Shown here: in pieces, positions 1 through 64,000 of the stretch | Position numbering within the stretch: position 1 is the first letter of the stretch | How the letters are laid out: each line of letters begins with the position of its first letter | Source of the DNA: Microbacterium hatanonis | GTDB taxonomy: Bacteria > Actinomycetota > Actinomycetes > Actinomycetales > Microbacteriaceae | Direction of reading: 5' to 3' | Assembly (NCBI RefSeq): GCF_008017415.1 | Contig: NZ_VRSV01000002.1 | Span: 372,001 to 436,000, forward strand | Length of the DNA: 64,000 bases | Program-made: the position numbers and the translations under genes | The notes under the pieces: generated by a model | What the model saw: the letters and a program-made list of their open reading frames with translations, nothing else | Databases searched by the model: none | Told to the model about the DNA's origin: nothing

Positions 1-27
1 TCACGGGGGTGTCGCATCTCCGGACGG

Positions 28-1149
28 TCAGCGACCGAGGATCGCGGTCCAGCCGCCCAGGACGGTGAAGAGCCAGCCCGCGCCGAGCACGCCGAAGATG
101 ATCAGCGCGACCCAGGGCACGCCCGTCTTGAGCCGGCGGCCGGATGCGGCGACCCCGGGCGGCGGCGGAAGGAGGACCGGGGTCGGTCCGGGCTGCGCAC
201 CCGGGATGCCCGAGGCGACCGCGTCGAGCGCGGGGGGCGCGAGCCGGTCGTCGCGCCAGCGCGCCCACTGGGCGAGTTTGTCGAGCAGGGCGGCGACGAC
301 GGTGAAGAGCCATCCCCACGTCGCCGGGTCGAGAGTCGACAGGTCGCGCTTGGCGTAGAGGAAGAGCCAGTCGTCGACGATCTCGACGTCGAGCTGCGCG
401 GCGTTGTCGATGAAGCGCGCCATGATGTCGGGCGTGAAGAGGTACAGCGCGTCGCGCTCGTAGCCCTGCGGGCAGTACAGCGCGAAGTGCCGGTCGAAGT
501 CTCCCTCCAGGCTCAGCCGCTGATCGCGGTCGTAGACGGCGGGGAGGTTCGAGGCGCCGAAGAGGCCGTTGTTTCCGATCGCGTCGAGGATGATGTGCGG
601 CAGGGGCACGTCGAGCTTCACTGCCACGTAGCCCCAGCGATGCGTCGTGCGGTTCTTGCCGCTCCCCGTGGTGTAGCGGTAGTTCGCGAACTCGACGAAG
701 CGGGGCTGCTCCCCGCGCAGCAGGTCGCTCGAGGCGCGACTGCTCCCCCGGTGGAAGATCATGCCCGGCAGCAGCGGGTCGTCGAGCTTCGGAACGTAGG
801 TGAGGCCGTTCGCGCGGGCGAACCGGTCGAGTCGCATCCAGCGCACGGCCTGCCCTCGGATGCCGCGCACGACGAAGAAGGCGATGAGGCCGAAGAACGC
901 GATGACCGCGATCGCCGGGAGGGCGGCGGCGCCCCCGAGCCCGCCCCGCACGAGAGCCGTCACGACGCCGAGGCCGACGGTGAAGAAGGCGAAGACCACC
1001 ACGAGCGCGCCGATGACCGCGATGACGATGCCCGCGGCGTTCGATGCGGGCGCACGACCCTCCGCCTTCATCTGCCGGGCGTAGGCACGAGCCGCGCGCG
1101 CGTCGGCCGGTTCGGTCAAGGGTCGCGCGTCGAACGCCACGCCACTCAT
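28..1149 (-). CDS. Hypothetical membrane protein, 373 aa
   Basis: I do not recognise a named family. Two adjacent hydrophobic stretches near residues 38-65 and 73-96 and a third close to the C-terminus (about 345-368) frame a soluble central domain of roughly 240 residues, so the protein probably sits in the cytoplasmic membrane with a large loop. A short proline-rich stretch precedes the last membrane segment. It is transcribed away from rpsF, with about 305 bases between the two starts. Membrane location is inferred from hydrophobicity only; no catalytic motif is visible. Confidence 0.7.
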   Translation of the reverse strand: MSGVAFDARPLTEPADARAARAYARQMKAEGRAPASNAAGIVIAVIGALVVVFAFFTVGLGVVTALVRGGLGGAAALPAIAVIAFFGLIAFFVVRGIRGQAVRWMRLDRFARANGLTYVPKLDDPLLPGMIFHRGSSRASSDLLRGEQPRFVEFANYRYTTGSGKNRTTHRWGYVAVKLDVPLPHIILDAIGNNGLFGASNLPAVYDRDQRLSLEGDFDRHFALYCPQGYERDALYLFTPDIMARFIDNAAQLDVEIVDDWLFLYAKRDLSTLDPATWGWLFTVVAALLDKLAQWARWRDDRLAPPALDAVASGIPGAQPGPTPVLLPPPPGVAASGRRLKTGVPWVALIIFGVLGAGWLFTVLGGWTAILGR

Positions 1150-1315
1150 CGGGTCTCGGCTGTCCGCTGCATGACGCCCACGCTACTCACGCGACCTCGG
1201 CGCGCGTGGAACCGCGAGACGTCAGTCTGGCTACGAGACTTCGCTCCTTGGACGCAGTCTCGTGCCCAGGATGATGTCTCGAGGGTTGGGGGGGCGACCG
1301 GGCGAGGGAGCGCGA

Positions 1316-1344
1316 TTCGTGGGAGACGAGGCATCCGCTACACT
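1316..1344 (+). promoter_or_regulatory. Possible promoter of the rpsF operon
   Basis: A TAnnnT-type -10 box (TACACT, 1339-1344) is preceded at 17 bp by a weak -35 (TTCGTG, 1316-1321). It would give a leader of about 100 bases before rpsF. The -35 match is poor, so this is a candidate only. Confidence 0.35.
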
Positions 1345-1406
1345 GAGGAGGTTGTCTGGCAGCGGTCTGTCCGCGTGAGTCCCGATGACGTGCACACACC
1401 CTCCTG

Positions 1407-1427
1407 CTTCCGGGAAATGCCCGGAAG
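1407..1427 (+). promoter_or_regulatory. Hairpin in the rpsF leader, candidate S6:S18 autoregulatory element
   Basis: CTTCCGGG (1407-1414) and CCCGGAAG (1420-1427) form a perfect 8-bp stem with a 5-base loop, 13 bases upstream of the strong AAGGAGG ribosome binding site (1441-1447). S6:S18 complexes are known to bind leader hairpins of rpsF operons in many phyla. Assignment to that element is inference from position. Confidence 0.35.
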
Positions 1428-1454
1428 CCGTTCTAGTCCGAAGGAGGTGGGTTA

Positions 1455-1829
1455 GTGACGCACCAGTACGAACTCATGGTCATCCTTGATCCCGAGGTCG
1501 ACGAGCGCCAGGTCGCTCCGAAGCTCGATGGTTTCCTCAAGGTCATCACGAACGACGGCGGCTCGATCGACAAGGTCGACATCTGGGGCCGCCGGCGACT
1601 CGCTTACGAGATCCAGAAGAAGAACGAAGGCATCTACGCCGTCGTCAGCTTCACCGCCACGAGCGAGGCCACGCAGGAGCTCGACCGTCAGCTCAAGCTG
1701 AACGAGCAGATCATGCGTACCAAGGTCCTCCGTGCCGAGGAAGCGATCGCGATGATCGCCTCCGAGAAGCAGCGCTCCGACGAGAAGGCTGCCCGCAAGG
1801 CAGCGCGCCCCGCCAAGCAGGACGCGTAG
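1455..1829 (+). CDS. rpsF: 30S ribosomal protein S6
   Basis: This is the small-subunit protein that pairs with S18 on the 30S platform. At 124 residues it has normal length with a lysine/alanine-rich tail. The N-terminal [14 protein letters not shown] and the GRRRLAYEI segment are typical of S6. The start is GTG, set by AAGGAGG eight bases upstream. It opens the conserved operon rpsF-ssb-rpsR-rplI; ssb starts four bases after its stop, which implies translational coupling. Confidence 0.97.
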
Positions 1830-1833
1830 CGCC

Positions 1834-2364
1834 ATGGCCGGTGAAACGATCATCACGGTCGTCGGCAACCTCACCGCCGACCCCGAGCTGCGTTACACGC
1901 AGAACGGGCTGCCGGTGGCGAACTTCACCATCGCGTCGACCCCCCGCACGTTCGACCGTCAGGCGAACGAGTGGAAGGACGGCGAAGCGCTGTTCCTCCG
2001 TGCATCGGTGTGGCGCGAGTTCGCCGAGCACGTGGCGGGTTCGCTGACGAAGGGTGCACGGGTCGTTGCGACCGGTCGCCTCAAGCAGCGTTCCTACCAG
2101 GACCGCGAGGGCCAGAACCGCACCTCGATCGAGCTCGAGGTCGACGAGATCGGCCCCTCGCTGCGTTACGCGACCGCACAGGTCACGCGCGCAGCGTCGG
2201 GCGGCGGAAGCGGCCAGACCGGTGGCGGGCAGTCCCGTCCGCAGGTCGCGGCCGACGAGCCGTGGTCGACGCCCGGATCCTCGACCGGAGGCAGTGCTCC
2301 TGCCGCCGGCGGAGCCGACGCGTGGAGCACGCCCGGCAGCTACGGCGACGACACCCCGTTCTAA
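1834..2364 (+). CDS. ssb: Single-stranded DNA-binding protein
   Basis: SSB coats single-stranded DNA during replication, repair and recombination. The 176-residue protein has an N-terminal OB-fold (about residues 1-115, beginning [20 protein letters not shown]), a long Gly/Ser/Pro-rich flexible linker, and the acidic tip DDTPF, the usual docking peptide for partner proteins. It lies between rpsF and rpsR, the standard bacterial arrangement. Confidence 0.97.
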
Positions 2365-2442
2365 ATGCCCGCCGATCGGCAGCGCGGTGAGAACCGCACG
2401 ATGCCGAGAGACAGCATCCACATTTCACAGTAAGGAAGCACT

Positions 2443-2697
2443 ATGGCTGGAAAAGCCACCGGCGACCGCCGGAAGCCGCGGAAGGGCGCGAAGAACGCGG
2501 CCCCCGCGAAGGCGATCCGCGTCGGCCTCATCGACTACAAGGATGTCGCCACCCTCCGCAAGTTCATCTCGGAGCGCGGGAAGATCCGCGCCCGCCGTAT
2601 CACCGGTGTCTCGGTACAGGAGCAGCGACTCATCGCCCGCGCGATCAAGAACGCGCGCGAGATGGCTCTCCTGCCTTACGCCGGCGCCGGCCGCTAA
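2443..2697 (+). CDS. rpsR: 30S ribosomal protein S18
   Basis: S18 binds the 30S platform as the partner of S6. The 84-residue protein has a basic N-terminal arm and the conserved core [19 protein letters not shown], followed by the RRITG and [14 protein letters not shown] segments. An AAGGAAG ribosome binding site lies just upstream. No CXXC zinc motif is present, so this is the zinc-free (C-minus) form. rplI follows after nine bases. Confidence 0.97.
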
Positions 2698-2706
2698 GGA
2701 GCAACC

Positions 2707-3159
2707 ATGTCGAAGCTCATTCTCACGAACGAGGTCACGGGGCTCGGTAGCGCCGGAGACGTCATCGAGGTCAAGGACGGCTACGCCCGTAACTACCTCA
2801 TCCCCCAGGGATTCGCTGTGGCGTGGACCCGCGGTGGCGAGAAGCAGGTCGCGTCGATTCGCGCGGCCCGTGAATCGCGCGCGATCCACGACCACGAAGA
2901 GGCCGTCGCCCTGAAGGACACCCTCGAGTCGAACAAGGTCAAGCTCGCCGTCAAGGCCGGCAACGAAGGCCGCCTCTTCGGCGCCGTCAAGACCGGCGAC
3001 GTCGCGGACGCCGTCAAGGCAGCCGGTTTCGGCGACCTCGACAAGCGCAAGATCCAGATCACGTCGCCGATCAAGTCGGTCGGCGAGCACGAGGCGACCG
3101 TTCGCCTGCGTGACGATCTCACCGCCGTGATCACCCTTCAGGTGGTCGCTGCGAAGTAG
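2707..3159 (+). CDS. rplI: 50S ribosomal protein L9
   Basis: L9 binds 23S rRNA at the base of the L1 stalk. At 150 residues it has the usual length and two-domain form: an N-terminal RNA-binding domain with the signature [19 protein letters not shown] and a C-terminal domain (from about residue 75) containing [13 protein letters not shown]. It ends the ribosomal operon, and a strong inverted repeat follows. Confidence 0.97.
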
Positions 3160-3165
3160 TACCGA

Positions 3166-3226
3166 ACGACGGTCCTTCGAGACCATCGGATGCCGCGGAC
3201 CTTCAGGGGTTCGCGGCATCCGTCGT
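3166..3226 (+). terminator. Terminator-like hairpin after rplI
   Basis: GGATGCCGCG (3188-3197) and CGCGGCATCC (3212-3221) make a perfect 10-bp stem. An outer pair, ACGACGG (3166-3172) with CCGTCGT (3220-3226), offers an alternative longer fold. It begins six bases after the rplI stop and probably ends the operon. There is no clean T-run, as is common in high-GC actinobacteria. Confidence 0.7.
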
Positions 3227-3298
3227 TCTACGGCGGCGCGCTGATTCCTCGTCTGCCGAGCGACTCCTCCGGTCGCCCATGTCAAGTTTTCGCGGAAG

Positions 3299-3510
3299 TT
3301 ATCCCCGAAGTTGTGCACATGTGGCACAACGTTTCGCAGAACCTTCAACCCACACTTCAAGTCGTCTGGGGAAGGCGGCATGTGGAAACACAAATGCCAG
3401 ATCAGAGGTTATAAAAGCATCTCAAGTCAGTAGTTCTCATCTGATTCTCCACAGGTGTTGTACACAGGCCGCTCGGCGTTTCTCGACATCTCTCCACAGA
3501 GTTATCCACA
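3299..3510. promoter_or_regulatory. Cluster of DnaA-box-like sequences upstream of dnaB
   Basis: One perfect DnaA box, TTATCCACA, lies at 3502-3510. Near matches occur at 3299-3307 (TTATCCCCG), 3311-3319 (TTGTGCACA), 3381-3389 (TGTGGAAAC, reverse orientation), 3445-3453 (TTCTCCACA), 3458-3466 (TTGTACACA) and 3490-3498 (CTCTCCACA). The stretch is AT-richer than its surroundings and includes TTATAAAAG around 3410. This 536-base gene-free interval otherwise holds the rplI terminator and presumably the dnaB promoter. DnaA binding is inferred from motif density. Confidence 0.55.
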
Positions 3511-3695
3511 GGCTGGTTTGCGAGGCGCTGATCGCCTCCATAGCGTGGGGGCAGCCCACCGAAGAAACCCCGTCGAGACGCACGATCACCGGTCGTGTCG
3601 GAGGTTGGTGGTGACATCTCTCGAAGCGGATCGCAGCTCGTCCGCCTCGTTTTCGGTGCGTCCCGCGCGCCGATGCGCACAACCTCGCGGAGCCC

Positions 3696-5078
3696 ATGAA
3701 CGGAGACCACGTGTCGATCGCCGACATCTCGGAAGACCGCCTGGGCGGACCCCGCAAGCACGAGCGCACGCCCCCGCACGATCTGCTGGCCGAGCAGAGT
3801 GCGCTCGGCGGGATGCTGCTGTCGAAAGACGCCGTCGCCGATGTGATCGAGACGCTGCGAGGCGCCGATTTCTACGTTCCGAAGCACGAGCTGATCTTCG
3901 ACGCCGTGCTGACCCTCTACTCGCACGGCGAGCCCACCGACGTGGTCGCGGTCACCGACGAGCTCATCAAGACCGGCGAGCTGCAGCGCGCCGGCGGTGC
4001 CGACTACCTGCACACGCTGACGTCGATCGTGCCGACCGCCGCGAACGCCGGCTATTACGCATCCATCGTCGCCGAGCGGGCCCTCCTTCGCCGGCTCGTC
4101 GAGGCGGGCACGCGCATCGTGCAGATGGGCTACAACGGGCAGGGCGATGCCCTCGACCTGGTCAACAACGCCCAGGCCGAGATCTACAACGTGTCGGGCG
4201 CCGAGACGGCCGAAGACTACGTGCCTCTGACGATCGCCGTCGACGCCGCCGTCAACGAGATCGAAGCGGCCCGCGGTCGCGACGGTCAGATGACGGGGAT
4301 CCCCACGGGGTTCAGCGGACTCGACCAGCTCACCAACGGCCTCCACCCGGGGCAGATGATCATCATCGCCGCGCGACCCGCCATGGGTAAGTCGACGCTC
4401 GCGCTCGACTTCGCCCGCGCCGCGGCCATCAAGCACAACATGCCGACGATCTTCTTCTCGCTCGAGATGGGGCGCAGCGAGATCGCCATGCGTCTCATGA
4501 GCGCCGAGGGCGCGATCCCGCTGCAGAACATGCGCAAGGGAACCCTCGACTCCCGCGACTGGACGACGATCGCCGCTACGCGCGGCCGCATCAACGAGGC
4601 GCCGCTCTACATCGACGACAGCCCCAACATGACGCTCGTCGAGATCCGCGCGAAGTGCCGTCGACTCAAGCAGCGCGAGGGCCTGAAGATGGTGGTCATC
4701 GACTACCTGCAGCTCATGACGAGCGGTAAGCGCGTCGAATCGCGTCAGCAGGAGGTCAGCGAGTTCTCGCGTGCGCTCAAGCTGCTCGCCAAGGAGCTCG
4801 GTGTGCCGGTCATCGCGCTGTCGCAGCTGAACCGTGGCGCCGAGCAGCGCGCCGACAAGAAGCCCGCCCTCTCCGATCTCCGAGAGTCGGGCTCGATCGA
4901 GCAGGACGCCGACATGGTGGTGCTGCTGCACCGCGAGGCGGCGTACGAGAAAGACAGCCCGCGTGCCGGCGAGGCCGACCTGATCGTGGCGAAGCACCGT
5001 AACGGTCCGACCGACACGATCACCGTGGCCTTCCAGGGCCACTACTCCCGCTTCACCGACATGGCCGTGGGGATGTAG
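3696..5078 (+). CDS. dnaB: Replicative DNA helicase DnaB
   Basis: DnaB is the hexameric helicase that unwinds the fork. The protein has an N-terminal primase-interaction domain (ERTPPHDLLAEQSALGGMLL near residue 25) and a RecA-like motor with Walker A ARPAMGKST at about 225 and Walker B MVVIDYLQLM at about 332. The 460-residue length is normal and there is no intein. Two starts are possible: ATG at 3696, and GTG at 3711, which has a better-spaced GGAGA and gives MSIADISEDR. The later one may be correct. Confidence 0.96.
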   Translation: MNGDHVSIADISEDRLGGPRKHERTPPHDLLAEQSALGGMLLSKDAVADVIETLRGADFYVPKHELIFDAVLTLYSHGEPTDVVAVTDELIKTGELQRAGGADYLHTLTSIVPTAANAGYYASIVAERALLRRLVEAGTRIVQMGYNGQGDALDLVNNAQAEIYNVSGAETAEDYVPLTIAVDAAVNEIEAARGRDGQMTGIPTGFSGLDQLTNGLHPGQMIIIAARPAMGKSTLALDFARAAAIKHNMPTIFFSLEMGRSEIAMRLMSAEGAIPLQNMRKGTLDSRDWTTIAATRGRINEAPLYIDDSPNMTLVEIRAKCRRLKQREGLKMVVIDYLQLMTSGKRVESRQQEVSEFSRALKLLAKELGVPVIALSQLNRGAEQRADKKPALSDLRESGSIEQDADMVVLLHREAAYEKDSPRAGEADLIVAKHRNGPTDTITVAFQGHYSRFTDMAVGM

Positions 5079-5185
5079 AAGCGCTTGTAGTTCCCCGCGG
5101 AAGTTGTCACATTCCCGCTGCACATGTCCCGAGAGGGATTGCCCCACCGTCAGACGGCCAGTCACGTCCCCGCAAGTGGATTGCT

Positions 5186-5917
5186 TTACGGTGTGATCTT
5201 CCGCTTCAGTTCCGATGCGATCGCATGTGGATTTGTGAGCGGAACGTCGTGGGCCGAGCCTTCCACCGTTCTCAGACTGCTCCCGGGCAGTGCGGAGGCG
5301 GTCAATGCGGCTGAGTCGTGCATCAGTTTGCGTTCCCGTGCTCCGACGAGGATGCCAACCGGTCCGCGGTACTCGCTCCACGTTGCAGGCAGAGTAAATC
5401 GGATGTTCTCTCCGACGCTGGCGATGAGGGTATCGCGGGAGGTGGATGCGCTATCGCGAAGGTACTCATCCCAGAACTGTTCGGGGATGCCGAGCTGACG
5501 CGCCTGGGCCCTGGCGAACCATCGCTGACGCGACAACGGGGCCGCGAGGGCTAACAGCGCGAGTGTGTAACCGGGTAGTGGGGCGGGTTTCGTTTCCGCA
5601 CTGACCACCGTCACGCTGCGCACCAGCTGCGGGAACTCGGCCGCGAGGAGAATCGCGAGCTGCGCGCCGAGCGAGAATCCGACGACGTGCGCACCGTGGG
5701 GCGCATGGCGCTCGAGGATGCCCCGCAGTTCTCCGACTGTCGCTGTGTGCGATACGTAGGGAAGGTTCGCGCTACGACCGAACCCGGGCAGGTCGGGCAC
5801 GATGGCTTTCATACCGGGAGGGAGAAGGGCGCGCACGGGCTCCCACATCCAGCCGCTTACCCCAGCACCATGGAGCATCAGAACCGGCTCATCACCCTCA
5901 CCCGCATCTACGTACAT
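5186..5917 (-). CDS. Alpha/beta-fold hydrolase
   Basis: This is a 243-residue hydrolase of the alpha/beta superfamily with unknown substrate. Visible motifs are the oxyanion-region LHGAG near residue 14, the nucleophile elbow GFSLGAQ near residue 100 (Ser nucleophile) and a C-terminal SAHDVP that supplies the catalytic His near 223. The compact length and small lid resemble proline iminopeptidase/haloperoxidase-like members. It is monocistronic, convergent with dnaB, and no signal peptide is visible. Confidence 0.85.
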   Translation of the reverse strand: MYVDAGEGDEPVLMLHGAGVSGWMWEPVRALLPPGMKAIVPDLPGFGRSANLPYVSHTATVGELRGILERHAPHGAHVVGFSLGAQLAILLAAEFPQLVRSVTVVSAETKPAPLPGYTLALLALAAPLSRQRWFARAQARQLGIPEQFWDEYLRDSASTSRDTLIASVGENIRFTLPATWSEYRGPVGILVGARERKLMHDSAALTASALPGSSLRTVEGSAHDVPLTNPHAIASELKRKITP

Positions 5918-5990
5918 CTCGCCATCCTCGCAGCGCTCGACGGATCAGTCCGGGCGAGAGCGGCCGCAGAGTTATCGGCCTAGCCGCAGT

Positions 5991-6572
5991 TCAGGTGTCT
6001 CTCGTCGCGATACCCGGGTACTCGATGACGAGTCCTGCTCGGTCGTACGTCAGCGTGCACTCGAATCCGAAGGTCGACGACTCGTAGTGGAACAGCAGGC
6101 GCTCCGGGGATGCCTCGATCAGGGTGTATCGCTGCTCAAGCCGTTCCACCCGAAGATCGCCGGCTCGAACGAATGCCGCCGGCACGTCGACACCCCTCCC
6201 CACTGTGAAGTCCAGCCGATGGATCGGAAGGGTGTTCGTGACGGCGGACGATTCGAAATCGACGTCGACACAACCGTCGAGCTCAGGCCGTGGTTCACCA
6301 TCGACCGTCCACCGGTCTGCCATATCCCGTGTCAGCCTCACCTCGCGAACCCCGGCGTCGGTCCTGCTCGATGCTCGCACCGCGACGGTTCGCCAGGAGG
6401 GGTCGACGGTCACGCGGTACCCCACCGACCACAGCGCCGCGGACTCGTTCGCGGTCGTGTGACCGGCCAGACGGTGACCGCCGTTCCGGTCGCTGAGGAA
6501 GACAACCTCGAAGCCCACCCGCGCACCGCGGTGGTTCCAGCTCGCTGAAACGGGCGGCGGTGCGAGTTTCAT
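5991..6572 (-). CDS. Putative glycolipid-binding family protein (PF06475-like)
   Basis: The 193-residue sequence matches what I recall of the putative glycolipid-binding family. It opens with a W-N-H-R-G then GFEVVF pattern, continues with GHTTANE, carries the hallmark ELDGCVDVDFESSAVTNTLP in the middle, and ends with GLVIEYPGIA. These proteins are soluble beta-barrels with an uncertain biological role. It is separated by 73 bases from the downstream hydrolase on the same strand, so cotranscription is possible. Confidence 0.8.
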   Translation of the reverse strand: MKLAPPPVSASWNHRGARVGFEVVFLSDRNGGHRLAGHTTANESAALWSVGYRVTVDPSWRTVAVRASSRTDAGVREVRLTRDMADRWTVDGEPRPELDGCVDVDFESSAVTNTLPIHRLDFTVGRGVDVPAAFVRAGDLRVERLEQRYTLIEASPERLLFHYESSTFGFECTLTYDRAGLVIEYPGIATRDT

Positions 6573-6794
6573 GAGTCGAACCTCGTTCGAGACAGGTCGT
6601 TCACGGGATCAGCCGCCGTCATCCGGAATCTGCGGCATCGCTCCTCGTGACATCGCGTTGACGTGATGAAGTGAACTCTAGGACATGACTTGTGACACCA
6701 CCCCGGCCCGGACTGCGTGCTCCCGGAATGGTCACGAGCACGCCCTCGAAGCGGCTGGCAGACTGGTCGCGCCGACCAGGAGGAGGTCCCAGGC

Positions 6795-7289
6795 ATGACA
6801 TCATCGCGGCCCCGCACGCTCGCTCTCGCCGTCGGCATCGCGCTGGTCGCCGTTGCCCTCGCGGGGTGCTCCGCTCCGGCCGCACCGGGCGGGGCGACCT
6901 CGACGCCGCCCCCGCCGGCCTCGACCCCAGCGGCCACCTCCGACGCGTATGCGATCTTCTGCGAGGCGAATCGCACGGCGGCCGCCGCCAAGGCCGGAAC
7001 GGTCGGCGAAGACCTCGAAGCAGTGACGGCCCAGGCTTCCGCGATCCGAGCGATCCTGCCGCTGTCGGATGTGAGCGCCCAGGTCGCTGCCGGTGCGGAG
7101 GTCTTCGCGACCTCCGCCGAAGAGACGGCGGCGATCCTCGCGCAGTTCCCCGCCGACAGCCTGGTCTCCGATGTCGGCCTGGACCCGAGGTTCACCGAGT
7201 CCGACGCGGTGCGCCGCGCCGCGACCGATCCCGACTATCAGGCCTTCATCGCGTGGACGATCGAGACGTGCGAGCTGGCTGGCGGCTGA
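6795..7289 (+). CDS. Putative lipoprotein
   Basis: The start is ATG at 6795, chosen because AGGAGG lies at 6781-6786 and a lipoprotein signal follows directly: a hydrophobic run ending in ALAGC with the lipidated Cys at residue 25. A threonine/proline/alanine-rich spacer leads to a soluble, mostly helical domain. The mature protein should be anchored outside the membrane. A perfect 7-bp hairpin (CTGGTCG/CGACCAG, 6763-6779) abuts the ribosome binding site and could influence translation. No functional family is recognised. Confidence 0.75.
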   Translation: MTSSRPRTLALAVGIALVAVALAGCSAPAAPGGATSTPPPPASTPAATSDAYAIFCEANRTAAAAKAGTVGEDLEAVTAQASAIRAILPLSDVSAQVAAGAEVFATSAEETAAILAQFPADSLVSDVGLDPRFTESDAVRRAATDPDYQAFIAWTIETCELAGG

Positions 7290-7307
7290 CGGCGGGCTGA
7301 ACGCCGC

Positions 7308-7445
7308 TCAGGAGGGGTTCCGGGTGTCGTAGCCGGCGCGCTCCGGGCGGCGTCCGTGTCCGTCCTTCGTGACCACAACGGCGGTGCCGGCGATCATTCC
7401 GCAGGCCAAGAATGCGAGTGCGGCGAGCAGGATCGTGGTTTCCAT
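7308..7445 (-). CDS. Small single-pass membrane protein, 45 aa
   Basis: METTILLAALAFLACGMIAG opens this 45-residue protein, giving one transmembrane helix followed by a short charged tail. The start is supported by GGAGGAA six to eight bases upstream. It is convergent with the lipoprotein gene and divergent from the LysR gene. The small size and good ribosome binding site argue for a real microprotein of unknown role. Confidence 0.6.
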   Translation of the reverse strand: METTILLAALAFLACGMIAGTAVVVTKDGHGRRPERAGYDTRNPS

Positions 7446-7528
7446 GTCTTCCTCCGAAACCCATCGTCTCGACAGACATGCTTCAGCACCAGTTAGTGTT
7501 TGCATGCCAATCGTGTAACTGTGGCTTC

Positions 7529-8446
7529 ATGATCGATCCCGTCAGCATCCGTGCTCTGATGGCGGTGGCAGACCATGGCTCCGTCGTGGAGGCCGCGCGA
7601 GTGCTCGGCTACACGCCGCCCAACGTGTCTCAGCACATCCGCAAGCTCGAGCTCCACTTCGATACGCCGCTGCTCGAGCGGGTCGGGCGAGGGGTCGTGC
7701 TCACCCCTGCCGCGATGACCCTCGTGAGTCGGGGTCGCCCGCTCGTCGACGGGCTGGAGCAGCTGCGGCGGGCTCCGCTGCACGATGACGAGGTGACGGG
7801 TGTGCTGCGCGTCGGCGCCTTCCCCACCGCGGTCTGCGGGCTGCTCATCCCGACGATCACGCGTGCCGCGGCGAAGTACCCGCAGCTGCGCATCGAGCCG
7901 TATGAGATCGAGGCGGATGCTGCGCTGACCGCCCTGGCGCGAGGGACGCTCGACGCGGTCATCCACAAGAGCTGGGGCGCCAACGAACCGGACGAGTTCG
8001 AGCCGCGAGCGCTTCGCCGGACGGAGATCGGAACGGATCAGCTCGACGCCCTCGTTCCGTCGACGCATCCGCTCGCCGGGCGCGATCGGCTCTTCCTCCG
8101 CGAGCTCGCCTCGGATCAGTGGGCGATCAGTCCCGTCCATGACCCCTACGGGCGCTGGATCGCCTCCCACGACCCCGCACTGCTCTCGACGCTGGGTCAC
8201 GCGTTCGAAGCCGCCGAGTTCCAAACCCTCACCCGGTACGTCGAGGCGGGTCTCGCCGTGACGGTGATCCCGCGGTTAGGGCGGGGCGTGCTGCCCGACT
8301 CGGTGCGAGCGATCCCGCTCGCCGACCCCGACGCCTACCGCAAGATCCACCTGTACCTGCGACCCATCACCGCTCGTTCGCAGGTCGCCGGCGCCTTCGC
8401 GGCGATGATCGGCGAGGCGCTGCGGAACGAGGAGAGCAGCGACTGA
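7529..8446 (+). CDS. LysR-family transcriptional regulator
   Basis: The N-terminal winged helix-turn-helix (residues 1-60) contains ALMAVADHGSVVEAARVLGY and NVSQHIRKLE, the LysR pattern. An effector-binding domain occupies about residues 88-300. The start MIDPVSIRAL at 7529 places the DNA-binding domain at the very N-terminus, as usual, and gives 305 residues. The divergent interval to the 45-residue membrane protein contains spaced AGTTA...TAACT arms that could be LysR half-sites. The inducer is unknown. Confidence 0.9.
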   Translation: MIDPVSIRALMAVADHGSVVEAARVLGYTPPNVSQHIRKLELHFDTPLLERVGRGVVLTPAAMTLVSRGRPLVDGLEQLRRAPLHDDEVTGVLRVGAFPTAVCGLLIPTITRAAAKYPQLRIEPYEIEADAALTALARGTLDAVIHKSWGANEPDEFEPRALRRTEIGTDQLDALVPSTHPLAGRDRLFLRELASDQWAISPVHDPYGRWIASHDPALLSTLGHAFEAAEFQTLTRYVEAGLAVTVIPRLGRGVLPDSVRAIPLADPDAYRKIHLYLRPITARSQVAGAFAAMIGEALRNEESSD

Positions 8447-8455
8447 CGGAGGAGG

Positions 8456-8899
8456 TCAGCCCAGTTCGTTCTCGAGCGCGGTCAGCACCTCGAGAGCGCC
8501 GTCGAGATCGACCGTAGCGGGGAGGGCCGCGCCGAGCTTGCCGCTCCACTCCGCACGCAGTCGCGCGATGCTGACGTGAGCGTCGGCGGTCAGCGTGAAG
8601 TGCGCGGCCCGGCGGTCCGACGGATCCTCCGTTCGCGCGACCATCCCCTTCTCGACCAGGCCGCGCAGGATCGTGCTGGTGTTGCTCGCCCGAAGCTCCA
8701 GGTTGGCAGCGACGTGCGACGACGTGATGCCCGGGTGGCGATCGATGTGGCGCACCACGAGAGCCTCCAGCGGGCTCAGGGGCACGATCGTGGTGTCGGC
8801 GAAGCCCCGCGCCGTGAGGAGCCGCGCGACGTGCACGATCCGGTCGGCGATGTCTGCCAGCGCCTCATCGCGCGAAGCGGGCTCACTGTCGTCGGGCAT
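8456..8899 (-). CDS. MarR-family transcriptional regulator
   Basis: This is a 147-residue MarR-type winged-helix repressor. The DNA-binding region spans about residues 45-105 (SPLEALVVRHIDRHPGITSS and the wing EDPSDRRAAHFTLT), flanked by dimerisation helices. It is divergently transcribed from a Bcr/CflA-like efflux pump, and the 52-base interval holds a perfect palindrome, so it most likely represses the pump and itself and is released by a small ligand. Confidence 0.92.
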   Translation of the reverse strand: MPDDSEPASRDEALADIADRIVHVARLLTARGFADTTIVPLSPLEALVVRHIDRHPGITSSHVAANLELRASNTSTILRGLVEKGMVARTEDPSDRRAAHFTLTADAHVSIARLRAEWSGKLGAALPATVDLDGALEVLTALENELG

Positions 8900-8931
8900 C
8901 GGGGCGGACTCCTCGCTTGACGTCGGGATTT

Positions 8932-8949
8932 AGTTATGATTTCATAACT
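8932..8949. promoter_or_regulatory. MarR operator, perfect inverted repeat
   Basis: AGTTATGA (8932-8939), two T bases, and TCATAACT (8942-8949) form a perfect 18-bp palindrome between marR and the efflux gene. It contains a TATGAT -10-like box (8935-8940) and ends two bases before the efflux ATG at 8952. Occupancy would therefore block both promoter and start. Assignment to the adjacent MarR is inferred from position. Confidence 0.8.
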
Positions 8950-8951
8950 TA

Positions 8952-10232
8952 ATGCTTTCGACGGACACGGTCCTCACCACCACACCAGCAGATCGGCCGA
9001 GTTCGGCGACCGACACGGCACTGCGCGCCCCCCACCGCCCGATCGGCGGGGCGACGTTGATCACGCTGGCCGTACTGGCGGCGATCGCGCCCTTCGGGAT
9101 CGATCTGTACCTGTCGGCCTTCCCGGCGATGACCGCCGATCTCGCGACGACCGCGACGGGCGTGCAGCTCTCGCTCACCGCCTTCCTCGTGGGGGCAGGG
9201 CTCGGACAGGTGGTCTTCGGTCCGTGGTCGGATCGCGTGGGTCGCCTGGCTCCGCTCCTGACCGGGCTGGCCGTGTTCCTGGTCGCCAGCGTCGTGGCTA
9301 TGCTCGCGGGCTCCATCGAGGTGCTCGTCGCGGCGCGGCTGCTGCAGGGCATCGGCGGCGCGGCGGGCATGGTCATCGGGCGAGCGATGATCGTCGACCG
9401 CGAGGAAGGCCCGCGCGCGGCGCGGGCGCTGAATCTCATGATGATGATCGGCGGCATCGCCCCCGTCATCGCCCCCCTCACCGGCAGCGTGCTCGGGGGC
9501 GCGATCGGATGGCGGGGGCTCCTCGCCATCGTCGGCGGCGTCGGTGCGGTCGCGGCGATCCTGACGCTCCTCTTCGTTCGGGAGTCGCTGCCTCGCGAGG
9601 TGCGCGTGGCACGTGCGGCCCGGGAACCCGGGGGCTGGCGCGTGCTCCTCTCGCGCACGTACGTCGGGAACGTCTTGGCCTTCGCCTTCGGGATGGCGAT
9701 CATGATGGCCTACATCTCGGCCTCGCCCTTCGTCTATCAGGACATGGTCGGCCTCGACGCCCTGGGATACGGGATCGCTTTCGCGATCAACGCGGTCGGC
9801 CTCGTGGCCGCGACGGGACTCGCGGCCTTCCTCGCCCGACGGATCTCCCCTCGTGCGTCCGCGCTGATCGGGCTCGGCACGAGTTTCGCCGCGGTCGCGG
9901 TGATCCTCATCCTCACCGTCGCGGGCGCTCCGGCCGCGTGGTTGATGGTGCCGCTGTTCTTCGCGATCGCGCCGCTCGGACTCGTACTCGGGAGCACGAC
10001 GGCGCTGGCGCTGTCGTCGGTGCCGCACGCGGCGACCGGATCGGCCTCCGCGATCCTCGGGCTCCTCCAGTTCGTGTTGGCGGGCACCGTCGCCGGTCTC
10101 GTCGGCGTCGCTGGGGAGCACACCGCCCTCCCGCTCGCGCTGACGATGTTCGCCGCGGCGCTGCTCGCCCTCCTCGCGCTCGCCGTCGGGCGGGAACGCA
10201 CCGTCACGCCGGCGCGGGTACGTCGTCCCTGA
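8952..10232 (+). CDS. MFS drug-resistance transporter, Bcr/CflA-like
   Basis: This is a 426-residue, twelve-helix major facilitator, most similar in layout to the Bcr/CflA efflux group (FGIDLYLSAFPAM in helix 1, the motif-A-like DRVGRLAPLL after helix 2, and LLQGIGGAAGMVIGRAMI in helix 4). It probably exports a toxic compound by proton antiport. No ribosome binding site precedes the ATG; the upstream bases are the MarR operator, so the mRNA is likely leaderless or nearly so. The last 29 bases overlap the 3' end of the convergent histidine kinase gene. Confidence 0.9.
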   Translation: MLSTDTVLTTTPADRPSSATDTALRAPHRPIGGATLITLAVLAAIAPFGIDLYLSAFPAMTADLATTATGVQLSLTAFLVGAGLGQVVFGPWSDRVGRLAPLLTGLAVFLVASVVAMLAGSIEVLVAARLLQGIGGAAGMVIGRAMIVDREEGPRAARALNLMMMIGGIAPVIAPLTGSVLGGAIGWRGLLAIVGGVGAVAAILTLLFVRESLPREVRVARAAREPGGWRVLLSRTYVGNVLAFAFGMAIMMAYISASPFVYQDMVGLDALGYGIAFAINAVGLVAATGLAAFLARRISPRASALIGLGTSFAAVAVILILTVAGAPAAWLMVPLFFAIAPLGLVLGSTTALALSSVPHAATGSASAILGLLQFVLAGTVAGLVGVAGEHTALPLALTMFAAALLALLALAVGRERTVTPARVRRP

Positions 10233-11661
10233 CCGCCGCGCCCAACGGCAGCGAGACCACGAACCTCGCGCCGTCGGCGTCGCGCTCGCAGACGACGTCG
10301 CCGCCGTGGGCCCGGGCGATGCCTCGGGCGATGGGGAGACCGAGGCCCGCGCCGGTGCGGGCCGCGCGAGCCGGATCGAGTCGCACGAGTCGCTCGAAGA
10401 TCCGCTCGCGGTCGGCGTCGGGAACGCCCGGCCCGTCGTCGACGACACTCACCGCCGCCGTATCTCGGGAGCCCGCGACGAGCTCGATCCGCACCCGCCC
10501 GGCGCCCGCCGTGGCGCGGGCGGCGTTGTCGACGAGGTTCGCCACGACCTGTGCGATGCGGTCGGCGTCGACGACGACGGGCACGGGTTCGGAGGGCGCT
10601 CGCAGGTCCACGCGCAATCCGGGGTGCACCCGCCGCATCCGCTCGGTCTCGGCCGCGAGCAGCTCGCGCAGATCGACGCTCCGCGGACGCAGCTCGAGGC
10701 CCTGGTCGACACGAGCCATCGTGAGCAGGTCGTCGACGAGGCGCGACGCGCGCGAGGCCTCGTGCACGACGCGAGTCGCGAGCAGCTCGCGATCAGGACC
10801 GTCGAGGTCGGCGCGGATGAGGGTCTCGGCCGCGGCCCGCATACCGGCCACGGGCGTGCGCAGCTCGTGAGCGGCATCGGAGAGGAATGCCCGCAGTCGC
10901 GTCTCGGCGTCGAGCGCGGCCTGCTCGGCGCCCACCACGTCGTCGAGCATGTCGTCGAACGCGGCGGCGACCCGACCGATCTCGGTGTCGGGCCGTGTCG
11001 GGCGCAGGCGCCGATCACGGTCGCCCGCCGCGACCGAGCGAGCCGCGACCGACATGCGATCGAGGGGGCGGAGGGTGCCGCGCACGATGAGCACGATCGC
11101 CCCCGCGCCGAGGGCGAGGACGGCGACCGACGCGACGCCCATGACCCACCGCACCTGGGTGAGCGTTTCGTCCACCCCGGCAGTGGAGGCCGTGAGTGTC
11201 ACGGTCGATCCGTCGCTCAGGGTGGAGCGGAGCGTCACCAGCTGTTCGTCGCCGCTGACTTCCGACGCGGTGACCGTCTCGCCCGACGCGCTCGTCGACG
11301 GCGAAGACGCCAGGGGCTCGGGCGGACCGGCCGGTCCGGGCCCTCCCGGGGGCCCGTCGCGCAACTGGTCGGGACTCGGGCCCGCGACCACCGAGCCGCC
11401 GCCGGCATCGTCGATCCGCACCGAGAGTCCCTGCGCGGAGAGGCGCTCGGCGAGCTCTTCGGCGTCGACCGTGCCCACGAGCGACGCCGCCGCAGACGCG
11501 CGGTCACGGAGGCGATCCTCGATCTGGCCGCGGAGCCGCGCCCCGAGCACCACGTCGACGACGATCACCAGCACGATCAGCACCAGCGCGAGAAGAGCGA
11601 GCACCGCGACGATCGTGCGTCGGCGGAGCGACCCGGTGCGCAGCGCCGCTACGGCGGTCAC
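10204..11661 (-). CDS. Sensor histidine kinase
   Basis: Starting at GTG 11661, which overlaps the stop of the upstream response regulator (GTGA), this 485-residue kinase has a transmembrane segment at about 12-36, an extracytoplasmic domain rich in Gly/Pro/Ser, a second helix near 150-172 and a HAMP linker. The HisKA box DAAHELRTP carries phospho-acceptor His265, and the ATPase domain shows NLVDNAARA, DDGPGVPD and GAGLGLPI. It should phosphorylate the adjacent OmpR-type regulator; the signal is unknown. Confidence 0.93.
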   Translation of the reverse strand: MTAVAALRTGSLRRRTIVAVLALLALVLIVLVIVVDVVLGARLRGQIEDRLRDRASAAASLVGTVDAEELAERLSAQGLSVRIDDAGGGSVVAGPSPDQLRDGPPGGPGPAGPPEPLASSPSTSASGETVTASEVSGDEQLVTLRSTLSDGSTVTLTASTAGVDETLTQVRWVMGVASVAVLALGAGAIVLIVRGTLRPLDRMSVAARSVAAGDRDRRLRPTRPDTEIGRVAAAFDDMLDDVVGAEQAALDAETRLRAFLSDAAHELRTPVAGMRAAAETLIRADLDGPDRELLATRVVHEASRASRLVDDLLTMARVDQGLELRPRSVDLRELLAAETERMRRVHPGLRVDLRAPSEPVPVVVDADRIAQVVANLVDNAARATAGAGRVRIELVAGSRDTAAVSVVDDGPGVPDADRERIFERLVRLDPARAARTGAGLGLPIARGIARAHGGDVVCERDADGARFVVSLPLGAAVRDDVPAPA

Positions 11662-12341
11662 GGCGCGACGCTCAGACGGTAGCCGAGGCCGCGCACGGTG
11701 TGGATCATGCGAGGACCCCGGGTCTCCATCTTGCGGCGGAGCGCGCTGAGGTGGACCTCCACGAGATTCGGGTCGTAGTCGTCGTAGCCCCACACCTCCG
11801 TCAGGATCTGCGCCTTCGACAGGGTGCGGCCCCGACTCTCGACGAACAGGCGCAGCAGTCGGAACTCGGTGGCCGTCAGGTCGAGGGCCTCCCCGCCGCG
11901 GCGCGCGAGCGCAGCATCCGGGTCGACGACGAGGTCGCCGACCTCGATGGTCGCGGGCAGACGGCCCCGACGGCGGAGCACGGCGGTCGTTCGCGCGACG
12001 AGCTCGGCCATCGAGAACGGCTTGACCACGTAGTCGTCGGCGCCCTCGGCGAAGCCGCGGAGGCGGTCGTCGACCTCGTCCCTGGCGGTGAGCATGATCA
12101 CGGGGGTGTCGCCCGCCTCGCGGATCACGGGCAGCAGGCGGATGCCGGTGGGCCCGGGCATCATCCAGTCGAGCACCAGGAGATCGGGCCGGAACGTCGC
12201 GAGCCGCTCGGTCAGGTGACGCCCATCGGCATCGCCCTCGGCGATGAGACCGTCGGCGCGCAGAGCCGTCACGACAGACAGGCGGATGGTCTCGTCGTCG
12301 TCGAGAACGAGCACGCGGGCGGGGGCAGGCATTCTCGGCAC
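11658..12341 (-). CDS. OmpR/PhoB-family response regulator
   Basis: The receiver domain (residues 8-120) shows the acidic pocket DDDE, phospho-acceptor Asp58 in LLVLDWMMPG and Lys107 in VVKPFS. The C-terminal winged helix (about 130-225) has the TATEFRLLRLFVE and VRGLGYRL signatures. It is translationally coupled to the kinase by a 4-base overlap. The divergent interval contains an 11-bp-spaced CTTCAG repeat, the layout expected of an OmpR-family site, so it may control the facing proline-rich membrane protein and itself. Confidence 0.93.
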   Translation of the reverse strand: MPRMPAPARVLVLDDDETIRLSVVTALRADGLIAEGDADGRHLTERLATFRPDLLVLDWMMPGPTGIRLLPVIREAGDTPVIMLTARDEVDDRLRGFAEGADDYVVKPFSMAELVARTTAVLRRRGRLPATIEVGDLVVDPDAALARRGGEALDLTATEFRLLRLFVESRGRTLSKAQILTEVWGYDDYDPNLVEVHLSALRRKMETRGPRMIHTVRGLGYRLSVAP

Positions 12342-12403
12342 GGTACGCCGCGGGACTGGGCGGCTCTTATGCGTTCGATAGGCGGATGCTGCGTGCGCGG
12401 CGA

Positions 12404-12420
12404 CTTCAGGCCCGCTTCAG
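12404..12420. promoter_or_regulatory. OmpR-type direct repeat
   Basis: CTTCAG occurs at 12404-12409 and again at 12415-12420, exactly one helical turn (11 bp) apart, in the interval between the response regulator and the membrane protein gene. Tandem 6-bp repeats at 11-bp spacing are the classical binding layout for OmpR/PhoB dimers. Binding is inferred. Confidence 0.55.
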
Positions 12421-12479
12421 ACAGCGATCACAGGCTGGAGATCGAAGCCGGAGGAGCGTCCCCGGCGGAGAGGATCACC

Positions 12480-12992
12480 ATGAACGACGACCGCATTCCC
12501 CCGGCACCCGACGACCACGACGACCGGAACGACACGTTGCCGCTGACCCGCCCGACGGTGACGGAGGAACCGCAGCCGCGTCGATGGGTGCGACCGGCGC
12601 TGATCGTCGGGGCGGTGATCGTCGCGGCCGGACTCGCCGGCGGAACGGCCGCCGTGGCGGCCCAGTCGAGCGCCGCCCCGTCGTCGGTCTCGTCGACGAC
12701 ACCCCGCGCCGACGGGACGGCGCCGACCCCGGGCGCCGACGGGACAGCGCCGACACCCCCGGCCGACGGCACCGGGCCCTCCCCGCGCGAGGACGGGACG
12801 GCCCCGACCCCTCCGGCCGGGCCCGGTGGACCGGGTGCCTGCGCCGACGGCGAGGGCCCGGGAGCGCGCGACGGGCGCACCCCGCCGACTCCGCCGACAG
12901 ACGGGACGGCACCCACCCCGCCCGCGGACGGGACGGCGCCCACCCCGCCGACGGGTGCGCCCACGCCTCCCGCCGAGACACCGGGGTCCTGA
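12480..12992 (+). CDS. Membrane protein with proline-rich repeat tail
   Basis: The 170-residue protein has an acidic N-terminal cytoplasmic segment, one transmembrane helix (about 39-62) and an extracytoplasmic tail built from imperfect copies of DGTAPTPPA (near residues 78, 87, 96, 105, 141 and 150). A single Cys lies at 121. GGAGAGGA precedes the ATG at 12480. It faces the two-component system and is a natural candidate target or accessory of it. Low-complexity tails of this kind may span the cell wall; no enzymatic domain is visible. Confidence 0.65.
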   Translation: MNDDRIPPAPDDHDDRNDTLPLTRPTVTEEPQPRRWVRPALIVGAVIVAAGLAGGTAAVAAQSSAAPSSVSSTTPRADGTAPTPGADGTAPTPPADGTGPSPREDGTAPTPPAGPGGPGACADGEGPGARDGRTPPTPPTDGTAPTPPADGTAPTPPTGAPTPPAETPGS

Positions 12993-13050
12993 CGGGAGAT
13001 CCGCGCAGAGCGGTGGCTCTCGTCGGCGGTGCTCGCCGGGTCGGCCGAGG

Positions 13051-14142
13051 TCAGGTCGCGGCGAGCACCGCCCGCTCGCGAAGGGCGGGGTAGGCCTGGA
13101 ACACCATCTCGACGAGCTGGTCGATCGGCCGCGTCAGCGGGTCGGTCGCCGGCACGCCGAATTCGAGCTCGTACTCGTCGATGGCGTCGGTGACCTGCTG
13201 GTCGGTCATGTTCTCGTGGTTGATCGTGACGCCGATCACGCGGGTACGTGCGAACGCCTCGATCAGGGCGATCTCGCTCGCCGCGGTCGGCATCGGGATG
13301 GCCGGGTAGTCGCCGAGCGTGCCGCGCAGAGGTGCGTGCTGCACGATGACGCCGTCGGGGCGGGCGCCGCGCAGGATGTAGGCCGACGTCAGGTACGCCG
13401 GGTGGCTGAGCGCTCCCTGGCCTTCGACGACGATGATGTCGGGGTTCTCGTCGTGGAACGCCGAGACGACCTGGCCTTCGACCTCGCCCGAGCAGTACTG
13501 CGGAACCGTGGCGTCGAGAGCGACGGCGTAGCGGGCGCCCTGGATGAGCGCGGTCTGACCGGTGCCGATCATGACGGCCTTGATGCCGCGGGCGATGAGC
13601 GCCTCGACCAGCAGGGTGGTCGTTGTTCGCTTGCCGATCGCGCCGTCGGTTCCGAGAACGGCCACGCGAGGACAGGTCACGTCGAAGATCTCGCCGGTGA
13701 ACAGGCGCAGATCCTTCTTGTCCTTCGTCCGTCGTACGTCGGTGATCGTCACCCCGGCGAGAAGGGCGGCCGAGGCGAACTCCGCATCGTCGTTGAGGAA
13801 CTCGTGCAGCCCGTTGACGAGGTTCATGCCCGACGCGATGGCGTCGAGGAGGTCGGTGCGCTGGGTGGGGTTCAGCAGTCCGCCGGCAGGCGCCATGCCG
13901 AAGATCATCGTGTCGGGGACGCGCCCGGCGTGAACGATCGCGTCGCCGAGATCGGCGACGACGGGGATGCCCGACACGGGATCGCCGAGCGCCACGCCGG
14001 CGTCGCTGCCGGCGAGAGTGCTGTCGATCACGCTGACGATCTCGTACTTCTCCGAGTGACGCACGAGGCCGTTGGCCGTCTTGCCGTCTTGGCGCCCGAA
14101 ATTGCCCTCGCAGTAGACGACGGCCGTGGCGGAATGAGTCAT
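13051..14142 (-). CDS. DUF1611/DgcN-like P-loop protein
   Basis: Start ATG 14142 has an AGGGGAG ribosome binding site and gives 363 residues. The N-terminal Rossmann-like part (about 1-140) carries SVIDSTLAGSDAG. The C-terminal P-loop domain has GTDGAIGKRTT at 164-174 and IVVEGQGALSHPAY near 260. This matches the DUF1611 family; as I recall, characterised relatives (DgcN) act on the nitrogen of D-glutamate, but which substrate this one uses is not shown. The nearest genes are a divergent nitroreductase and an amino-acid permease, which would fit amino-acid metabolism. Confidence 0.8.
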   Translation of the reverse strand: MTHSATAVVYCEGNFGRQDGKTANGLVRHSEKYEIVSVIDSTLAGSDAGVALGDPVSGIPVVADLGDAIVHAGRVPDTMIFGMAPAGGLLNPTQRTDLLDAIASGMNLVNGLHEFLNDDAEFASAALLAGVTITDVRRTKDKKDLRLFTGEIFDVTCPRVAVLGTDGAIGKRTTTTLLVEALIARGIKAVMIGTGQTALIQGARYAVALDATVPQYCSGEVEGQVVSAFHDENPDIIVVEGQGALSHPAYLTSAYILRGARPDGVIVQHAPLRGTLGDYPAIPMPTAASEIALIEAFARTRVIGVTINHENMTDQQVTDAIDEYELEFGVPATDPLTRPIDQLVEMVFQAYPALRERAVLAAT

Positions 14143-14369
14143 GATGCTCCCCTGATATCTCAGAGGAGGCGACGAAACCGAGCTGTCTTCCCTGACGCCC
14201 GCGAGATGCCGACCCCTGGACCGTACCAACCCTTCCTGTGTAACGGGGGGCGACGAGACTTTCGTATGCGCGGGAATAGACCCGACCGTTCGCTGTTCCA
14301 CACCATGGCGCATCAGCGCCGATCGCTCGACGGGGCGCGATTCAGACGACATGGCCCGAGGAGCACGTC

Positions 14370-14963
14370 ATGAGCACCGACACCATCACCGATCGCGCCG
14401 CCCGCACCGATACCCCCATCCTTCCCGTCCTGGCCGAGCGCTGGAGCCCCCGCTCGTTCGTCGCCGACGAGACGATCGACGAGCAGAAGCTCGCCGCTGC
14501 CATCGAGGCCGCACGCTGGTCCTCGTCCGCAGCGAACTCGCAGCCCTGGCGCTTCATCGTCGCCCGCCGCGGAACCGAGGCCTTCGCCCGGATCGCCGCC
14601 ACCCTCGCCGGATTCAACGGGGTCTGGGCGGGCTCGGCGGGAGCGCTCGTGGTCGCCGCCTACGAGCAGGCCGGCCCCGAGGGCGAGCCCCGTCCGTGGG
14701 CGCAGTACGACCTGGGGCAGGCCATGGCCCACTTCAGCATTCAGGCGCACGCGAGCGGGCTCCACGTGCACACCATGGGCGGCTTCGATGCCGACGCGGT
14801 GTCGGCCGCGTTCGATCTGCCCACCCGCATCCGCCCCCTCACGGTCACGGCCGTCGGTGCGCTCGCCCCGGCGGAGGCCCTGGGCGATGAGACGCTGATC
14901 GCGCGGGAGACCGCGCCGCGCGTGCGTCGCCCGCTGTCGGAGATCGTGCTCGTCGACCAGTAA
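14370..14963 (+). CDS. Nitroreductase-family protein
   Basis: This is a 197-residue flavin-dependent oxidoreductase of the nitroreductase fold. The FMN-binding start RWSPRSF is near residue 25, AARWSSSAANSQPWRF near 49 is the typical second phosphate-contact segment, and the GLHVHTMGGFD motif lies near 130. Such enzymes reduce nitro compounds, quinones or other acceptors with NAD(P)H. It is followed 79 bases later by an amino-acid permease on the same strand; a functional link is not shown. Confidence 0.9.
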   Translation: MSTDTITDRAARTDTPILPVLAERWSPRSFVADETIDEQKLAAAIEAARWSSSAANSQPWRFIVARRGTEAFARIAATLAGFNGVWAGSAGALVVAAYEQAGPEGEPRPWAQYDLGQAMAHFSIQAHASGLHVHTMGGFDADAVSAAFDLPTRIRPLTVTAVGALAPAEALGDETLIARETAPRVRRPLSEIVLVDQ

Positions 14964-15042
14964 CGGCAGGGGCGTATACCCCACGCGCACGGATCGCGCA
15001 CGAGGGCTTGCATCGTCGTTCCTCACCCGGTCGAGTAGCACG

Positions 15043-16386
15043 ATGACCAACGACACCACCGCCACCGAGCCCGCAGCGCCGTCTGGCCTCAAGCGGGCAG
15101 TCGGCACCCCGTTGCTGTTCGCGTTCATCGTCGGAGACACGCTCGGCGCGGGCATCTACACCCTCGTCGGTTCCATGGCCGGTGATGTCGGCGGAGTCAT
15201 CTGGCTTCCGCTGGTCGTCGCGCTGATCATCGCCCTGCTCACGGCGGGCACCTACGCCGAGCTCATCACGAAGTACCCGCACGCGGGCGGTGCGGCGCGC
15301 TACGCCGATCGGGCGTTCGGGGTGCCGTACGTGTCGTTCCTCGTTGGCTTCCTCATGATGGCCTCGGGCATCACGACTGCCGCCGCGCTGGCGAACGCGT
15401 TCGCCGGCGACTACCTCGCCGCGATCATCGACGTGCCTGCGGCACCGACGGCCGTGGTGTTCATCATCCTGCTGACGCTGATCAACCTCCGCGGCGTCCG
15501 CGAATCTCTCGGCGCCAACCTCATCGCGTCGGTGATCGAGGTGTCGGGCCTCGTCATCGTCATCGTCCTGGCCGCCGTCTTCATCGGTGGTGGAGGAGGC
15601 GACCCGGCTCGCCTCCTCGAGTTCTCGCCCGACAAGGCGCCCGTGGAGGGCGTGTTCGCGGCATCCATCATCGCGTTCTTCTCCTTCCTCGGATTCGAGG
15701 CGGCCGCGAACATGGCCGAAGAGGTGAAGAACCCCTCCAAGGCCTACCCGCGCGCCCTGTTCGGCGCGATCGGCACCGCTGCGATCGTCTACCTGCTGAT
15801 CGCACTCGGCGCGGCGATGATCCTCCCCGCCGCCGACCTGGCGTCCTCGACCGGACCCCTCCTCGACGTGGTGGCCGCGACCGGCATCGCGCTGCCCCCG
15901 TGGCTGTTCGGACTCATCGCGCTCGTCGCGATCGCCAACGGCGCGCTGCTGTTCATGGTGATGGCCAGCCGTGTCGGGTACGGCCTGGCCGAATCCGGTC
16001 TGCTCCCGAAGGCGTTCTCGCGCGTGCTCCCGAACCGTCGCACCCCGTGGGTGTCGATCGTGGTCGTCGCCGTGGCGACGATCGGCCTCACCTTCCTGGG
16101 CGATGTCGCGACGTTGGCCGAGACGACGGTGCTGCTGCTCCTGCTGGTCTTCCTCTCGGCGAACGTCAGCGTGCTCGTGCTCAAGAAGGACAAGGTCGAC
16201 CACAAGCACTTCTCGGTACCGCGGGTCGTGCCGGTGCTCGCCATCATCGCGAGCATCGTGCTGCTCACCCAGCAGACCGGCGTGGTGTGGCTCGGAGCCC
16301 TGGCGTACATCGCGATCGGTTCGGTGCTCTTCTTCGTCGCCCGCGCCGGGCGCAAGCGCGAAGAGCGCAAGGCCGACGCCGGCTGA
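15043..16386 (+). CDS. APC-superfamily amino-acid permease
   Basis: This is a 447-residue integral membrane transporter with about twelve helices. The first helix contains FIVGDTLGAGIYTLVGSMAG, the helix-breaking glycine motif used by APC permeases to bind substrate backbones, and helix 6 contains FFSFLGFEAAANMAEEVKNP, the second hallmark. It is most likely a proton-coupled amino-acid importer; the exact amino acid cannot be read from sequence. The C-terminal tail is short and strongly basic. Confidence 0.9.
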   Translation: MTNDTTATEPAAPSGLKRAVGTPLLFAFIVGDTLGAGIYTLVGSMAGDVGGVIWLPLVVALIIALLTAGTYAELITKYPHAGGAARYADRAFGVPYVSFLVGFLMMASGITTAAALANAFAGDYLAAIIDVPAAPTAVVFIILLTLINLRGVRESLGANLIASVIEVSGLVIVIVLAAVFIGGGGGDPARLLEFSPDKAPVEGVFAASIIAFFSFLGFEAAANMAEEVKNPSKAYPRALFGAIGTAAIVYLLIALGAAMILPAADLASSTGPLLDVVAATGIALPPWLFGLIALVAIANGALLFMVMASRVGYGLAESGLLPKAFSRVLPNRRTPWVSIVVVAVATIGLTFLGDVATLAETTVLLLLLVFLSANVSVLVLKKDKVDHKHFSVPRVVPVLAIIASIVLLTQQTGVVWLGALAYIAIGSVLFFVARAGRKREERKADAG

Positions 16387-16404
16387 GGCGGATGCGGCGC
16401 GGCG

Positions 16405-16755
16405 TCAGGCGCCCGGATCCTTCCCGGCATCACCACGTTGCGCGGGGACGAGTTTGAGCCCGACGACGGCGACGGCGATGCCCGCGATGAAGATCGCTCT
16501 GCCCCAGGACAGCGGCTCCTCGCCGGTGACGGTCGCCCACCCCACGGTGAGCACCGCACCGATGCCGACCCACACGGCGTAGGCCGTGCCGATGGGGATG
16601 CGCTCCGAGGCTTTCGCGAGCCCGATCATGCTGGCGACGAGCGCGACGACGAACACGATCGTCGGGAGCGGCTGCGTGAAGCCTTCGGATCGGCCGAGGG
16701 CCGTGGCCCACACGGCTTCGAGGACGGCGCTGGCGATGAGGATCGACCACGCCAT
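16405..16755 (-). CDS. SMR-family transporter, second subunit of a pair
   Basis: This is a 116-residue, four-helix small multidrug resistance protein. It keeps the essential membrane Glu of helix 1 (VLEAVWATALG) and the GTAYAVWVGIGA signature characteristic of the SugE/Gdx guanidinium-exporter branch. The start lies one base after the stop of the upstream SMR gene, so the two are translationally coupled and probably form a heterodimer. The C-terminus is extended compared with its partner. Both lie behind a guanidine-III riboswitch. Confidence 0.92.
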   Translation of the reverse strand: MAWSILIASAVLEAVWATALGRSEGFTQPLPTIVFVVALVASMIGLAKASERIPIGTAYAVWVGIGAVLTVGWATVTGEEPLSWGRAIFIAGIAVAVVGLKLVPAQRGDAGKDPGA

Positions 16756-16756
16756 C

Positions 16757-17071
16757 TCAGCTCACCGCCTTCAGGCCGATGACCGACGCGACCAGCAGGA
16801 GGATGAGCAGGATGCGCGCGGTCGAGGCGCGCTCCTTCCTGGTCACGATGGCCCAGAGCACGGTGAGACTGGCCCCGATTCCGACCCAGACGGCGTAGGC
16901 GGTACCGGTGGGCAGGTCGTTCATCGCGAACGCGAGCCCCACCATGCTGATGACGAGCGCGACGACGAACAGGATCGTCGGCCGGGGCCGACGGAAGCCC
17001 TTCGACGCGGCCAGCGCCGACGCCCACACCGCCTCGAGAACACCGGAGGCGACCAGAATGATCCACGACAT
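16757..17071 (-). CDS. SMR-family transporter, first subunit of a pair
   Basis: This is a 104-residue, four-helix SMR protein starting MSWIILVASGVLEAVWASAL; the Glu in VLEAVWA is the proton/substrate-coupling residue. GTAYAVWVGIGA again points to the guanidinium-exporter (Gdx) branch rather than the polyaromatic drug branch. A GGAAGG ribosome binding site (17078-17083) directly follows a guanidine-III riboswitch aptamer, so expression should rise with guanidine. Paired SMR genes commonly make asymmetric dimers. Confidence 0.93.
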   Translation of the reverse strand: MSWIILVASGVLEAVWASALAASKGFRRPRPTILFVVALVISMVGLAFAMNDLPTGTAYAVWVGIGASLTVLWAIVTRKERASTARILLILLLVASVIGLKAVS

Positions 17072-17083
17072 GACGAACCTTCC

Positions 17084-17125
17084 GAGTCAGTCTTGTCGCT
17101 CAGCGGGTACTGCTCCCTCGTCCGC
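17084..17125 (-). ncRNA. Guanidine-III (ykkC-III) riboswitch aptamer
   Basis: Read on the minus strand, the 42 bases contain the three invariant blocks of this class in order: CGGACGAGG, GUACCCG and GACAAGAC. The first stem is GCGG with CCGC; the second pairs GAGCA with UGACUC, with one bulged A. The second stem runs directly into the ribosome binding site of the first SMR gene, suggesting control of translation by ligand-stabilised folding. The match is to the published class as I remember it (for example the Thermobifida fusca aptamer). Confidence 0.9.
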
Positions 17126-17212
17126 GCCCGCCATCGGGTCGCCTCGAGGCTATCGAGCAGACCTGGGCACTCCCGGTGCAGGGGGCGGATGCTGCGCCCG
17201 ACCGGCCCAACG

Positions 17213-17218
17213 TAGAAT
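17213..17218 (+). promoter_or_regulatory. -10 box for a leaderless transcript
   Basis: TAGAAT lies five bases upstream of the GTG at 17224. This spacing puts the transcription start at or next to the start codon, and no ribosome binding site is present. Confidence 0.55.
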
Positions 17219-17223
17219 CTCGT

Positions 17224-18699
17224 GTGCCCTCCGATGCCCCTGACGACCGCCAGCCGAGCGGAATCGACCCCGCCGAACTCGCGGTGACGCTCGATGTGCT
17301 CGCGCGGATGGCCCGGATCGATCAGACGCACCCCGACTTCATCCAGGTGCGTCGGGCCACGGCCCACATGTTCAAGGCGGTCAAGAAAGAGCGTCGGCGC
17401 GAGATCCGCGAAGCGATCGCCGAGGCCGACCGCAGCGTGATCGCCGCGACCGCCACCGGGGCACCCGATCGCATCGACGACGAGACCCGCGGCATCCCGA
17501 TCAGCACCGCGACCACGGCCCCGACCGCGGGAACCCTGCTCAAGGCCCGCGGATGCTACATCTGCAAGCAGCCGTACACGCTGGTCGACGCCTTCTACCA
17601 CCAGCTGTGCCCCGACTGCGCGGCGATGAGTCACGCCAAGCGCGACGCCCGCACCGACCTCACCGGGCGACGGGCGCTGCTCACCGGCGGCCGGGCGAAG
17701 ATCGGCATGTACATCGCGCTGCGACTGCTCCGCGACGGTGCGCACACCACCATCACCACCCGGTTCCCGCGCGATGCGGTGCGGCGGTTCAGCAGCCTCC
17801 CCGACTCGGGCGACTGGCTCCACCGTCTCAAGATCGTCGGCATCGACCTCCGCGACCCCGCTCAGGTGATCGGACTCGCCGACGACGTCGCCGCATCCGG
17901 CACCCTCGACATCCTCATCAACAACGCCACCCAGACGGTGCGCCGTTCGACCGGCGCCTACCAGCCGCTCGTCGACGCCGAGCTCGCACCGCTCCCCGAC
18001 GGACCGCTGCCCGAGCTGGTCACGTTCGGGCACACCAACGACCAGCACCCGCAGGCCCTCGAGCGCTCCGTCGCTGCGCACCCCGTGCTCGCCGCCGCGG
18101 CCTCGCGGGCCGACGAGCTCACCGAGCAGGCCATGGCGGCAGGATCCAGCTCGCTCGAACGGCTCGCGGCGGGCACCGCGATCGATGCCGGCGGCCTCGT
18201 GCCCGACCTGCACGACGTCAACTCGTGGACCCAGCGCGTCGACGAGGTCGACCCGCTCGAGATGCTCGAGGTGCAGCTCGCCAACACCACGGCCCCGTTC
18301 CTGTTGATCTCGAAGCTGCGCGCGTCGATGGCGGCGAGCCCCGCGGCCCGCACCTACATCGTCAACGTCAGCGCCATGGAGGGCGTGTTCGGCCGCGGCT
18401 ACAAGGGCCCCGGCCACCCGCACACCAACATGGCCAAGGCCGCCGTGAACATGCTCACCCGCACGAGCGCGCGCGAGATGTTCGAGACCGACGGCATCCT
18501 CATGACGAGCGTCGACACCGGGTGGATCACCGACGAGCGACCCCACCCGACCAAGGTGCGGCTCGCCGAGGAGGGTTTCCACGCCCCGCTCGACCTCGTC
18601 GACGGTGCTGCGCGGGTCTACGACCCGATCGTGCGCGGTGAAGCCGGCGAAGACCTCTTCGGCGTCTTCCTCAAGGACTACGCGCCCGGCTCGTGGTGA
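17224..18699 (+). CDS. SDR-like oxidoreductase fused to an N-terminal zinc-motif domain
   Basis: The 491-residue protein starts at GTG 17224 just after a leaderless-type -10 box. An N-terminal helical part is followed by a CxxC-x14-CxxC cluster (Cys111, 114, 129, 132) likely to bind zinc. From about residue 140 comes a short-chain dehydrogenase Rossmann domain with LTGGRAKIG and DILINNATQ, plus a roughly 90-residue insertion. The usual catalytic Y-x3-K reads T-N-M-A-K here, so the tyrosine appears replaced. A tiny gene overlaps its stop. Substrate is unknown; it may not be a classical dehydrogenase. Confidence 0.8.
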   Translation: MPSDAPDDRQPSGIDPAELAVTLDVLARMARIDQTHPDFIQVRRATAHMFKAVKKERRREIREAIAEADRSVIAATATGAPDRIDDETRGIPISTATTAPTAGTLLKARGCYICKQPYTLVDAFYHQLCPDCAAMSHAKRDARTDLTGRRALLTGGRAKIGMYIALRLLRDGAHTTITTRFPRDAVRRFSSLPDSGDWLHRLKIVGIDLRDPAQVIGLADDVAASGTLDILINNATQTVRRSTGAYQPLVDAELAPLPDGPLPELVTFGHTNDQHPQALERSVAAHPVLAAAASRADELTEQAMAAGSSSLERLAAGTAIDAGGLVPDLHDVNSWTQRVDEVDPLEMLEVQLANTTAPFLLISKLRASMAASPAARTYIVNVSAMEGVFGRGYKGPGHPHTNMAKAAVNMLTRTSAREMFETDGILMTSVDTGWITDERPHPTKVRLAEEGFHAPLDLVDGAARVYDPIVRGEAGEDLFGVFLKDYAPGSW

Positions 18700-18899
18700 G
18701 GCTGCCCGCCCCGGGCAACCGGGTGGTGGTGCGCTACCTGCTCCCGACCGGGCAGGCCACCGACGCGCTCGGCGAACTGCTCAGCGCAGACGCCGACACC
18801 GTGGTCGTCGACGGCAAGCGCGGCGTCGAACGGATCGCGGTCTCCGACATCATCGCGGCCAAGCCCGTTCCGCCGCCGCCCGCACCGCGCCCGCGCTGA
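18696..18899 (+). CDS. Small SH3-like hypothetical protein, 67 aa
   Basis: The GTG at 18696 overlaps the stop codon of the SDR fusion gene by four bases (GTGA), implying coupled translation; GTG 18693 is an alternative. The sequence (GNRVVVRYLLPTGQATDALG, then TVVVDGKRGVERI) resembles the small beta-barrel that precedes some actinobacterial GNAT acetyltransferases, but no acetyltransferase domain follows. A proline-rich tail ends the protein. Function is unknown. Confidence 0.6.
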   Translation: MRLPAPGNRVVVRYLLPTGQATDALGELLSADADTVVVDGKRGVERIAVSDIIAAKPVPPPPAPRPR

Positions 18900-18903
18900 G
18901 GGG

Positions 18904-19326
18904 TCAGCGCGCGGCCCGCTCCACGAGCCGGGTGATCTCCTTCTCCACGGCCGGCGACCAGCCCGCCACCGCGAACGACGTAGGCCAGAAGTCGCCGTCA
19001 TCGAGCGCCGCCGTCTCCTGGAAGCCGAGGGTCGAGTAGCGGGTCTTGAACTTCGACTTGTCCTGGAAGAACAGAACGACCTTGCCGTCTTTCGCCCAGC
19101 CGGGCGAGCCGTAGAAGGTCTTCGGGGCAAGACCCGGAGCGACCGCGCGCACGATCTCGTGCAGGCGCAGAGCGATCTCACGATCCTCCTCGGCCATCTT
19201 GTCGATCGCCGCCAGCACGGCCTTCTCGGCGTCCTCGCCCTTCTTCGCGGCTTTCAGCTCGCGCGCGTGCTCTCGTATCGCGGCGCGCTCCTCGGGTGTG
19301 AACCCCGACTTCGTCGATTCGGCCAT
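18904..19326 (-). CDS. DUF1801 (YdhG-like) family protein
   Basis: This is a 140-residue soluble protein. The first 45 residues are a charged helical extension; the rest has the DUF1801 pattern, with LHEIVRAVAPGLAPKTFYGS, W-A-K-D-G-K-V-V-L-F-F and a tail ending in ITRLVERAAR. Relatives have been proposed as iron-binding chaperones, but the biochemical role is not settled. It is convergent with the small SH3-like gene. Confidence 0.85.
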   Translation of the reverse strand: MAESTKSGFTPEERAAIREHARELKAAKKGEDAEKAVLAAIDKMAEEDREIALRLHEIVRAVAPGLAPKTFYGSPGWAKDGKVVLFFQDKSKFKTRYSTLGFQETAALDDGDFWPTSFAVAGWSPAVEKEITRLVERAAR

Positions 19327-19472
19327 GACGATCTTCTCCCCGGATGGATGGTGATGTGGGACTCAGGGTAGGGCGCAACGTCCGCACGTGCTTCTCGATT
19401 CGTGATCGACGGATGGCAGGCATCGGTCGGCATCTGTCCGAGGTGCGGTCAGCCGGCGCCGACACGGAGCCC

Positions 19473-19478
19473 TAGCGT
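19473..19478 (+). promoter_or_regulatory. -10 box for a leaderless transcript
   Basis: TAGCGT (TAnnnT) lies seven bases upstream of ATG 19486, with no ribosome binding site between, so the cyclase-family mRNA probably begins at its start codon. Confidence 0.5.
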
Positions 19479-19485
19479 GGGCTTC

Positions 19486-20172
19486 ATGCCCGAGAACACC
19501 CGCCGCATCGTCGACCTGAGCCACCCCATCCGAGCCGGGCTCGTGACCTACCCCGGGCTGCCCGCGCCGGTGATCACCCCCCACATGACGCACGAGGGCT
19601 CCCGCGGGAAGTACGCGCCCGGCACCGAGTTCGCCATGGACATCGTCACGATGATCGGAAACACGGGCACCTACCTCGATTCGCCCTATCACCGCTATTC
19701 CTCCGGCTCCGACCTGGCCGGCCTCGACCTCGCCACCCTCGTGGGTCTGCGGGCAGAGGTGTTCCACCTCGAAGACGCCTGGGACGCGCAGAACCGCGGC
19801 ATCGGGGTCGCCGCGCTCGCCGACCGCGATGTGCGAGGTGCCGCGGTGCTGCTCCACACCGGGTGGGACCGCCTCTTCGGCACGCCCGACTACGCCGTCG
19901 GGTCGCCCTACCTCACCGCGGACGCGACGCGGTGGCTGATCGAGCAGGGTGCGACCCTCGTCGGCATCGACGCGCTCAACATCGATGACACGGAGTCGGG
20001 CGGCGAGCGACCGGCCCACACCCTCCTGCTCGGCGCGGGCATCCACGTGGTGGAGCACCTGACCCGCCTGGGCGACGTGCCCGAACAGGGCGCGCGCTTC
20101 ACGGCCGCGCCCCCGGCGTTCGAAGGGTTCGGCACGTTCCCGGTGCGCGCGTTCGCCGAGATCGGGTCGTAG
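19486..20172 (+). CDS. Cyclase-family (kynurenine formamidase-like) metal hydrolase
   Basis: This is a 228-residue hydrolase of the cyclase/KynB fold, beginning MPENTRRIVDLSHPIRAGLV. The metal site normally reads HxGTHxDxPxH; here it is GNTGTYLDSPYHRY, so the first His is Asn and the GTH His is Tyr while DxPxH remains. Such substitutions occur in a subgroup of the family, so activity on another substrate is possible. The start is set by a leaderless-type -10 box and the absence of a ribosome binding site. It has no operon partner. Confidence 0.82.
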   Translation: MPENTRRIVDLSHPIRAGLVTYPGLPAPVITPHMTHEGSRGKYAPGTEFAMDIVTMIGNTGTYLDSPYHRYSSGSDLAGLDLATLVGLRAEVFHLEDAWDAQNRGIGVAALADRDVRGAAVLLHTGWDRLFGTPDYAVGSPYLTADATRWLIEQGATLVGIDALNIDDTESGGERPAHTLLLGAGIHVVEHLTRLGDVPEQGARFTAAPPAFEGFGTFPVRAFAEIGS

Positions 20173-20258
20173 CGCTTCGACGTCGACGGACCTCCCGACG
20201 TCGCGATGGCGCGCAGACGTAGACTGGGGGTATTCTCTCCGCCTCTCCTGGATCTGCC

Positions 20259-20888
20259 GTGACCCCTGCCGCATCCGCCCGCACGCTCGACGTGCGGCAT
20301 CTTCAGCTCGCCCGCGCCGCCTTCGCGGCGATCGCGGCGATCATGGTGACCTTCTCGCCGGATCACTCGTCGGCGGTAGGCCTCGCGGTGTTCAGCGGTT
20401 TCGCGATCGCCACGGGAATCGTGTTCGCCGTCGCGGCGTGGCTCGTCTTCCCCGCCGGGCAGCGGGGTGCGTCGGTGCTGCTGGCCGTGCTCACGCTGCT
20501 CGCCGGGCTCGCCGCGAGCATCGGCCCGTGGCGCAGCACCGCCACCTTCTTCGCGATCGTGATCTCGTGGGCGCTCGTCACCGGCATCGTCGAGGCGGTC
20601 GTGGCCTACCGCGGACGAGCGGATGCTGCGCGCTCCGCCTCGCGCGACGGTCTGACGATCGGTGTGCTCACCATCGTGCTCGGGCTCGCCCTGCTGCTCG
20701 TGCAGCCCGGGTACGCCCTCGACTACTACATCGAAGACGCCGGGCGATCGTTCACCCTGACGGGAATCACGATCGCGGTGGGCGTCTTCGGCGGATACGC
20801 CGCGATCGTCGCGGTGTTCCTCGGCATCGCGGGGTTCTCACCTCGCCGGGCGCCTGCCCCGAGCCCGGCCGATAGGAGCATCCCGTGA
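20259..20888 (+). CDS. Multi-pass membrane protein (HdeD/DUF308-like)
   Basis: This is a 209-residue protein with about six predicted helices spaced as in HdeD/DUF308-type membrane proteins (LARAAFAAIAAIMV, then VGLAVFSGFAIATGIVFAVA). Function is unknown. Translation starts at GTG 20259, with a possible -10 box TAGACT at 20220-20225. Its stop overlaps the start of the next gene by four bases, so the pair is cotranscribed and coupled. Confidence 0.65.
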   Translation: MTPAASARTLDVRHLQLARAAFAAIAAIMVTFSPDHSSAVGLAVFSGFAIATGIVFAVAAWLVFPAGQRGASVLLAVLTLLAGLAASIGPWRSTATFFAIVISWALVTGIVEAVVAYRGRADAARSASRDGLTIGVLTIVLGLALLLVQPGYALDYYIEDAGRSFTLTGITIAVGVFGGYAAIVAVFLGIAGFSPRRAPAPSPADRSIP

Positions 20889-21220
20889 CCGACCGCCCCA
20901 CCCGTCGCGACCTCATGAAGCCCGTGCAGCTGCTCGGACTCGCGTTCGTCTGCGCCCTCTTCGCCGGCATCGTGACGCTCGTGTCGATGGGCTTCTTCCA
21001 GTCGAAGCCGGGCGATCAGATCGAACGCGCTCTCGTCATCGCGGCCATCGCCGCGGGAGTGACGTTCATCGTGGTGCTCGTCGTCGTGGCGCTGCTGCTG
21101 CTCGCGGTCGACCCGGCTCAGGTCGGCAAGACTCTCGATCGTCCTGTGCTGCTCCCGCCCGACGACGAGAAGACCTCGCCCGCGTCCGACGCGCCGGAGG
21201 GCGACAAGCCCCGCACCTGA
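20885..21220 (+). CDS. Two-helix membrane protein
   Basis: The 111-residue protein has two hydrophobic helices (about 14-36 and 47-74) and an acidic, proline-containing cytoplasmic tail. Start GTG 20885 lies in the GTGA overlap with the upstream membrane gene. No family is recognised. A large nested inverted repeat begins at its stop codon. Confidence 0.65.
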   Translation: MTDRPTRRDLMKPVQLLGLAFVCALFAGIVTLVSMGFFQSKPGDQIERALVIAAIAAGVTFIVVLVVVALLLLAVDPAQVGKTLDRPVLLPPDDEKTSPASDAPEGDKPRT

Positions 21221-21294
21221 CCGCGATACCGCGTCCGCGCGCCGAGACCCGGTCGGAATGTCGGGGTCTCGCCGCGCGGACGGGGTCTCGCGGT
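21220..21294. terminator. Bidirectional terminator, nested inverted repeat
   Basis: Three nested arm pairs are perfect: ACCGCGA (21220-21226) with TCGCGGT (21288-21294), GTCCGCGCG (21233-21241) with CGCGCGGAC (21273-21281), and GAGACCC (21244-21250) with GGGTCTC (21264-21270). It fills the gap between two convergent genes and can serve both strands. Confidence 0.8.
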
Positions 21295-21307
21295 CAGCGT
21301 CCGAGCG

Positions 21308-22687
21308 TCAGAGCCGGTCCACCGTCGAAGAGGCGAGGCCGGTGTAGGTCGCGGGGGTGAGGTCGAGCAGGCGCGCCTTGGCGGCATCGCCGATATCGAG
21401 GCCGCGCACGAAGTCCGCGAGATCCGCCGCGCCGACGCGGCGCCCGCGGGTGAGATCCTTCAGCAGCGCGTACGGGTCGGTGATCTGCGAGCGGCCGGCG
21501 GCGATCTCGGCGCGGACGACCGTCTGGATCGCTTCGGCGAGCACCTCCCAGTTGGCGTCGAGGTCGGCGAGCAGCACGTCGGGCGCGAGCGAGATCTCGC
21601 CGAGCCCGCGCTGGAGGTTGTCGAGCGCGAGAAGGGAGTGGCCGAAGGCGACGCCGATGTTGCGCTGCGTCGTCGAGTCGGTGAGGTCGCGCTGGAGGCG
21701 CGAGGTCACGAGCGTCTGCGCGAGGGTCGCGAAGAGCCCGCCCGCGATCTCGAGGTTGGCCTCGGCGTTCTCGAACCGGATCGGGTTGATCTTGTGCGGC
21801 ATCGTCGACGAGCCGGTCGCCCCGGCGACGGGGATCTGCGTGAAGTAGCCGAGCGAGATGTAGGTCCACACATCGGTCGCGAGGTTGTGGAGGATGCCGC
21901 CGGCGTGCCGCGCGCGGTCGTAGAGCTCCACCTGCCAGTCGTGTGACTCGATCTGGGTCGTCACCGGGTTGGCCGAGATGCCGAGCGACTCGATGAACGC
22001 CGTGGTCAGCTCGGGCCAGTCGACGGCGGGGTCGGCGGCGACGTGGGCCGACCAGGTGCCTGTCGCACCGGAGAACTTCGCCAGGTAGTCGGATGCTTCG
22101 ATCTGACGCGCGATGCGGCGCAACCGCCACGCGAACACGCCGATCTCCTTGCCCATCGTGGTGGGGGTGGCGGGCTGGCCGTGCGTGCGCGCGAGCATCG
22201 GTGCGTCGCGGTGGGCGGCGGCCATCGCCGTCAGTGTGTCGATCACCGCGTAGAGCTTCGGGAGCCACACCCGGGTGACCGCGCGCTGCACCGTGAGGGC
22301 GTACGACGCGGAGTTGATGTCTTCGCTGGTGCAGGCGAAGTGCGTGAGCTCGGCGATGCCGTCGAGCCCCAGCGTCGCGAGACGGTCGCGCACGAGGTAC
22401 TCGACGGCCTTCACGTCGTGGCGGGTGACGGCCTCCCGCTCGGCGAGCCAGTCGATGTCGTTCTGGCCGAAGTCGACGTAGAGCGCCCGCAGACGGGTCT
22501 TGTCGGCCTCGGAGAGCGGCGAGGTGCCGAAGAGCGATCGGTCGGTCAGTGCGATCAGCCACTCGACCTCGACCTCGACGCGCGCGCGGTTCAGGCCGGC
22601 CTCGGAGAGGTAGTCGGCGAGGGGGGCGACGGTCTTCTGGTAGCGGCCGTCGAGGGGGCTCAGCGGCTGTGGGGGCAGAGAAGTCAC
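21308..22687 (-). CDS. purB: Adenylosuccinate lyase
   Basis: PurB removes fumarate from SAICAR and from adenylosuccinate in purine synthesis. The 459-residue length and N-terminus SPLDGRYQKTVAPLADYLSE match the E. coli-type enzyme. The superfamily signature GSSTMPHKINP is present around residue 300, and THGQPATPTTMGKE supplies the active-site region. It lies 56 bases downstream of the tyrosine phosphatase gene on the same strand and may be cotranscribed with it. Confidence 0.97.
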   Translation of the reverse strand: MTSLPPQPLSPLDGRYQKTVAPLADYLSEAGLNRARVEVEVEWLIALTDRSLFGTSPLSEADKTRLRALYVDFGQNDIDWLAEREAVTRHDVKAVEYLVRDRLATLGLDGIAELTHFACTSEDINSASYALTVQRAVTRVWLPKLYAVIDTLTAMAAAHRDAPMLARTHGQPATPTTMGKEIGVFAWRLRRIARQIEASDYLAKFSGATGTWSAHVAADPAVDWPELTTAFIESLGISANPVTTQIESHDWQVELYDRARHAGGILHNLATDVWTYISLGYFTQIPVAGATGSSTMPHKINPIRFENAEANLEIAGGLFATLAQTLVTSRLQRDLTDSTTQRNIGVAFGHSLLALDNLQRGLGEISLAPDVLLADLDANWEVLAEAIQTVVRAEIAAGRSQITDPYALLKDLTRGRRVGAADLADFVRGLDIGDAAKARLLDLTPATYTGLASSTVDRL

Positions 22688-22743
22688 GAGAGGCTCCGAG
22701 AGTTCGAGCGAGCAGAGGGGCGGGCGATGGAGCGGCCGGGCGT

Positions 22744-23250
22744 TCAGACCGCGGAACGGATCGCGGGTTCGAGCTGGCGGAAGAGGGCTCGGCTCGCGCC
22801 CTCGATCATACCGAGCACCTCATCGAACATCGCCGGGCCCGCGTAGTAGGGGTCGGGGACGTCGGTCGTCTTCGCCGCCGGGTCGAACGTCATGAGGAGG
22901 GACACCTTCCCGGCCTCCGACTCGTCGTGCGCCCAGCCGCGGAGGATGCGCTCGTGCGTGTGGTCGAGGGCGACCACGAGATCGTTGTCGGCGAAGTCTG
23001 CGGCGGTGAACTGCCGGGCGCGGTGGCGGGCTCCGTCGTACCCTCGCCGATGAAGCGCCTCGATCGTGCGGTGGTCGGCCCGTTCGCCCACGTGCCAGTC
23101 GCCGGTGCCCGCGCTCGTGGAGACGATGCGATCGCCGAGACCGGCGGACTCCGCCAGCTCACGGAAGACCTCGGCGGCCATGGGCGAGCGGCAGATGTTG
23201 CCGCTGCACACGAAGACGACGCGGAAGGTCTGGGCGTCTCGGGCACTCAC
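22744..23250 (-). CDS. Low-molecular-weight protein-tyrosine phosphatase
   Basis: This is a 168-residue LMW phosphatase. The P-loop CSGNICRS places the catalytic Cys at 15 and Arg at 21, and the general-acid loop is DPYYAG near residue 135. The family dephosphorylates phosphotyrosine proteins and often acts with capsule or signalling systems; here it simply precedes purB. GTG or ATG starts near 23250 give the same catalytic domain. Confidence 0.95.
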   Translation of the reverse strand: MSARDAQTFRVVFVCSGNICRSPMAAEVFRELAESAGLGDRIVSTSAGTGDWHVGERADHRTIEALHRRGYDGARHRARQFTAADFADNDLVVALDHTHERILRGWAHDESEAGKVSLLMTFDPAAKTTDVPDPYYAGPAMFDEVLGMIEGASRALFRQLEPAIRSAV

Positions 23251-23363
23251 CCCTCCATTCTGGTGCGCGCCTCGCCTCCTGCACAGGCGACCTTCCCGCG
23301 TCAGCCCTCCCGATAGCGCCGGTCCCGGGCTGGCGCGACGGCGCGACGCGCCACCCTGTACGG

Positions 23364-23657
23364 ATGTTCATCGATGTCACGCTCTCCGCCGGCACCGTTC
23401 GATCCCTCGAGGCGCTGGAGGAGGCGGCGGGTCTCCTGCGCGACCTGCACGGGCGGCTCGGCGATCTGAGAGTACGCGTGGCCCCGGTCGTCGCCGAGGC
23501 GGATTGGCGTGCTCCCTCGGCACGCGCGTGCCACGAACGCCTCGAGCGGTGGCGGGAGTCGTTGGCCACCGCCCAGGGGCGCGTCGACGACCTCGCCGAC
23601 TCTGTCGCGCGTGCGCGTGCCGATCTCCAGGCCCGTGCGGCGGCTGCGCTCCCGTGA
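23364..23657 (+). CDS. Small helical WXG100-like protein
   Basis: This is a 97-residue, almost entirely helical protein with two long amphipathic helices separated by ADWRAPSARACHERL. The W in the central turn and the overall size resemble WXG100/ESX proteins, though the exact WxG motif is absent (WRA). Its stop overlaps the start of the next gene (GTGA). The pair looks like a small partner encoded with a larger helical-hydrolase protein. A type VII secretion link is inference only. Confidence 0.6.
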   Translation: MFIDVTLSAGTVRSLEALEEAAGLLRDLHGRLGDLRVRVAPVVAEADWRAPSARACHERLERWRESLATAQGRVDDLADSVARARADLQARAAAALP

Positions 23658-24970
23658 CCGAGATCACGATACGAAGCGGCGCGCTCGTCGAGGTCGACTC
23701 CGAGTCGCTGCACCGGCTGGCGACGCGGCTGCGGGCGCTCGTCGGCGACCTGGATGAGACCATCGCCCAGATGGACGCGGCGGTGCGCCTCGTCGCGCAG
23801 GGCCAGCCGTCGACGTTCGCCGCCGTGCTCGATGCGACTGTCCTGCGCGCCGTGCTCGAGCGTGCGCGGCAGGAGGGTGACGAGATCCTCGACGCGGTCA
23901 CGTCGGCGGCGGCCCTCTACGAGGCGGTGGAGTTGCACATCGAACGCGTCGCCGCCCTGGCGGCCGGCGACACCGCGCGCGTCGACCTGATCGATGCTCG
24001 GCGCAGCCGGCTGTGGCTCGACGAGCCCACCGCGATGGGCGCTGCCGACCTCGTGCTCGAGAACCGTCCACCCGTGCACGGCGAGCTCTCCGCCCAGGCG
24101 CTCAGGGCGATGCAGGGCCTCGGGCCGATGAACCCGTGGCTGGCCGTTCCCGCCGCCTACGGCGTGGTCGACGCCGTAGGTCTTGGCGCGATCCCGAGGA
24201 ACTCGCGCCTGGCGCCGGGGTCGGCGGTGCCCGTGCACGTCATGCCGACCGTGCCGGCAGCGGCGACATCTCCGTCATCACTCGCCGACGCCGCATCCCG
24301 TATCCCCTCGGGAAGCGCGGCGCAGGTGAGGGTCGAGCGCTACACGATGGCCGACGGCACCCGGCAGTTCGCGGTGTACGTCGCGGGCACCCGCTCGGGA
24401 GGGGTGAGCGAGCCCTTCGACAACCGTTCGAATCTCGAGCTCTACACGGGTCGGCGGAGCGCCTCGTACGACTCCGTCACGGCTGCACTCGACGATGCGG
24501 GGGTGCGCGACGGCGACGTCGTGCACGCGTTCGGACACTCGCAGGGGGCGGTGGTGCTAGAACGGCTCGCGCTCGAGGGCGACTACGACACCCGCACGCT
24601 GGTGTCGTTCGGCTCGCCGGTGCAGGCCGACCTCGGCGCCGACATCCTCGGCGTCAGCGTGCGCCACACCGACGACCCGGTCTCGGCCCTGCAGTCCGGA
24701 GGTCACGTGACCGGGGTCGGTGCACCCGGGAGCTTCGTGGTCGAACGTCTCGCCGACCCCGCGGCGGGACTCCACGACCTGCGACTGCCCGCGCACGGTC
24801 TGACCGCGTACACCGAGACGGCGGCGCTGATCGACGCATCGGCCGATCCGCGCACGACGGCGATCCGCGACGTGTTCGCGTCGCTGGGCGAGGCCCGATG
24901 GGGCGAGGCGGCCGAATACGTCGCCGAGCGGGTCAGTCCCGGCGCTCCCGCGGGCGCGGGCGCAGGATGA
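23654..24970 (+). CDS. Alpha/beta hydrolase with N-terminal WXG-like helical domain
   Basis: The 438-residue protein starts at GTG 23654, coupled to the small helical gene. Residues 1-110 are helical (LATRLRALVGDLDETIAQMD) and may be an LXG/WXG-type targeting region. From about residue 210 comes a lipase-like alpha/beta hydrolase domain with nucleophile elbow GHSQGA (Ser296), an Asp in VRHTDDPVS and a His in RLPAHGLTAYTE. No signal peptide is visible, so export would need a dedicated route. Its last 38 bases overlap the convergent holin-like gene. Confidence 0.7.
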   Translation: MTEITIRSGALVEVDSESLHRLATRLRALVGDLDETIAQMDAAVRLVAQGQPSTFAAVLDATVLRAVLERARQEGDEILDAVTSAAALYEAVELHIERVAALAAGDTARVDLIDARRSRLWLDEPTAMGAADLVLENRPPVHGELSAQALRAMQGLGPMNPWLAVPAAYGVVDAVGLGAIPRNSRLAPGSAVPVHVMPTVPAAATSPSSLADAASRIPSGSAAQVRVERYTMADGTRQFAVYVAGTRSGGVSEPFDNRSNLELYTGRRSASYDSVTAALDDAGVRDGDVVHAFGHSQGAVVLERLALEGDYDTRTLVSFGSPVQADLGADILGVSVRHTDDPVSALQSGGHVTGVGAPGSFVVERLADPAAGLHDLRLPAHGLTAYTETAALIDASADPRTTAIRDVFASLGEARWGEAAEYVAERVSPGAPAGAGAG

Positions 24971-25334
24971 GGCCGGCGATCCAGTTGATGATGCCGATGA
25001 CGAGCGCTGCCAGCACGGTCAGCCAGAACCCGTCGACCCGCAGACCCCAGTTCCAGAAGCCGGTGATCCACGCGGTGAGCCACAGCAGGAACCCGTTGAT
25101 GACGAAAGAGATGAGGCCGAGAGTCAGGATGTAGAGAGGGATCGCCAACACCTTGACGATGGTGCCGATCACCGAGTTGACGATCGCGAAGATCGCACCG
25201 ACCACGAGCAGCGTGAGGGCCACCTGGAACCACTCGCCGGGGGCGAACGGCACGAGCACCACCCCCAGGGCGGGCAGCAATGTCACGATCCAGATCGCGA
25301 ACGCGTTGACGAGGACGCGGACGAAGAATCCCAT
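24933..25334 (-). CDS. Phage-holin-4-superfamily (YvlD-like) membrane protein
   Basis: This is a 133-residue protein with four membrane helices and short loops, opening MGFFVRVLVNAFAIWIVTLL and containing LPLYILTLGLISFVINGFL-like helices typical of the PF04020 family. Despite the family name these are widespread chromosomal membrane proteins without proven holin activity. The tail is strongly basic. It is convergent with, and overlaps by 38 bases, the hydrolase gene. Confidence 0.8.
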   Translation of the reverse strand: MGFFVRVLVNAFAIWIVTLLPALGVVLVPFAPGEWFQVALTLLVVGAIFAIVNSVIGTIVKVLAIPLYILTLGLISFVINGFLLWLTAWITGFWNWGLRVDGFWLTVLAALVIGIINWIAGLILRPRPRERRD

Positions 25335-25373
25335 GGGATCGAGTGTGGCACGCGAACGCTCCGGCGCGAAGGA

Positions 25374-25742
25374 TCAGAGATCGGTCGTGTGGAGTCGTAT
25401 CCGTTCCGCGAGGTCGTCGAGATCGATCCGGCTCTGGGCGACATCGAGCACGAGGTCGAAGGCCTCATCGTTGGTGAACGTGACTCGGCGCCCGTTGATC
25501 CTCAGGAAGGCGAAAGTGAGGAATAACGACAGCCTCTTGTTGCCGTCGAACAGAGGATGGTTCTGCGCCAGCGAGCTGAAGAGAGCGGCGGCCTTCGCCT
25601 CGAGAGTGGGATACGCATCCACGCCGAGCATGCTCGCGCCGGGTCGCGCGATCGCCGAGAACAGCAGACCTCTGTCGCGAACGTGGAGGCCGAGGTGCTC
25701 GACGACGGCGATGGCCTGCTCCGGCTCGAGATAGTCGGTCAC
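25374..25742 (-). CDS. Doc/Fic-type toxin
   Basis: This is a 122-residue death-on-curing family protein. The Fic core reads NHPLFDGNKR with catalytic His62 and the phosphate-binding loop DGNKR (Asp66, Asn68, Lys69, Arg70), the short Doc version that phosphorylates EF-Tu in studied examples rather than AMPylating. It overlaps the upstream antitoxin gene by four bases. The active-site residues look intact, so the toxin is probably functional. Confidence 0.88.
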   Translation of the reverse strand: MTDYLEPEQAIAVVEHLGLHVRDRGLLFSAIARPGASMLGVDAYPTLEAKAAALFSSLAQNHPLFDGNKRLSLFLTFAFLRINGRRVTFTNDEAFDLVLDVAQSRIDLDDLAERIRLHTTDL

Positions 25743-25945
25743 GCGTCTTCGAGGCGACGGATGGCCTCGGCGTAGTCGATTCCGATGTCGTCGACGGCCG
25801 CGAGAACCCGCTCGGTCTTGCGCGACTCTGCAACGAACCTGCTGGTCGCATCGATGAGCAGCGCGTGCTTGGAGGTGTGGCGTGCCGCGGCGAGCTTCTC
25901 CAGGGCGGCATCGAGCTCGGGAGGAAGGCGAACGGTCATGGCCAT
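25739..25945 (-). CDS. Ribbon-helix-helix antitoxin
   Basis: This is a 68-residue protein: MAMTVRLPPELDAALEKLAA begins with the beta-strand of an RHH DNA-binding fold, and the C-terminal half (ERVLAAVDDIGIDYAEAIRR) would cover the toxin. It precedes and overlaps the Doc gene. Doc is classically paired with a Phd antitoxin, so this RHH pairing is the less classical version. A perfect palindrome lies across its start codon, consistent with autoregulation. ATG 25939 is an alternative start. Confidence 0.85.
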   Translation of the reverse strand: MAMTVRLPPELDAALEKLAAARHTSKHALLIDATSRFVAESRKTERVLAAVDDIGIDYAEAIRRLEDA

Positions 25946-25957
25946 ACCAGAATGGTA
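25945..25957. promoter_or_regulatory. Toxin-antitoxin autorepressor operator
   Basis: TACCA-GAA-TGGTA is a perfect 13-bp palindrome that touches the antitoxin start codon (25943-25945). On the minus strand it contains TACCAT (25957-25952), a TAnnnT -10 box six bases before the ATG, so promoter, operator and leaderless start coincide. Confidence 0.65.
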
Positions 25958-25984
25958 CTACCGCCCTCGCGGAGGGCGCCGACC

Positions 25985-25990
25985 TAGACT
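25985..25990 (+). promoter_or_regulatory. -10 box for a leaderless transcript
   Basis: TAGACT lies six bases upstream of GTG 25997, with no ribosome binding site between them. It probably starts the aminotransferase-bkdABC transcript at the start codon. Confidence 0.55.
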
Positions 25991-25996
25991 CGGTGC

Positions 25997-27112
25997 GTGA
26001 CAGACGACATCCCCGTCCGCATCCGCCCCGAGATCGCCGCTCTTCCGCCGTATCGCCAGGGCAAGCCCGCGGGCGACGACGGATTCAAGCTCTCGAGCAA
26101 CGAGAACCCCTTCGATCCGCTCCCCGGCGTGATCGAGGCGATGAGCGACGCCGCCGACGTCAATCGGTATCCGGATGCGTCGGCCCGACGCCTGCGCGAG
26201 AGACTCGCCGCGCGCTTCGGCGTCGACGCCGACGAGGTGCACATCGGTGCGGGGAGCGTGTCGGTGCTCGCGCAGCTGATCCTCGCCGCCGCCGGCCCGG
26301 GCGACGAGGTCGTCTACGCGTGGCGGTCGTTCGAGGCCTACCCGACCCTCGTGCGGGTGGCGGGTGCCACCGCCGTGGAGGTGCCGCTCACGGCGGACTT
26401 CCGGCATGACCTTCCGGCGATGGCGGCGAGCGTGGGCGAGCGCACGCGGGTCGTCATCGTCTGCAGCCCCAACAACCCCACGGGCACGGTCGTCACGCAC
26501 GACGAGTTCGCCGCCTTCCTCGACGCCGTTCCGAGCGACGTGCTCGTCATCCTCGACGAGGCCTATGCCGAGTTCGTCACGGCCCCCGACGCCGTCGACG
26601 GGATGCGGGTGCTCGGTCTTCTCGACCGGCCGAACGTCGTCGCGCTCCGCACCTTCTCGAAGGCCTTCGGACTCGCCGGCCTCCGCATCGGCTACGCCGT
26701 CGGTCATCGCCGCGTGCTCGATGCCGCGCGCTCGACGGCCATCCCGCTCGCTGTCACCGGCCAGGCGGAGTCCGCGGCTCTGGCGAGCCTGCGGGCGGAG
26801 TCGGAGCTCCTCGAGCGGGTGCGCGTGATCTCCGCGCGCCGCGACCGCCTCGTCGCCGGCCTGCGCGACGGCGGGTGGAACGTGCCCGACGCGCAGGGCA
26901 ACTTCGTCTGGCTCCCCGCCGGCGAGCACACGGCGGCCTTCGCGGAGGCGTTCGAGGAGGAGGGTCTCATCGTCCGCCCGTTCGTCGGCGATGGCATCCG
27001 CATCTCCGTCGGCGAGGAGGAGTCTGTCGAGAAGGTCCTACGGATCGCAGCATCCGTTGTTCAGACCCTCCCAGAGGGCCATTCCGGCCGAGGGCTAGCG
27101 TGGAGAGCGTGA
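25997..27112 (+). CDS. PLP-dependent aminotransferase, HisC/Pat-like
   Basis: This is a 371-residue fold-type I aminotransferase. Motifs are SSNENPFDP near the N-terminus, SPNNPTGTV around residue 157, ILDEAYAEF, and the PLP-lysine segment [15 protein letters not shown] near 220. It belongs to the histidinol-phosphate/aromatic aminotransferase group. Being fused by overlap to the bkd genes rather than to his genes, it more likely acts as an aromatic or branched-chain amino-acid transaminase (Pat) feeding 2-oxo acids. Its stop overlaps the bkdA start (GTGA). Confidence 0.88.
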
Positions 27113-28281
27113 CAGTGCCCGATCCGACCGTGCCCGACGCGCTCGACGCGTCCCTGCCCGTCGACGACACAGAGCTCGTCCGCATCCTCTCCGCCGACGG
27201 GTCGGTCGCGCCGACGCCCGCCGCGGAGCGGTACCTGCCGCTCATCGATGCGCTGCCCGACGCCGAGCTCGAGCAGTTCTACCGCGACATGGTGTCGATC
27301 CGCGCGTTCGACCGGCAGGCGACGCTGCTGCAGCGACAGGGGCAGCTCGCCCTGTGGCCGCCGAGCTGGGGCCAGGAGGCCGCGCAGGTCGGCTCGGCCC
27401 GCGCCGCTCGCGCGCAGGACCACGTCTTCCCCTCCTACCGCGAACATGTCGTCGCCCGCATCCGCGGGGTCGACCCGGTCGACATCATCCGCCTGATGCG
27501 CGGACTCACGCACGGCGGCTGGAATCCGTACGACCCCAAGAACGGGAACACCCACATCTACACGCTCGTCCTCGGGGCGCAGACCCTGCACGCGACGGGC
27601 CTCGCGATGGGCCTCGCGTTCGACGGCAAGAGCGGCAGCGGCGACCCCGACCGCGACGAAGCCGTCATCGTCTACTACGGCGACGGCGCCTCCAGCCAGG
27701 GCGACGTGCACGAGTCGATGGTCTACGCGGCGAGCTTCCAGGCGCCGGAGGTCTTCTTCCTCCAGAACAACCAGTGGGCGATCTCGGTGCCCGTCGCCAC
27801 GCAATCGCGGTCGCCGCTGTTCCGCCGCAGCGCGGGCTACGGCATCCCGAGCGTGCAGGTCGACGGCAACGACGTGCTGGCGAGCTACGCGGTCACCCGC
27901 GCGGCCCTCGACGAGGCGCGGGCCGGCGGCGGGCCGCAGGCCGTCGAGGCGATGACCTACCGCATGGGCGCGCACACCACGAGTGACGACCCCACGAAGT
28001 ACCGCACCACTGCCGAGGAGCAGGCCTGGGGTCGGCGCGACCCGATCGAACGCATGCGGGTCTACCTCGAAGGCCGTGGCGCGGGCGAGTCGTTCTTCGC
28101 CGACACCGAAGCCGAGGCCCAGGCGCTCGCCGACGACACCCGCGTGCGCACGAACGCCCTCGGCGGTCTCGAGGCCGACCAGATCTTCACGAACGTCTAC
28201 TCGGAGCAGCATCCGCTCGTCGAAGAGGAGCGCCGGTGGTTCCACGCCTACGAGGCGTCTTTCGAGGGGGGCGCATCGTGA
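27109..28281 (+). CDS. bkdA: Branched-chain 2-oxoacid dehydrogenase E1 alpha subunit
   Basis: E1 alpha uses thiamine diphosphate to decarboxylate 2-oxo acids. The 390-residue protein keeps [25 protein letters not shown], the ThDP/Mg motif [13 protein letters not shown] ending in [13 protein letters not shown], and the phosphorylation-loop-like [16 protein letters not shown]. It most resembles mycobacterial BkdA, hence the branched-chain call; pyruvate as a substrate cannot be excluded. GTG 27109 overlaps the aminotransferase stop, and a TAGCGT box (27096-27101) could add a second, leaderless transcript start. Confidence 0.88.
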
Positions 28282-29258
28282 GCACGACCGAGATGTCGTT
28301 GGGCAAGGCGCTGAACGCGGGCCTGCGACGCGCGATGGAGCAGAGCGACCGCGTGCTGCTCATGGGCGAGGACATCGGGCCCCTAGGCGGCGTCTTCCGC
28401 GTCACCGAGGGGCTGCAGGCCGACTTCGGTCCTCGCCGGGTCATCGACACGCCGCTGGCGGAATCGGGCATCATCGGGACGGCGATCGGGCTCGCGATGG
28501 GCGGGTTCCGGCCGGTCTGCGAGATCCAGTTCGACGGCTTCGTCTATCCGGGGTTCGACCAGATCACCAGCCAGCTGGCGAAGCTCACCTACCGGCACGA
28601 GGGCGCCCTGCAGATGCCGGTCGTCATCCGCATCCCGTACGGCGGGCACATCGGCGCGATCGAGCACCACCAGGAGAGCCCCGAAGCCTACTTCGCGCAC
28701 ACGCCGGGGCTTCGCGTGGTGAGCCCGTCGACCCCGAACGACGCGTACTGGATGATCCAGGAGGCGATCGCCTCGCCCGACCCGGTCATCTTCTTCGAGC
28801 CGAAGAGCCGCTACTGGCCCAAGGGCGAGGTCGACCTCGACGCCTCGGCGGTGCCGCTGCACGCCAGCCGCATCGTTCGCCGCGGCACCGACGTCACCCT
28901 CGTCGGGCACGGCGCGATGGTGTCGACCCTCATCCAGGCCGCCGCGCTCGCCGAGAGCGAGGGCACGAGCTGCGAGGTCATCGACCTGCGTTCGCTGTCG
29001 CCGGTCGACTACGGTCCCATCCTCGAGTCGGTCGGCCGCACCGGCCGCATGGTCTACGCGCAGGAGGCCCCGGGCTTCGTCAGCGTCGGCAGCGAGATCG
29101 CCGCCACCGTCGCCGAGCGGGCGTTCTACTCGCTCGAGGCGCCGGTGCTGCGCGTGTCGGGCTTCGACACACCGTTCCCCGCGGCGAACCTGGAGGGCAA
29201 GTACCTCCCCGACGCCGACCGCATCCTCGAGGCCGTCGACCGCACGATGGCGTACTGA
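28278..29258 (+). CDS. bkdB: Branched-chain 2-oxoacid dehydrogenase E1 beta subunit
   Basis: This 326-residue partner forms the alpha2beta2 E1. Typical segments are [54 protein letters not shown] and [20 protein letters not shown]. The start is GTG 28278, overlapping the bkdA stop by four bases, which keeps subunit amounts matched. The C-terminal transketolase-like domain with [12 protein letters not shown] is complete. Confidence 0.9.
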
Positions 29259-29277
29259 GCACCCCGAAGGACCGATC

Positions 29278-30648
29278 ATGAGCACGCAGAAGTTCCTCCT
29301 CCCCGATGTCGGCGAGGGTCTGACCGAAGCCGAGATCGTCTCCTGGCGCGTGGCCCCCGGCGACACCGTCGAGGTCGACGACGTGCTCGTCGAGATCGAG
29401 ACGGCCAAGTCGCTCGTCGAGCTGCCGTCGCCGTTCTCGGGCACGGTCGGCGAGTTGCTCGCCGGCGAGGGCGACACCGTCGAGGTCGGCAGCGCGATCA
29501 TCACGATCGCCGACGGTGCCGCTTCGGCCCCGGCCGCGACGGCCGCACCCGCGACGGTGCCCGAGCCCGAGGCGCCGGGTGGGGCGGTGCTCGTCGGCTA
29601 CGGCAGCGCCGGCCATGTCGCCTCGCGACGGCGCCCCGTCAAGGCCGAGGCGCGCCCTGCCGGCACGTCGGCGGGCGTCGTCGCGAAACCCCCGATCCGC
29701 AAGCTCGCCCGCGACCTCGGCGTCGATCTCGCCTCCGTCACGCCCAGTGGTGCATCGGGGGAGGTGACCCGCGACGACGTCGTGAAGCACGCGTCGCAGG
29801 CGAGTGTCTTCCGCAACATCGAGACCCCCGCCTGGGGAGAGGTGCGCGAGGAGACGATCCCCGTCGCCGCCGAGGAATCAGATGCGGCGCGCCCCGCAGC
29901 ATCCGCCCCTCCCGTCGAGCGCGCCCAGCCCACCGAGAGCAGCGACGGCCGCGAGGAGTCGATCCCGGTGCGTGGCGTGCGCAAGGCCGTGGCCTCGGGC
30001 ATGGTGCGCACCGCCTACTCGGCGCCCCACGTCACGGTGTGGACCGACGTCGACGCCTCGCGCACGATGGAGCTCGTCAAGCGGCTCAAGTCATCGCCCG
30101 ACTTCGCCGACGTCAAGGTCTCGCCACTGCTGATCATGGCGCGCGCGGTCATCTGGGCCGCGCGCCGCACCCCGATGGTGAACGCCGCCTGGGTCGACGG
30201 CGACGACGGCGCGCAGATCCGTCTGCACCACTACGTGAACCTGGGTATCGCTGCCGCCACACCGCGCGGGCTCCTCGTGCCGAACATCAAGGACGCGCAG
30301 GACATGAGCATGCGCGAGCTCGCCCGGGCCCTGCAGAACCTCACGACCACCGCGCGCGAGGGCAAGTCGACGCCCGCCGACCAGAAGGGCGGCACGATCA
30401 CCATCACGAACATCGGCGTCTTCGGCATGGATGCGGGCACCCCGATCCTCAACGGCGGCGAGGCCGGCATCATCGCGCTCGGCACGATCCGCCAGAAGCC
30501 GTGGGTCGTCGACGGCGAAGTGCGCCCCCGCTGGGTCACCACCGTCGCCGGTTCTTTCGATCACCGCGTCGTCGACGGCGACGGCATGAGCCGCTTCGTC
30601 GCCGACGTGGCGTCGATCCTCGAGGAGCCCGCGCTGCTGTTGGACTGA
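29278..30648 (+). CDS. bkdC: Dihydrolipoamide acyltransferase (E2) of the 2-oxoacid dehydrogenase complex
   Basis: The 456-residue E2 has one lipoyl domain (1-78, lipoyl-Lys44 in [10 protein letters not shown]), an Ala/Pro-rich linker, a peripheral-subunit-binding domain around 138-172 ([13 protein letters not shown]) and a catalytic trimer-forming domain ending with [11 protein letters not shown], where His429 and the Asp are catalytic. It transfers the acyl group to CoA. No lipoamide dehydrogenase gene lies in the window, so E3 must be encoded elsewhere. It closes the operon. Confidence 0.93.
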
Positions 30649-30689
30649 TATGAGACAGCACTGAAAGTGAGCAACCCGCCAATCGAAGT

Positions 30690-30734
30690 TGATCCAGCGT
30701 CACGCACCTGATCCACAGCTACCGAAGTGATCCA
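30690..30734. repeat. Three TGATCCA direct repeats at 19-bp period
   Basis: TGATCCA occurs at 30690, 30709 and 30728, exactly 19 bp apart, upstream of a small helix-turn-helix gene. The middle copy lies in CTGATCCACAGCTACCG, which recurs with one change at 46365-46381. The regular spacing suggests binding on one DNA face or tandem iteron-like sites; the binder is unknown. Confidence 0.6.
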
Positions 30735-30779
30735 ATCATTTAGAGGGTTTGCCCGTGACGTTCGCTGAGAAGGCCTGAG

Positions 30780-31052
30780 ATGGCACGCCAGAGCCGTCCC
30801 TCGCCCGCCGAGCTCGCCCCGGGGTGGCCGGATCATCCGTCCCCGGATCTTGCCGCCGAAGCCGCGCGCCAGTTCGTCGTCCGGCTCAAAAGCGCGATGG
30901 GTACTCAAAGCGTCCGCTCAGTGGCGGCGCTCGCTGAGCTCGATGAGAAAACCGTGCGCGAAGTTGTTGCCGGCGCCTCATTTCCGGATCTTCGTACCGT
31001 CGCGCGTCTGGAGAGCGCACTCGGCACCCCGCTGCATGTGTCAGATATCTGA
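30780..31052 (+). CDS. Small helix-turn-helix protein
   Basis: The 90-residue protein's C-terminal two-thirds looks like an XRE-type HTH: FVVRLKSAMGTQSVRSVAALAELDEKTVREVVAGASFPDL contains the turn and recognition helix, though the usual dimerisation tail is missing. A GAGAAGG ribosome binding site precedes ATG 30780. Upstream TGATCCA repeats are plausible binding sites for it. It stands alone between the bkd operon and the glycan locus and is followed by a clear terminator. Confidence 0.6.
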   Translation: MARQSRPSPAELAPGWPDHPSPDLAAEAARQFVVRLKSAMGTQSVRSVAALAELDEKTVREVVAGASFPDLRTVARLESALGTPLHVSDI

Positions 31053-31138
31053 GGCGATTGCACCGCCAAAGTCGGGGCCAGGACCGCTTCGAGCTCAGAC
31101 CTCTCGACGCGATCGCGCTGACCCCCGAACCAACCGAT

Positions 31139-31168
31139 GGCCCGCGATAGGCGCGAGCCTCGCGGGCC
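31139..31168 (+). terminator. Terminator-like hairpin after the small HTH gene
   Basis: GGCCCGCGA (31139-31147) pairs perfectly with TCGCGGGCC (31160-31168) around a 12-base loop, 86 bases after the HTH stop. Confidence 0.55.
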
Positions 31169-31200
31169 GATCCCGAGCGCCGGGCCGCGGGCGGGCGAGG

Positions 31201-31242
31201 CCGACGCGCTGATCCGGTGCCCCTCCAGGATCAGCGCGTCGG
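31201..31242 (-). terminator. Terminator of the arabino-oligosaccharide operon
   Basis: CCGACGCGCTGATCC (31201-31215) and GGATCAGCGCGTCGG (31228-31242) form a perfect 15-bp stem with a 12-base loop, starting five bases beyond the GH127 stop codon. Confidence 0.8.
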
Positions 31243-31246
31243 AGTC

Positions 31247-33181
31247 TCAGACGACGGGTAGCCAGACCCGCATGGTGGAGGGGCCGCGGTTCCCCCACTC
31301 GTGGTAGGGCACCAGCGCGACGTCGGTTGCGGATGTTGCGACGCACTCCGCGCGGCCGTATGGCCACGCGCGCGGCTCGTCGGAGCGCCCACCCGCTTTC
31401 ACCCAGATGCGGCCGTCCTTCTCATACGGCGCGGTATCGAGGTCGATGACGATGTCGTCGACGTGACCGTGGTCGGGCAGGTCGCTGGATTCCAGGGCGA
31501 ACACCTCTGGTCCGCGCTCCACGACGACACACCCCCGTACCGCGTCGAGCCTGCCGTCGGGGTGGCTGACCCGCGGGCGGAGCGGGAGGTCGAGCTCGAC
31601 AACGTCTCCGGCACGGAACGAGCGGCGCTCGGTCACGTACCCGACAGGCACCGCGCGCGCCTCGGCGGGGCCATCGGTGGGCTGAACGCGCAGAACCGCG
31701 CCGTCGGCCCATTCGGGGATGCGCAGCGAGAGGGTCCACGGCTCGGGTTCGGTCTCGCGAACGACGACGCGGACGAGCCCTTCCATGGGGAAGGCGGTCT
31801 CCACGTCGACGGATACTCGGCGTCCGTCGGACAGCAGAGTGCGGATCTCGGCGGGCGCGTACTGGTGCACCTGCATGCCGTCGTCGTCTGCGGTGGCGAT
31901 GTAGGCGTCGAGACTCGCCAGCGTGCGCGCGACGTTCGGGGGACAGCACGAGACCTCGAACCAGGGTGCGCGCAACGAAGACGACGCCCGCACGGAAGTC
32001 TTGTTGGGGTCGGCCGGCGTGCCTGGCACGCGCTGGTGCAGGGTGTTCGCGTAGAAGAACGCCCTGCCGTCGGCGCTGGGGGATGTGGCGAGCACGTTGA
32101 AGAGCGTGCGCTCGATCAAGTCGGCGTAGCGTGCGTCGCCGTCGGCGAGGAGGAGCCGCCACGAGAACATGACCGATCCGATGCCCGCGCAGGTCTCGGA
32201 GTATGCGCGGTCCGGCGGGAGCTCCCAGTCCTCGCCGAAGGCTTCGTCCTGGTGGTGCGACCCCTGTCCGCCCGTGACGTAGGTGCGCCGAGCGCGCGTT
32301 CGACTCCACTGCGAACGTAGGGCGTCGAGCAGCGCGCCGTCGGCGTTCTCGACGGCGACGTCAACTGCGCCCGCTGCCAGGTAGTTCGCGCGTACGGCGT
32401 GGCCGCGCAGCGACGCCGCTCCTCGCAACGGCTGGTCGTCCTGGTAGTACGACCGCCCCCACTCGATGTCGCTGAGGGTCCCGTGCCCGCGCCGGTCGAC
32501 GAACAACGACGACTGCGCGATGTAGCGGGGCTCGTCGACGCTGCGCCCGAGTTCCGCGAGACCGACTTCGACCTCGGGGTGGCCGCACACCGCCTCGATG
32601 CCTCCGACGCCGAACACGTCGCAGACGAGGTCGGCAGCGCGTCGCGCGACGCCGATGAGTCCGTCGTCCGCTAGCGGCCGGGTCCGGTGGCGCGCCACGG
32701 CCGCTTGGAAGAGGTGGCCGAGGTTGTAGAGCTCGTGGCCCCACTCCAGGTCCGACCACCGTGCTCCCTGGCCGTCACGGCCGAAGTTGGTGTTGAGGTA
32801 GCCGTCGGCCTCCTGCGCCGCGGTGACCCGGGCGACGACCGATCGGAACGTCTCCTCCAACTCGACGTCGTCGGATCGCCCGATCTCCCACGCGAGAGCC
32901 TCGAGGTACTTATAGATCTCGGAGTCGGCGAACTCCCGTCCGCGCCGGCCGGCGGGCAGGGTGCCCGCGGCGGCGAGGTCGAAGTTGGGCAGCCATCCCT
33001 CCGACTCGAGTCGATCGCCGATGTGGCTGAGCGTGTGGGTGGCGTTGACGCGTTGCCGGTCGCCCCAGAATCCTCCCGTGATGCGCACCTCGCCGAGGCC
33101 GAGGGGGCGAAGAGTGCCCGCGGTTGGCGAGACGGGAGAGACCGGCGCGGTGCAGGGCGGTGTGGTGATGGTCATGGTCAT
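31247..33181 (-). CDS. GH127 beta-L-arabinofuranosidase
   Basis: The 644-residue enzyme has the length and layout of GH127 (HypBA1-like). It releases L-arabinose from beta-1,2-arabinofuranosides using a cysteine nucleophile beside zinc. The metal/nucleophile set is visible as Glu329 and Cys331 in SETCAGIG and Cys412-Cys413 in EVSCCPPNVART, close to E338/C340/C417/C418 of the B. longum enzyme as I recall it. No signal peptide is seen, so it acts in the cytoplasm. ATG 33181 overlaps the permease stop (ATGA), making it the last gene of the importer operon. Confidence 0.92.
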   Translation of the reverse strand: MTMTITTPPCTAPVSPVSPTAGTLRPLGLGEVRITGGFWGDRQRVNATHTLSHIGDRLESEGWLPNFDLAAAGTLPAGRRGREFADSEIYKYLEALAWEIGRSDDVELEETFRSVVARVTAAQEADGYLNTNFGRDGQGARWSDLEWGHELYNLGHLFQAAVARHRTRPLADDGLIGVARRAADLVCDVFGVGGIEAVCGHPEVEVGLAELGRSVDEPRYIAQSSLFVDRRGHGTLSDIEWGRSYYQDDQPLRGAASLRGHAVRANYLAAGAVDVAVENADGALLDALRSQWSRTRARRTYVTGGQGSHHQDEAFGEDWELPPDRAYSETCAGIGSVMFSWRLLLADGDARYADLIERTLFNVLATSPSADGRAFFYANTLHQRVPGTPADPNKTSVRASSSLRAPWFEVSCCPPNVARTLASLDAYIATADDDGMQVHQYAPAEIRTLLSDGRRVSVDVETAFPMEGLVRVVVRETEPEPWTLSLRIPEWADGAVLRVQPTDGPAEARAVPVGYVTERRSFRAGDVVELDLPLRPRVSHPDGRLDAVRGCVVVERGPEVFALESSDLPDHGHVDDIVIDLDTAPYEKDGRIWVKAGGRSDEPRAWPYGRAECVATSATDVALVPYHEWGNRGPSTMRVWLPVV

Positions 33182-34077
33182 CCTTTGAATGCGCCGGACA
33201 TGAAGCCGCGGACATAGTGACGCTGAAGAATCAGGAAGAGCACGATGCAGGGCAGCGCCAGCACGACGACGCCCGCTTCGGTGGCTCCGTAGTCCACGAC
33301 TCCCATCACCTGACCTCGGAGGTTGGCGACCGCGAGTGGCAGGGTCATGCGGTTGGTGTCGTTGATCAGAATGAGCGGGGCGATGAAGTCGTTCCACGCC
33401 GTGAGGAAGGCGAACAGCCCCACCGTGATGAGTCCCGGCTTCACCGCGGGCAGGAGCACCCGCCACAGCGCCGAGAAGCTATTGCATCCGTCGACGAGCG
33501 CGGCCTCGTCCATCTCGCGGGGGATCGACTCGAACGAGATCCTCATCATGAACATCGAGAACGGCAGCTGGAACATCGTGAGCACTAGGGCCACTCCCAC
33601 GAGGGAGTTCTGCAGACCGATGGCGTTGAGAATCACGTAGAGCGGGATCAGCAGGGTCGCGTAGGGGACCATGAGGATCGCCAGTACGAGGAGGAACAGC
33701 AGGTTCTTCCCGACGAACTGGAACCGTGCGAACGCGTAGCCGCCGAGGAACGACGTGAGGAGGGTCAGGACCACGGTGAGGATCGAGACGAACAGGGAGT
33801 TCCCGAGGTACACCCAGATGCCCGCCTGGAAGTTCGCGAGGGATGCGTAGTTCCCGAACCCCCACCCGTCGGTCTGGCTCGTTCCGGGCTGTGGGCTGAA
33901 GGAGGCGATCCCGGTCCACACGAGCGGGTAGAGGAAGATGATCGCTAGGGCGCCGGAGAAGACGACCGACGGGATGCCGTAGAGAAGACGTCCGCGCTGA
34001 CGACGAGTCTGCGGCCGTCTGGCGTGCAGCTTCGGGGCGACGATGGTGCGGGTCGAAGGGGAATCTGTCATGACCAT
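33178..34077 (-). CDS. Sugar ABC transporter permease, MalG-like
   Basis: This is a 299-residue CUT1-type inner-membrane permease with six helices. The cytoplasmic EAA loop that contacts the ATPase reads DEAALVDGCNSFSALWRVLLP. The start is ATG 34077 (or 34071), one base after the stop of the MalF-like gene. No ATPase gene is present here, so a shared MsiK-type ATPase encoded elsewhere is likely, as is usual for actinobacterial CUT1 systems. It should import beta-L-arabino-oligosaccharide released outside. Confidence 0.92.
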   Translation of the reverse strand: MVMTDSPSTRTIVAPKLHARRPQTRRQRGRLLYGIPSVVFSGALAIIFLYPLVWTGIASFSPQPGTSQTDGWGFGNYASLANFQAGIWVYLGNSLFVSILTVVLTLLTSFLGGYAFARFQFVGKNLLFLLVLAILMVPYATLLIPLYVILNAIGLQNSLVGVALVLTMFQLPFSMFMMRISFESIPREMDEAALVDGCNSFSALWRVLLPAVKPGLITVGLFAFLTAWNDFIAPLILINDTNRMTLPLAVANLRGQVMGVVDYGATEAGVVVLALPCIVLFLILQRHYVRGFMSGAFKG

Positions 34078-34078
34078 C

Positions 34079-34999
34079 TCAGGCCTCCTCTGGGCGACGG
34101 AACGCGCGCAGTTGCACGGCGTTGATGACGACGAGTGCGGCGAGCACGATCACCGATAGGGCGGCGGCGACGCCGAGGCTGTTCTGTCCCTGGAAGGCGA
34201 TGTTGTAAATGAGCTGGACGATGGTCATGGTGCTGTTGTCCGGGCCGCCCTTGGTGAGGATGTAGAACTGGTCGAACGCAAGGAGTGATCCGGTGACGCA
34301 CATCACGGTGGTGAGGGCGAAGGTGGGGCGCAGCAGCGGCACGGTGATGTACCGGAACGTCTGCCAGCGCGAGGCCCCGTCGATCCGGGCCGCCTCGAAG
34401 ACGTCGTCCGGGATGCCCTGCAGACCCACCAGCATCAGCAGCATGTAGAAGCCGGCGTAACGCCACACGACGAGGAACACCGTCGACCAGAGGGCACCCT
34501 CGGGGGTTCCGAGGAAGGTGATCCCCCACGAGGACATCAGGTCGGCGAACGGTCCCGCGAACGGCGAGTAAAGCACGTAGAACAGCAGCGATGCAGAGGC
34601 GAGGCCCAGCGCGCTCGGGAGAAGGAAGGCCGTGCGCAGGAACCCCTTCCATGCGCTGGACTCCTGCACCAGCAGTGCGAGGCCGAGGCCGAGGCCGAGG
34701 AGGAGAACGGTCGTGATCGCCGTGTAAAGGAGCGTGAAGCGAATCGACTCGCCGAACAGCCGGTTGTCGACGGCGTCGCCGAAGTTGGTGGGGAAGTTCA
34801 GCCCCATGTTCCCGCGCAGCAGCGGCCACTCCGATGCGGACATCTGCAGGACCAGGAGCAGCGGGATGAGGAAGAGGGCGACCACGAACAGAGCGGTGGG
34901 CGCCGCGTAGAGCCAGCCCTGAACAGGGCCGCCGAGAGCAGTGCGCCCGTGCGTCGCGCGAGGGCGAGCCGGGCGTCGGAGAAGTGGAGTAATGGCCAC
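34079..34999 (-). CDS. Sugar ABC transporter permease, MalF-like
   Basis: I place the start at GTG 34999, preceded by AAGGAT, giving 306 residues; the longer reading from 35044 would put its start inside a strong hairpin. Six helices follow, with the EAA loop FEAARIDGASRWQTFRYITVP and the conserved FDQFYILTKGGPDNSTMT stretch after it. It forms the translocation pore with the MalG-like partner directly downstream. Confidence 0.88.
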   Translation of the reverse strand: MAITPLLRRPARPRATHGRTALGGPVQGWLYAAPTALFVVALFLIPLLLVLQMSASEWPLLRGNMGLNFPTNFGDAVDNRLFGESIRFTLLYTAITTVLLLGLGLGLALLVQESSAWKGFLRTAFLLPSALGLASASLLFYVLYSPFAGPFADLMSSWGITFLGTPEGALWSTVFLVVWRYAGFYMLLMLVGLQGIPDDVFEAARIDGASRWQTFRYITVPLLRPTFALTTVMCVTGSLLAFDQFYILTKGGPDNSTMTIVQLIYNIAFQGQNSLGVAAALSVIVLAALVVINAVQLRAFRRPEEA

Positions 35000-35020
35000 A
35001 TCGATCCTTACGAGGAAGGA

Positions 35021-35051
35021 CGGCGGGGTGCGCGATGTGTGCACCCCGCCG
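35021..35051 (-). promoter_or_regulatory. Intercistronic hairpin between binding protein and permease genes
   Basis: CGGCGGGGTGC (35021-35031) and GCACCCCGCCG (35041-35051) make a perfect 11-bp stem with a 9-base loop, nine bases after the binding-protein stop. Such hairpins protect the upstream message or attenuate read-through, giving more binding protein than permease. Confidence 0.7.
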
Positions 35052-35059
35052 TCGTCGAA

Positions 35060-36358
35060 CTACTGGTTGAGGATCGCGGTGATCTCGTCGTTGTCCGCTT
35101 CGATGGACGAACCGTCGCCCATCACGGCGTTACGGACCAACGTGAGCCAGGGGCTACCGGGCGCGTTAAAGGCCTGCTGGAAGTTGGCCGACACGGGGGT
35201 GTCGCCCTGCGAAGCGACCTCGTTGATCGTGACGAGGCGCGGGTCGGCGGCGGAGTACTCGTTGTCCGCCAGATCCGAGCGCGAAACGGCGTTGCCGTCC
35301 TTCGCGAGAACCTCGACCTGAGCGTCCTCCGACATCAGCCACGACAGGAAGTTCCACGCCTGCGCGGCCTGCTTGGAGTCCTTCGACAGGCCGATGCCGT
35401 CGCCGCCGACGAACGTCGAGACGCCGTCGTCGACACCCGGGATGCCTGCGACGCCCGCGTCGAAATCGAGGCTCGACAGCAGCGTGGCGGGGTACGGCAT
35501 GATCCCGACGTTGCCCTCCTGGAACTCGGCGACCCACGTCGCACCCGTCTCCTCGGCCGAGCCGGGCGCGATGGCGCCGGAGTCGTAGAGGTCCTTCCAG
35601 GTGGCGTAGACCTCCTGTGCGGTGTCGCTCGCGAGCAGCGACTCGGTGCCCTCGGCGCCGAGGACGTCCTCGCCGGAAGCCCAGATGGTCGGGAACCAGG
35701 TAAACAGCAGGCAGCCGCCGCAGTTGAGGCCGGTCGAGGTGCCGGAGACGCCGTCCTTGCCGAGCGCCTGCACAGCCTTGGCCGCGTCGGCGAACTCGCC
35801 GAGGGTCGACGGCGCGACCTCCGGGTCGAGACCGGCTTCGGTGAAGAGATCTTTATTCCACATCAGCATCGAGAGGTCGAGGACGAAGGGCAGTACATAC
35901 TCCGCGCCGTCGTATGTGCCCGCGGTGAGGTGGCCCTGGTTGATCGAGTCCTTGTAGTCGAGGCCGTCGATCTGCTCGGTGATGTCCTGGAACAGGCCCT
36001 GCTCGGTCCAGTTCGGAACGTAAACGATGTCGGCGGCGAACAGGTCGGGGAGCCCGTCCGATCCGGCTGCCGCGCCGACCTTCGCGACATAGTCGTCGTT
36101 CGGAACGACCGTGAGCTCGACCTGGTTCTCGTGCGAGTCGTTGTAGGCCTCGACGAGGAGCTTCGCCTGGCGCTCGAGCGGTGCTCGCGTCCAGAGGGTC
36201 AGCGTTGAGCCGTCGTCGACTCCCTCCGCCGGGATGTCCGTGACGGGGGCCGCGGTGTCGCCGCCTCCGGCACACGCGGTCAGGCCGCCGACGAGGGCGC
36301 CGGTGGCGAGGACTGCCGCCATCATTCGTAACGCGGAACGGCGTCGGATGTGAGTCAT
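35060..36358 (-). CDS. Sugar ABC transporter solute-binding lipoprotein
   Basis: The 432-residue extracellular binding protein has an Arg-rich signal, a hydrophobic core and the lipobox LTAC with lipidated Cys29, then a family-1 fold (LTLWTRAPLERQAKLLVEAYND, and the DLFAADIVYVPNW region). It heads the operon binding protein-MalF-MalG-GH127. The neighbouring GH127 and GH121 enzymes suggest beta-L-arabinobiose-type ligands. A CCGAAA-n4-TTTCGG palindrome upstream (36450-36465) is a likely LacI operator. Confidence 0.93.
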   Translation of the reverse strand: MTHIRRRSALRMMAAVLATGALVGGLTACAGGGDTAAPVTDIPAEGVDDGSTLTLWTRAPLERQAKLLVEAYNDSHENQVELTVVPNDDYVAKVGAAAGSDGLPDLFAADIVYVPNWTEQGLFQDITEQIDGLDYKDSINQGHLTAGTYDGAEYVLPFVLDLSMLMWNKDLFTEAGLDPEVAPSTLGEFADAAKAVQALGKDGVSGTSTGLNCGGCLLFTWFPTIWASGEDVLGAEGTESLLASDTAQEVYATWKDLYDSGAIAPGSAEETGATWVAEFQEGNVGIMPYPATLLSSLDFDAGVAGIPGVDDGVSTFVGGDGIGLSKDSKQAAQAWNFLSWLMSEDAQVEVLAKDGNAVSRSDLADNEYSAADPRLVTINEVASQGDTPVSANFQQAFNAPGSPWLTLVRNAVMGDGSSIEADNDEITAILNQ

Positions 36359-36449
36359 CTGCTTTTCTCCTCTTGCTCATCGTTGAGTGGATGCTTCGGC
36401 AAGGCCGCAGTAATAGCACCGCTGTTCGGGTCGGGCATTCTCGAAATTA

Positions 36450-36465
36450 CCGAAATCCCTTTCGG
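36450..36465. promoter_or_regulatory. LacI-type operator in front of the importer operon
   Basis: CCGAAA-TCCC-TTTCGG is a perfect palindrome in the interval shared by the binding-protein operon and the lacI gene. A near copy, CCGAAA-CCCA-TTGCGG, lies at 37600-37615 before the GH121 gene; 14 of 17 bases including the preceding A are identical. The neighbouring LacI protein is the obvious candidate binder. Confidence 0.6.
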
Positions 36466-36535
36466 GACGGTACCGTGTGACAAGGACGCGGTCAAGATGC
36501 CAGTTCGGTAACGTTTGAGTAACGCGGGAGATTGC

Positions 36536-37561
36536 ATGCCATCCTCAGCTGGAGCAGGCCGGGCGGCGACGCTGAGCGATGTCGCGCGTCGCGCGAGCGT
36601 CTCGATCGCGACCGCATCGAAGGCGCTGAACGGTCGTGGAGACGTCGCCCCCTCCACGCGCCAACGCGTCCTGGACGCGGCTGAAGAACTCACCTTCACG
36701 CCCAACGCCATGGCTCGGGGGCTGCTCGCGGGGCGCACGGGCACGGTGGGTCTGCTCACCGGCGATCTCGAGGGCCGGTTCATGATCCCGATCCTCATGG
36801 GGGCGGAAGACGCCTTCGGCGCCGGCCAGATTGACGTCTTCCTGTGCGACGCACGCGGCGACGCGATCCGCGAGCAGCACCATCTGCGGGCGCTGCTGAG
36901 CCGCCGCGTCGACGGGATCATCGTGGTGGGTCGACAGACGGATCCCCGACCCTCGCTCGGGCAGGATCTACCCGTCCCGGTCGTCTACGCCTACTCGCCG
37001 TCGGAGGATCCCCGCGATCTCTCGCTGACACCGGACAACTACGCGGGTGGGCGGCTCGCGATCGAGCACCTGATCGCGTGCGGACGCACGCGCATCGCCC
37101 ACATCTCGGGCGATCCTTCGTACGCGGCGGCGCAGGACCGCCTGGCCGGAGCGCGCTCGGCGATCGCCGCCGCCGGCCTCGAGTTCGCGGCCGAACCCAT
37201 GTTCGCGGCTTGGTCGGAACACTGGGGGCGTGATGCGGCCGCGCTGCTGCTCGAGCGACACCCCGAGGTGGACGCGATCTTCTGCGGCTCCGACCAGATT
37301 GCGCGCGGTGTGCTCGACAGCGCGCGCGATGCCGGACGCCGCGTACCCGAGGATCTGGCCGTCATTGGGTACGACAACTGGGAGCTTCTCGCCGCGAACG
37401 CCCGCCCCCAGCTCACCAGCATCGACGCGAATCTGCAGCAGCTCGGACGCCAGGCGGCGCAACGCGTCTTCGACGCCATCGACGGGATCGACACCGGCGC
37501 CGGAAAGCACCATCTCCCGGTCAAGCTGGTCATCCGCGGCTCCACCATTGCTCACAGGTAA
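36536..37561 (+). CDS. LacI-family transcriptional regulator
   Basis: Starting at ATG 36536 with GGGAG at 36526-36530, the 341-residue regulator has the LacI headpiece at 12-62 (TLSDVARRASVSIATASKAL, then the hinge NAMARGLLAG) and a periplasmic-binding-like effector domain. It sits between the importer operon and the GH121 gene, and similar palindromes occur on both sides, so it probably represses both until an arabino-oligosaccharide or arabinose binds. Confidence 0.93.
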   Translation: MPSSAGAGRAATLSDVARRASVSIATASKALNGRGDVAPSTRQRVLDAAEELTFTPNAMARGLLAGRTGTVGLLTGDLEGRFMIPILMGAEDAFGAGQIDVFLCDARGDAIREQHHLRALLSRRVDGIIVVGRQTDPRPSLGQDLPVPVVYAYSPSEDPRDLSLTPDNYAGGRLAIEHLIACGRTRIAHISGDPSYAAAQDRLAGARSAIAAAGLEFAAEPMFAAWSEHWGRDAAALLLERHPEVDAIFCGSDQIARGVLDSARDAGRRVPEDLAVIGYDNWELLAANARPQLTSIDANLQQLGRQAAQRVFDAIDGIDTGAGKHHLPVKLVIRGSTIAHR

Positions 37562-37576
37562 CGGGGTTTCTGTGCG

Positions 37577-37598
37577 GTTTTCGTGATTTTACGAAAAC
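37577..37598. promoter_or_regulatory. Inverted repeat between lacI and GH121
   Basis: GTTTTCGT-GATTTT-ACGAAAAC is a perfect repeat, itself enclosed by GGGTTTC (37564-37570) and GAAACCC (37602-37608). It may terminate lacI or act as an operator; an operator role is suggested by CGAAA elements shared with the site at 36450. Confidence 0.5.
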
Positions 37599-37599
37599 A

Positions 37600-37615
37600 C
37601 CGAAACCCATTGCGG
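37600..37615. promoter_or_regulatory. LacI-type operator in front of GH121
   Basis: CCGAAA-CCCA-TTGCGG matches the palindrome at 36450-36465 except for one base in the right arm and two in the spacer. It lies about 80 bases upstream of the probable GH121 start. Confidence 0.55.
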
Positions 37616-37693
37616 CTAGATTTGCCCCTGATCTAACGTTCCACTCGTATGTCATCGCTCACCGCTGTGCGATGGCCGAGAGGAACAGACAAA

Positions 37694-40600
37694 GTGGACT
37701 GGAATCCGTCAAGGCACAAGCGCGCCGCGCGATGCACGATGACGACGCTCGCGGCAGCAGCCGTGCTGGGCTCGACCCTGATCGCGCCGGCCGCCTTCGC
37801 CGCGAACTCCGACATCGGCTACCCGACCTTCACTGGCAGCGACACGCCGATCCCCGTTCGCGCTGTCGGTTACACCCCCGGCAACCAGCTCGGAGCGATC
37901 TTCGCTGCCGACGTCGCCGCTGGTGCCGGCGCCAGCACGGCGAAGGATTTCTGGTTCGACGAGATGCTCGCGCGCACGGGTACTGAGGGCAGCTTCGGCG
38001 ACGACAACCAGTGGTTGTTCACGCGTGGCCGCGCCGCGTTCATGAAGGAGCACACCCCTGGCACCCTTGGTTTTGCCGGCCAGCTCGCCTACTGGGAGGC
38101 CATCGACGGTCGTTCCGCGTACACCGTCACCGCTCGGATCGGCGGCGCCGATGTCGCTCTCACCGAAGACACCGCGCAGCGCAGGCAGACCCCGAGCTAT
38201 TGGCGGAGCGTGCACCGCAACGCCGGCGCGGGCCTGGAGATCACCCAGACGAAGTTCATCACCGACGCCAACGTCCTCGTCACGCAGTTCGACTTGCGCT
38301 CGACTGCCGGAGCGCAGAACGTCGAGCTCCGCGCCGCCTCGCCTTACACCGGAACCGTCGAGGGCGACGAGCTGACCGGTCACGTTACCGCCCTGAACGA
38401 CCTGACCGTGATCCACCCCCGACTCTCGGGCGACGGCTTCGCGCCCGCCGACGGCGGCGTGATCTCCGCCACGGTGGCGGTGCCCGCAGGCGGTACGACC
38501 ACCACGAAGGTGCAGCTCGGCCTGGTCACCGACGAGATCGCCGAGTCGCGCCTGGAGTACGACACGATCAAGGCCGAGTCGGCAGGATCCGCGTACTCCA
38601 CCCACGTCACCGCCTACAACCAATGGTGGGCAGACAACGTGCCCTTCCTCGACACCCCGGAAGACAGCATCGACAAGACGCTGTACTACCGCTGGTGGCT
38701 GATGCGCTACAACTTCCTCGACGCCGACATACCGGGCAACACCTATCAGTTCCCCACCGCGATGGAGGGCGTGCTCGGCTACAACAACTCGATCGTGCTC
38801 ACCACGGGAATGTTCATCGACGACCTGAAGTACTTCCGCGACCCGATCTACTCGTACGGCCCGTGGGTGTCGGCGGGAGAGACGAGCAAGAGCTACAAGT
38901 TCGTTGACAACCCGGGTGACCCGGCGAACTGGTCGAACAGCTACACCCAGTACATCTCCGAGGCGGCGTGGCGCTCGTATCAGTTGCACGGCGGTCCCAC
39001 CTCGATCGCGGAGAACCTGGCCGAGTACGCCGAGTACGACGTCGAGGGGCTCATCGATGCCTACGACTTCAACGACAACGGGCTCATCGAGTACAACTGG
39101 GGCGCCATGACGGGCAACGACGCCGACGCGGTGTCGTTCCACTGGAAGCCCGGCAACATGGACCGCACCGAGAACGCCTACCTCTACTCCAACTCCCTCG
39201 CGGCCGCCGAGGCCTACCGCCTCGCCGGCAACACCGTGAAGGCCGATGAGATGGACGCCTTCGCCCAGCGGATCAAGACGCAGGTCATGGACCTCCTGTG
39301 GAACCCGGAGACGAAGCTGCTCGAGCACCTCCACGAGAGCGGCGAGCACGTTCCGTGGAAGGAGACCAATAACTACTACCCCTTCTCGGTCGGACTCGTT
39401 CCGAAGCCCGGTGACGCCGACTACGACGACGATTACGTCGAGGCGCTGCGTCTGTTCGCCGACGACAAGGAGTACCCGATCTTCCCGTTCTACACCGCGA
39501 ACCAGGCCGACCAGGCCGAGTACGGCGGGCCGGGGAGCAACAACTTCTCCGTCATCAATTCCACGGTGACCTTCAGGATGCTGTCGAAGGTGCTCCGTGA
39601 CTACCCCACCGACGCGATCGACGAGGAGTGGTACAAGAAGCTCCTCTACTGGAATGCCTGGGCGCACTACCAGAACGACGGAGACAACCGCCTTCCCGAC
39701 CAGAACGAGTTCTGGTCGAACGGTTCGGCGGATCCCGCATCCATCGACTACCGGTCGTGGATCCACCACACGATCCTCGGCGCGACCAACTTCACGATGA
39801 TCGAGGACGCGATGGGCCTCCGCCCCCGCAGCGACGCCAAGGTCGAGCTCGACCCGATCGCGATCGGCTGGGACCACTTCACCGCGAACAACATCCGCTA
39901 CCGCGACCGCGACCTCACCGTGACGTGGGACCAGCCCGGTGGCGAGCGTCACTACGGCTCCGACGTTCCCGAGGGGTACTCCGTCTTCCTCGACGGTGAG
40001 CTCGCCTTCACCGTCGATGACCTGGCGCACGTGCTCTACGACCCTGCCACCGGCGAGGTCGAGGTGCTCGAAGGCGACGCAGAGGTGACCGCCGCCACCG
40101 CGTCTTCCCTGCAGGCACCGGCCGACGTGCGCTTCACCGGCGGCGCTCGGGTCATCGACCTCTTCGCGAAGGCGGGCGCGGACGTGGCCACTTCCAGCGA
40201 GGGCACGCAGAACCTCGCTGCGACCGCGACCGCTTCGTACTCGGCGGCCGGACGCGCTCCCGCGGGGGCAGTCAACGGCACGACGATCAACGAGCCCTTC
40301 TGGGGCACGGCGGGATCCCCGAACTCCGAGGACACCCTCACCGTGGAGCTCGACGGTACGCAGACGTTCGACGACGTGCGCGTGTACTTCTACGACAGCT
40401 CGTCCACGGCGACGGTAAGCGGATACCAGGAGCCCTCGCTGTACACCGTCGAGGTGCGCCGAGACGGCCAGTGGATGACCATCCCGTCGCAGGCACGCAC
40501 TCCCGCCTACCCGAGAGCGAACTACAACCACGTGCAGTTTCCCGAGGTCACCGGCGACGCCGTGCGCCTGACGGTGATGCACTCGGCTGAGGCCAAGACC

Positions 40601-43600
40601 GGCGTGAAAGAGGTGCAGGTCTTCAGCACCGGAGTCGACGCTCCCGCCTCCACCAACCAAGCTCCGTTCGTGTCCGCGTGGCGTGACTCCGATGCGGGAA
40701 CGGCGGGCGAGGCGGTGCTGTTCGGCACGACGAAGGACGACGGGCTGCCTGCGGGCAACCTCACGTCGTCGTGGTCGGTCGTCAGCGCGCCGGAGGGTGC
40801 GACGGTGCTCTTTGAAGACCCGGCTGCCGCCTCCACGACGGCGCGGTTGTCCGGCGAGGGCGAGTACGTGCTGCGTCTGACCGCAACCGACGGCGAGGCT
40901 ACCAGCACCGCCGACGTGACGGTGCAGGGCGAAGCGCCCTCCACCGGCATGAACGTCGCCCCGATAGCAACCCCCACCGCCGACTTCACGTCGGGGTGGA
41001 CCAACATCAACGCCGTCAACGACGGGAAGATCGTGCACTCCGGCGGTGCCAACACTGATTTCTGGGGCACCTGGTCGGGTAGCCGGCCCGCGCAGCGCTG
41101 GCTGCAGTACGACTGGGATGAGCCCGTGCGCATCTCCGGTGCGGAGATCAGCTTTTGGCGCGACCAGAACGACGTCGCCGCGAACGACGGCGTCAACGTC
41201 CCCCAGTCGTGGAAGGCGCAGTACTGGGACGGCGCGGCCTGGGTCGACGTTCCCGGAGCGGATGCCTACGGCATAGCGCGCGACGAACCGAACGCCGTGA
41301 GCTTCGACGCGGTCACTACGACGCGTCTGCGCGTCGTGCTCAACGCGGCCGGCTCGGGATCGACGTACGCCGGTGTCGGGGTCAGCGAGCTCAAGGTGTT
41401 CGCCGACGCACCCGTCGCCATCGAGCCGATCGATGTGCGCACGAGCATCGGTGCGATGCCCGCGCTCCCCGGTACGGTCGACGCAACCTTCTCCGACGGC
41501 AGCCACGCCGACATGGCCGTCTCGTGGGCGCCGGTATCCGAGTCGCAGGTTGCCGGTGAAGGAAGTTTCGCCGTGCCGGGCATCGTCTCGGGATCGCCGG
41601 TCGCCGCCCGCGCCACCGTATGGGTCCGTGCCACGGCACCGGGGCAGATCAACGTCGTCGACCCGGTCGAGGTGCGCACCACGGCCGGAAACGCGCCGGA
41701 CCTGCCCGCTCGGGTGGGGGTGCTCTACAACGACGGATCACGCGAAGACCTCCCGGTCGAGTGGGATGCAATCGACGAAGCAGCGTACGCGGAGGACGGC
41801 GAGTTCGTCGTCGCCGGTGAGGTGCAGAGCACTCTTTCGGGTACGAAGGCGGCGACCGCGACGGTCAGCGTCGGCGGCGGATCGGGGGCCGACACGCAGG
41901 CGCCGACGGTGACCTCGGCGATTTCTCCGGCCGTCCCCGCTTCGGGGTGGCACACGGGTGTCGTATCGGTGACGGTGACCGCGAGCGACAACTTCGACAC
42001 CGAACCCGTTGTCGAGACGAGCGTCGACGGTGGCCCCTGGACCGCATACGCCGGGCCCGTCGCGGTGACGCAGGACGGCAGCCACGTGGTCCGTGCCCGG
42101 GCGACGGACGACGCCGACAACGTGTCGACGTTCGCTCAGTCGGAGTTCCGCATCGACTCGATGGCGCCCGAGGCTGTCGTCGTCGCCGACGCGGTGGCTC
42201 GGACGCTGAAGGCGACCGCGACGGATGCCGGCTCCGGTCTCGCATCCATCGAGTACCGCCTCGGCGGCACGGGCGAGTGGGCCGCACTGACCGGCGCCGT
42301 GCAGCTCAGCCTCGAGGAGACGATTGTCGAAGTTCGGGCGACCGACCGCGCCGGCAACGTCTCGGCGACGGTGCAGAGCACCGTTCCCGCCAGCGACGGC
42401 AACCACCGTCGCAACATCGCGCTGCTGGCGACGCCCTCGGCGTCGGCGACTGCCGGATGGAACCGCGTGACCGGCCTCAACGACGACGTGCAGCCCACGT
42501 CGTCGGGCGATGTGACCCCGAACGACAACGAGAACGTGTGGGCCGCGTGGCCGGAGATCGGTGACCAGTGGGTGCAGTACGACTGGGCGGAGCCGGTCAC
42601 GATCGGCGAGCTCGGAGCGTACTTTATCTCCAACATCGACGAGCAGGGGGTGGGCATCGACACGCCCGCCGACTGGTCCGCCGAGTACTGGAACGAAGAG
42701 ACCGGCGCCTGGGCCCCCGTCGTACCCGACGGAGAGTACGGCACCGAGGTCGACACATACAACGTGGTGACGTTCGCGAAGGTCACGACTACGAAGCTGC
42801 GCCTATTGCTGGATCCGGTCGGAACCGAGTCGGGCAGTGGCAGCATCGGTATCAAGGAGTGGCAGGTCCGCGAGGCACCAGCCGTCGAGATTCCCGACAC
42901 CGAGGCACCGCTCGTCACCCCGACGGTGAGCCCCGCCGCCCCGAGCAGCGGCTGGCACACCTCGACTGTGAGCGTCTCGGGGACCGCGATCGACAATCGG
43001 GACGACGCCCCGCAGCTCGAGGCTCGCGTCGGTGACGGCGCATGGGCCGCCTTCACCGGGCCGGTGTCGGTGTCGAGCGACGGCACGACTGTCGTGGCCT
43101 TCCGTTCGACGGATGCTGCGGGCAATGTCTCCACCGTCGCCGAGGTCACGGTCAAGCGCGACGCAGCGGCTCCGAACGCCGCGGTCTCGTTCGACGCGGA
43201 CCGCCGCGCGGTGTCGGCGACCGGGTCGGACGCGCACTCCGGTGTCGCCCTGATCGAGTTGCAGCTCGGCGACGGCGTGTGGACTTCGGTCACCGCGGAC
43301 GTCGTGGTTGGAGACGCAGCCAGCGTCGCCCGAGTGCGGGTGACCGATGTCGCGGGTAACGTCTCGACAGTCGCCGAGACCGCCATCCCGGCGAAGTCGA
43401 CCGGCACCAATCCGGGCACCGGCCCGGGCACCGCCCCGGAGCCTTCCGGTGGCCTCACCGGCAACGAGGTCGTGCGCATCGGTGTCAGCCAGGTCGCCCC
43501 CGGTGGCCAGCTGCCTGTGTCGGTCACGGGCGCCGCGCCCGGAACCGTCTTCGCGGTCGAGTTCCGGTCGGCACCCGCGCTCATCGGGTCGCTCGCCGTC

Positions 43601-43867
43601 GGCAGTGACGGCACGGCGAGCGGGGTGTTCACGGTCCCGTTGTTCGCGGAGGCCGGATCGCACATCGTGGCGCTGGTCTCGGCGGACGGCGAGGTCACGG
43701 CTCAGGTGACGGTCGTCACCCCCGGTGCCTCGGCACCGGCGGGCGCGCCGCTGGCCGCGACCGGTATGCCGGAGAGCGCGCAGTCGACTGCCTGGGTCGG
43801 CGCGAGCCTGCTCGCGGCAGGCTTGACGCTCGCACTGATCGTGTGGCGTCGACGCCGCACGGCCTGA
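37694..43867 (+). CDS. Cell-wall-anchored GH121-like beta-L-arabinobiosidase
   Basis: I prefer GTG 37694 (AGAGGAA upstream), giving 2057 residues; ATG 37649 is possible. A signal peptide ends at AFA-AN near 36. Residues about 40-830 form a beta-sandwich plus (alpha/alpha)6 barrel, fitting GH121 (HypBA2). Acids in FPTAMEGVLG (Glu358), TGNDADAV (Asp476/478) and PDQNEFWSNG (Glu672) fall in the order and rough spacing of HypBA2 Glu383/Asp515/Glu713. Then come discoidin-like (840, 1086, 1570), PKD-like (988), Big_4 (1243, 1322) and Ig-like (1399, 1735) modules, and a C-terminal LAATG, helix and RRRR sorting signal. It would release arabinobiose outside the cell. Confidence 0.82.
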   Translation: MDWNPSRHKRAARCTMTTLAAAAVLGSTLIAPAAFAANSDIGYPTFTGSDTPIPVRAVGYTPGNQLGAIFAADVAAGAGASTAKDFWFDEMLARTGTEGSFGDDNQWLFTRGRAAFMKEHTPGTLGFAGQLAYWEAIDGRSAYTVTARIGGADVALTEDTAQRRQTPSYWRSVHRNAGAGLEITQTKFITDANVLVTQFDLRSTAGAQNVELRAASPYTGTVEGDELTGHVTALNDLTVIHPRLSGDGFAPADGGVISATVAVPAGGTTTTKVQLGLVTDEIAESRLEYDTIKAESAGSAYSTHVTAYNQWWADNVPFLDTPEDSIDKTLYYRWWLMRYNFLDADIPGNTYQFPTAMEGVLGYNNSIVLTTGMFIDDLKYFRDPIYSYGPWVSAGETSKSYKFVDNPGDPANWSNSYTQYISEAAWRSYQLHGGPTSIAENLAEYAEYDVEGLIDAYDFNDNGLIEYNWGAMTGNDADAVSFHWKPGNMDRTENAYLYSNSLAAAEAYRLAGNTVKADEMDAFAQRIKTQVMDLLWNPETKLLEHLHESGEHVPWKETNNYYPFSVGLVPKPGDADYDDDYVEALRLFADDKEYPIFPFYTANQADQAEYGGPGSNNFSVINSTVTFRMLSKVLRDYPTDAIDEEWYKKLLYWNAWAHYQNDGDNRLPDQNEFWSNGSADPASIDYRSWIHHTILGATNFTMIEDAMGLRPRSDAKVELDPIAIGWDHFTANNIRYRDRDLTVTWDQPGGERHYGSDVPEGYSVFLDGELAFTVDDLAHVLYDPATGEVEVLEGDAEVTAATASSLQAPADVRFTGGARVIDLFAKAGADVATSSEGTQNLAATATASYSAAGRAPAGAVNGTTINEPFWGTAGSPNSEDTLTVELDGTQTFDDVRVYFYDSSSTATVSGYQEPSLYTVEVRRDGQWMTIPSQARTPAYPRANYNHVQFPEVTGDAVRLTVMHSAEAKTGVKEVQVFSTGVDAPASTNQAPFVSAWRDSDAGTAGEAVLFGTTKDDGLPAGNLTSSWSVVSAPEGATVLFEDPAAASTTARLSGEGEYVLRLTATDGEATSTADVTVQGEAPSTGMNVAPIATPTADFTSGWTNINAVNDGKIVHSGGANTDFWGTWSGSRPAQRWLQYDWDEPVRISGAEISFWRDQNDVAANDGVNVPQSWKAQYWDGAAWVDVPGADAYGIARDEPNAVSFDAVTTTRLRVVLNAAGSGSTYAGVGVSELKVFADAPVAIEPIDVRTSIGAMPALPGTVDATFSDGSHADMAVSWAPVSESQVAGEGSFAVPGIVSGSPVAARATVWVRATAPGQINVVDPVEVRTTAGNAPDLPARVGVLYNDGSREDLPVEWDAIDEAAYAEDGEFVVAGEVQSTLSGTKAATATVSVGGGSGADTQAPTVTSAISPAVPASGWHTGVVSVTVTASDNFDTEPVVETSVDGGPWTAYAGPVAVTQDGSHVVRARATDDADNVSTFAQSEFRIDSMAPEAVVVADAVARTLKATATDAGSGLASIEYRLGGTGEWAALTGAVQLSLEETIVEVRATDRAGNVSATVQSTVPASDGNHRRNIALLATPSASATAGWNRVTGLNDDVQPTSSGDVTPNDNENVWAAWPEIGDQWVQYDWAEPVTIGELGAYFISNIDEQGVGIDTPADWSAEYWNEETGAWAPVVPDGEYGTEVDTYNVVTFAKVTTTKLRLLLDPVGTESGSGSIGIKEWQVREAPAVEIPDTEAPLVTPTVSPAAPSSGWHTSTVSVSGTAIDNRDDAPQLEARVGDGAWAAFTGPVSVSSDGTTVVAFRSTDAAGNVSTVAEVTVKRDAAAPNAAVSFDADRRAVSATGSDAHSGVALIELQLGDGVWTSVTADVVVGDAASVARVRVTDVAGNVSTVAETAIPAKSTGTNPGTGPGTAPEPSGGLTGNEVVRIGVSQVAPGGQLPVSVTGAAPGTVFAVEFRSAPALIGSLAVGSDGTASGVFTVPLFAEAGSHIVALVSADGEVTAQVTVVTPGASAPAGAPLAATGMPESAQSTAWVGASLLAAGLTLALIVWRRRRTA

Positions 43868-43878
43868 TCCCCCCTGGC

Positions 43879-43902
43879 CCGGGGCGCCGTCAGGCGCCCC
43901 GG
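43879..43902 (+). terminator. Terminator after the GH121 gene
   Basis: CCGGGGCGCC-GTCA-GGCGCCCCGG is a perfect 10-bp stem with a 4-base loop, twelve bases after the stop codon. Confidence 0.8.
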
Positions 43903-43936
43903 CCCCCTCAGCTGAACCAGGTCGAAGGAGACCGCC

Positions 43937-44345
43937 ATGCCGATATCCCGCGCTCTGCGCGCAGCGACCACCTCGGCGATCGTCGCGGCGTGATCGGTGT
44001 ATCCCTGGTAGCGATAGGTTCGGCGACGCTGGCCACCGCCGTCGTCGTCGGCCCCCTCATCGGTGACGGGTCGGTGTACTCCGCCGCTCCCGTCACCCTC
44101 GTCGTTGCCCACACGGTGTACATCTTCGCCGGTCGCGATGAGGCGGGTCCGACGGTGAACGACTTCATCATGAACGAATGGCGGGCCTTCTCCGTCACCG
44201 ACGTCGAGTCGGGTTCGTGGAGGCGCCACCGTTCGCTCATGAGGCCGGAAGATGTGTTCAGCTGGGCAACGCCCGGGCGCGCCTACGCCGGTCAGGTGGC
44301 CGAGCGCGGCGACGGCCGCTTCCACTGGTAGGTCCAGGCCCCGTC
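43937..44345 (+). pseudogene. Remnant of a GH43 glycosidase
   Basis: A GAAGGAG ribosome binding site and ATG 43937 open MPISRALRAATTSAIVAA, then a stop at about 43991. The signal-peptide reading continues in another frame (VIGVSLVAIGSATLATAVVV), followed by a GH43 start: VYIFAGRDEAGPTVNDF, MNEWRAFSVTDVES, then EDVFSWATPGRAYAGQVAER and GRFHW. An in-frame TAG replaces the Tyr codon expected after HW, and homology stops. The catalytic-base Asp of the usual ADP motif reads Ala (SAAP). Two lesions, a lost catalytic residue and a missing body make it a clear pseudogene. Confidence 0.8.
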
Positions 44346-44514
44346 TCCACATGGGCCGTTTGGCTGTGCGAGGCTCCGGGAGCTGGGGGAGGTGGATCAA
44401 CCTCTCGGCAATCTCGGCTCGCCGTGGCTGACAGCTTCGCCCTTTTGCGTTAAGCCCTCGCCGGCCCTCCCTTGGATGCTGGCGGGGAGGGTTCATGGGC
44501 AGCCAACACGAGCC

Positions 44515-44552
44515 TGGCAAACGCGTGACAACCGATTGCCAAAACTTGGCAA
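44515..44552. promoter_or_regulatory. Chain of LacI-type operator half-sites before the MFS gene
   Basis: TGnCA half-sites start at 44515, 44526, 44537 and 44547, spaced 11, 11 and 10 bp. They make overlapping sites TGGCAAACGCGTGACA (44515-44530), TGACAACCGATTGCCA (44526-44541) and the perfect palindrome TTGCCAA-AAC-TTGGCAA (44536-44552). Related sites lie at 48177, 50697 and 61210. The rest of the gap from 44346 to 44720 shows no gene. Confidence 0.65.
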
Positions 44553-44720
44553 CCCTGATTGAATTGCTCCCAAGTCCGTCAGTTGGTGCGGGCGAATGCT
44601 CTACAGCGACGTACTGGAGACGCCCCGGATTTCTCCGCGTTGTCGCACACTGGTCAGCGCGCCATGCCCGGGCGCGTAGCTGAGCGACCAGACCCGCACG
44701 GCATCCCAGAAAGGCCTGTG

Positions 44721-46181
44721 ATGGCAGACGAACCGTCGATGACGAGGTTGTCCGAAGAACCGCAAAGGTGGACGACGTCCATCGCCGTGCACTACGAGGG
44801 CAAGAAACCCATGAGCCGGTACATCCGGTGGTACCTCATCGTGTCCATCGCGACGTCGATGGTCTGGGCAGCGGTAAACGGCATCCTCATGCCGAACCAG
44901 ATTCAGCTGATTGAGTTTGGCCAGTTCTTTCTGGGCCCCGACGCCGGGGTCGATCTCCCAGCACTTACCGAGCTCGGGCGAGCTGTCGCTGCTGGTCAGG
45001 TGACCCCGACAGCAGAGCAGGCGAGGCAACTCGGATTGCTGTCGGACTTCGAGACGGCACGAGCAGCAAGCCTTGGCCTGGTGACCACGGTGAGCGCGAT
45101 CCTCGTCATGCTCTTGCAGCCAGTCATCGGGGTGCTCTCCGACCGCACGCGTTCCAAGCTTGGTCGCCGCGCCCCTTGGATCCTGTACGCGGGACTCTTC
45201 GGTGCCGTCCTGCTGGCGGGTGTCCGATTCGCGCCGTCGATTGCCATCCTTGTCGTGTTGTGGAGCTTGACCGAACTCACTCTCAACGTCGCGGGGAACC
45301 CCCTCCAGGCCACAGTTGCCGACCGAGTCCCGCGAGAGCGACGAGGTCGGGTGACGTCCTGGACGAGCTTGGGCGCAATCATCGGCGGACTCCTCGGCGG
45401 AATCGGTGCTGGCGCCCTGTTCGGGATGATTGGCCTGGACTTCTACTTCATCCTCGCCCTCTTCGTCGCCCTCACCGTCGTCCTGTTCGTGATCCGCAAC
45501 CGCGACGAATCGTCCGTCGACATGGTGCGTGAGCCGTTCAAGTGGGGCGCGTTCTTCCGCGGGTACGCAAGCGCCCTCAAGGCTCGTGACTACCGGTGGC
45601 TGTGGATCTCTCGGGTCCTGTTCTTCTTCGGCTACAGCACGTCAACCGTTCTTTCGCTGTACATGCTGCAGAGCTACATCACGCCCGCCATGAGCGCGGC
45701 GGAAGCGTCCGCTACAGCGCCGCTGATCTCTATCGCCAGCCTGCCCGCGACGCTCATCGCAGTATCCATCTCAGGGCGCCTCTCGGATCGCCTCGGAGTC
45801 CGCAAACCCTTCATCATCGTGGCCTCCGTCCTGATGGCGGCCTCCCTGGCGGTGCCTCTCATCTCCCCGACCCTTCCCGGTCTGTTCATCCAAAGCATCG
45901 TGACGGGCCTCGCGTTCGGGATCTACCTGCCCGTCGACAACGCAATGTTCATCGACGTGCTGCCCGACCCGGAGACCGCGGGGCGCGACCTCGGTCTCTC
46001 CATCGTCGCGACCAACCTCGGGCAGTCTCTGGCGCCGGCGCTAGCAGCGGTGATGGTGGCGGTCACCGGCGGATACGCGGGCGTTTGGGTTGCAGCAGTA
46101 GTCCTTGTGGCGGGTGCCACGTTCACGGTGGCGCCTATCCGTGAACGTCGAGCCCGGAACGCAGCCCAGGTCCAGGTGTGA
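44721..46181 (+). CDS. MFS transporter, GPH/sugar-type
   Basis: This is a 486-residue, twelve-helix transporter starting at ATG 44721 (AAAGG upstream). The loop after helix 2-3, GVLSDRTRSKLGRRAPWIL, matches sucrose/glycoside-cation symporters of the GPH-like group rather than drug pumps. A roughly 60-residue hydrophilic loop follows helix 1. Its promoter carries the operator chain shared with neighbouring hydrolase genes, so it likely imports a glycoside or oligosaccharide for them. Codon use is less GC-rich than in the core genes upstream. Confidence 0.85.
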   Translation: MADEPSMTRLSEEPQRWTTSIAVHYEGKKPMSRYIRWYLIVSIATSMVWAAVNGILMPNQIQLIEFGQFFLGPDAGVDLPALTELGRAVAAGQVTPTAEQARQLGLLSDFETARAASLGLVTTVSAILVMLLQPVIGVLSDRTRSKLGRRAPWILYAGLFGAVLLAGVRFAPSIAILVVLWSLTELTLNVAGNPLQATVADRVPRERRGRVTSWTSLGAIIGGLLGGIGAGALFGMIGLDFYFILALFVALTVVLFVIRNRDESSVDMVREPFKWGAFFRGYASALKARDYRWLWISRVLFFFGYSTSTVLSLYMLQSYITPAMSAAEASATAPLISIASLPATLIAVSISGRLSDRLGVRKPFIIVASVLMAASLAVPLISPTLPGLFIQSIVTGLAFGIYLPVDNAMFIDVLPDPETAGRDLGLSIVATNLGQSLAPALAAVMVAVTGGYAGVWVAAVVLVAGATFTVAPIRERRARNAAQVQV

Positions 46182-46364
46182 TGGCCTGGTGCGCCTACGA
46201 GCGTTGCCCAAGCCGACGGGCACTGCCTTCCAGCGACGCGGCGCCACAGCTTGTAAACCGCGGCCGCTGAACAAGCTCAGTTACCCGTGCGATGGCTCCC
46301 CGCTCAGGGGCGGGCCATGGGCGAGGACTAGGTCTGGTGAACGGGTGGACGTAGTCGGGTCACT

Positions 46365-46381
46365 CTGATCCGCAGCTACCG
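46365..46381 (+). repeat. Second copy of a 17-bp sequence also found at 30708
   Basis: CTGATCCGCAGCTACCG differs at one position from CTGATCCACAGCTACCG at 30708-30724, in the same orientation. The two copies bracket the arabino-oligosaccharide locus and the first MFS gene. Confidence 0.5.
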
Positions 46382-46470
46382 GTCGTCGAGGTGTGGGCGG
46401 GTCCTTGTCTCGTTGCCGCCAGCGGCGTGCCGAAGGACCCCGCGGAGGAGTGGGTGCCGGGGATAAACGG

Positions 46471-46511
46471 GAGCGGGCCCCCACCGTTTCACGACGTGAG
46501 AGGCCCCGCTC
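46471..46511 (-). terminator. Terminator-like repeat after the GH35-like gene
   Basis: GAGCGGG (46471-46477) pairs with CCCGCTC (46505-46511) across a long loop, just downstream of the GH35-like stop at 46524. Confidence 0.45.
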
Positions 46512-46523
46512 GGTGGTGCGGAA

Positions 46524-48131
46524 TTATCGTGGTCGGCGCAGTAGGTCGACCCGTACAGTCCGCAAACCGTTCTTGGGGAACATGAAATAGCGCTCGTCCC
46601 CGTTGAGTGTGCGACGAGGCGCCCAACGACCCTGAGCGAAGGTTCCCTCGACAAGGGTGTCGAGCTCGACGACGGCGTCCTTCTGAGCGAACTTCAGCGA
46701 GATGCCTCGAGCAAGCACGACGAACTGGTCGTCTGACGTGCGAACGATGAGACCGTAGCCGGTGAGCATGGCGGCCTCCTCGCCCGTGCCGGCTCCGAAC
46801 ATGCCCCGTGTATCGAGCGGGCCGGAGATGGTCACGCTGTACCCGCCGAGCTCAACGGTTTCCATTTCCCCTGTGACGAGACGGAATCCGTGGATGTCGC
46901 CAGAGGCTTGTGCCGCGGTGATTACGTCACTCATGTCTTGCATCGCGGCGAAGGCGAGGAAGAGCTCGTCATTGTCGAGTACTTCCTCGATCCCGAAAGG
47001 GTGGAAACCCATTGCGTTGTGAGCGCCCACCGCGACGAACGCGAGACCGGGATCTGGACGTGCTTCCGGCACGAAGATCCCGTTGCCGTTCACGCCGTAG
47101 GCGCTGAGCGTTTCATCGAACGCGTCGATGTAGATGTCGGGGGACAGGAAGTCGAGGGTGGGGGCGCCGATCTGCCAGATGTCGAGCATTCGCGATACGG
47201 GACCGCCGCTGGGATACCGGCCGGGGATGTCCGCGTTCGGCTGGGGGCCGAGCCACGCATTCGTGTACACGGGCAGGGGATGCTCGGCGACGCCCGCGCT
47301 TGCGACGCGGTCGACGAAGGTGCTGAATCCCCAACTCATGAAGATCTCTTCGGCGTCGCGGTCTTCGCCGAACACCTCGGCCCACGTTCCGGAGGTCAGT
47401 GATCCACGCCGCTCCCATATTTCGCTCACCCAGGGTTCGAGGTCGTCCCCGCGACGTGCGAGACCCTGCAGGAGCTCGAGCGGCACTTGCCCTTCCCATG
47501 CCTGCTCGGCGAGAGCGCTTCTGTCCCGGCTGTCTCCGAGAAGCCCGACCTCGTTCTGCACCTGGACCGCGATAACCGTGTGATCCGGGTCGATTCGCTT
47601 CAGGTGGCGCATCAGCGCAGCGAACGCTCGCGCATCAGCCTCCACCAACTCCTCGCTGAAAACGCTGAGGATGGGCCCGTCGAGGCTGAACCGACCGGTG
47701 AGGAGCCGCTCCTCGTCGCGTTCCGCACGCGGGAACCGAGCCTCGTCTCGGCGCACCCAGCTCGGCGCGTACGAGGACTCAGCGTTCTTATAGGAGCCGA
47801 ACCAGATGAGCACAAGTCGGATGCCCTGCGCCCTAGCCTGCGCAACCTGGTCGTCCACCGCGGTGAAATCGAATACCCCTTCTTGAGGCTCGACGAGCTG
47901 CCAACTCGCCGCGCCGATGACGGAGCTGACGCCCTTCTCGCCAAGGGCTTTCCAGATCGGGGCCATGTAGGCGGGACTTGACGGGCTCGAGTTGTGCAGT
48001 TCCCCGCCCAGCGAGAGGAATGGCCGGCCGTCGACGATGAGCTGTGCGCCGCTGGCAGTTTGCGCCACACGCGGCAGGCCGTCTTCGAAACCGTGACGAG
48101 GTAGCAGGGGAGTGTCGTGTGAGTGCGTCAT
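46524..48131 (-). CDS. GH35-like beta-galactosidase (DUF5597-type)
   Basis: Start ATG 48131 gives 535 residues with no signal peptide, so the enzyme is cytoplasmic. It has a TIM-barrel N-terminal domain (FLSLGGELHNSSPSSPAYM at about 38, typical of the clan-A/GH35-like group) with acid/base Glu194 in VQVQNEVG and nucleophile Glu356 in IFVPEARPD, and a C-terminal DUF5597-like beta domain. Relatives hydrolyse beta-galactosides or related beta-glycosides. A LacI-type operator lies at 48177-48192 and should act on this gene and the divergent GH43 gene. Confidence 0.82.
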   Translation of the reverse strand: MTHSHDTPLLPRHGFEDGLPRVAQTASGAQLIVDGRPFLSLGGELHNSSPSSPAYMAPIWKALGEKGVSSVIGAASWQLVEPQEGVFDFTAVDDQVAQARAQGIRLVLIWFGSYKNAESSYAPSWVRRDEARFPRAERDEERLLTGRFSLDGPILSVFSEELVEADARAFAALMRHLKRIDPDHTVIAVQVQNEVGLLGDSRDRSALAEQAWEGQVPLELLQGLARRGDDLEPWVSEIWERRGSLTSGTWAEVFGEDRDAEEIFMSWGFSTFVDRVASAGVAEHPLPVYTNAWLGPQPNADIPGRYPSGGPVSRMLDIWQIGAPTLDFLSPDIYIDAFDETLSAYGVNGNGIFVPEARPDPGLAFVAVGAHNAMGFHPFGIEEVLDNDELFLAFAAMQDMSDVITAAQASGDIHGFRLVTGEMETVELGGYSVTISGPLDTRGMFGAGTGEEAAMLTGYGLIVRTSDDQFVVLARGISLKFAQKDAVVELDTLVEGTFAQGRWAPRRTLNGDERYFMFPKNGLRTVRVDLLRRPR

Positions 48132-48176
48132 TGCAAGCCATTCAGAATGGGGACAGGTGCTCTCAGCTTCAAGAGA

Positions 48177-48192
48177 CGGCAATCGGTTGTCA
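48177..48192. promoter_or_regulatory. LacI-type operator between the GH35-like and GH43 genes
   Basis: CGGCAATCGGTTGTCA matches, in reverse complement and at 15 of 16 bases, the site TGACAACCGATTGCCA at 44526-44541. It sits in the divergent interval and could control both genes. Confidence 0.65.
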
Positions 48193-48272
48193 ATATCGAT
48201 GATAACTGGTTGGATGGCCGAGCCTGGCTTGTAAACGTGCCTGGCCGCCGCCGCAACGAAGGGCCGACGAGA

Positions 48273-50048
48273 GTGACGCGCATCCTGTGCAACCCCATGG
48301 ACCTCGAGTACCGGTACCAGGACATCCGCTTCAGCGGAGTAGTCGGTGGCGTCACGCTCGGTGAAGCCACGCGCAATGTCCACCGAGAAGCAGCCGACCC
48401 GTCTCTCGTGCTCTACCAGGACCGCTACTTCTTGTTCGCCTCAATGTCGCGAGGATTTTGGCACTCTGCCGACCTTCACGCCTGGACATACCAGGCCACC
48501 GAAAAGCTTCCCCCCTTCGATTACGCGCCCGACGTTCGAGTGGTGAACGGCGCGCTGCTCATCAGCGCCTCGCGCAAGCAGGGCAGCTCCCCGTTCTTCC
48601 GCAGCGTCGACCCGCTCACCGACGACTTCGAGGAAGTCTCGCCGGGGCCCTTCTCTTTCTGGGACCCCAGCCTCTTCCAGGATGATGACGGGCGCATCTA
48701 TCTCTACTGGGGCTGCGACAACAAGCAGCCCATCACCGGGGTCGAGCTCGATGACAGGCTCGAGCCCATCGGCGAACCTGTGGAGCTTCTCTCGTCGGAT
48801 GTCTCCTCGCACGGGTGGGAGCGGACGGGCGAGAACTACCTTCTCCCCGAACCGAAAACCCCTCGCGAGCGGCAGGTCGCCGCTTTCCAAAGCAGCGCCC
48901 CATACATGGAGGGCGCCTGGATGACCAGGCACGCCGGGCGCTACTACTTGCAGTACGCGGCTCCAGGCACCCAGTTCAATACCTACGCCGACGGTTACTA
49001 CACGGCAGACCGCCCCCTCGGTCCGTTCACGTATTCGACGGCCAGCCCGTTCTCCTCGAAACCCGGCGGGTTCGCACCAGGTGCGGGACACGGCAGCACC
49101 ATCCAGGACCGGCATGGCAACTGGTGGCATGCCGCAACGATGCGCATCAGCGTGAACGGCGTGTTCGAGCGCCGTCTTGGCCTGTTCCCGGCTGGATTCG
49201 ATGCCGATGGAACCCTTACGTGCAACCAGAATTTCGGCGACTACCCTTTCGCGGTGCCAGATGAATCATTCGATCCATGGGAGAAGACCGCCCCCGAGTG
49301 GATGCTTCTGTCCTACCGTTCGGCTGCGACCGCATCGTCCTCGGCAGCGGGGCAAGACGCCTCGCTAGCGGTGAACGAAGATATCCAAACTTGGTGGGCA
49401 GCCGCCCACCCGGGGGCGGGGGAGTGGGTCGCGGTCGACCTGGGCGCCGTCTGCACCGTAGCCTCCGTCCAAGTGAACCTCGCAGACCACATCGTCGCCC
49501 CTCACGCCGCGAAGCTCGACGAGGGTTCCGACGGCGGGCACACCTGGCGCGGTATCTACCGGGAGCACACGCCTGCCGTCGTGATGGTGGAGGGGTCGCG
49601 CGATGGTGAGGTTTGGGAGACCGTGCATGATGGTCGCCTCGATGGGCGGGACAGACCGCACGCGCTCGTTACTCTCGACGAGCCTCGCGAGTTGAGGCAT
49701 CTGCGCGTGACCGCGGCGAGCGTGCCTTTCGACGGGGTATTCGCGGTCAGCGGCTTGCGCGTGTTTGGCCGCTCCGCGCAGGCGCTACCTGCGCAGGCTG
49801 CCCCGACCGCGGTACGCGTCGACCCGTTGATGGCACGCGTCAGTTGGCCGGCGGTCCCCGGTGCGATGGGTTACAACGTCCGTTATGGAGGCTCCGCGGA
49901 TCGGCTGTACCGCAGTTGGCTCGTCTACGACCAGTGCGACCTGGACATTCGGTCCCTGAATGCGGACGAGGACACATGGTTCGCAGTCGATGCGTTCAAC
50001 GGGGCGGGCGTGACGACCGGCGCCCCCGTACCGGCCCTGGCGTCGTAG
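48273..50048 (+). CDS. GH43 glycosidase with discoidin-like and FN3-like C-terminus
   Basis: The start GTG 48273 follows GAAGGG and gives 591 residues without a signal peptide. The five-bladed GH43 propeller (about 1-390) has the base Asp42 in AADPSLVLY, the pKa-modulating Asp131 in FWDPSLFQDD and the acid Glu213 in YMEGAWMTR. A discoidin-like beta-sandwich (about 395-505) and an FN3-like domain (about 510-590) follow. GH43 enzymes are mostly arabinofuranosidases, xylosidases or galactosidases; the exact specificity is not readable. Unlike the pseudogene at 43937 it is intact and intracellular. Confidence 0.85.
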   Translation: MTRILCNPMDLEYRYQDIRFSGVVGGVTLGEATRNVHREAADPSLVLYQDRYFLFASMSRGFWHSADLHAWTYQATEKLPPFDYAPDVRVVNGALLISASRKQGSSPFFRSVDPLTDDFEEVSPGPFSFWDPSLFQDDDGRIYLYWGCDNKQPITGVELDDRLEPIGEPVELLSSDVSSHGWERTGENYLLPEPKTPRERQVAAFQSSAPYMEGAWMTRHAGRYYLQYAAPGTQFNTYADGYYTADRPLGPFTYSTASPFSSKPGGFAPGAGHGSTIQDRHGNWWHAATMRISVNGVFERRLGLFPAGFDADGTLTCNQNFGDYPFAVPDESFDPWEKTAPEWMLLSYRSAATASSSAAGQDASLAVNEDIQTWWAAAHPGAGEWVAVDLGAVCTVASVQVNLADHIVAPHAAKLDEGSDGGHTWRGIYREHTPAVVMVEGSRDGEVWETVHDGRLDGRDRPHALVTLDEPRELRHLRVTAASVPFDGVFAVSGLRVFGRSAQALPAQAAPTAVRVDPLMARVSWPAVPGAMGYNVRYGGSADRLYRSWLVYDQCDLDIRSLNADEDTWFAVDAFNGAGVTTGAPVPALAS

Positions 50049-50053
50049 AGCGG

Positions 50054-50647
50054 TTATGCCGCGCTCGGTGCGTCGCCCGCTCCAATCAAGCCCATGAAGG
50101 CGTCGAGCAGTCCGATGGATGCTCGTTCAGGGTCAAGAAGTGTTTGGATCCGCAGGCCGTCAATCATCGCGAGGACGAGGGTCACTCGCTCATCAGCGGT
50201 GAGGGCAGTCCCGTCGCCGTCGCCCGCGAGGAGGGTCGTCGTGAATCGCGTTCGTAACCTCTCGCGGCGTCCCACGAAGTAGGTGTGAGCGGGGTGGTCC
50301 GGGTCCGTGGCCGCGACAGTCAACAGGAGGAGGCTCCGCTGATAGTCAGGACGCGCGAACTCCTCCTCGAGTACCGCACCCAAGATCTGGCGCGGAGGTA
50401 GATCTGACGCTGCGATACGCGCTGCCATCTGCTCATCGTCCGCGTCGCTCAGCGCCAGGGCAGCGAGGAGCAACTCGTCCTTTCCAGAAAAGTGACGGAG
50501 GAGCGCGGCATGAGTCATGTCCGCCCGACCCGCGATGTCGCGCAGTGACGCCCGCTCGAAACCGTGCTGAGCGAAGCTCGCCAGCGCGGCGCGGACGATC
50601 TGCTCACGTCGGGCGGGTGTCGTGGCGTGAGTGCCGGGGCGGGACAT
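50054..50647 (-). CDS. TetR-family regulator
   Basis: This is a 197-residue regulator starting MSRPGTHATTPARREQIVRA at 50647. The HTH occupies about residues 15-60 (FERASLRDIAGRADMTHAAL, then HFSGKDELL); the C-terminal domain is the ligand pocket. It is divergent from an MFS importer, and a perfect 17-bp palindrome (50667-50683) lies between them. The stop is six bases from the GH43 stop on the other strand. It probably represses itself and the MFS gene; the ligand is unknown. Confidence 0.9.
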   Translation of the reverse strand: MSRPGTHATTPARREQIVRAALASFAQHGFERASLRDIAGRADMTHAALLRHFSGKDELLLAALALSDADDEQMAARIAASDLPPRQILGAVLEEEFARPDYQRSLLLLTVAATDPDHPAHTYFVGRRERLRTRFTTTLLAGDGDGTALTADERVTLVLAMIDGLRIQTLLDPERASIGLLDAFMGLIGAGDAPSAA

Positions 50648-50666
50648 CTGGCCATTCTTGCATTTT

Positions 50667-50683
50667 GTAACCATCGTGGTTAC
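50667..50683. promoter_or_regulatory. TetR operator, perfect palindrome
   Basis: GTAACCA-TCG-TGGTTAC is a perfect 17-bp inverted repeat 20 bases upstream of the tetR start and 77 bases upstream of the MFS start. Confidence 0.75.
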
Positions 50684-50696
50684 TGTCTGGGAGGCG

Positions 50697-50712
50697 TCGC
50701 AACCGATTGCCA
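50697..50712. promoter_or_regulatory. LacI-type operator before the second GPH-like MFS gene
   Basis: TCGCAACCGATTGCCA agrees with TGACAACCGATTGCCA (44526-44541) at 14 of 16 bases. It lies 13 bases from the TetR palindrome, so the promoter appears to be under double control. Confidence 0.6.
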
Positions 50713-50759
50713 TCACCCCGTCCCACCCTGAGGACGGCGCACTTCAATGGAGGAGTCCG

Positions 50760-52118
50760 GTGTCCAATAACCAATCAGAGCGCGACGCAACTATCGAGAA
50801 CGTGGTGGCTTCGCAGCCAGTGGCGGGGGCAAGCCCCGACGCGCTGCCCCTGGAGAGTGAGCGGCCGGCGGCCCCGAGCGAGCCCCAGGTCCCGATGAGT
50901 CGCAGCTACATCTTCTGGTTGATGCTCGCCAGCTTCGGTGGCTCAATCGCCATGATGGTGCCTTTGTCTTACGGCATCGCGCTGCGACTGTCCGAGCTGG
51001 CACCCGGTCGCGAAGAGGTGCTGGGGTACATCACCGGGTCAGCGCAGCTCGTATTCCTCGTCCTCAGCCCCATGATTGGTATCTGGAGCGACCGGTTCCG
51101 TTCCCGGCTCGGACGGCGCGCGCCGTTCCTCTTCCTCGGAGCCGCCGTCGGTCTCGTAGGCCTGGTCATCATCGGCTTGGCGCCTTCGATTCCGCTCATC
51201 GCGGTGGGATGGATCATCGGCATGCTGGGGTGGTCGACCACCGGCGCCGCAGTACAGAACATTCAGGCCGACAAGCTCCCGGAGAACCAGCGCGGCAAGG
51301 TCTCAGCGCTCACGGGTCTTATGACGCAGATCGCACCGGTGCTCGGCATCGGCATCGCCTACGCGGTCTCCTCGAGCACCTTCCTCGTTTTCCTCGTTCC
51401 CGGTCTCATCGGCGCGGTTCTGCTCGTGCTCTTCCCGCTCATCAAGCCGGAAGGCAGTTCGAAGAACATCACCGTCGATTCGAGCGTCACCCTCCGCAAG
51501 GTCGTCGCCGGCTACGGGTTCAACCCCCGTAAGTACCCGGACTTCGCGTGGAACTGGCTCGGCCGTTTCTTCTTCTTCTTCGGCTTGTACTTCAACACCA
51601 CCTTTGGCACCTTCTTCTACGCGCAGAGACTGGACCTGCCGGTGCGAGAGGTTGCCGGCGTTGTAGCGACCGTCGGAATGCTGGGCGTCGTCGCCGCAGC
51701 AGGCGGTGCACTTCTCGGCGGCTTCCTCTCGGACAAGCTGAAGAGGCGCCGCCTCTTCGTCATCATCGCAGCCATTCTGTTCGTCGCTGGAGCCATCTTC
51801 GAGGCCTTTGCGTACTCGCTCCCGCAGCTCATTGTCGGTGCCGTGCTCATGCAGCTCGCCATCGCGGTGTTCGCCACTGTGAATCAGGCCATGGTGTTCG
51901 CGATTCTGCCCAACCGCTCAGAAGCTGGTCGCTACATGGCGGTCGTGGCCTTCGCTCAGAAGATCCCGAGCGCGGTGGCGCCGCTTATCGCCCCGCTGAT
52001 AATCACCATCGGCGCGGTCGGCGCGGATAAGAACTACACGGCGCTGTACCTCGGCGGCGCGGTCCTCGCCCTCGTCGGCGGTCTCATCATCCTCTTCAAG
52101 GTCAAATCCGTACGTTGA
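50760..52118 (+). CDS. MFS transporter, GPH/SLC45-like
   Basis: This is a 452-residue transporter from GTG 50760, set by GGAGGAG at 50749-50755. A hydrophilic N-terminal stretch of about 45 residues leads into twelve helices; GIWSDRFRSRLGRRAPFLF is the same loop type as in the MFS at 44721, again pointing to sugar or glycoside symport. It is followed after 52 bases by the GH78 gene, with which it is probably cotranscribed, suggesting uptake of a rhamnosylated substrate. Confidence 0.87.
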   Translation: MSNNQSERDATIENVVASQPVAGASPDALPLESERPAAPSEPQVPMSRSYIFWLMLASFGGSIAMMVPLSYGIALRLSELAPGREEVLGYITGSAQLVFLVLSPMIGIWSDRFRSRLGRRAPFLFLGAAVGLVGLVIIGLAPSIPLIAVGWIIGMLGWSTTGAAVQNIQADKLPENQRGKVSALTGLMTQIAPVLGIGIAYAVSSSTFLVFLVPGLIGAVLLVLFPLIKPEGSSKNITVDSSVTLRKVVAGYGFNPRKYPDFAWNWLGRFFFFFGLYFNTTFGTFFYAQRLDLPVREVAGVVATVGMLGVVAAAGGALLGGFLSDKLKRRRLFVIIAAILFVAGAIFEAFAYSLPQLIVGAVLMQLAIAVFATVNQAMVFAILPNRSEAGRYMAVVAFAQKIPSAVAPLIAPLIITIGAVGADKNYTALYLGGAVLALVGGLIILFKVKSVR

Positions 52119-52170
52119 ATCCACGGGCCGCTCACAAGGCGGCCCGCGTCGGCACGCGAAGGAGCTCTCT

Positions 52171-54816
52171 ATGAACCGCACGCCTCACAACCTTGGTATC
52201 GACAGCGGGGGTGACCAGTTCCTGGTCTCCGGATCGCGACCGCGGCTCTCGTTCCAAGCCCCGGCTGCCATCGGAAATCAGACCTCGTACGAACTTGAGG
52301 CTGCAGTCGACGGGCGGCCCCTGGAGGCGGTGTCGATTGATGGGGCTCGCCACCTCTTCGTCGAGTGGCCCTGGTCGAGCCTTCACAGTCGAGAGCGAGT
52401 GAAGTGGCGCGTGCGTGTCACCGGGATCGAAGCTGTCTCGGACTGGTCGACGTGGCATGAGTTCGAGGTAGGGCTCCTTGATGAGGACTGGCGAGCCGAC
52501 TGGATCTCGCCCGCAGAGGACGGCGAGCCGGGCCCGGGTAAGAGACCGGCTTACTCCCTCGCCGCCGAGTTCGATCTCGAGTCCGAGGTAGCAACGGCCC
52601 GCCTCTACGCCACAGCGCTCGGTGTCTACAACGCCCACGTGAACGGGCAGAGGGCTGGAACCGCGGAGCTGTCTCCCGGGTCGACCTCGTACGACTCCAC
52701 TCTCTACGCGCAGGCCGCCGACGTCACGGGCGCGCTCCTCATCGGCCCCAACCGCATCGAACTGGAACTCTCGGACGGCTGGTTCCGCGGCGAAGTGGGA
52801 GCGTTCCGGATGCCAGCAGGATGGGGTGCGACAACTGCCGCGCGCGCAGAGCTCCACATCGAGCATGTCGACGGTCAGCGCAGCGTCATTCGTACAGACG
52901 CTTCGTGGTCGAGCGCGCGCACCGTCATCACGCGGGCTAGCCTCATGGACGGTGAGACAGTCGACCTCACGGCCGCCATGGACGAAGCCGAACCCGCGCG
53001 AGTCAGCCAAGTCGACGCCCCGCCAATCACCTGGTCTCCTGCGCCGCCAATCCGCGTCATCGAGAGTAGGACGCCCGTCTCGCTTACTCAGCTGCGCGAA
53101 GGAGTGTGGGTCGCTGATTTCGGACAGAACGCCTCTGGCTGGCTGAAGCTCACCGACCTCGGACCCGCCGGCACGCGCACAATCGTCGATTACGGCGAGT
53201 TCGTAGCGGCGAACGGTGACCTCTCTACCTCGCATCTCGACTCCACCCGGCCGGGAGAGCCGCCCGTCACGTTCGTACAGCGCGACGAGGTGACATCTGA
53301 TGGGTCGCAGGCCGTGTTCGAGCCGCGTCACACAGTCCACGGGTTCCAGTACGCGCGCATCAGCCGCGAAGATGCGCCTCTCGACGCCGCATCCGTATCG
53401 ATGCAGATTGTGCACACTGACCTGCGCCGAGTGGGTGAATTCGAGAGCAGCGCTGGAGACCTCAACCGGCTGCACGAGATCGCTGACTGGAGCTTCCGTG
53501 GAAACGCGGTCGACGTACCAACAGACTGCCCGACCCGCGAGCGGCTGGCATGGACCGGCGACTACCAAGTGTTCGCCCCCACGGCGACGCGGTTGTTCGA
53601 CGTACTCGGATTCACGCGGAAGTGGCTGCAGTCAGTCCGGGACGACCAGCTTGCCGACGGCCGTATCGCGAACTTCTCGCCAGACGGTCGACGCATCAAG
53701 AACAAGTTGGACGACCAGTTCGCGCAGATGACCGGATCCGCCGGTTGGGGCGACGCCATCGTGGCTGTGCCCTGGGAGATGTACCAGTCGTACGGCGACA
53801 CCGAGATACTCGCCGAGAACTGGGACGCGATGACGCGCTGGGTCGAATGGGCGCTGGGCTCGGCTCGAACAGCGCGCCACCACTCGCGCGAGCAACGCTC
53901 ACCCGAACCCGCGGCTCACGAGCAGTTCCTCTGGGACGGCTCCTTCCACTGGGGCGAGTGGATTGAACCAAAAGAAAAGGATGCCGACGGCAACCCCATC
54001 AACCCTGTTCAGCAGAACCCGATGGCCTGGTTCATGGCTGACAAGGGAGAGGTGGGTACGGCGTACCTCCATCGCTCCACCCTCACCCTTGCGCGGATCG
54101 CTCAGCTCTTGGGAAACGACGACGCTTACGCTCGATACGCATCCCTGTCGGAGCGCATCCTGCAAGCTTGGCGCACCGAGTTCCTGCGAGCAGACGGCCG
54201 CACAACAACCGACACCCAAGCCGCCTACGTCCGCGCAATCGCGTTTGGCCTCATCCCCGATGAGCTACGGGCCGCAGCTGCCGCCCGCCTCGTCGAACTC
54301 ATCAGATCCGCCGACACTCACCTCGGCACCGGCTTCCTGTCGACAGGAGATCTCCTCCCCGTACTTGCGGAGAATGGATACGGCGACGTCGCCTACGAGC
54401 TCCTTTTGCAGCGGACCGCGCCCTCCTGGCTCTACATGGTGGACCGCGGCGCCACGACGATCTGGGAGGAGTGGGAGGGGATCGATGACAAGGGCAACGC
54501 TCATGAATCCCTCAACCACTACAGCAAGGGCGCTGTCATCCGGTTCCTTCACACCCATGTGCTTGGCCTGCGCCAGGAGTCGTCATCTGTGGCCTGGGAA
54601 TCGTTCCGCGTGGCCCCGGTGCCTGGGGGAGGCCTGACGTGGGCCCGCGGGCACCACGACGGCCCACAAGGCCGAATCGAGGCGTCTTGGAAGCTCGAAG
54701 GCGACGACCTTGAGGTGACGGTTGTCGTGCCTCCGGGGTCGTCCGCGCGAGTCGTCTTCCCCTCCGGACGCACCGAAGTTGCGGGGGCAGGGCGCTCAAC
54801 GTTCAGGAGTCGCTAA
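52171..54816 (+). CDS. GH78 alpha-L-rhamnosidase
   Basis: The 881-residue enzyme has AAGGAG at the ribosome binding site. Two N-terminal beta domains (to about 380; LYATALGVYNAHVNGQRAG is a typical segment) precede the (alpha/alpha)6 barrel, where DCPTRERLAWTGD (Asp452, Glu457) carries the catalytic acid region and TTIWEEWEGID (Glu766-767) the opposite acids, followed by ESLNHYSKGAV. It cleaves terminal alpha-L-rhamnose by inversion. No signal peptide is visible, so the substrate must be imported intact, consistent with the adjacent MFS gene. Confidence 0.93.
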   Translation: MNRTPHNLGIDSGGDQFLVSGSRPRLSFQAPAAIGNQTSYELEAAVDGRPLEAVSIDGARHLFVEWPWSSLHSRERVKWRVRVTGIEAVSDWSTWHEFEVGLLDEDWRADWISPAEDGEPGPGKRPAYSLAAEFDLESEVATARLYATALGVYNAHVNGQRAGTAELSPGSTSYDSTLYAQAADVTGALLIGPNRIELELSDGWFRGEVGAFRMPAGWGATTAARAELHIEHVDGQRSVIRTDASWSSARTVITRASLMDGETVDLTAAMDEAEPARVSQVDAPPITWSPAPPIRVIESRTPVSLTQLREGVWVADFGQNASGWLKLTDLGPAGTRTIVDYGEFVAANGDLSTSHLDSTRPGEPPVTFVQRDEVTSDGSQAVFEPRHTVHGFQYARISREDAPLDAASVSMQIVHTDLRRVGEFESSAGDLNRLHEIADWSFRGNAVDVPTDCPTRERLAWTGDYQVFAPTATRLFDVLGFTRKWLQSVRDDQLADGRIANFSPDGRRIKNKLDDQFAQMTGSAGWGDAIVAVPWEMYQSYGDTEILAENWDAMTRWVEWALGSARTARHHSREQRSPEPAAHEQFLWDGSFHWGEWIEPKEKDADGNPINPVQQNPMAWFMADKGEVGTAYLHRSTLTLARIAQLLGNDDAYARYASLSERILQAWRTEFLRADGRTTTDTQAAYVRAIAFGLIPDELRAAAAARLVELIRSADTHLGTGFLSTGDLLPVLAENGYGDVAYELLLQRTAPSWLYMVDRGATTIWEEWEGIDDKGNAHESLNHYSKGAVIRFLHTHVLGLRQESSSVAWESFRVAPVPGGGLTWARGHHDGPQGRIEASWKLEGDDLEVTVVVPPGSSARVVFPSGRTEVAGAGRSTFRSR

Positions 54817-54837
54817 GCGCGCATCCTTGCCGCGCCA

Positions 54838-55404
54838 TCACGCCTTGCCGAGGTCACGAAAGGTGCGGTCGAGCACGGCGCGGAACGAGCCCTCCTCGGC
54901 TGACGCCCATTTCTCCCAAGCAAGGTCGACGGCGGCATACGCCGCAACCGTGAGCGTCCGGGCCACGTCCTCATCTCCGATGCGCTCCGCGAGTGCGTTG
55001 GAGACGTCGGCGACTTGGTGCAAGCGTTTTTCGGCAATACGGGCGCGCAAGCCGGGAAGCCCGGAGATCATCCGAAGCCGGGCACGGAGCCGGGCCGGGT
55101 CTCGTTCCGACTGGGTCACGGCTGGCTCGAACGCCGCACGCAGCAGTACCCAGGCCGAGGTGTCCCGGTCGTAAGGAGCCTCGCGAAGAGCGGCGGCATA
55201 CGCCAAACCCGGGTTCTGGATGACGGCGACGACGACGTCGTCCTTTGACCCGAAGTATCGGAAGAACGTCGCTCGGGAGATCCCGAGATGTTGCGCGAGA
55301 TCCTCAACGGTCACCTGCTCGAAACCGCGGGCGGCGAGCACGTTGACCGCCGCTTGAGCGAGCTCAAGGCGGAAGGCGTCTCGAGAGCGCTCGCGGACCG
55401 TCAT
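54838..55404 (-). CDS. TetR-family regulator
   Basis: This 188-residue protein has the TetR HTH at about 24-64 (ARGFEQVTVEDLAQHLGISR followed by ATFFRYFGSKDDVVV). The C-terminal part (PARLRARLRMISGLPGLRAR) is typical of the MftR/actinobacterial subgroup. It is divergent from a DHA2-type MFS exporter, with a perfect 15-bp palindrome in between, the usual local repressor-pump arrangement. Confidence 0.92.
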   Translation of the reverse strand: MTVRERSRDAFRLELAQAAVNVLAARGFEQVTVEDLAQHLGISRATFFRYFGSKDDVVVAVIQNPGLAYAAALREAPYDRDTSAWVLLRAAFEPAVTQSERDPARLRARLRMISGLPGLRARIAEKRLHQVADVSNALAERIGDEDVARTLTVAAYAAVDLAWEKWASAEEGSFRAVLDRTFRDLGKA

Positions 55405-55440
55405 ATCCGCAGTCTACAAACTGCTACCGTGTCTACGAAG

Positions 55441-55455
55441 TGAGACGCCGTCTCA
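55441..55455. promoter_or_regulatory. TetR operator, perfect palindrome
   Basis: TGAGACG-C-CGTCTCA is a perfect 15-bp inverted repeat 36 bases from the tetR start and 52 bases upstream of the MFS ATG. Confidence 0.7.
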
Positions 55456-55507
55456 AAACGCGCGGGCGGCTACGGCGGGCCGCCTCTGCAGCAGGAGGAT
55501 CCTCGTT

Positions 55508-56944
55508 ATGCCCGGCAGCCCTTTGCCCTCCGCTTCGGCTCGCCCGGGGCTCATCGTCGGCGTTCTCGCCTTCGCAGGAATGGCAGCGTCATTCATGCAG
55601 ACGATCCTCATCCCGATACAGGCGGAGTTGCCGCAGTTATTGGGTGCGAGCCGTGACGACACCGCGTGGGTGATCACCGTCACGCTCCTCGTCTCGGCCG
55701 TATGCACCCCCATCTCGGGGAAGCTCGGCGACATGTACGGGAAGCGCCGAGTGGCGTTGGTGCTGCTGATGATCCTGGTGGCGGGCTCGGTCATCTGTGC
55801 TTTGTCGCCGACCGTGGTGCCGCTCATCATTGGTCGCGGACTGCAGGGTGCAGGAATGGGTGTCGTTCCACTGGGAATCTCGATCCTTCGCGACGCCGTG
55901 CCTCCGCACAGGTTGGGTTCGGCGATTGCCCTGGTGAGCGCGACTCTCGGCGTCGGCGGCGCGCTGGGCCTCCCGCTGAGCGCCTATGTCACGGAGAACT
56001 TCGACTGGCACGCGCTGTTCTGGTTGGCTGCGGTCATCAGCCTGGTCGCGCTCATCCTGTTTGCCGTAGTGGTGCCAGCGGATACGGTACGAAACGGTGG
56101 CCGCCTCGACCTCATAGGCGCGCTGGGACTCGCACTCGGGCTGGTCGGTATCCTGCTCGCGGTGTCGAAGGGGAATCAGTGGGGGTGGACATCACCCGCC
56201 ACGCTGAGCTGCCTCATCGGCGGCGTCGTGGTCTTGTTGGTGTGGGGTGTTTACGAACTGCGCGTGACCAATCCGCTCGTAGACATTCGAGTGAGTGCCC
56301 GCGGCCCGGTGCTCATGACAAACCTGGCGTCTATAGCGATGGGCTTTGCGCTCTTCTCCTCGAGCATCGTGTTCCCACAACTCCTCGGCCTGCCCACACA
56401 GACGGGCGGGCTCGGTCTGACCCTACTGAGCGCGAGCTTTGTTCTCATGCCGTCGGGGTTGGCGATGCTCGCGATGTCGCCGGTAGCCGGCCGCCTGGAA
56501 CGGCGGCTCGGACCAAAGCCGTTGCTCGTCGCGGGAGCGCTGCTTATTGCTCTCAGCTACATCGGCGCACTCGCGTTTGATCTCGACGTGGCGCTCGTAC
56601 TCGTCTTCAACATCCTCATCGGAGTTGGCATCGGGCTTGGGTATGCAGCTATGCCGACGCTCATCATGCAGGCTGTGCCTCGGAGCGAGACGGGCGCTGC
56701 CAACGGGCTCAACACGCTCATGAGGGCTCTGGGCACGAGCATCGCGGCCGCGGTCGTCGCAGTAATCCTCACCGAGTCGTCCGTCGCGTTTGGTGACGTG
56801 ATGGTGCCGTCGTCTGCGGGCTTCCAGGCTGCGTTCGCCTGCGGACTTGCCGCGGCGGCTGTGTGCGCAGTCATCGCCTTCTTTATCCCGAAGCCGAAGC
56901 CGCACCCTGAGGAGCAGGCGTCGCTGCCCGAGGGTGTCTTGTAA
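55508..56944 (+). CDS. MFS efflux transporter, DHA2 (14-helix) type
   Basis: This 478-residue transporter has about fourteen helices; ATG 55508 follows AGGAGG. GKLGDMYGKRRVALVLLM is motif A, and GRGLQGAGMGVVPLGISILRD is the motif-C-bearing helix of drug-proton antiporters, so export is more likely than import. The next TetR repressor and operator are divergent. Lying inside a glycosidase island, it may expel a toxic aglycone released from an imported glycoside; this is inference. Confidence 0.88.
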   Translation: MPGSPLPSASARPGLIVGVLAFAGMAASFMQTILIPIQAELPQLLGASRDDTAWVITVTLLVSAVCTPISGKLGDMYGKRRVALVLLMILVAGSVICALSPTVVPLIIGRGLQGAGMGVVPLGISILRDAVPPHRLGSAIALVSATLGVGGALGLPLSAYVTENFDWHALFWLAAVISLVALILFAVVVPADTVRNGGRLDLIGALGLALGLVGILLAVSKGNQWGWTSPATLSCLIGGVVVLLVWGVYELRVTNPLVDIRVSARGPVLMTNLASIAMGFALFSSSIVFPQLLGLPTQTGGLGLTLLSASFVLMPSGLAMLAMSPVAGRLERRLGPKPLLVAGALLIALSYIGALAFDLDVALVLVFNILIGVGIGLGYAAMPTLIMQAVPRSETGAANGLNTLMRALGTSIAAAVVAVILTESSVAFGDVMVPSSAGFQAAFACGLAAAAVCAVIAFFIPKPKPHPEEQASLPEGVL

Positions 56945-57066
56945 GGGTGGCCTCCAGGCAGCTGCTCTCGCTTCGCAGGCACCTGCGGAGAAGTGCGCGC
57001 GCGCCTGATGCGTCGCGGACACGTGCCCGGTTGATGGGTCGTGGCCTCGTCGGTAAGCTAGAAAAC

Positions 57067-57085
57067 TATAGTGAACTCAGAATTC
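57067..57085 (+). promoter_or_regulatory. Promoter and TetR-type site of the GH1 gene
   Basis: TATAGT (57067-57072) is a good -10 box and is immediately followed by GAACTCAGAATTC (57073-57085). The same 13-mer with one change, GAACTCAGGATTC, lies at 58984-58996 before the next glycosidase gene, with a tetR gene between. Confidence 0.6.
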
Positions 57086-57105
57086 AGCGACGAGTGTGGG
57101 GCACA

Positions 57106-58311
57106 ATGACGTACAACTTTCCCGACGGATTCCTCTGGGGCGCGGCCAGCGCGCCACACCAAGTAGAGGGGGGCAACTCGAACAGCGACTTTTGGGCACA
57201 AGAGTCGCTCATGACTGGTGCTGACCGTAGCGGGGACGCGCTGGATAGCTACCACCGTTACCGCGAGGACATCCGCCTCGTGGCCGAATCAGGGCTCAAC
57301 ACGTACCGGTTCGGTGTGGAGTGGGCGCGCATTGAGCCCATCCCCGGTCAGGTGTCACTCGCTCAGCTCGCCCACTACCGTCGCATGGTCGAGGCTTGCC
57401 TGGAGATGGGTGTCAAGCCTTTCGTTACGCTCCACCACTTCACGTCGCCGCGGTGGTTTGCAGAAGAAGGTGGCTGGCGCGGCGAACGGTCTGTGGACCG
57501 TTTTCGCTCATACGTCGAGTTGGTGAGCCCGATACTCGCCGAGGTCGAGTGGGTGTGCACCATCAACGAGCCCAACATGTTGGCGATCCTTGTCGCCGAG
57601 CAGGAAGCGATGCGGACGGCTCCAGATGGCCGGGAGTGGCTTAGCCCCACGCTTGAGTCAGATGAGCCCCGCCCCGTGAAACCTGCTCCACCGACCGACA
57701 TCGGCCGTCGGCTTATCCAGGCCCATTCGGCTGCTCGCGAGGTGCTTCGGGCAAACACCAACGCGAAGCTCGGTTGGTCAGTCGCCAATCGCGCGTTCGA
57801 GACGCGGCCGGGCGCTGATGACGTACGCCGGGAACTCGAATACGTATGGGAGGACCTTTACCTCAAGGCAGCTCAAGGGGACGACTATGTGGGGGTGCAG
57901 GCATACTCGGCGCAGTGGGTGGGTCTCGACGGAATTGAGCCGCATCCGGTTTCTTCGGACAACACCCTCGTCCGGACTGCCTACCGGCCCGATGCTCTCG
58001 GGATCGCGGTCCGTCACACCCGTGAAATTGTGCCCGACGTGCCGATCCTTGTAACTGAGAACGGCATCGCTACCGACGACGACGCGCGTCGGATTGCGTA
58101 CACGGAGGCCGCGCTTCTCTCCCTCGGCGAGGCCATGGCTGACGGCGCCGACGTCCGCGGATACGTTCACTGGAGTTTGCTCGACAACTACGAGTGGGGG
58201 CACTGGGATCCCACCTTCGGGCTCGTAGCCGTCGACCGAAATACCTTCGAACGACAGCCCAAGCCGAGTCTCGCGTGGCTGGGCGGAGTCGCGAGAGCAA
58301 ACCGCGTGTAA
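57106..58311 (+). CDS. GH1 beta-glucosidase
   Basis: Start ATG 57106 gives MTYNFPDGFLWGAASAPHQV, the standard GH1 opening, and 401 residues, slightly short for the family. The acid/base Glu155 is in CTINEPN and the nucleophile Glu318 in VTENG; the substrate-contact region SLLDNYEW is present. No signal peptide is seen. It should remove beta-linked glucose (or galactose) from imported glycosides. The promoter carries a motif shared with the 721-residue enzyme beyond the adjacent TetR gene. Confidence 0.93.
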   Translation: MTYNFPDGFLWGAASAPHQVEGGNSNSDFWAQESLMTGADRSGDALDSYHRYREDIRLVAESGLNTYRFGVEWARIEPIPGQVSLAQLAHYRRMVEACLEMGVKPFVTLHHFTSPRWFAEEGGWRGERSVDRFRSYVELVSPILAEVEWVCTINEPNMLAILVAEQEAMRTAPDGREWLSPTLESDEPRPVKPAPPTDIGRRLIQAHSAAREVLRANTNAKLGWSVANRAFETRPGADDVRRELEYVWEDLYLKAAQGDDYVGVQAYSAQWVGLDGIEPHPVSSDNTLVRTAYRPDALGIAVRHTREIVPDVPILVTENGIATDDDARRIAYTEAALLSLGEAMADGADVRGYVHWSLLDNYEWGHWDPTFGLVAVDRNTFERQPKPSLAWLGGVARANRV

Positions 58312-58326
58312 TCCGCGGCTGCCGAT

Positions 58327-58914
58327 TCAGTCCAGAGCCTCCGGCCCAAGGATCGCGCGGATGTTTGCTTCGATGAGCATTCTGATGTCGAACGGCGGCC
58401 CCTGCATCCACTGGAGTTGAAGCCCCTCCCAAGCGGCCAGGAGTAGGTGCGCTGCCACCTCCGGCTCAACATGGTCGGGCACATTGCCCAGGCCCTGAAG
58501 ACGGCGTATGTCCGCGGCTACAACCTCTACCGACCGCGCCCACCTCTGCCGGAAGAATTCATTGGCAGGATGGTCCGGGTCAGCGGCCGCGCCGGCAAGC
58601 TCGTTGTACAGACGGGCGTAGTTCGTGCGCTGCACCCCCACTTCGGCACGATCTCCCATCTCGGCAATGGCGCCGGCCTCGGCACCGCGCGCGCGAATGT
58701 TCTCGTCGTCGTGCTGCTGCAGCGCGGCGATGAGGAGGTGCTCTTTCGCCGGGAAGTGGTAATAGACCGTGGGTTCGCTCGTCTCTGCAAGCGCGGCGAT
58801 CTCCGACACGGCCACGTTGCGGTGCCCCTTATCCCGGACCAGCTGAAGAGCGGCGGCGCTCAACGACCGTCTACGCAGATCTGACTTCGCATACGGCCCA
58901 CGTTTCTGCGGCAT
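58327..58914 (-). CDS. TetR-family regulator
   Basis: The 195-residue protein starts MPQKRGPYAKSDLRRRSLSA, with an HTH in about residues 14-60 (RNVAVSEIAALAETSEPTVY followed by YHFPAKEHLL). It lies between the GH1 gene and the divergent 721-residue gene, both of which carry GAACTCAGRATTC upstream, so it probably controls both. The stop lies 15 bases from the GH1 stop. Confidence 0.9.
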   Translation of the reverse strand: MPQKRGPYAKSDLRRRSLSAAALQLVRDKGHRNVAVSEIAALAETSEPTVYYHFPAKEHLLIAALQQHDDENIRARGAEAGAIAEMGDRAEVGVQRTNYARLYNELAGAAADPDHPANEFFRQRWARSVEVVAADIRRLQGLGNVPDHVEPEVAAHLLLAAWEGLQLQWMQGPPFDIRMLIEANIRAILGPEALD

Positions 58915-58933
58915 CCGTTGCCTCCCGGGGGTC

Positions 58934-58963
58934 TTGAGCTATTTCCTCACGCAATGTTATGCT
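58934..58963 (+). promoter_or_regulatory. Promoter of the six-hairpin glycosidase gene
   Basis: TTGAGC (58934-58939) and TATGCT (58958-58963) are separated by 18 bp, a good promoter pair. Transcription would start near 58970, just before the TetR-type palindrome. Confidence 0.55.
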
Positions 58964-58980
58964 CCTCGCACGAAACCTAG

Positions 58981-58999
58981 AACGAACTCAGGATTCGTT
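58981..58999. promoter_or_regulatory. TetR-type operator
   Basis: AACGAA-CTCAGGA-TTCGTT is a palindrome with perfect 6-bp arms and contains GAACTCAGGATTC, shared with the GH1 promoter at 57073-57085. It lies in the divergent interval beside the tetR gene at 58327-58914. Confidence 0.65.
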
Positions 59000-59010
59000 G
59001 AGAGGCGAGG

Positions 59011-61176
59011 ATGCCGCAGGCAGGTATGGACCGACATGCATTGGTCCGGGGTCACAACCCGGTCATCACCGATGCGCACGCTACCGAGGTGCTCACGGTG
59101 GGCAACGGTGATATCGCGCTGAGCGTGGACATCTCGGGGTTGCAGTCGTTCCCGGCCTTTCACGAGATCAAGCCCGACCCTCGGCGCGTTGTTCGAGATG
59201 GGTTGAGCGGGTTGCCGCCTCAGCGGTCGCGTGTCTTTGACCGCGATGATTTCCAGATCCCGCTGCGTACGCAATCCACCTGGGGCTGGTATGAGACGCG
59301 ACCTACCCGGGCCTTCGCTCTGGAGGAGACTGTCACGGTCTACTCAACGCCGCGAGGGCCGGTTCCCTACCTCGACCAAATGGGACTCCAGCGAGCTGGT
59401 GATCCCATCGCCGCGGAGTTCGAGGCGGGGGCGTGGTTCCACTTCAACCCGCGCCGCGCGCACCTTGGCCGGCTGGCGCTCGTGCGCCGCGGTGAGTCGG
59501 TTGAGTTGAGCCCCAGTTTGCTCTCCGACGCGCGCACGGAACTCGACCTGTGGACGGGGCGAATCGACGCCCATTACGTGCTCGAGGGCGACCCCGTGCA
59601 CGTGACAACCGTCGCCGACCCCCACGCTGACCGCTTCGCGGTGAGAGTCGAATCCGCTGCGCTCTCTCGCGGGTGGGGTGTGGCGTGGGTCTTCGACAAG
59701 CAACCCGATGACCTGGCGTCGTTCGAGTCGCCGCTGGACGAGTCGGTGGAATGGTCGAAAGACTCGAGCCGACAGTGGACTGCACGTCGCGCTGTCGAGA
59801 CCTTCGTATACGGCGTAAACATTGTCACGACCGGGAGCCTCTCCCTACATGACGGCGACGGCGCCGTGGCGACTAGCGCGACGGGCTCTCTCGAAGTCGT
59901 CGTCACGTTGCGGCCCGGCGTCGACGATGACCACGCGGCAGGGACAGCCACGTTCGTCGCTACCCGCGACGCGGCAGCGACGTGGTGGAACGAGCACTGG
60001 AGATCAGGGGCAGCCGTCAGCTTCGCCGGAAGTTCAGAACCGGGCGCCGCGGAACTTGAGCGACGCGTCGTGCTGTCGCAATACCTTCTTGCCGTGAATA
60101 GTGCCGGAGCCACGCCCCCGGCCGAGACCGGGCTGACCTACAACACCTGGACGGGCAAGTTTCACCTCGAAATGCACTGGTGGCATGCCGCTCACTTCGC
60201 CCTGTGGGGCCGTGGCCATCTGCTGGAGCGGAGCCTCGGTTTCTACCACAACGCCCTCCCGTCGGCGCGAGAGACTGCTCGGAGTCAGGGTTACCGCGGG
60301 GCTCGCTGGCCGAAGCAGACGGATCCCTCCGCACGTGAGTCGCCCAGCAACATAGGCGTATTCCTCATCTGGCAGCAGCCGCACATTATTTACCTGCTCG
60401 AACTGATGTGGCACGAGGGCCGCGAGGGGAGATTCCTCCGCGAAAACTTTGAGCTCGTGCAGGCAACAGCCGAGTTCATGGCGGACTTCGTCGAGGAGTC
60501 CAACGGTTCGTTTCGGCTCCCCCCTCCACTCATCCCCGCCCAGGAGAGCTACCTTGCATACCGCAATACGACCGCCGACCCGACGTTTGAGCTCGCGTAT
60601 TGGTCATGGGGGCTGCGCGTCGCGAATGAATGGCGTGAGCGTCTAGGACTTGCGCCCGATGATCGTTGGCGACGCGTCGAACGGGGAATGAATCAGCCTG
60701 CCCGCCTCAGCGACGGAACGTATGCGGCCGTCGCGACGGCGCCTTATCTCATTCGGGAAGATCACCCCTCGATGCTGATGGCGTTGGGATGGGTGCCCGT
60801 CACCGCCCACGTGGACACAGAGGTTATGGCAGCGACGCTCGAGAGCGTCTGGGAAAACTGGGACCTCCAATCGAGTTGGGGGTGGGACTACCCGGTTCTG
60901 GCAATGACAGCAGCCACCCTCGGCGACCTAGGCCGAGCTCTCGATGCTCTGTTGCTCCCGTCGCCGAAGAACGTGTACCTACCGAACGGACACAACCCGC
61001 AGATCCCGGGATTTCTCAGCCTGTACCTTCCCGCAAACGGGGGCCTTCTCGCGTCCATCGCGCATATTGTCGCGGCCCACGAAGCCGGCGCAGAACTCCC
61101 TCTCGGCTGGAAGATCGCCTCCGAGGGACTTGGAACCCTGCCAAGATCTCGACGCGTCCACGCGCCGTCCCTTTAA
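59011..61176 (+). CDS. Six-hairpin glycosidase-like protein, 721 aa
   Basis: The protein has an N-terminal beta-sandwich (about 20-330) and an (alpha/alpha)6-type barrel (about 345-690), the build of GH65/GH95-like enzymes. NTWTGKFHLEMHWWHAAHFA near 380 parallels the conserved GH95 region, and QTDPSARESPSNIG and HWW/WSWGL elements line the probable pocket. I cannot place it in a numbered GH family. No signal peptide is present. GAGGCGAGG precedes ATG 59011. Its TetR-linked promoter motif ties it to GH1. The substrate is unknown. Confidence 0.65.
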   Translation: MPQAGMDRHALVRGHNPVITDAHATEVLTVGNGDIALSVDISGLQSFPAFHEIKPDPRRVVRDGLSGLPPQRSRVFDRDDFQIPLRTQSTWGWYETRPTRAFALEETVTVYSTPRGPVPYLDQMGLQRAGDPIAAEFEAGAWFHFNPRRAHLGRLALVRRGESVELSPSLLSDARTELDLWTGRIDAHYVLEGDPVHVTTVADPHADRFAVRVESAALSRGWGVAWVFDKQPDDLASFESPLDESVEWSKDSSRQWTARRAVETFVYGVNIVTTGSLSLHDGDGAVATSATGSLEVVVTLRPGVDDDHAAGTATFVATRDAAATWWNEHWRSGAAVSFAGSSEPGAAELERRVVLSQYLLAVNSAGATPPAETGLTYNTWTGKFHLEMHWWHAAHFALWGRGHLLERSLGFYHNALPSARETARSQGYRGARWPKQTDPSARESPSNIGVFLIWQQPHIIYLLELMWHEGREGRFLRENFELVQATAEFMADFVEESNGSFRLPPPLIPAQESYLAYRNTTADPTFELAYWSWGLRVANEWRERLGLAPDDRWRRVERGMNQPARLSDGTYAAVATAPYLIREDHPSMLMALGWVPVTAHVDTEVMAATLESVWENWDLQSSWGWDYPVLAMTAATLGDLGRALDALLLPSPKNVYLPNGHNPQIPGFLSLYLPANGGLLASIAHIVAAHEAGAELPLGWKIASEGLGTLPRSRRVHAPSL

Positions 61177-61209
61177 CCCCAGAGAACTGTGAGGAGAGGC
61201 ACGCCCATC

Positions 61210-61225
61210 TGGCAATCGATTGACA
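61210..61225. promoter_or_regulatory. LacI-type operator before the second ABC importer
   Basis: TGGCAATCGATTGACA fits the TGnCA-n6-TGnCA pattern with CAATCGATTG at the centre. It matches the reverse complement of the 44526 site at 14 of 16 bases and lies 58 bases upstream of the binding-protein ATG. Confidence 0.65.
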
Positions 61226-61282
61226 AGTAAAACGCAATCCCCCGTGCACCAACACAACTCTTGATTTTCAAAGGTGAGGACC

Positions 61283-62584
61283 ATGCAGAAAAATCGTTCC
61301 CCGTTCCGAGCCGGGCGCCGCAATGCCCTCGTGGCAGCGAGCTCGCTAGCCGTCGTAGTTTCACTAGCGCTATCCGGATGCGCCGGGTCGGCTGAGGAGC
61401 CCGCCGATGATGGCGAGGTCGAGTTGACCTTCATGAACCAGTCGCGCGGTCAGGAGGCTGCCCTCACGCAGCTCGCCGAGCAGTACACCCAGGAGACGGG
61501 GGTCACGGTCTCCATCGATTCCCCTGGCCACGCTGACTACCTGCCCAAGCTGCAGGCTCGAGCCCAGTCGAACTCGATGCCCGACGTCTACTCGTCCTTC
61601 GCCGCCACAGATATGGCGCCCTTCTATCGGGCCGGGTGGGCAATGGACCTCACAAGTGAACTCGACGGCGGCTGGAGCGACAACTTCAGCCCGACAATCC
61701 TCGAGCTGTCCAAATTCGAGGACGGCAACAACCTCGATGTGCCAGCTGGCACCTATACGGTGCACTGGGAAACCCAGACCTACGGTCTCCTCGTGAACCC
61801 GGCACTGACGGACATCAATCTCGACGACAGCCCCGCGACGGCCGAAGACTTCATCGAGGCACTCTCCGCAGCGGACGCGAAGTTCTCGGTCGCAGCATCG
61901 CTCTCGCCTCAGCTCATCTGGGGCCTCGCGTCCAACTGGCTCAGCGACGATGAGATCGAAGCGACCTTCAAGGGGGAGTCGAGCTGGGAGTCCGAAGGCT
62001 GGCGCAACGCCTTCCAGGTTCTGGTCGACATGAAAGATGCAGGGGTCATCGCGAATGACTCGCTGCCGGGCGGCCAAGACGACAACCCGAACGTCGAGTC
62101 GGCATTCTTCACGCAGGCCACCGGAGCGATCTTTGACGCCTCGCCGGGCGTCTCGGTAGGCCTCCGCACGAATCCCGAGTTCGAGGACTACTTCTCTATC
62201 GGTATCCCCGTCGTCGACGGTGCGCCCCTCGATCCGCGCTCTCCCGGCGTCCCCGGAAAGGGCGCCGTCATCAACCCGAAGGGTGACCACCCGGAGGAAG
62301 CGCTCGCGTTCGTGAAGTGGCTGACCGAGCCCGAGCAGCAGTCGGTCTTCGCTGAGGTCGGTCGCATCCTGCCCTCCAACCCTGAGCTACTCGCCAGCGG
62401 CACCGTGCCCACCCAGCTCGCAGGATTCGCCGACGGTGTGGAGACGATGCAGACCATGTCCACGACCTTCACGACCGACGTGAAGACAGCGATTGTGGCT
62501 GAGGCGCAGCGCCTCGTCTTGGGTGAGGCGGACATCGACGAGGTCCTGGCCAACATCCAGGCCGCTCAGGATCGGTCGGCATGA
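61283..62584 (+). CDS. Sugar ABC transporter solute-binding lipoprotein
   Basis: ATG 61283 follows AAGGTGAGG, giving 433 residues. The basic signal and hydrophobic core end in the lipobox LSGC with Cys33, then a family-1 binding fold follows (VELTFMNQSRGQEAALTQLA, and PDVYSSFAATDMAPFYRAGW). It opens an operon with two permeases coupled by ATGA overlaps. The operator at 61210 links it to the MFS and glycosidase genes of the island. The ligand is presumably an oligosaccharide but cannot be read. Confidence 0.93.
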   Translation: MQKNRSPFRAGRRNALVAASSLAVVVSLALSGCAGSAEEPADDGEVELTFMNQSRGQEAALTQLAEQYTQETGVTVSIDSPGHADYLPKLQARAQSNSMPDVYSSFAATDMAPFYRAGWAMDLTSELDGGWSDNFSPTILELSKFEDGNNLDVPAGTYTVHWETQTYGLLVNPALTDINLDDSPATAEDFIEALSAADAKFSVAASLSPQLIWGLASNWLSDDEIEATFKGESSWESEGWRNAFQVLVDMKDAGVIANDSLPGGQDDNPNVESAFFTQATGAIFDASPGVSVGLRTNPEFEDYFSIGIPVVDGAPLDPRSPGVPGKGAVINPKGDHPEEALAFVKWLTEPEQQSVFAEVGRILPSNPELLASGTVPTQLAGFADGVETMQTMSTTFTTDVKTAIVAEAQRLVLGEADIDEVLANIQAAQDRSA

Positions 62585-63516
62585 CCTCTCAGCCCGTTTT
62601 GGTCCCCACCCCGCGCCTGAAGAGGGCGCGGAGTGGGGGCCGCCCCCTCCGTCAGAACCTGGTTGGGTGGCTCTTCCTGGCACCCGCAATCGCCCTCATC
62701 GGTGTCTTCACCATCACGCCGTTCGGCCAAGCCATCTTGCTGAGCTTCCAATCGTGGGATGGCGTCAGCCCCGAGACTCCTTGGGTCGGTTTCGCGAACT
62801 ACGAATTCGTCGGAAGTGATCCCATCTTCTGGGCCTCGATGCGCAACGTGCTCTTCTTCGGAGTCGTTGGGTTCTTCCTCGGAAACGCCATCGCGCTGTC
62901 GATGGCATTGGCGGTCAACCGCATCACCAAAGGCAAGACCTTCTTCCGAACCGTCTTCTACCTTCCGGGCGTGCTGTCGGTCGTCGTCGTCGGTCTGCTG
63001 TTCTCATTCATCCTCGCCCCCGGATCAGGTGTGCTGAACCGGCTACTCGAGATCTTCGGACTGGGATCGCTCGCACAGAACTGGCTCGGCGAACCGGCTA
63101 TTGCACTTCCGGCGGTGGCCGCGGTATTCATCTGGTTCCACTGGGGCTTCGGGTTCCTGCTGTTCCTAGCCGGTTTGCAGGACGTACCGCAGGAGCTTTA
63201 CGAAGCGGCCGAACTCGACGGCGCGAACGCGTGGACGCGCTTTCGCTACATCACCTGGCCACAACTGGCGCCAGTGACCTCGATTGTGAGCTTGCTGACG
63301 CTTCTCGCGGCGCTACAGATTTTTGGAACAGTCCAGGTGCTCACAAACGGCGGCCCGGGCTACCACACCATGGTCCCCACCCTCGCGATCTTCAACGAAG
63401 CATTCGTGAACTACCGCTACGGAAGCGCGGCCGCCATGTCCGTCATCTTCGGCGGCGCCCTCGTGCTCCTGTCGGTCCTTCAGCTCGCAATCACAGGACG
63501 GAGGTCTCGAGCATGA
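62581..63516 (+). CDS. Sugar ABC transporter permease, MalF-like
   Basis: This 311-residue CUT1 permease has six helices and the EAA loop YEAAELDGANAWTRFRYITW, followed by the typical TVQVLTNGGPGYHTMV-type segment. ATG 62581 overlaps the binding-protein stop. It partners the truncated permease that follows; no ATPase gene is visible in the window. Confidence 0.94.
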   Translation: MTSQPVLVPTPRLKRARSGGRPLRQNLVGWLFLAPAIALIGVFTITPFGQAILLSFQSWDGVSPETPWVGFANYEFVGSDPIFWASMRNVLFFGVVGFFLGNAIALSMALAVNRITKGKTFFRTVFYLPGVLSVVVVGLLFSFILAPGSGVLNRLLEIFGLGSLAQNWLGEPAIALPAVAAVFIWFHWGFGFLLFLAGLQDVPQELYEAAELDGANAWTRFRYITWPQLAPVTSIVSLLTLLAALQIFGTVQVLTNGGPGYHTMVPTLAIFNEAFVNYRYGSAAAMSVIFGGALVLLSVLQLAITGRRSRA

Positions 63517-64000
63517 CCCTCACAGAAGACACCACGACGCTCGCAGACGAGTCTGCACCGGAGCGAAAGGTGCCGCGTCGCCGCCTCCGGCTGGACCAAA
63601 TCGGCCTATACGGCCTGCTGACCGTCGCCGCTCTCAGCGCCTTGCTACCTCTGATCTGGATGATCTCGGGGTCGCTCCAGTCGCTACCCGAGCTTCTCGC
63701 GAACGACAGCTTCCTCCCAGCGGTGCCGCAATGGGGTAACTACATCACGGCGTGGGTAGACGGGGATCTCGGAACCTACCTGCGCAACAGCGTCGTGTAC
63801 ACGGGTTCAGCCGTCGTCGGCATCCTGCTGGTTTCGAGCCTCGCTGGCTACGCACTCGCCCGGCTCGACTTTGCCGGCAAAGGCGTGTTCACCTTCGTCA
63901 TCCTTGCGGTCATGATCATCCCGGCGCCGGCGATGTTCCTGGCCCAGTACAAGCTGCTCATCTCGCTCGGCCTCACCAATAACCCCGTTGGATACATCCT
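63513..64000 (+). CDS. Sugar ABC transporter permease, MalG-like (cut by window end)
   Basis: ATG 63513 overlaps the upstream permease stop by four bases. The visible 162 residues start MTLTEDTTTLADESAPERK, then a first helix (IGLYGLLTVAALSALLPLIW), a WMISGSLQS periplasmic turn, NYITAWVDGDLGTYLRNSVV and a second and third helix with SLAGYALARLDFAGK, all standard for MalG-type permeases. The EAA loop lies beyond the end. Confidence 0.93.
   Translation, partial: MTLTEDTTTLADESAPERKVPRRRLRLDQIGLYGLLTVAALSALLPLIWMISGSLQSLPELLANDSFLPAVPQWGNYITAWVDGDLGTYLRNSVVYTGSAVVGILLVSSLAGYALARLDFAGKGVFTFVILAVMIIPAPAMFLAQYKLLISLGLTNNPVGYI

Follow-up and report, generated by a model that had tools for sequence, protein, structure and literature searches.

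A guanidine-III riboswitch before a paired Gdx-type SMR operon in Microbacterium hatanonis: a predicted translational ON switch over a probable two-part guanidinium exporter

Guanidine is a waste compound, and the locus described here raises the question of whether two adjacent SMR genes behind a guanidine sensor encode a single exporter for it, and how that sensor would govern their expression. We examined the locus within a window of 64,000 nucleotides of Microbacterium hatanonis DNA (the window being this whole stretch), and computed the aptamer, its pairing and covariation, an alternative hairpin, the Gdx residues of the two proteins and their charge bias. We consider it highly likely that the locus is a guanidine-III translational ON switch over an operon for a fixed, antiparallel, heterodimeric Gdx-type guanidinium/H+ antiporter. 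The features of the locus are as follows.

17162..17180, minus strand: 11-bp direct repeat TGCACC..TGCCCA at the expected -35 place, with no evident -35 hexamer
17147..17152, minus strand: -10-like box TAGCCT (TANNNT is conserved in genus leaders)
17081..17143, minus strand: guanidine-III riboswitch aptamer RF01763, full model 1-67, 43.8 bits
17125-17112, minus strand: block GCGGACGAGGGAGC, which includes CGGACGAGG
17122..17125, minus strand: P1 5' strand GCGG (pseudoknot), pairing with CCGC 17106-17103; outer pair G-C
17109..17115, minus strand: P2 5' strand GAGCAGU, pairing with ACUG-A-CUC 17091-17084, one A bulged
17110-17104, minus strand: block GTACCCG, read in the sequence
17090..17097, minus strand: block GACAAGAC, all eight letters invariant in 34 aligned aptamers; 5' arm of the predicted anti-start hairpin
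17091-17084, minus strand: P2 3' strand ACTGACTC, directly abutting the Shine-Dalgarno-like GGAAGG
17078..17083, minus strand: Shine-Dalgarno-like GGAAGG straight after the P2 3' strand, read in the sequence
17065..17099, minus strand: predicted anti-start hairpin of the unbound state, -13.4 kcal/mol in the leader folds
16757..17071, minus strand: SMR gene A, Gdx type, 104 aa; PF00893 81.2 bits; charge bias -6
16405..16755, minus strand: SMR gene B, Gdx type, 116 aa; PF00893 66.5 bits; charge bias +4

The presence of a guanidine-III riboswitch before the SMR pair is confirmed. The initial annotation had read the three conserved blocks of the class, with matching stems, on the minus strand in the 42 bases before the first gene, and had proposed a covariance-model search in which a score below threshold would count against it. 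All three blocks were located between 17125 and 17090, both P1 and P2 form, and the second stem does abut the ribosome binding site, as its 3' strand ends at 17084 and GGAAGG begins at 17083; the core aptamer is indeed 42 nt long (17125-17084), but it ends 12 nt before the start codon. Rfam cmscan of the whole window returned guanidine-III as its sole gathering-level match, at 43.8 bits against a gathering cut-off of 36 (E = 7.8e-6), and the full match adds a 5' hairpin and reaches 17143, 18 nt past the right edge of the initial annotation. The locus thus combines a score above gathering, the P1 pseudoknot, P2 and the conserved core with a position 5' of a guanidine-related gene. Within the organism's own genome (3.5 Mb, 2 contigs) the guanidine-III model has one match and the guanidine-I and guanidine-II models have none; 9 nt separate the end of the aptamer match from gene A, and no SMR gene besides A and B was found in the genome.

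Every P1 and P2 pair forms in the window aptamer. This holds for the outer three of P2 as well, pairs that do not form in 15, 22 and 11 of 34 relatives. These 34 aptamers, hand-chosen out of 111 distinct pattern-caught ones, made up the covariation alignment, in which P1 is paired in 100%. Paired cells amounted to 87.2% vs 77.6% in shuffles and the covariation score to 0.210 vs 0.075, with 0 of 500 shuffles as high in either case, although relatedness among the aptamers inflates this shuffle test; at slid registers the score was 0.012-0.093, everywhere below 0.1. Both sides change in the outer P1 pair and in a single inner pair of P2, and among the same 34 aptamers neither double changes (3 pairs vs 3.6 shuffled) nor further pair types (6 vs 8.4 shuffled) were more numerous than in the shuffles.

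Of the 98 genus leaders with an SMR gene, 77 contain the exact core strings and 21, whose strings differ, were set aside; each of the 77 has TANNNT upstream of the aptamer, 29-35 nt ahead of GGACGA, and in the window it is at -29. From the position of its TAGCCT box we infer a transcript start near 17141-17138, about at the start of the aptamer. Two TGC-rich copies (TGCnCnG, TGCnCAG) 11 bp apart stand upstream of the -10-like box in 68 single-gene leaders, and this direct repeat, weaker in nine pair leaders, is a candidate for some regulator's site or a promoter type. A strict scan of 16300-17500 gave no classical sigma-70 promoter, and no intrinsic terminator was found in the same interval.

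The leader was folded freely at four lengths. Unbound, it folds so that the last two Shine-Dalgarno bases, the spacer and the start codon's U and G are base-paired to the GACAAGAC block together with some of the P2 3' strand, an anti-start pairing that is weaker in the 121-nt version. It is this pairing with the start-codon region that leads us to predict a translational ON switch, and since the first four of the six Shine-Dalgarno bases stay open in the free fold, the start codon would be the block's target. When P2 was imposed and the P1 strands were kept single to give a bound-like fold, five of the six Shine-Dalgarno bases were open at 0.97 or more; openness of the start codon went from 1.0 to 0.32 for its A and from at most 0.02 to 0.63 and 0.68 for its U and G, so that in the model access to the start codon is improved, if only partially. 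Pairing of the block with the ribosome binding site reached 6.94 in the window leader vs 1.93 in shuffles. The 142 distinct SMR-gene leaders compared, which are related and hence do not make 142 independent tests, averaged 5.04 pairs vs 1.23 in shuffles of the binding-site region. In 99 of the 142, at most 1 of 20 shuffles reached the value. It lay above the shuffle mean in 120; the 22 others include seven pair leaders (L116, L127, L156, L170, L174, L192, L198), leaving 26 of 33 pair leaders above the mean, L114 by a small margin.

We therefore propose the following course, in which the riboswitch of the window would bind guanidine and control expression. When guanidine is lacking, the start-codon region would be hidden by pairing with the GACAAGAC block and with some of the P2 3' strand; with guanidinium bound, the bases of this block and strand would be held in the P1/P2 pseudoknot, the anti-start hairpin would be blocked and the ribosome could start. 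A and B would then be translated together across the 1-nt gap between them, would insert in opposite orientations because of their opposite charge bias, and would form a site to which each contributes one E13, guanidinium leaving through it in exchange for protons. An unlikely alternative, which keeps the same riboswitch and exporter, is that control acts mainly through mRNA stability, the bound pseudoknot blocking RNase E, and not through access to the start codon. Passages of a 2025 review (PMC12186494) describe guanidine-III as controlling both RNA stability and translation, with RNase E scanning prevented, and the start codon is only partly open in our bound-like fold, which would suit this alternative; but most of the 142 leaders have more anti-start pairing than their shuffles, a feature that would be unneeded for stability control alone. 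The two modes are in any case compatible, and we retain start-codon access as the preferred reading.

As for the proteins, the PF00893 scores of A and B stand against a cut-off of 23.7 bits, and the only two matches to this family in the 3.5-Mb genome are the pair itself. Gene A starts with the ATG at 17071, and B follows in TGAGATG (the stop of A, then the start of B); both presumably share one transcript. Gdx-Clo is the best PDB match of both (A, 6wk5, 4.9e-21; B, 8.8e-19), its residues E13, W16, S42, Y59 and W62 are kept in A and B, and the Gdx string GTAYAVWVGIGA given in the initial annotation is present in both. The NCBIfam SugE equivalog NF008512, which is still the best match for both, was not reached at its cut-off of 126 (97.7 for A, 69.3 for B), and the proteins are therefore not filed as SugE equivalogs, and the name Gdx is given by residues instead, the roles of the substrate-site residues being described in passages of PMC9574504. 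A and B are identical at 63 of 104 positions. Charge bias was calculated by the formula of the same paper with our own loop borders in Gdx-Clo numbering, and B stays at +2 when its C-terminal tail is removed; adjacent genes and opposite Arg/Lys bias are marks of paired SMRs, and A and B have both.

How such pairs differ from single genes was read from two collections. In the genus, guanidine-III occurs in 100 of 149 Microbacterium genomes with 102 matches (two below cut-off), and the surrounding 2-3 kb of these 102 loci hold a single SMR gene in 89 cases, a pair in nine and no SMR gene in four, two of the last being the sub-threshold matches; of 103 genus genomes with a Gdx match, 97 also have guanidine-III. 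A scan of named genomes with protein A yielded, as the best 80 loci by likeness to A and hence a non-random selection, 41 pairs and 39 singles; the guanidine-III core was caught by pattern at 24 of these pairs and 33 of these singles, and for the remaining 17 pairs Rfam gave no guanidine match above its threshold. Together with 15 genus pairs and L043, a pair from another family of the order, the named pairs make 57, one genome being counted twice. E13, W16, S42, Y59 and W62 are invariant in the 57 A, the 57 B and the 39 single proteins. At position 10, all 39 singles and, among the pairs, 56 of 57 A have G10, and 54 of 57 B have A10; because single Gdx proteins have G10, the substrate range of the pair could differ.

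This A10 makes the pocket of B differ from that of single Gdx proteins, and parts of PMC9574504 report paired SMRs in all subtypes; both points would fit a polyspecific Qac-like drug exporter that lies behind a guanidine sensor by chance. We regard this as very unlikely, because both A and B have W16, a residue conserved in Gdx and replaced by Gly or Ala in Qac (passages of PMC7695847), and because five genus SMR proteins classed as Qac-like have I10 and A16 and form a separate branch (100/96). A and B very probably make up a guanidinium exporter of two parts, as judged from their sequences.

In all 57 pairs the biases are opposite, A at -1 to -7 and B at +1 to +11, whereas the 39 single-gene relatives are near 0, with a value of exactly 0 in 35. 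Within the genus alone, the 15 pairs span -4 to -7 for A and +2 to +11 for B, and 87 of 89 singles have a bias of 0. The consulted parts of PMC9574504 likewise give opposite bias in more than 95% of adjacent SMR pairs, centred near +4 and -4, and about 20% of Gdx as encoded in adjacent pairs. In a genus tree of 91 rows, with 31 of the 89 genus singles, the 15 genus A proteins form one clade (100/100) and 16 B proteins, including that of L043, another (100/96); separate A and B clades in the genus suggest that the two have long been kept together. These results favour the heterodimer claimed in the initial annotation over A and B as independent dual-topology homodimers, one a backup copy. The latter would agree with the complete substrate site in each protein and with the single SMR gene at most genus guanidine-III loci, but it is hardly probable given opposite bias in every pair, near-zero bias in singles and the two distinct clades. 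One genus genome (G022) has both a single Gdx (L122) and a paired Gdx (L127), each with its own guanidine-III riboswitch.

Two further ideas about the history of the pair were dropped. A single duplication behind all pairs is not borne out by the tree, in which the A protein of L043 lies outside the A clade although its partner lies inside the B clade. Synteny as a sign of an old fixed locus also failed. In the window the pair is flanked by a divergent SDR-like gene and a convergent amino-acid permease gene, and only there do both adjoin it: in the near-twin G140 the permease adjoins the pair and the SDR relative is 13 kb away, and in 13 other pair genomes searched neither was found beside the pair. 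The SDR-like protein (17176-18699, plus strand, divergent from the operon) has 507 aa and a Cys-rich N-terminal stretch; strong relatives occur in 13 of 22 genus genomes searched, its own included, and not beside the pair elsewhere.

The aptamer itself differs between pairs and singles. Among the 111 distinct aptamers the outer P1 pair is CG in 87, GC in 21, GU in two and AA in one, and, sorted by what follows the aptamer, G-C or G-U occurs before 21 of 26 pairs, before none of 81 single genes and in two of the four aptamers without an SMR gene; that the form with an outer G-C pair marks paired exporters is a new observation. The least probable reading of all, an unresponsive relic, could point to the low score of the window aptamer for its genus (90 of 102 matches reach at least 45.2 bits), but the core blocks are intact, all P1 and P2 pairs form and the pair-type outer P1 pair has been kept.

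Independent support for guanidine as the signal came from relatives of the pair. In six of the 15 genus pairs (L133, L134, L135, L136, L140 and L141) no guanidine-III was found. Three carry guanidine-II just before gene A (L134 38.4, L135 41.8 and L136 41.7 bits; cut-off 32), and two unrelated guanidine aptamers over orthologous pairs argue for the guanidine control that the initial annotation had predicted, as far as sequence comparison can tell. Orthologous pairs with guanidine-II in place of guanidine-III are a new observation; our literature searches, not aimed at exactly this arrangement, found no title on guanidine-II before paired Gdx. L140 and L141, where no riboswitch was found, have a divergent TetR/BetI-type gene upstream of the pair (Pfam run on L140 only) and, seen by eye, dyad repeats such as CGCACAGTCGTGCG between the two. 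At L133 Rfam gave nothing above threshold, and the pair lies behind a thymidylate-kinase-like frame. The six pairs form one group within the genus (A 100/97, B 97/93), and their neighbours include a thymidylate kinase (L136, Pfam), a luciferase-like gene (L133) and a class II tRNA synthetase (L140), kinds that by eye recur among L133, L134, L136, L140 and L141. In the actinobacteria-wide tree of 57 pairs the guanidine-II rows remain one clade (100/93) and the TetR rows another (100/97), but their joint group falls to 81/65. A replacement of guanidine-III by guanidine-II in place is not borne out by these results, and a move of the pair may have brought the change of sensor with it.

Guanidine-II is found in 35 of the 149 genus genomes, over cut-off in 29: it stands before a PF01699-type gene in 25, 18-70 nt from the aligned start, before the pair in three and near neither in seven (29.1-35.3 bits). 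The places with guanidine-II and this ChaA-like gene are L143, L144, L146, L148-L152 and L154 plus 16 further ones in the genus; the PF01699-type identity comes from Pfam and NCBIfam on L148 and from likeness for the others, and the best NCBIfam match of L148, ChaA, scores 160.7 bits, below its cut-off of 505. At E 1e-20, 32 of 149 genomes have the ChaA-like gene, in one case as a fragment; at E 1e-8, 103 have Gdx, and just two genomes (G087, G133) have both. None of the 25 genomes with a guanidine-II-linked ChaA has a Gdx match (Fisher 4e-16; 1.4e-17 for all ChaA), a test that ignores the shared ancestry of the genomes, some of the 25 being incomplete (G039 44%, G091 68%, G023 83%, G124 88%). 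The leaders of unlinked ChaA genes, the fragment in G094 set aside as the seventh, show sub-threshold guanidine-II in four of six (21.7-27.7 bits), one of them in Gdx-bearing G133. Judged by titles, our literature searches gave nothing to the point on guanidine riboswitches with ChaA or calcium antiporters. The ChaA-like PF01699 antiporter is thus a candidate replacement exporter for Gdx. The wider scheme, one heterodimeric exporter run by guanidine-III, guanidine-II or a TetR-family protein, with a ChaA-like guanidine-II antiporter replacing absent Gdx, we hold tentatively, doubting it slightly more than we believe it.

Guanidine-III was also seen in other surroundings. Two matches on the minus strand (L125:1336-1400 in G077, 43.7 bits; L126:1400-1465 in G127, 43.2 bits) have no SMR gene in the stretch read; the next long open frame is a cytochrome b gene (PF13631, PF00033; L126 tested), divergent from guanidine-II and ChaA. 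Their outer P1 pair is G-C, otherwise found only before paired exporters, and they may be remnants of a lost pair. In L034, L045 and L046 (family f6) guanidine-III precedes an arginase-family gene (PF00491, L045 tested), perhaps a guanidine hydrolase, and in L039 and L057 it lies 15-17 nt before a small membrane protein, with PF06695 'small multi-drug export' in L039.

The window adds a well-supported instance of a guanidine-III switch over a heterodimeric guanidinium exporter, and the comparison with relatives makes further points testable, among them a conserved start-codon hairpin as the other half of the switch and an aptamer form that goes with paired exporters. Relatives of the pair also indicate that an unrelated sensor can serve in its stead. 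The genus offers a natural series of single gene, pair and pair with another sensor in which to study how dual-topology transporters become fixed heterodimers. The ChaA-like antiporter as a stand-in for Gdx is open to test; if true, the ChaA branch would be a new guanidinium/H+ antiporter unrelated to SMR, and guanidine detoxification in Microbacterium would be put together from exchangeable parts.

Much of the general arrangement is already in print: SMR genes preceded by guanidine-III have been described, chiefly from Actinobacteria, and so have paired Gdx (parts of PMC2864571, PMC12186494 and PMC9574504), and passages of PMC2864571 place ykkC-III before emrE and speB genes in Actinobacteria and delta-Proteobacteria. 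The window shares with guanidine-III (ykkC-III, RF01763) the conserved blocks, the P1/P2 pseudoknot, the SMR gene downstream and the actinobacterial host; it differs in its outer P1 pair, G-C where C-G is commoner, in P2 with GAGCAGU and a bulged A, and in a 63-nt match to the 67-nt model. Guanidine-II (mini-ykkC, RF01068) has the same ligand and precedes the orthologous pair in three other Microbacterium genomes, but it is an unrelated aptamer of two hairpins. Compared with Gdx-Clo, A is identical at 46 and B at 41 of 104 positions, position by position, and the substrate-site residues are kept, whereas Gdx-Clo is one dual-topology gene with G10 and the window has two genes of opposite charge bias with A10 in B. 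With paired SMRs in general it shares adjacent genes of opposite Arg/Lys bias, and it differs from them, in a comparison made within Actinobacteria, in the G10/A10 asymmetry of A and B.
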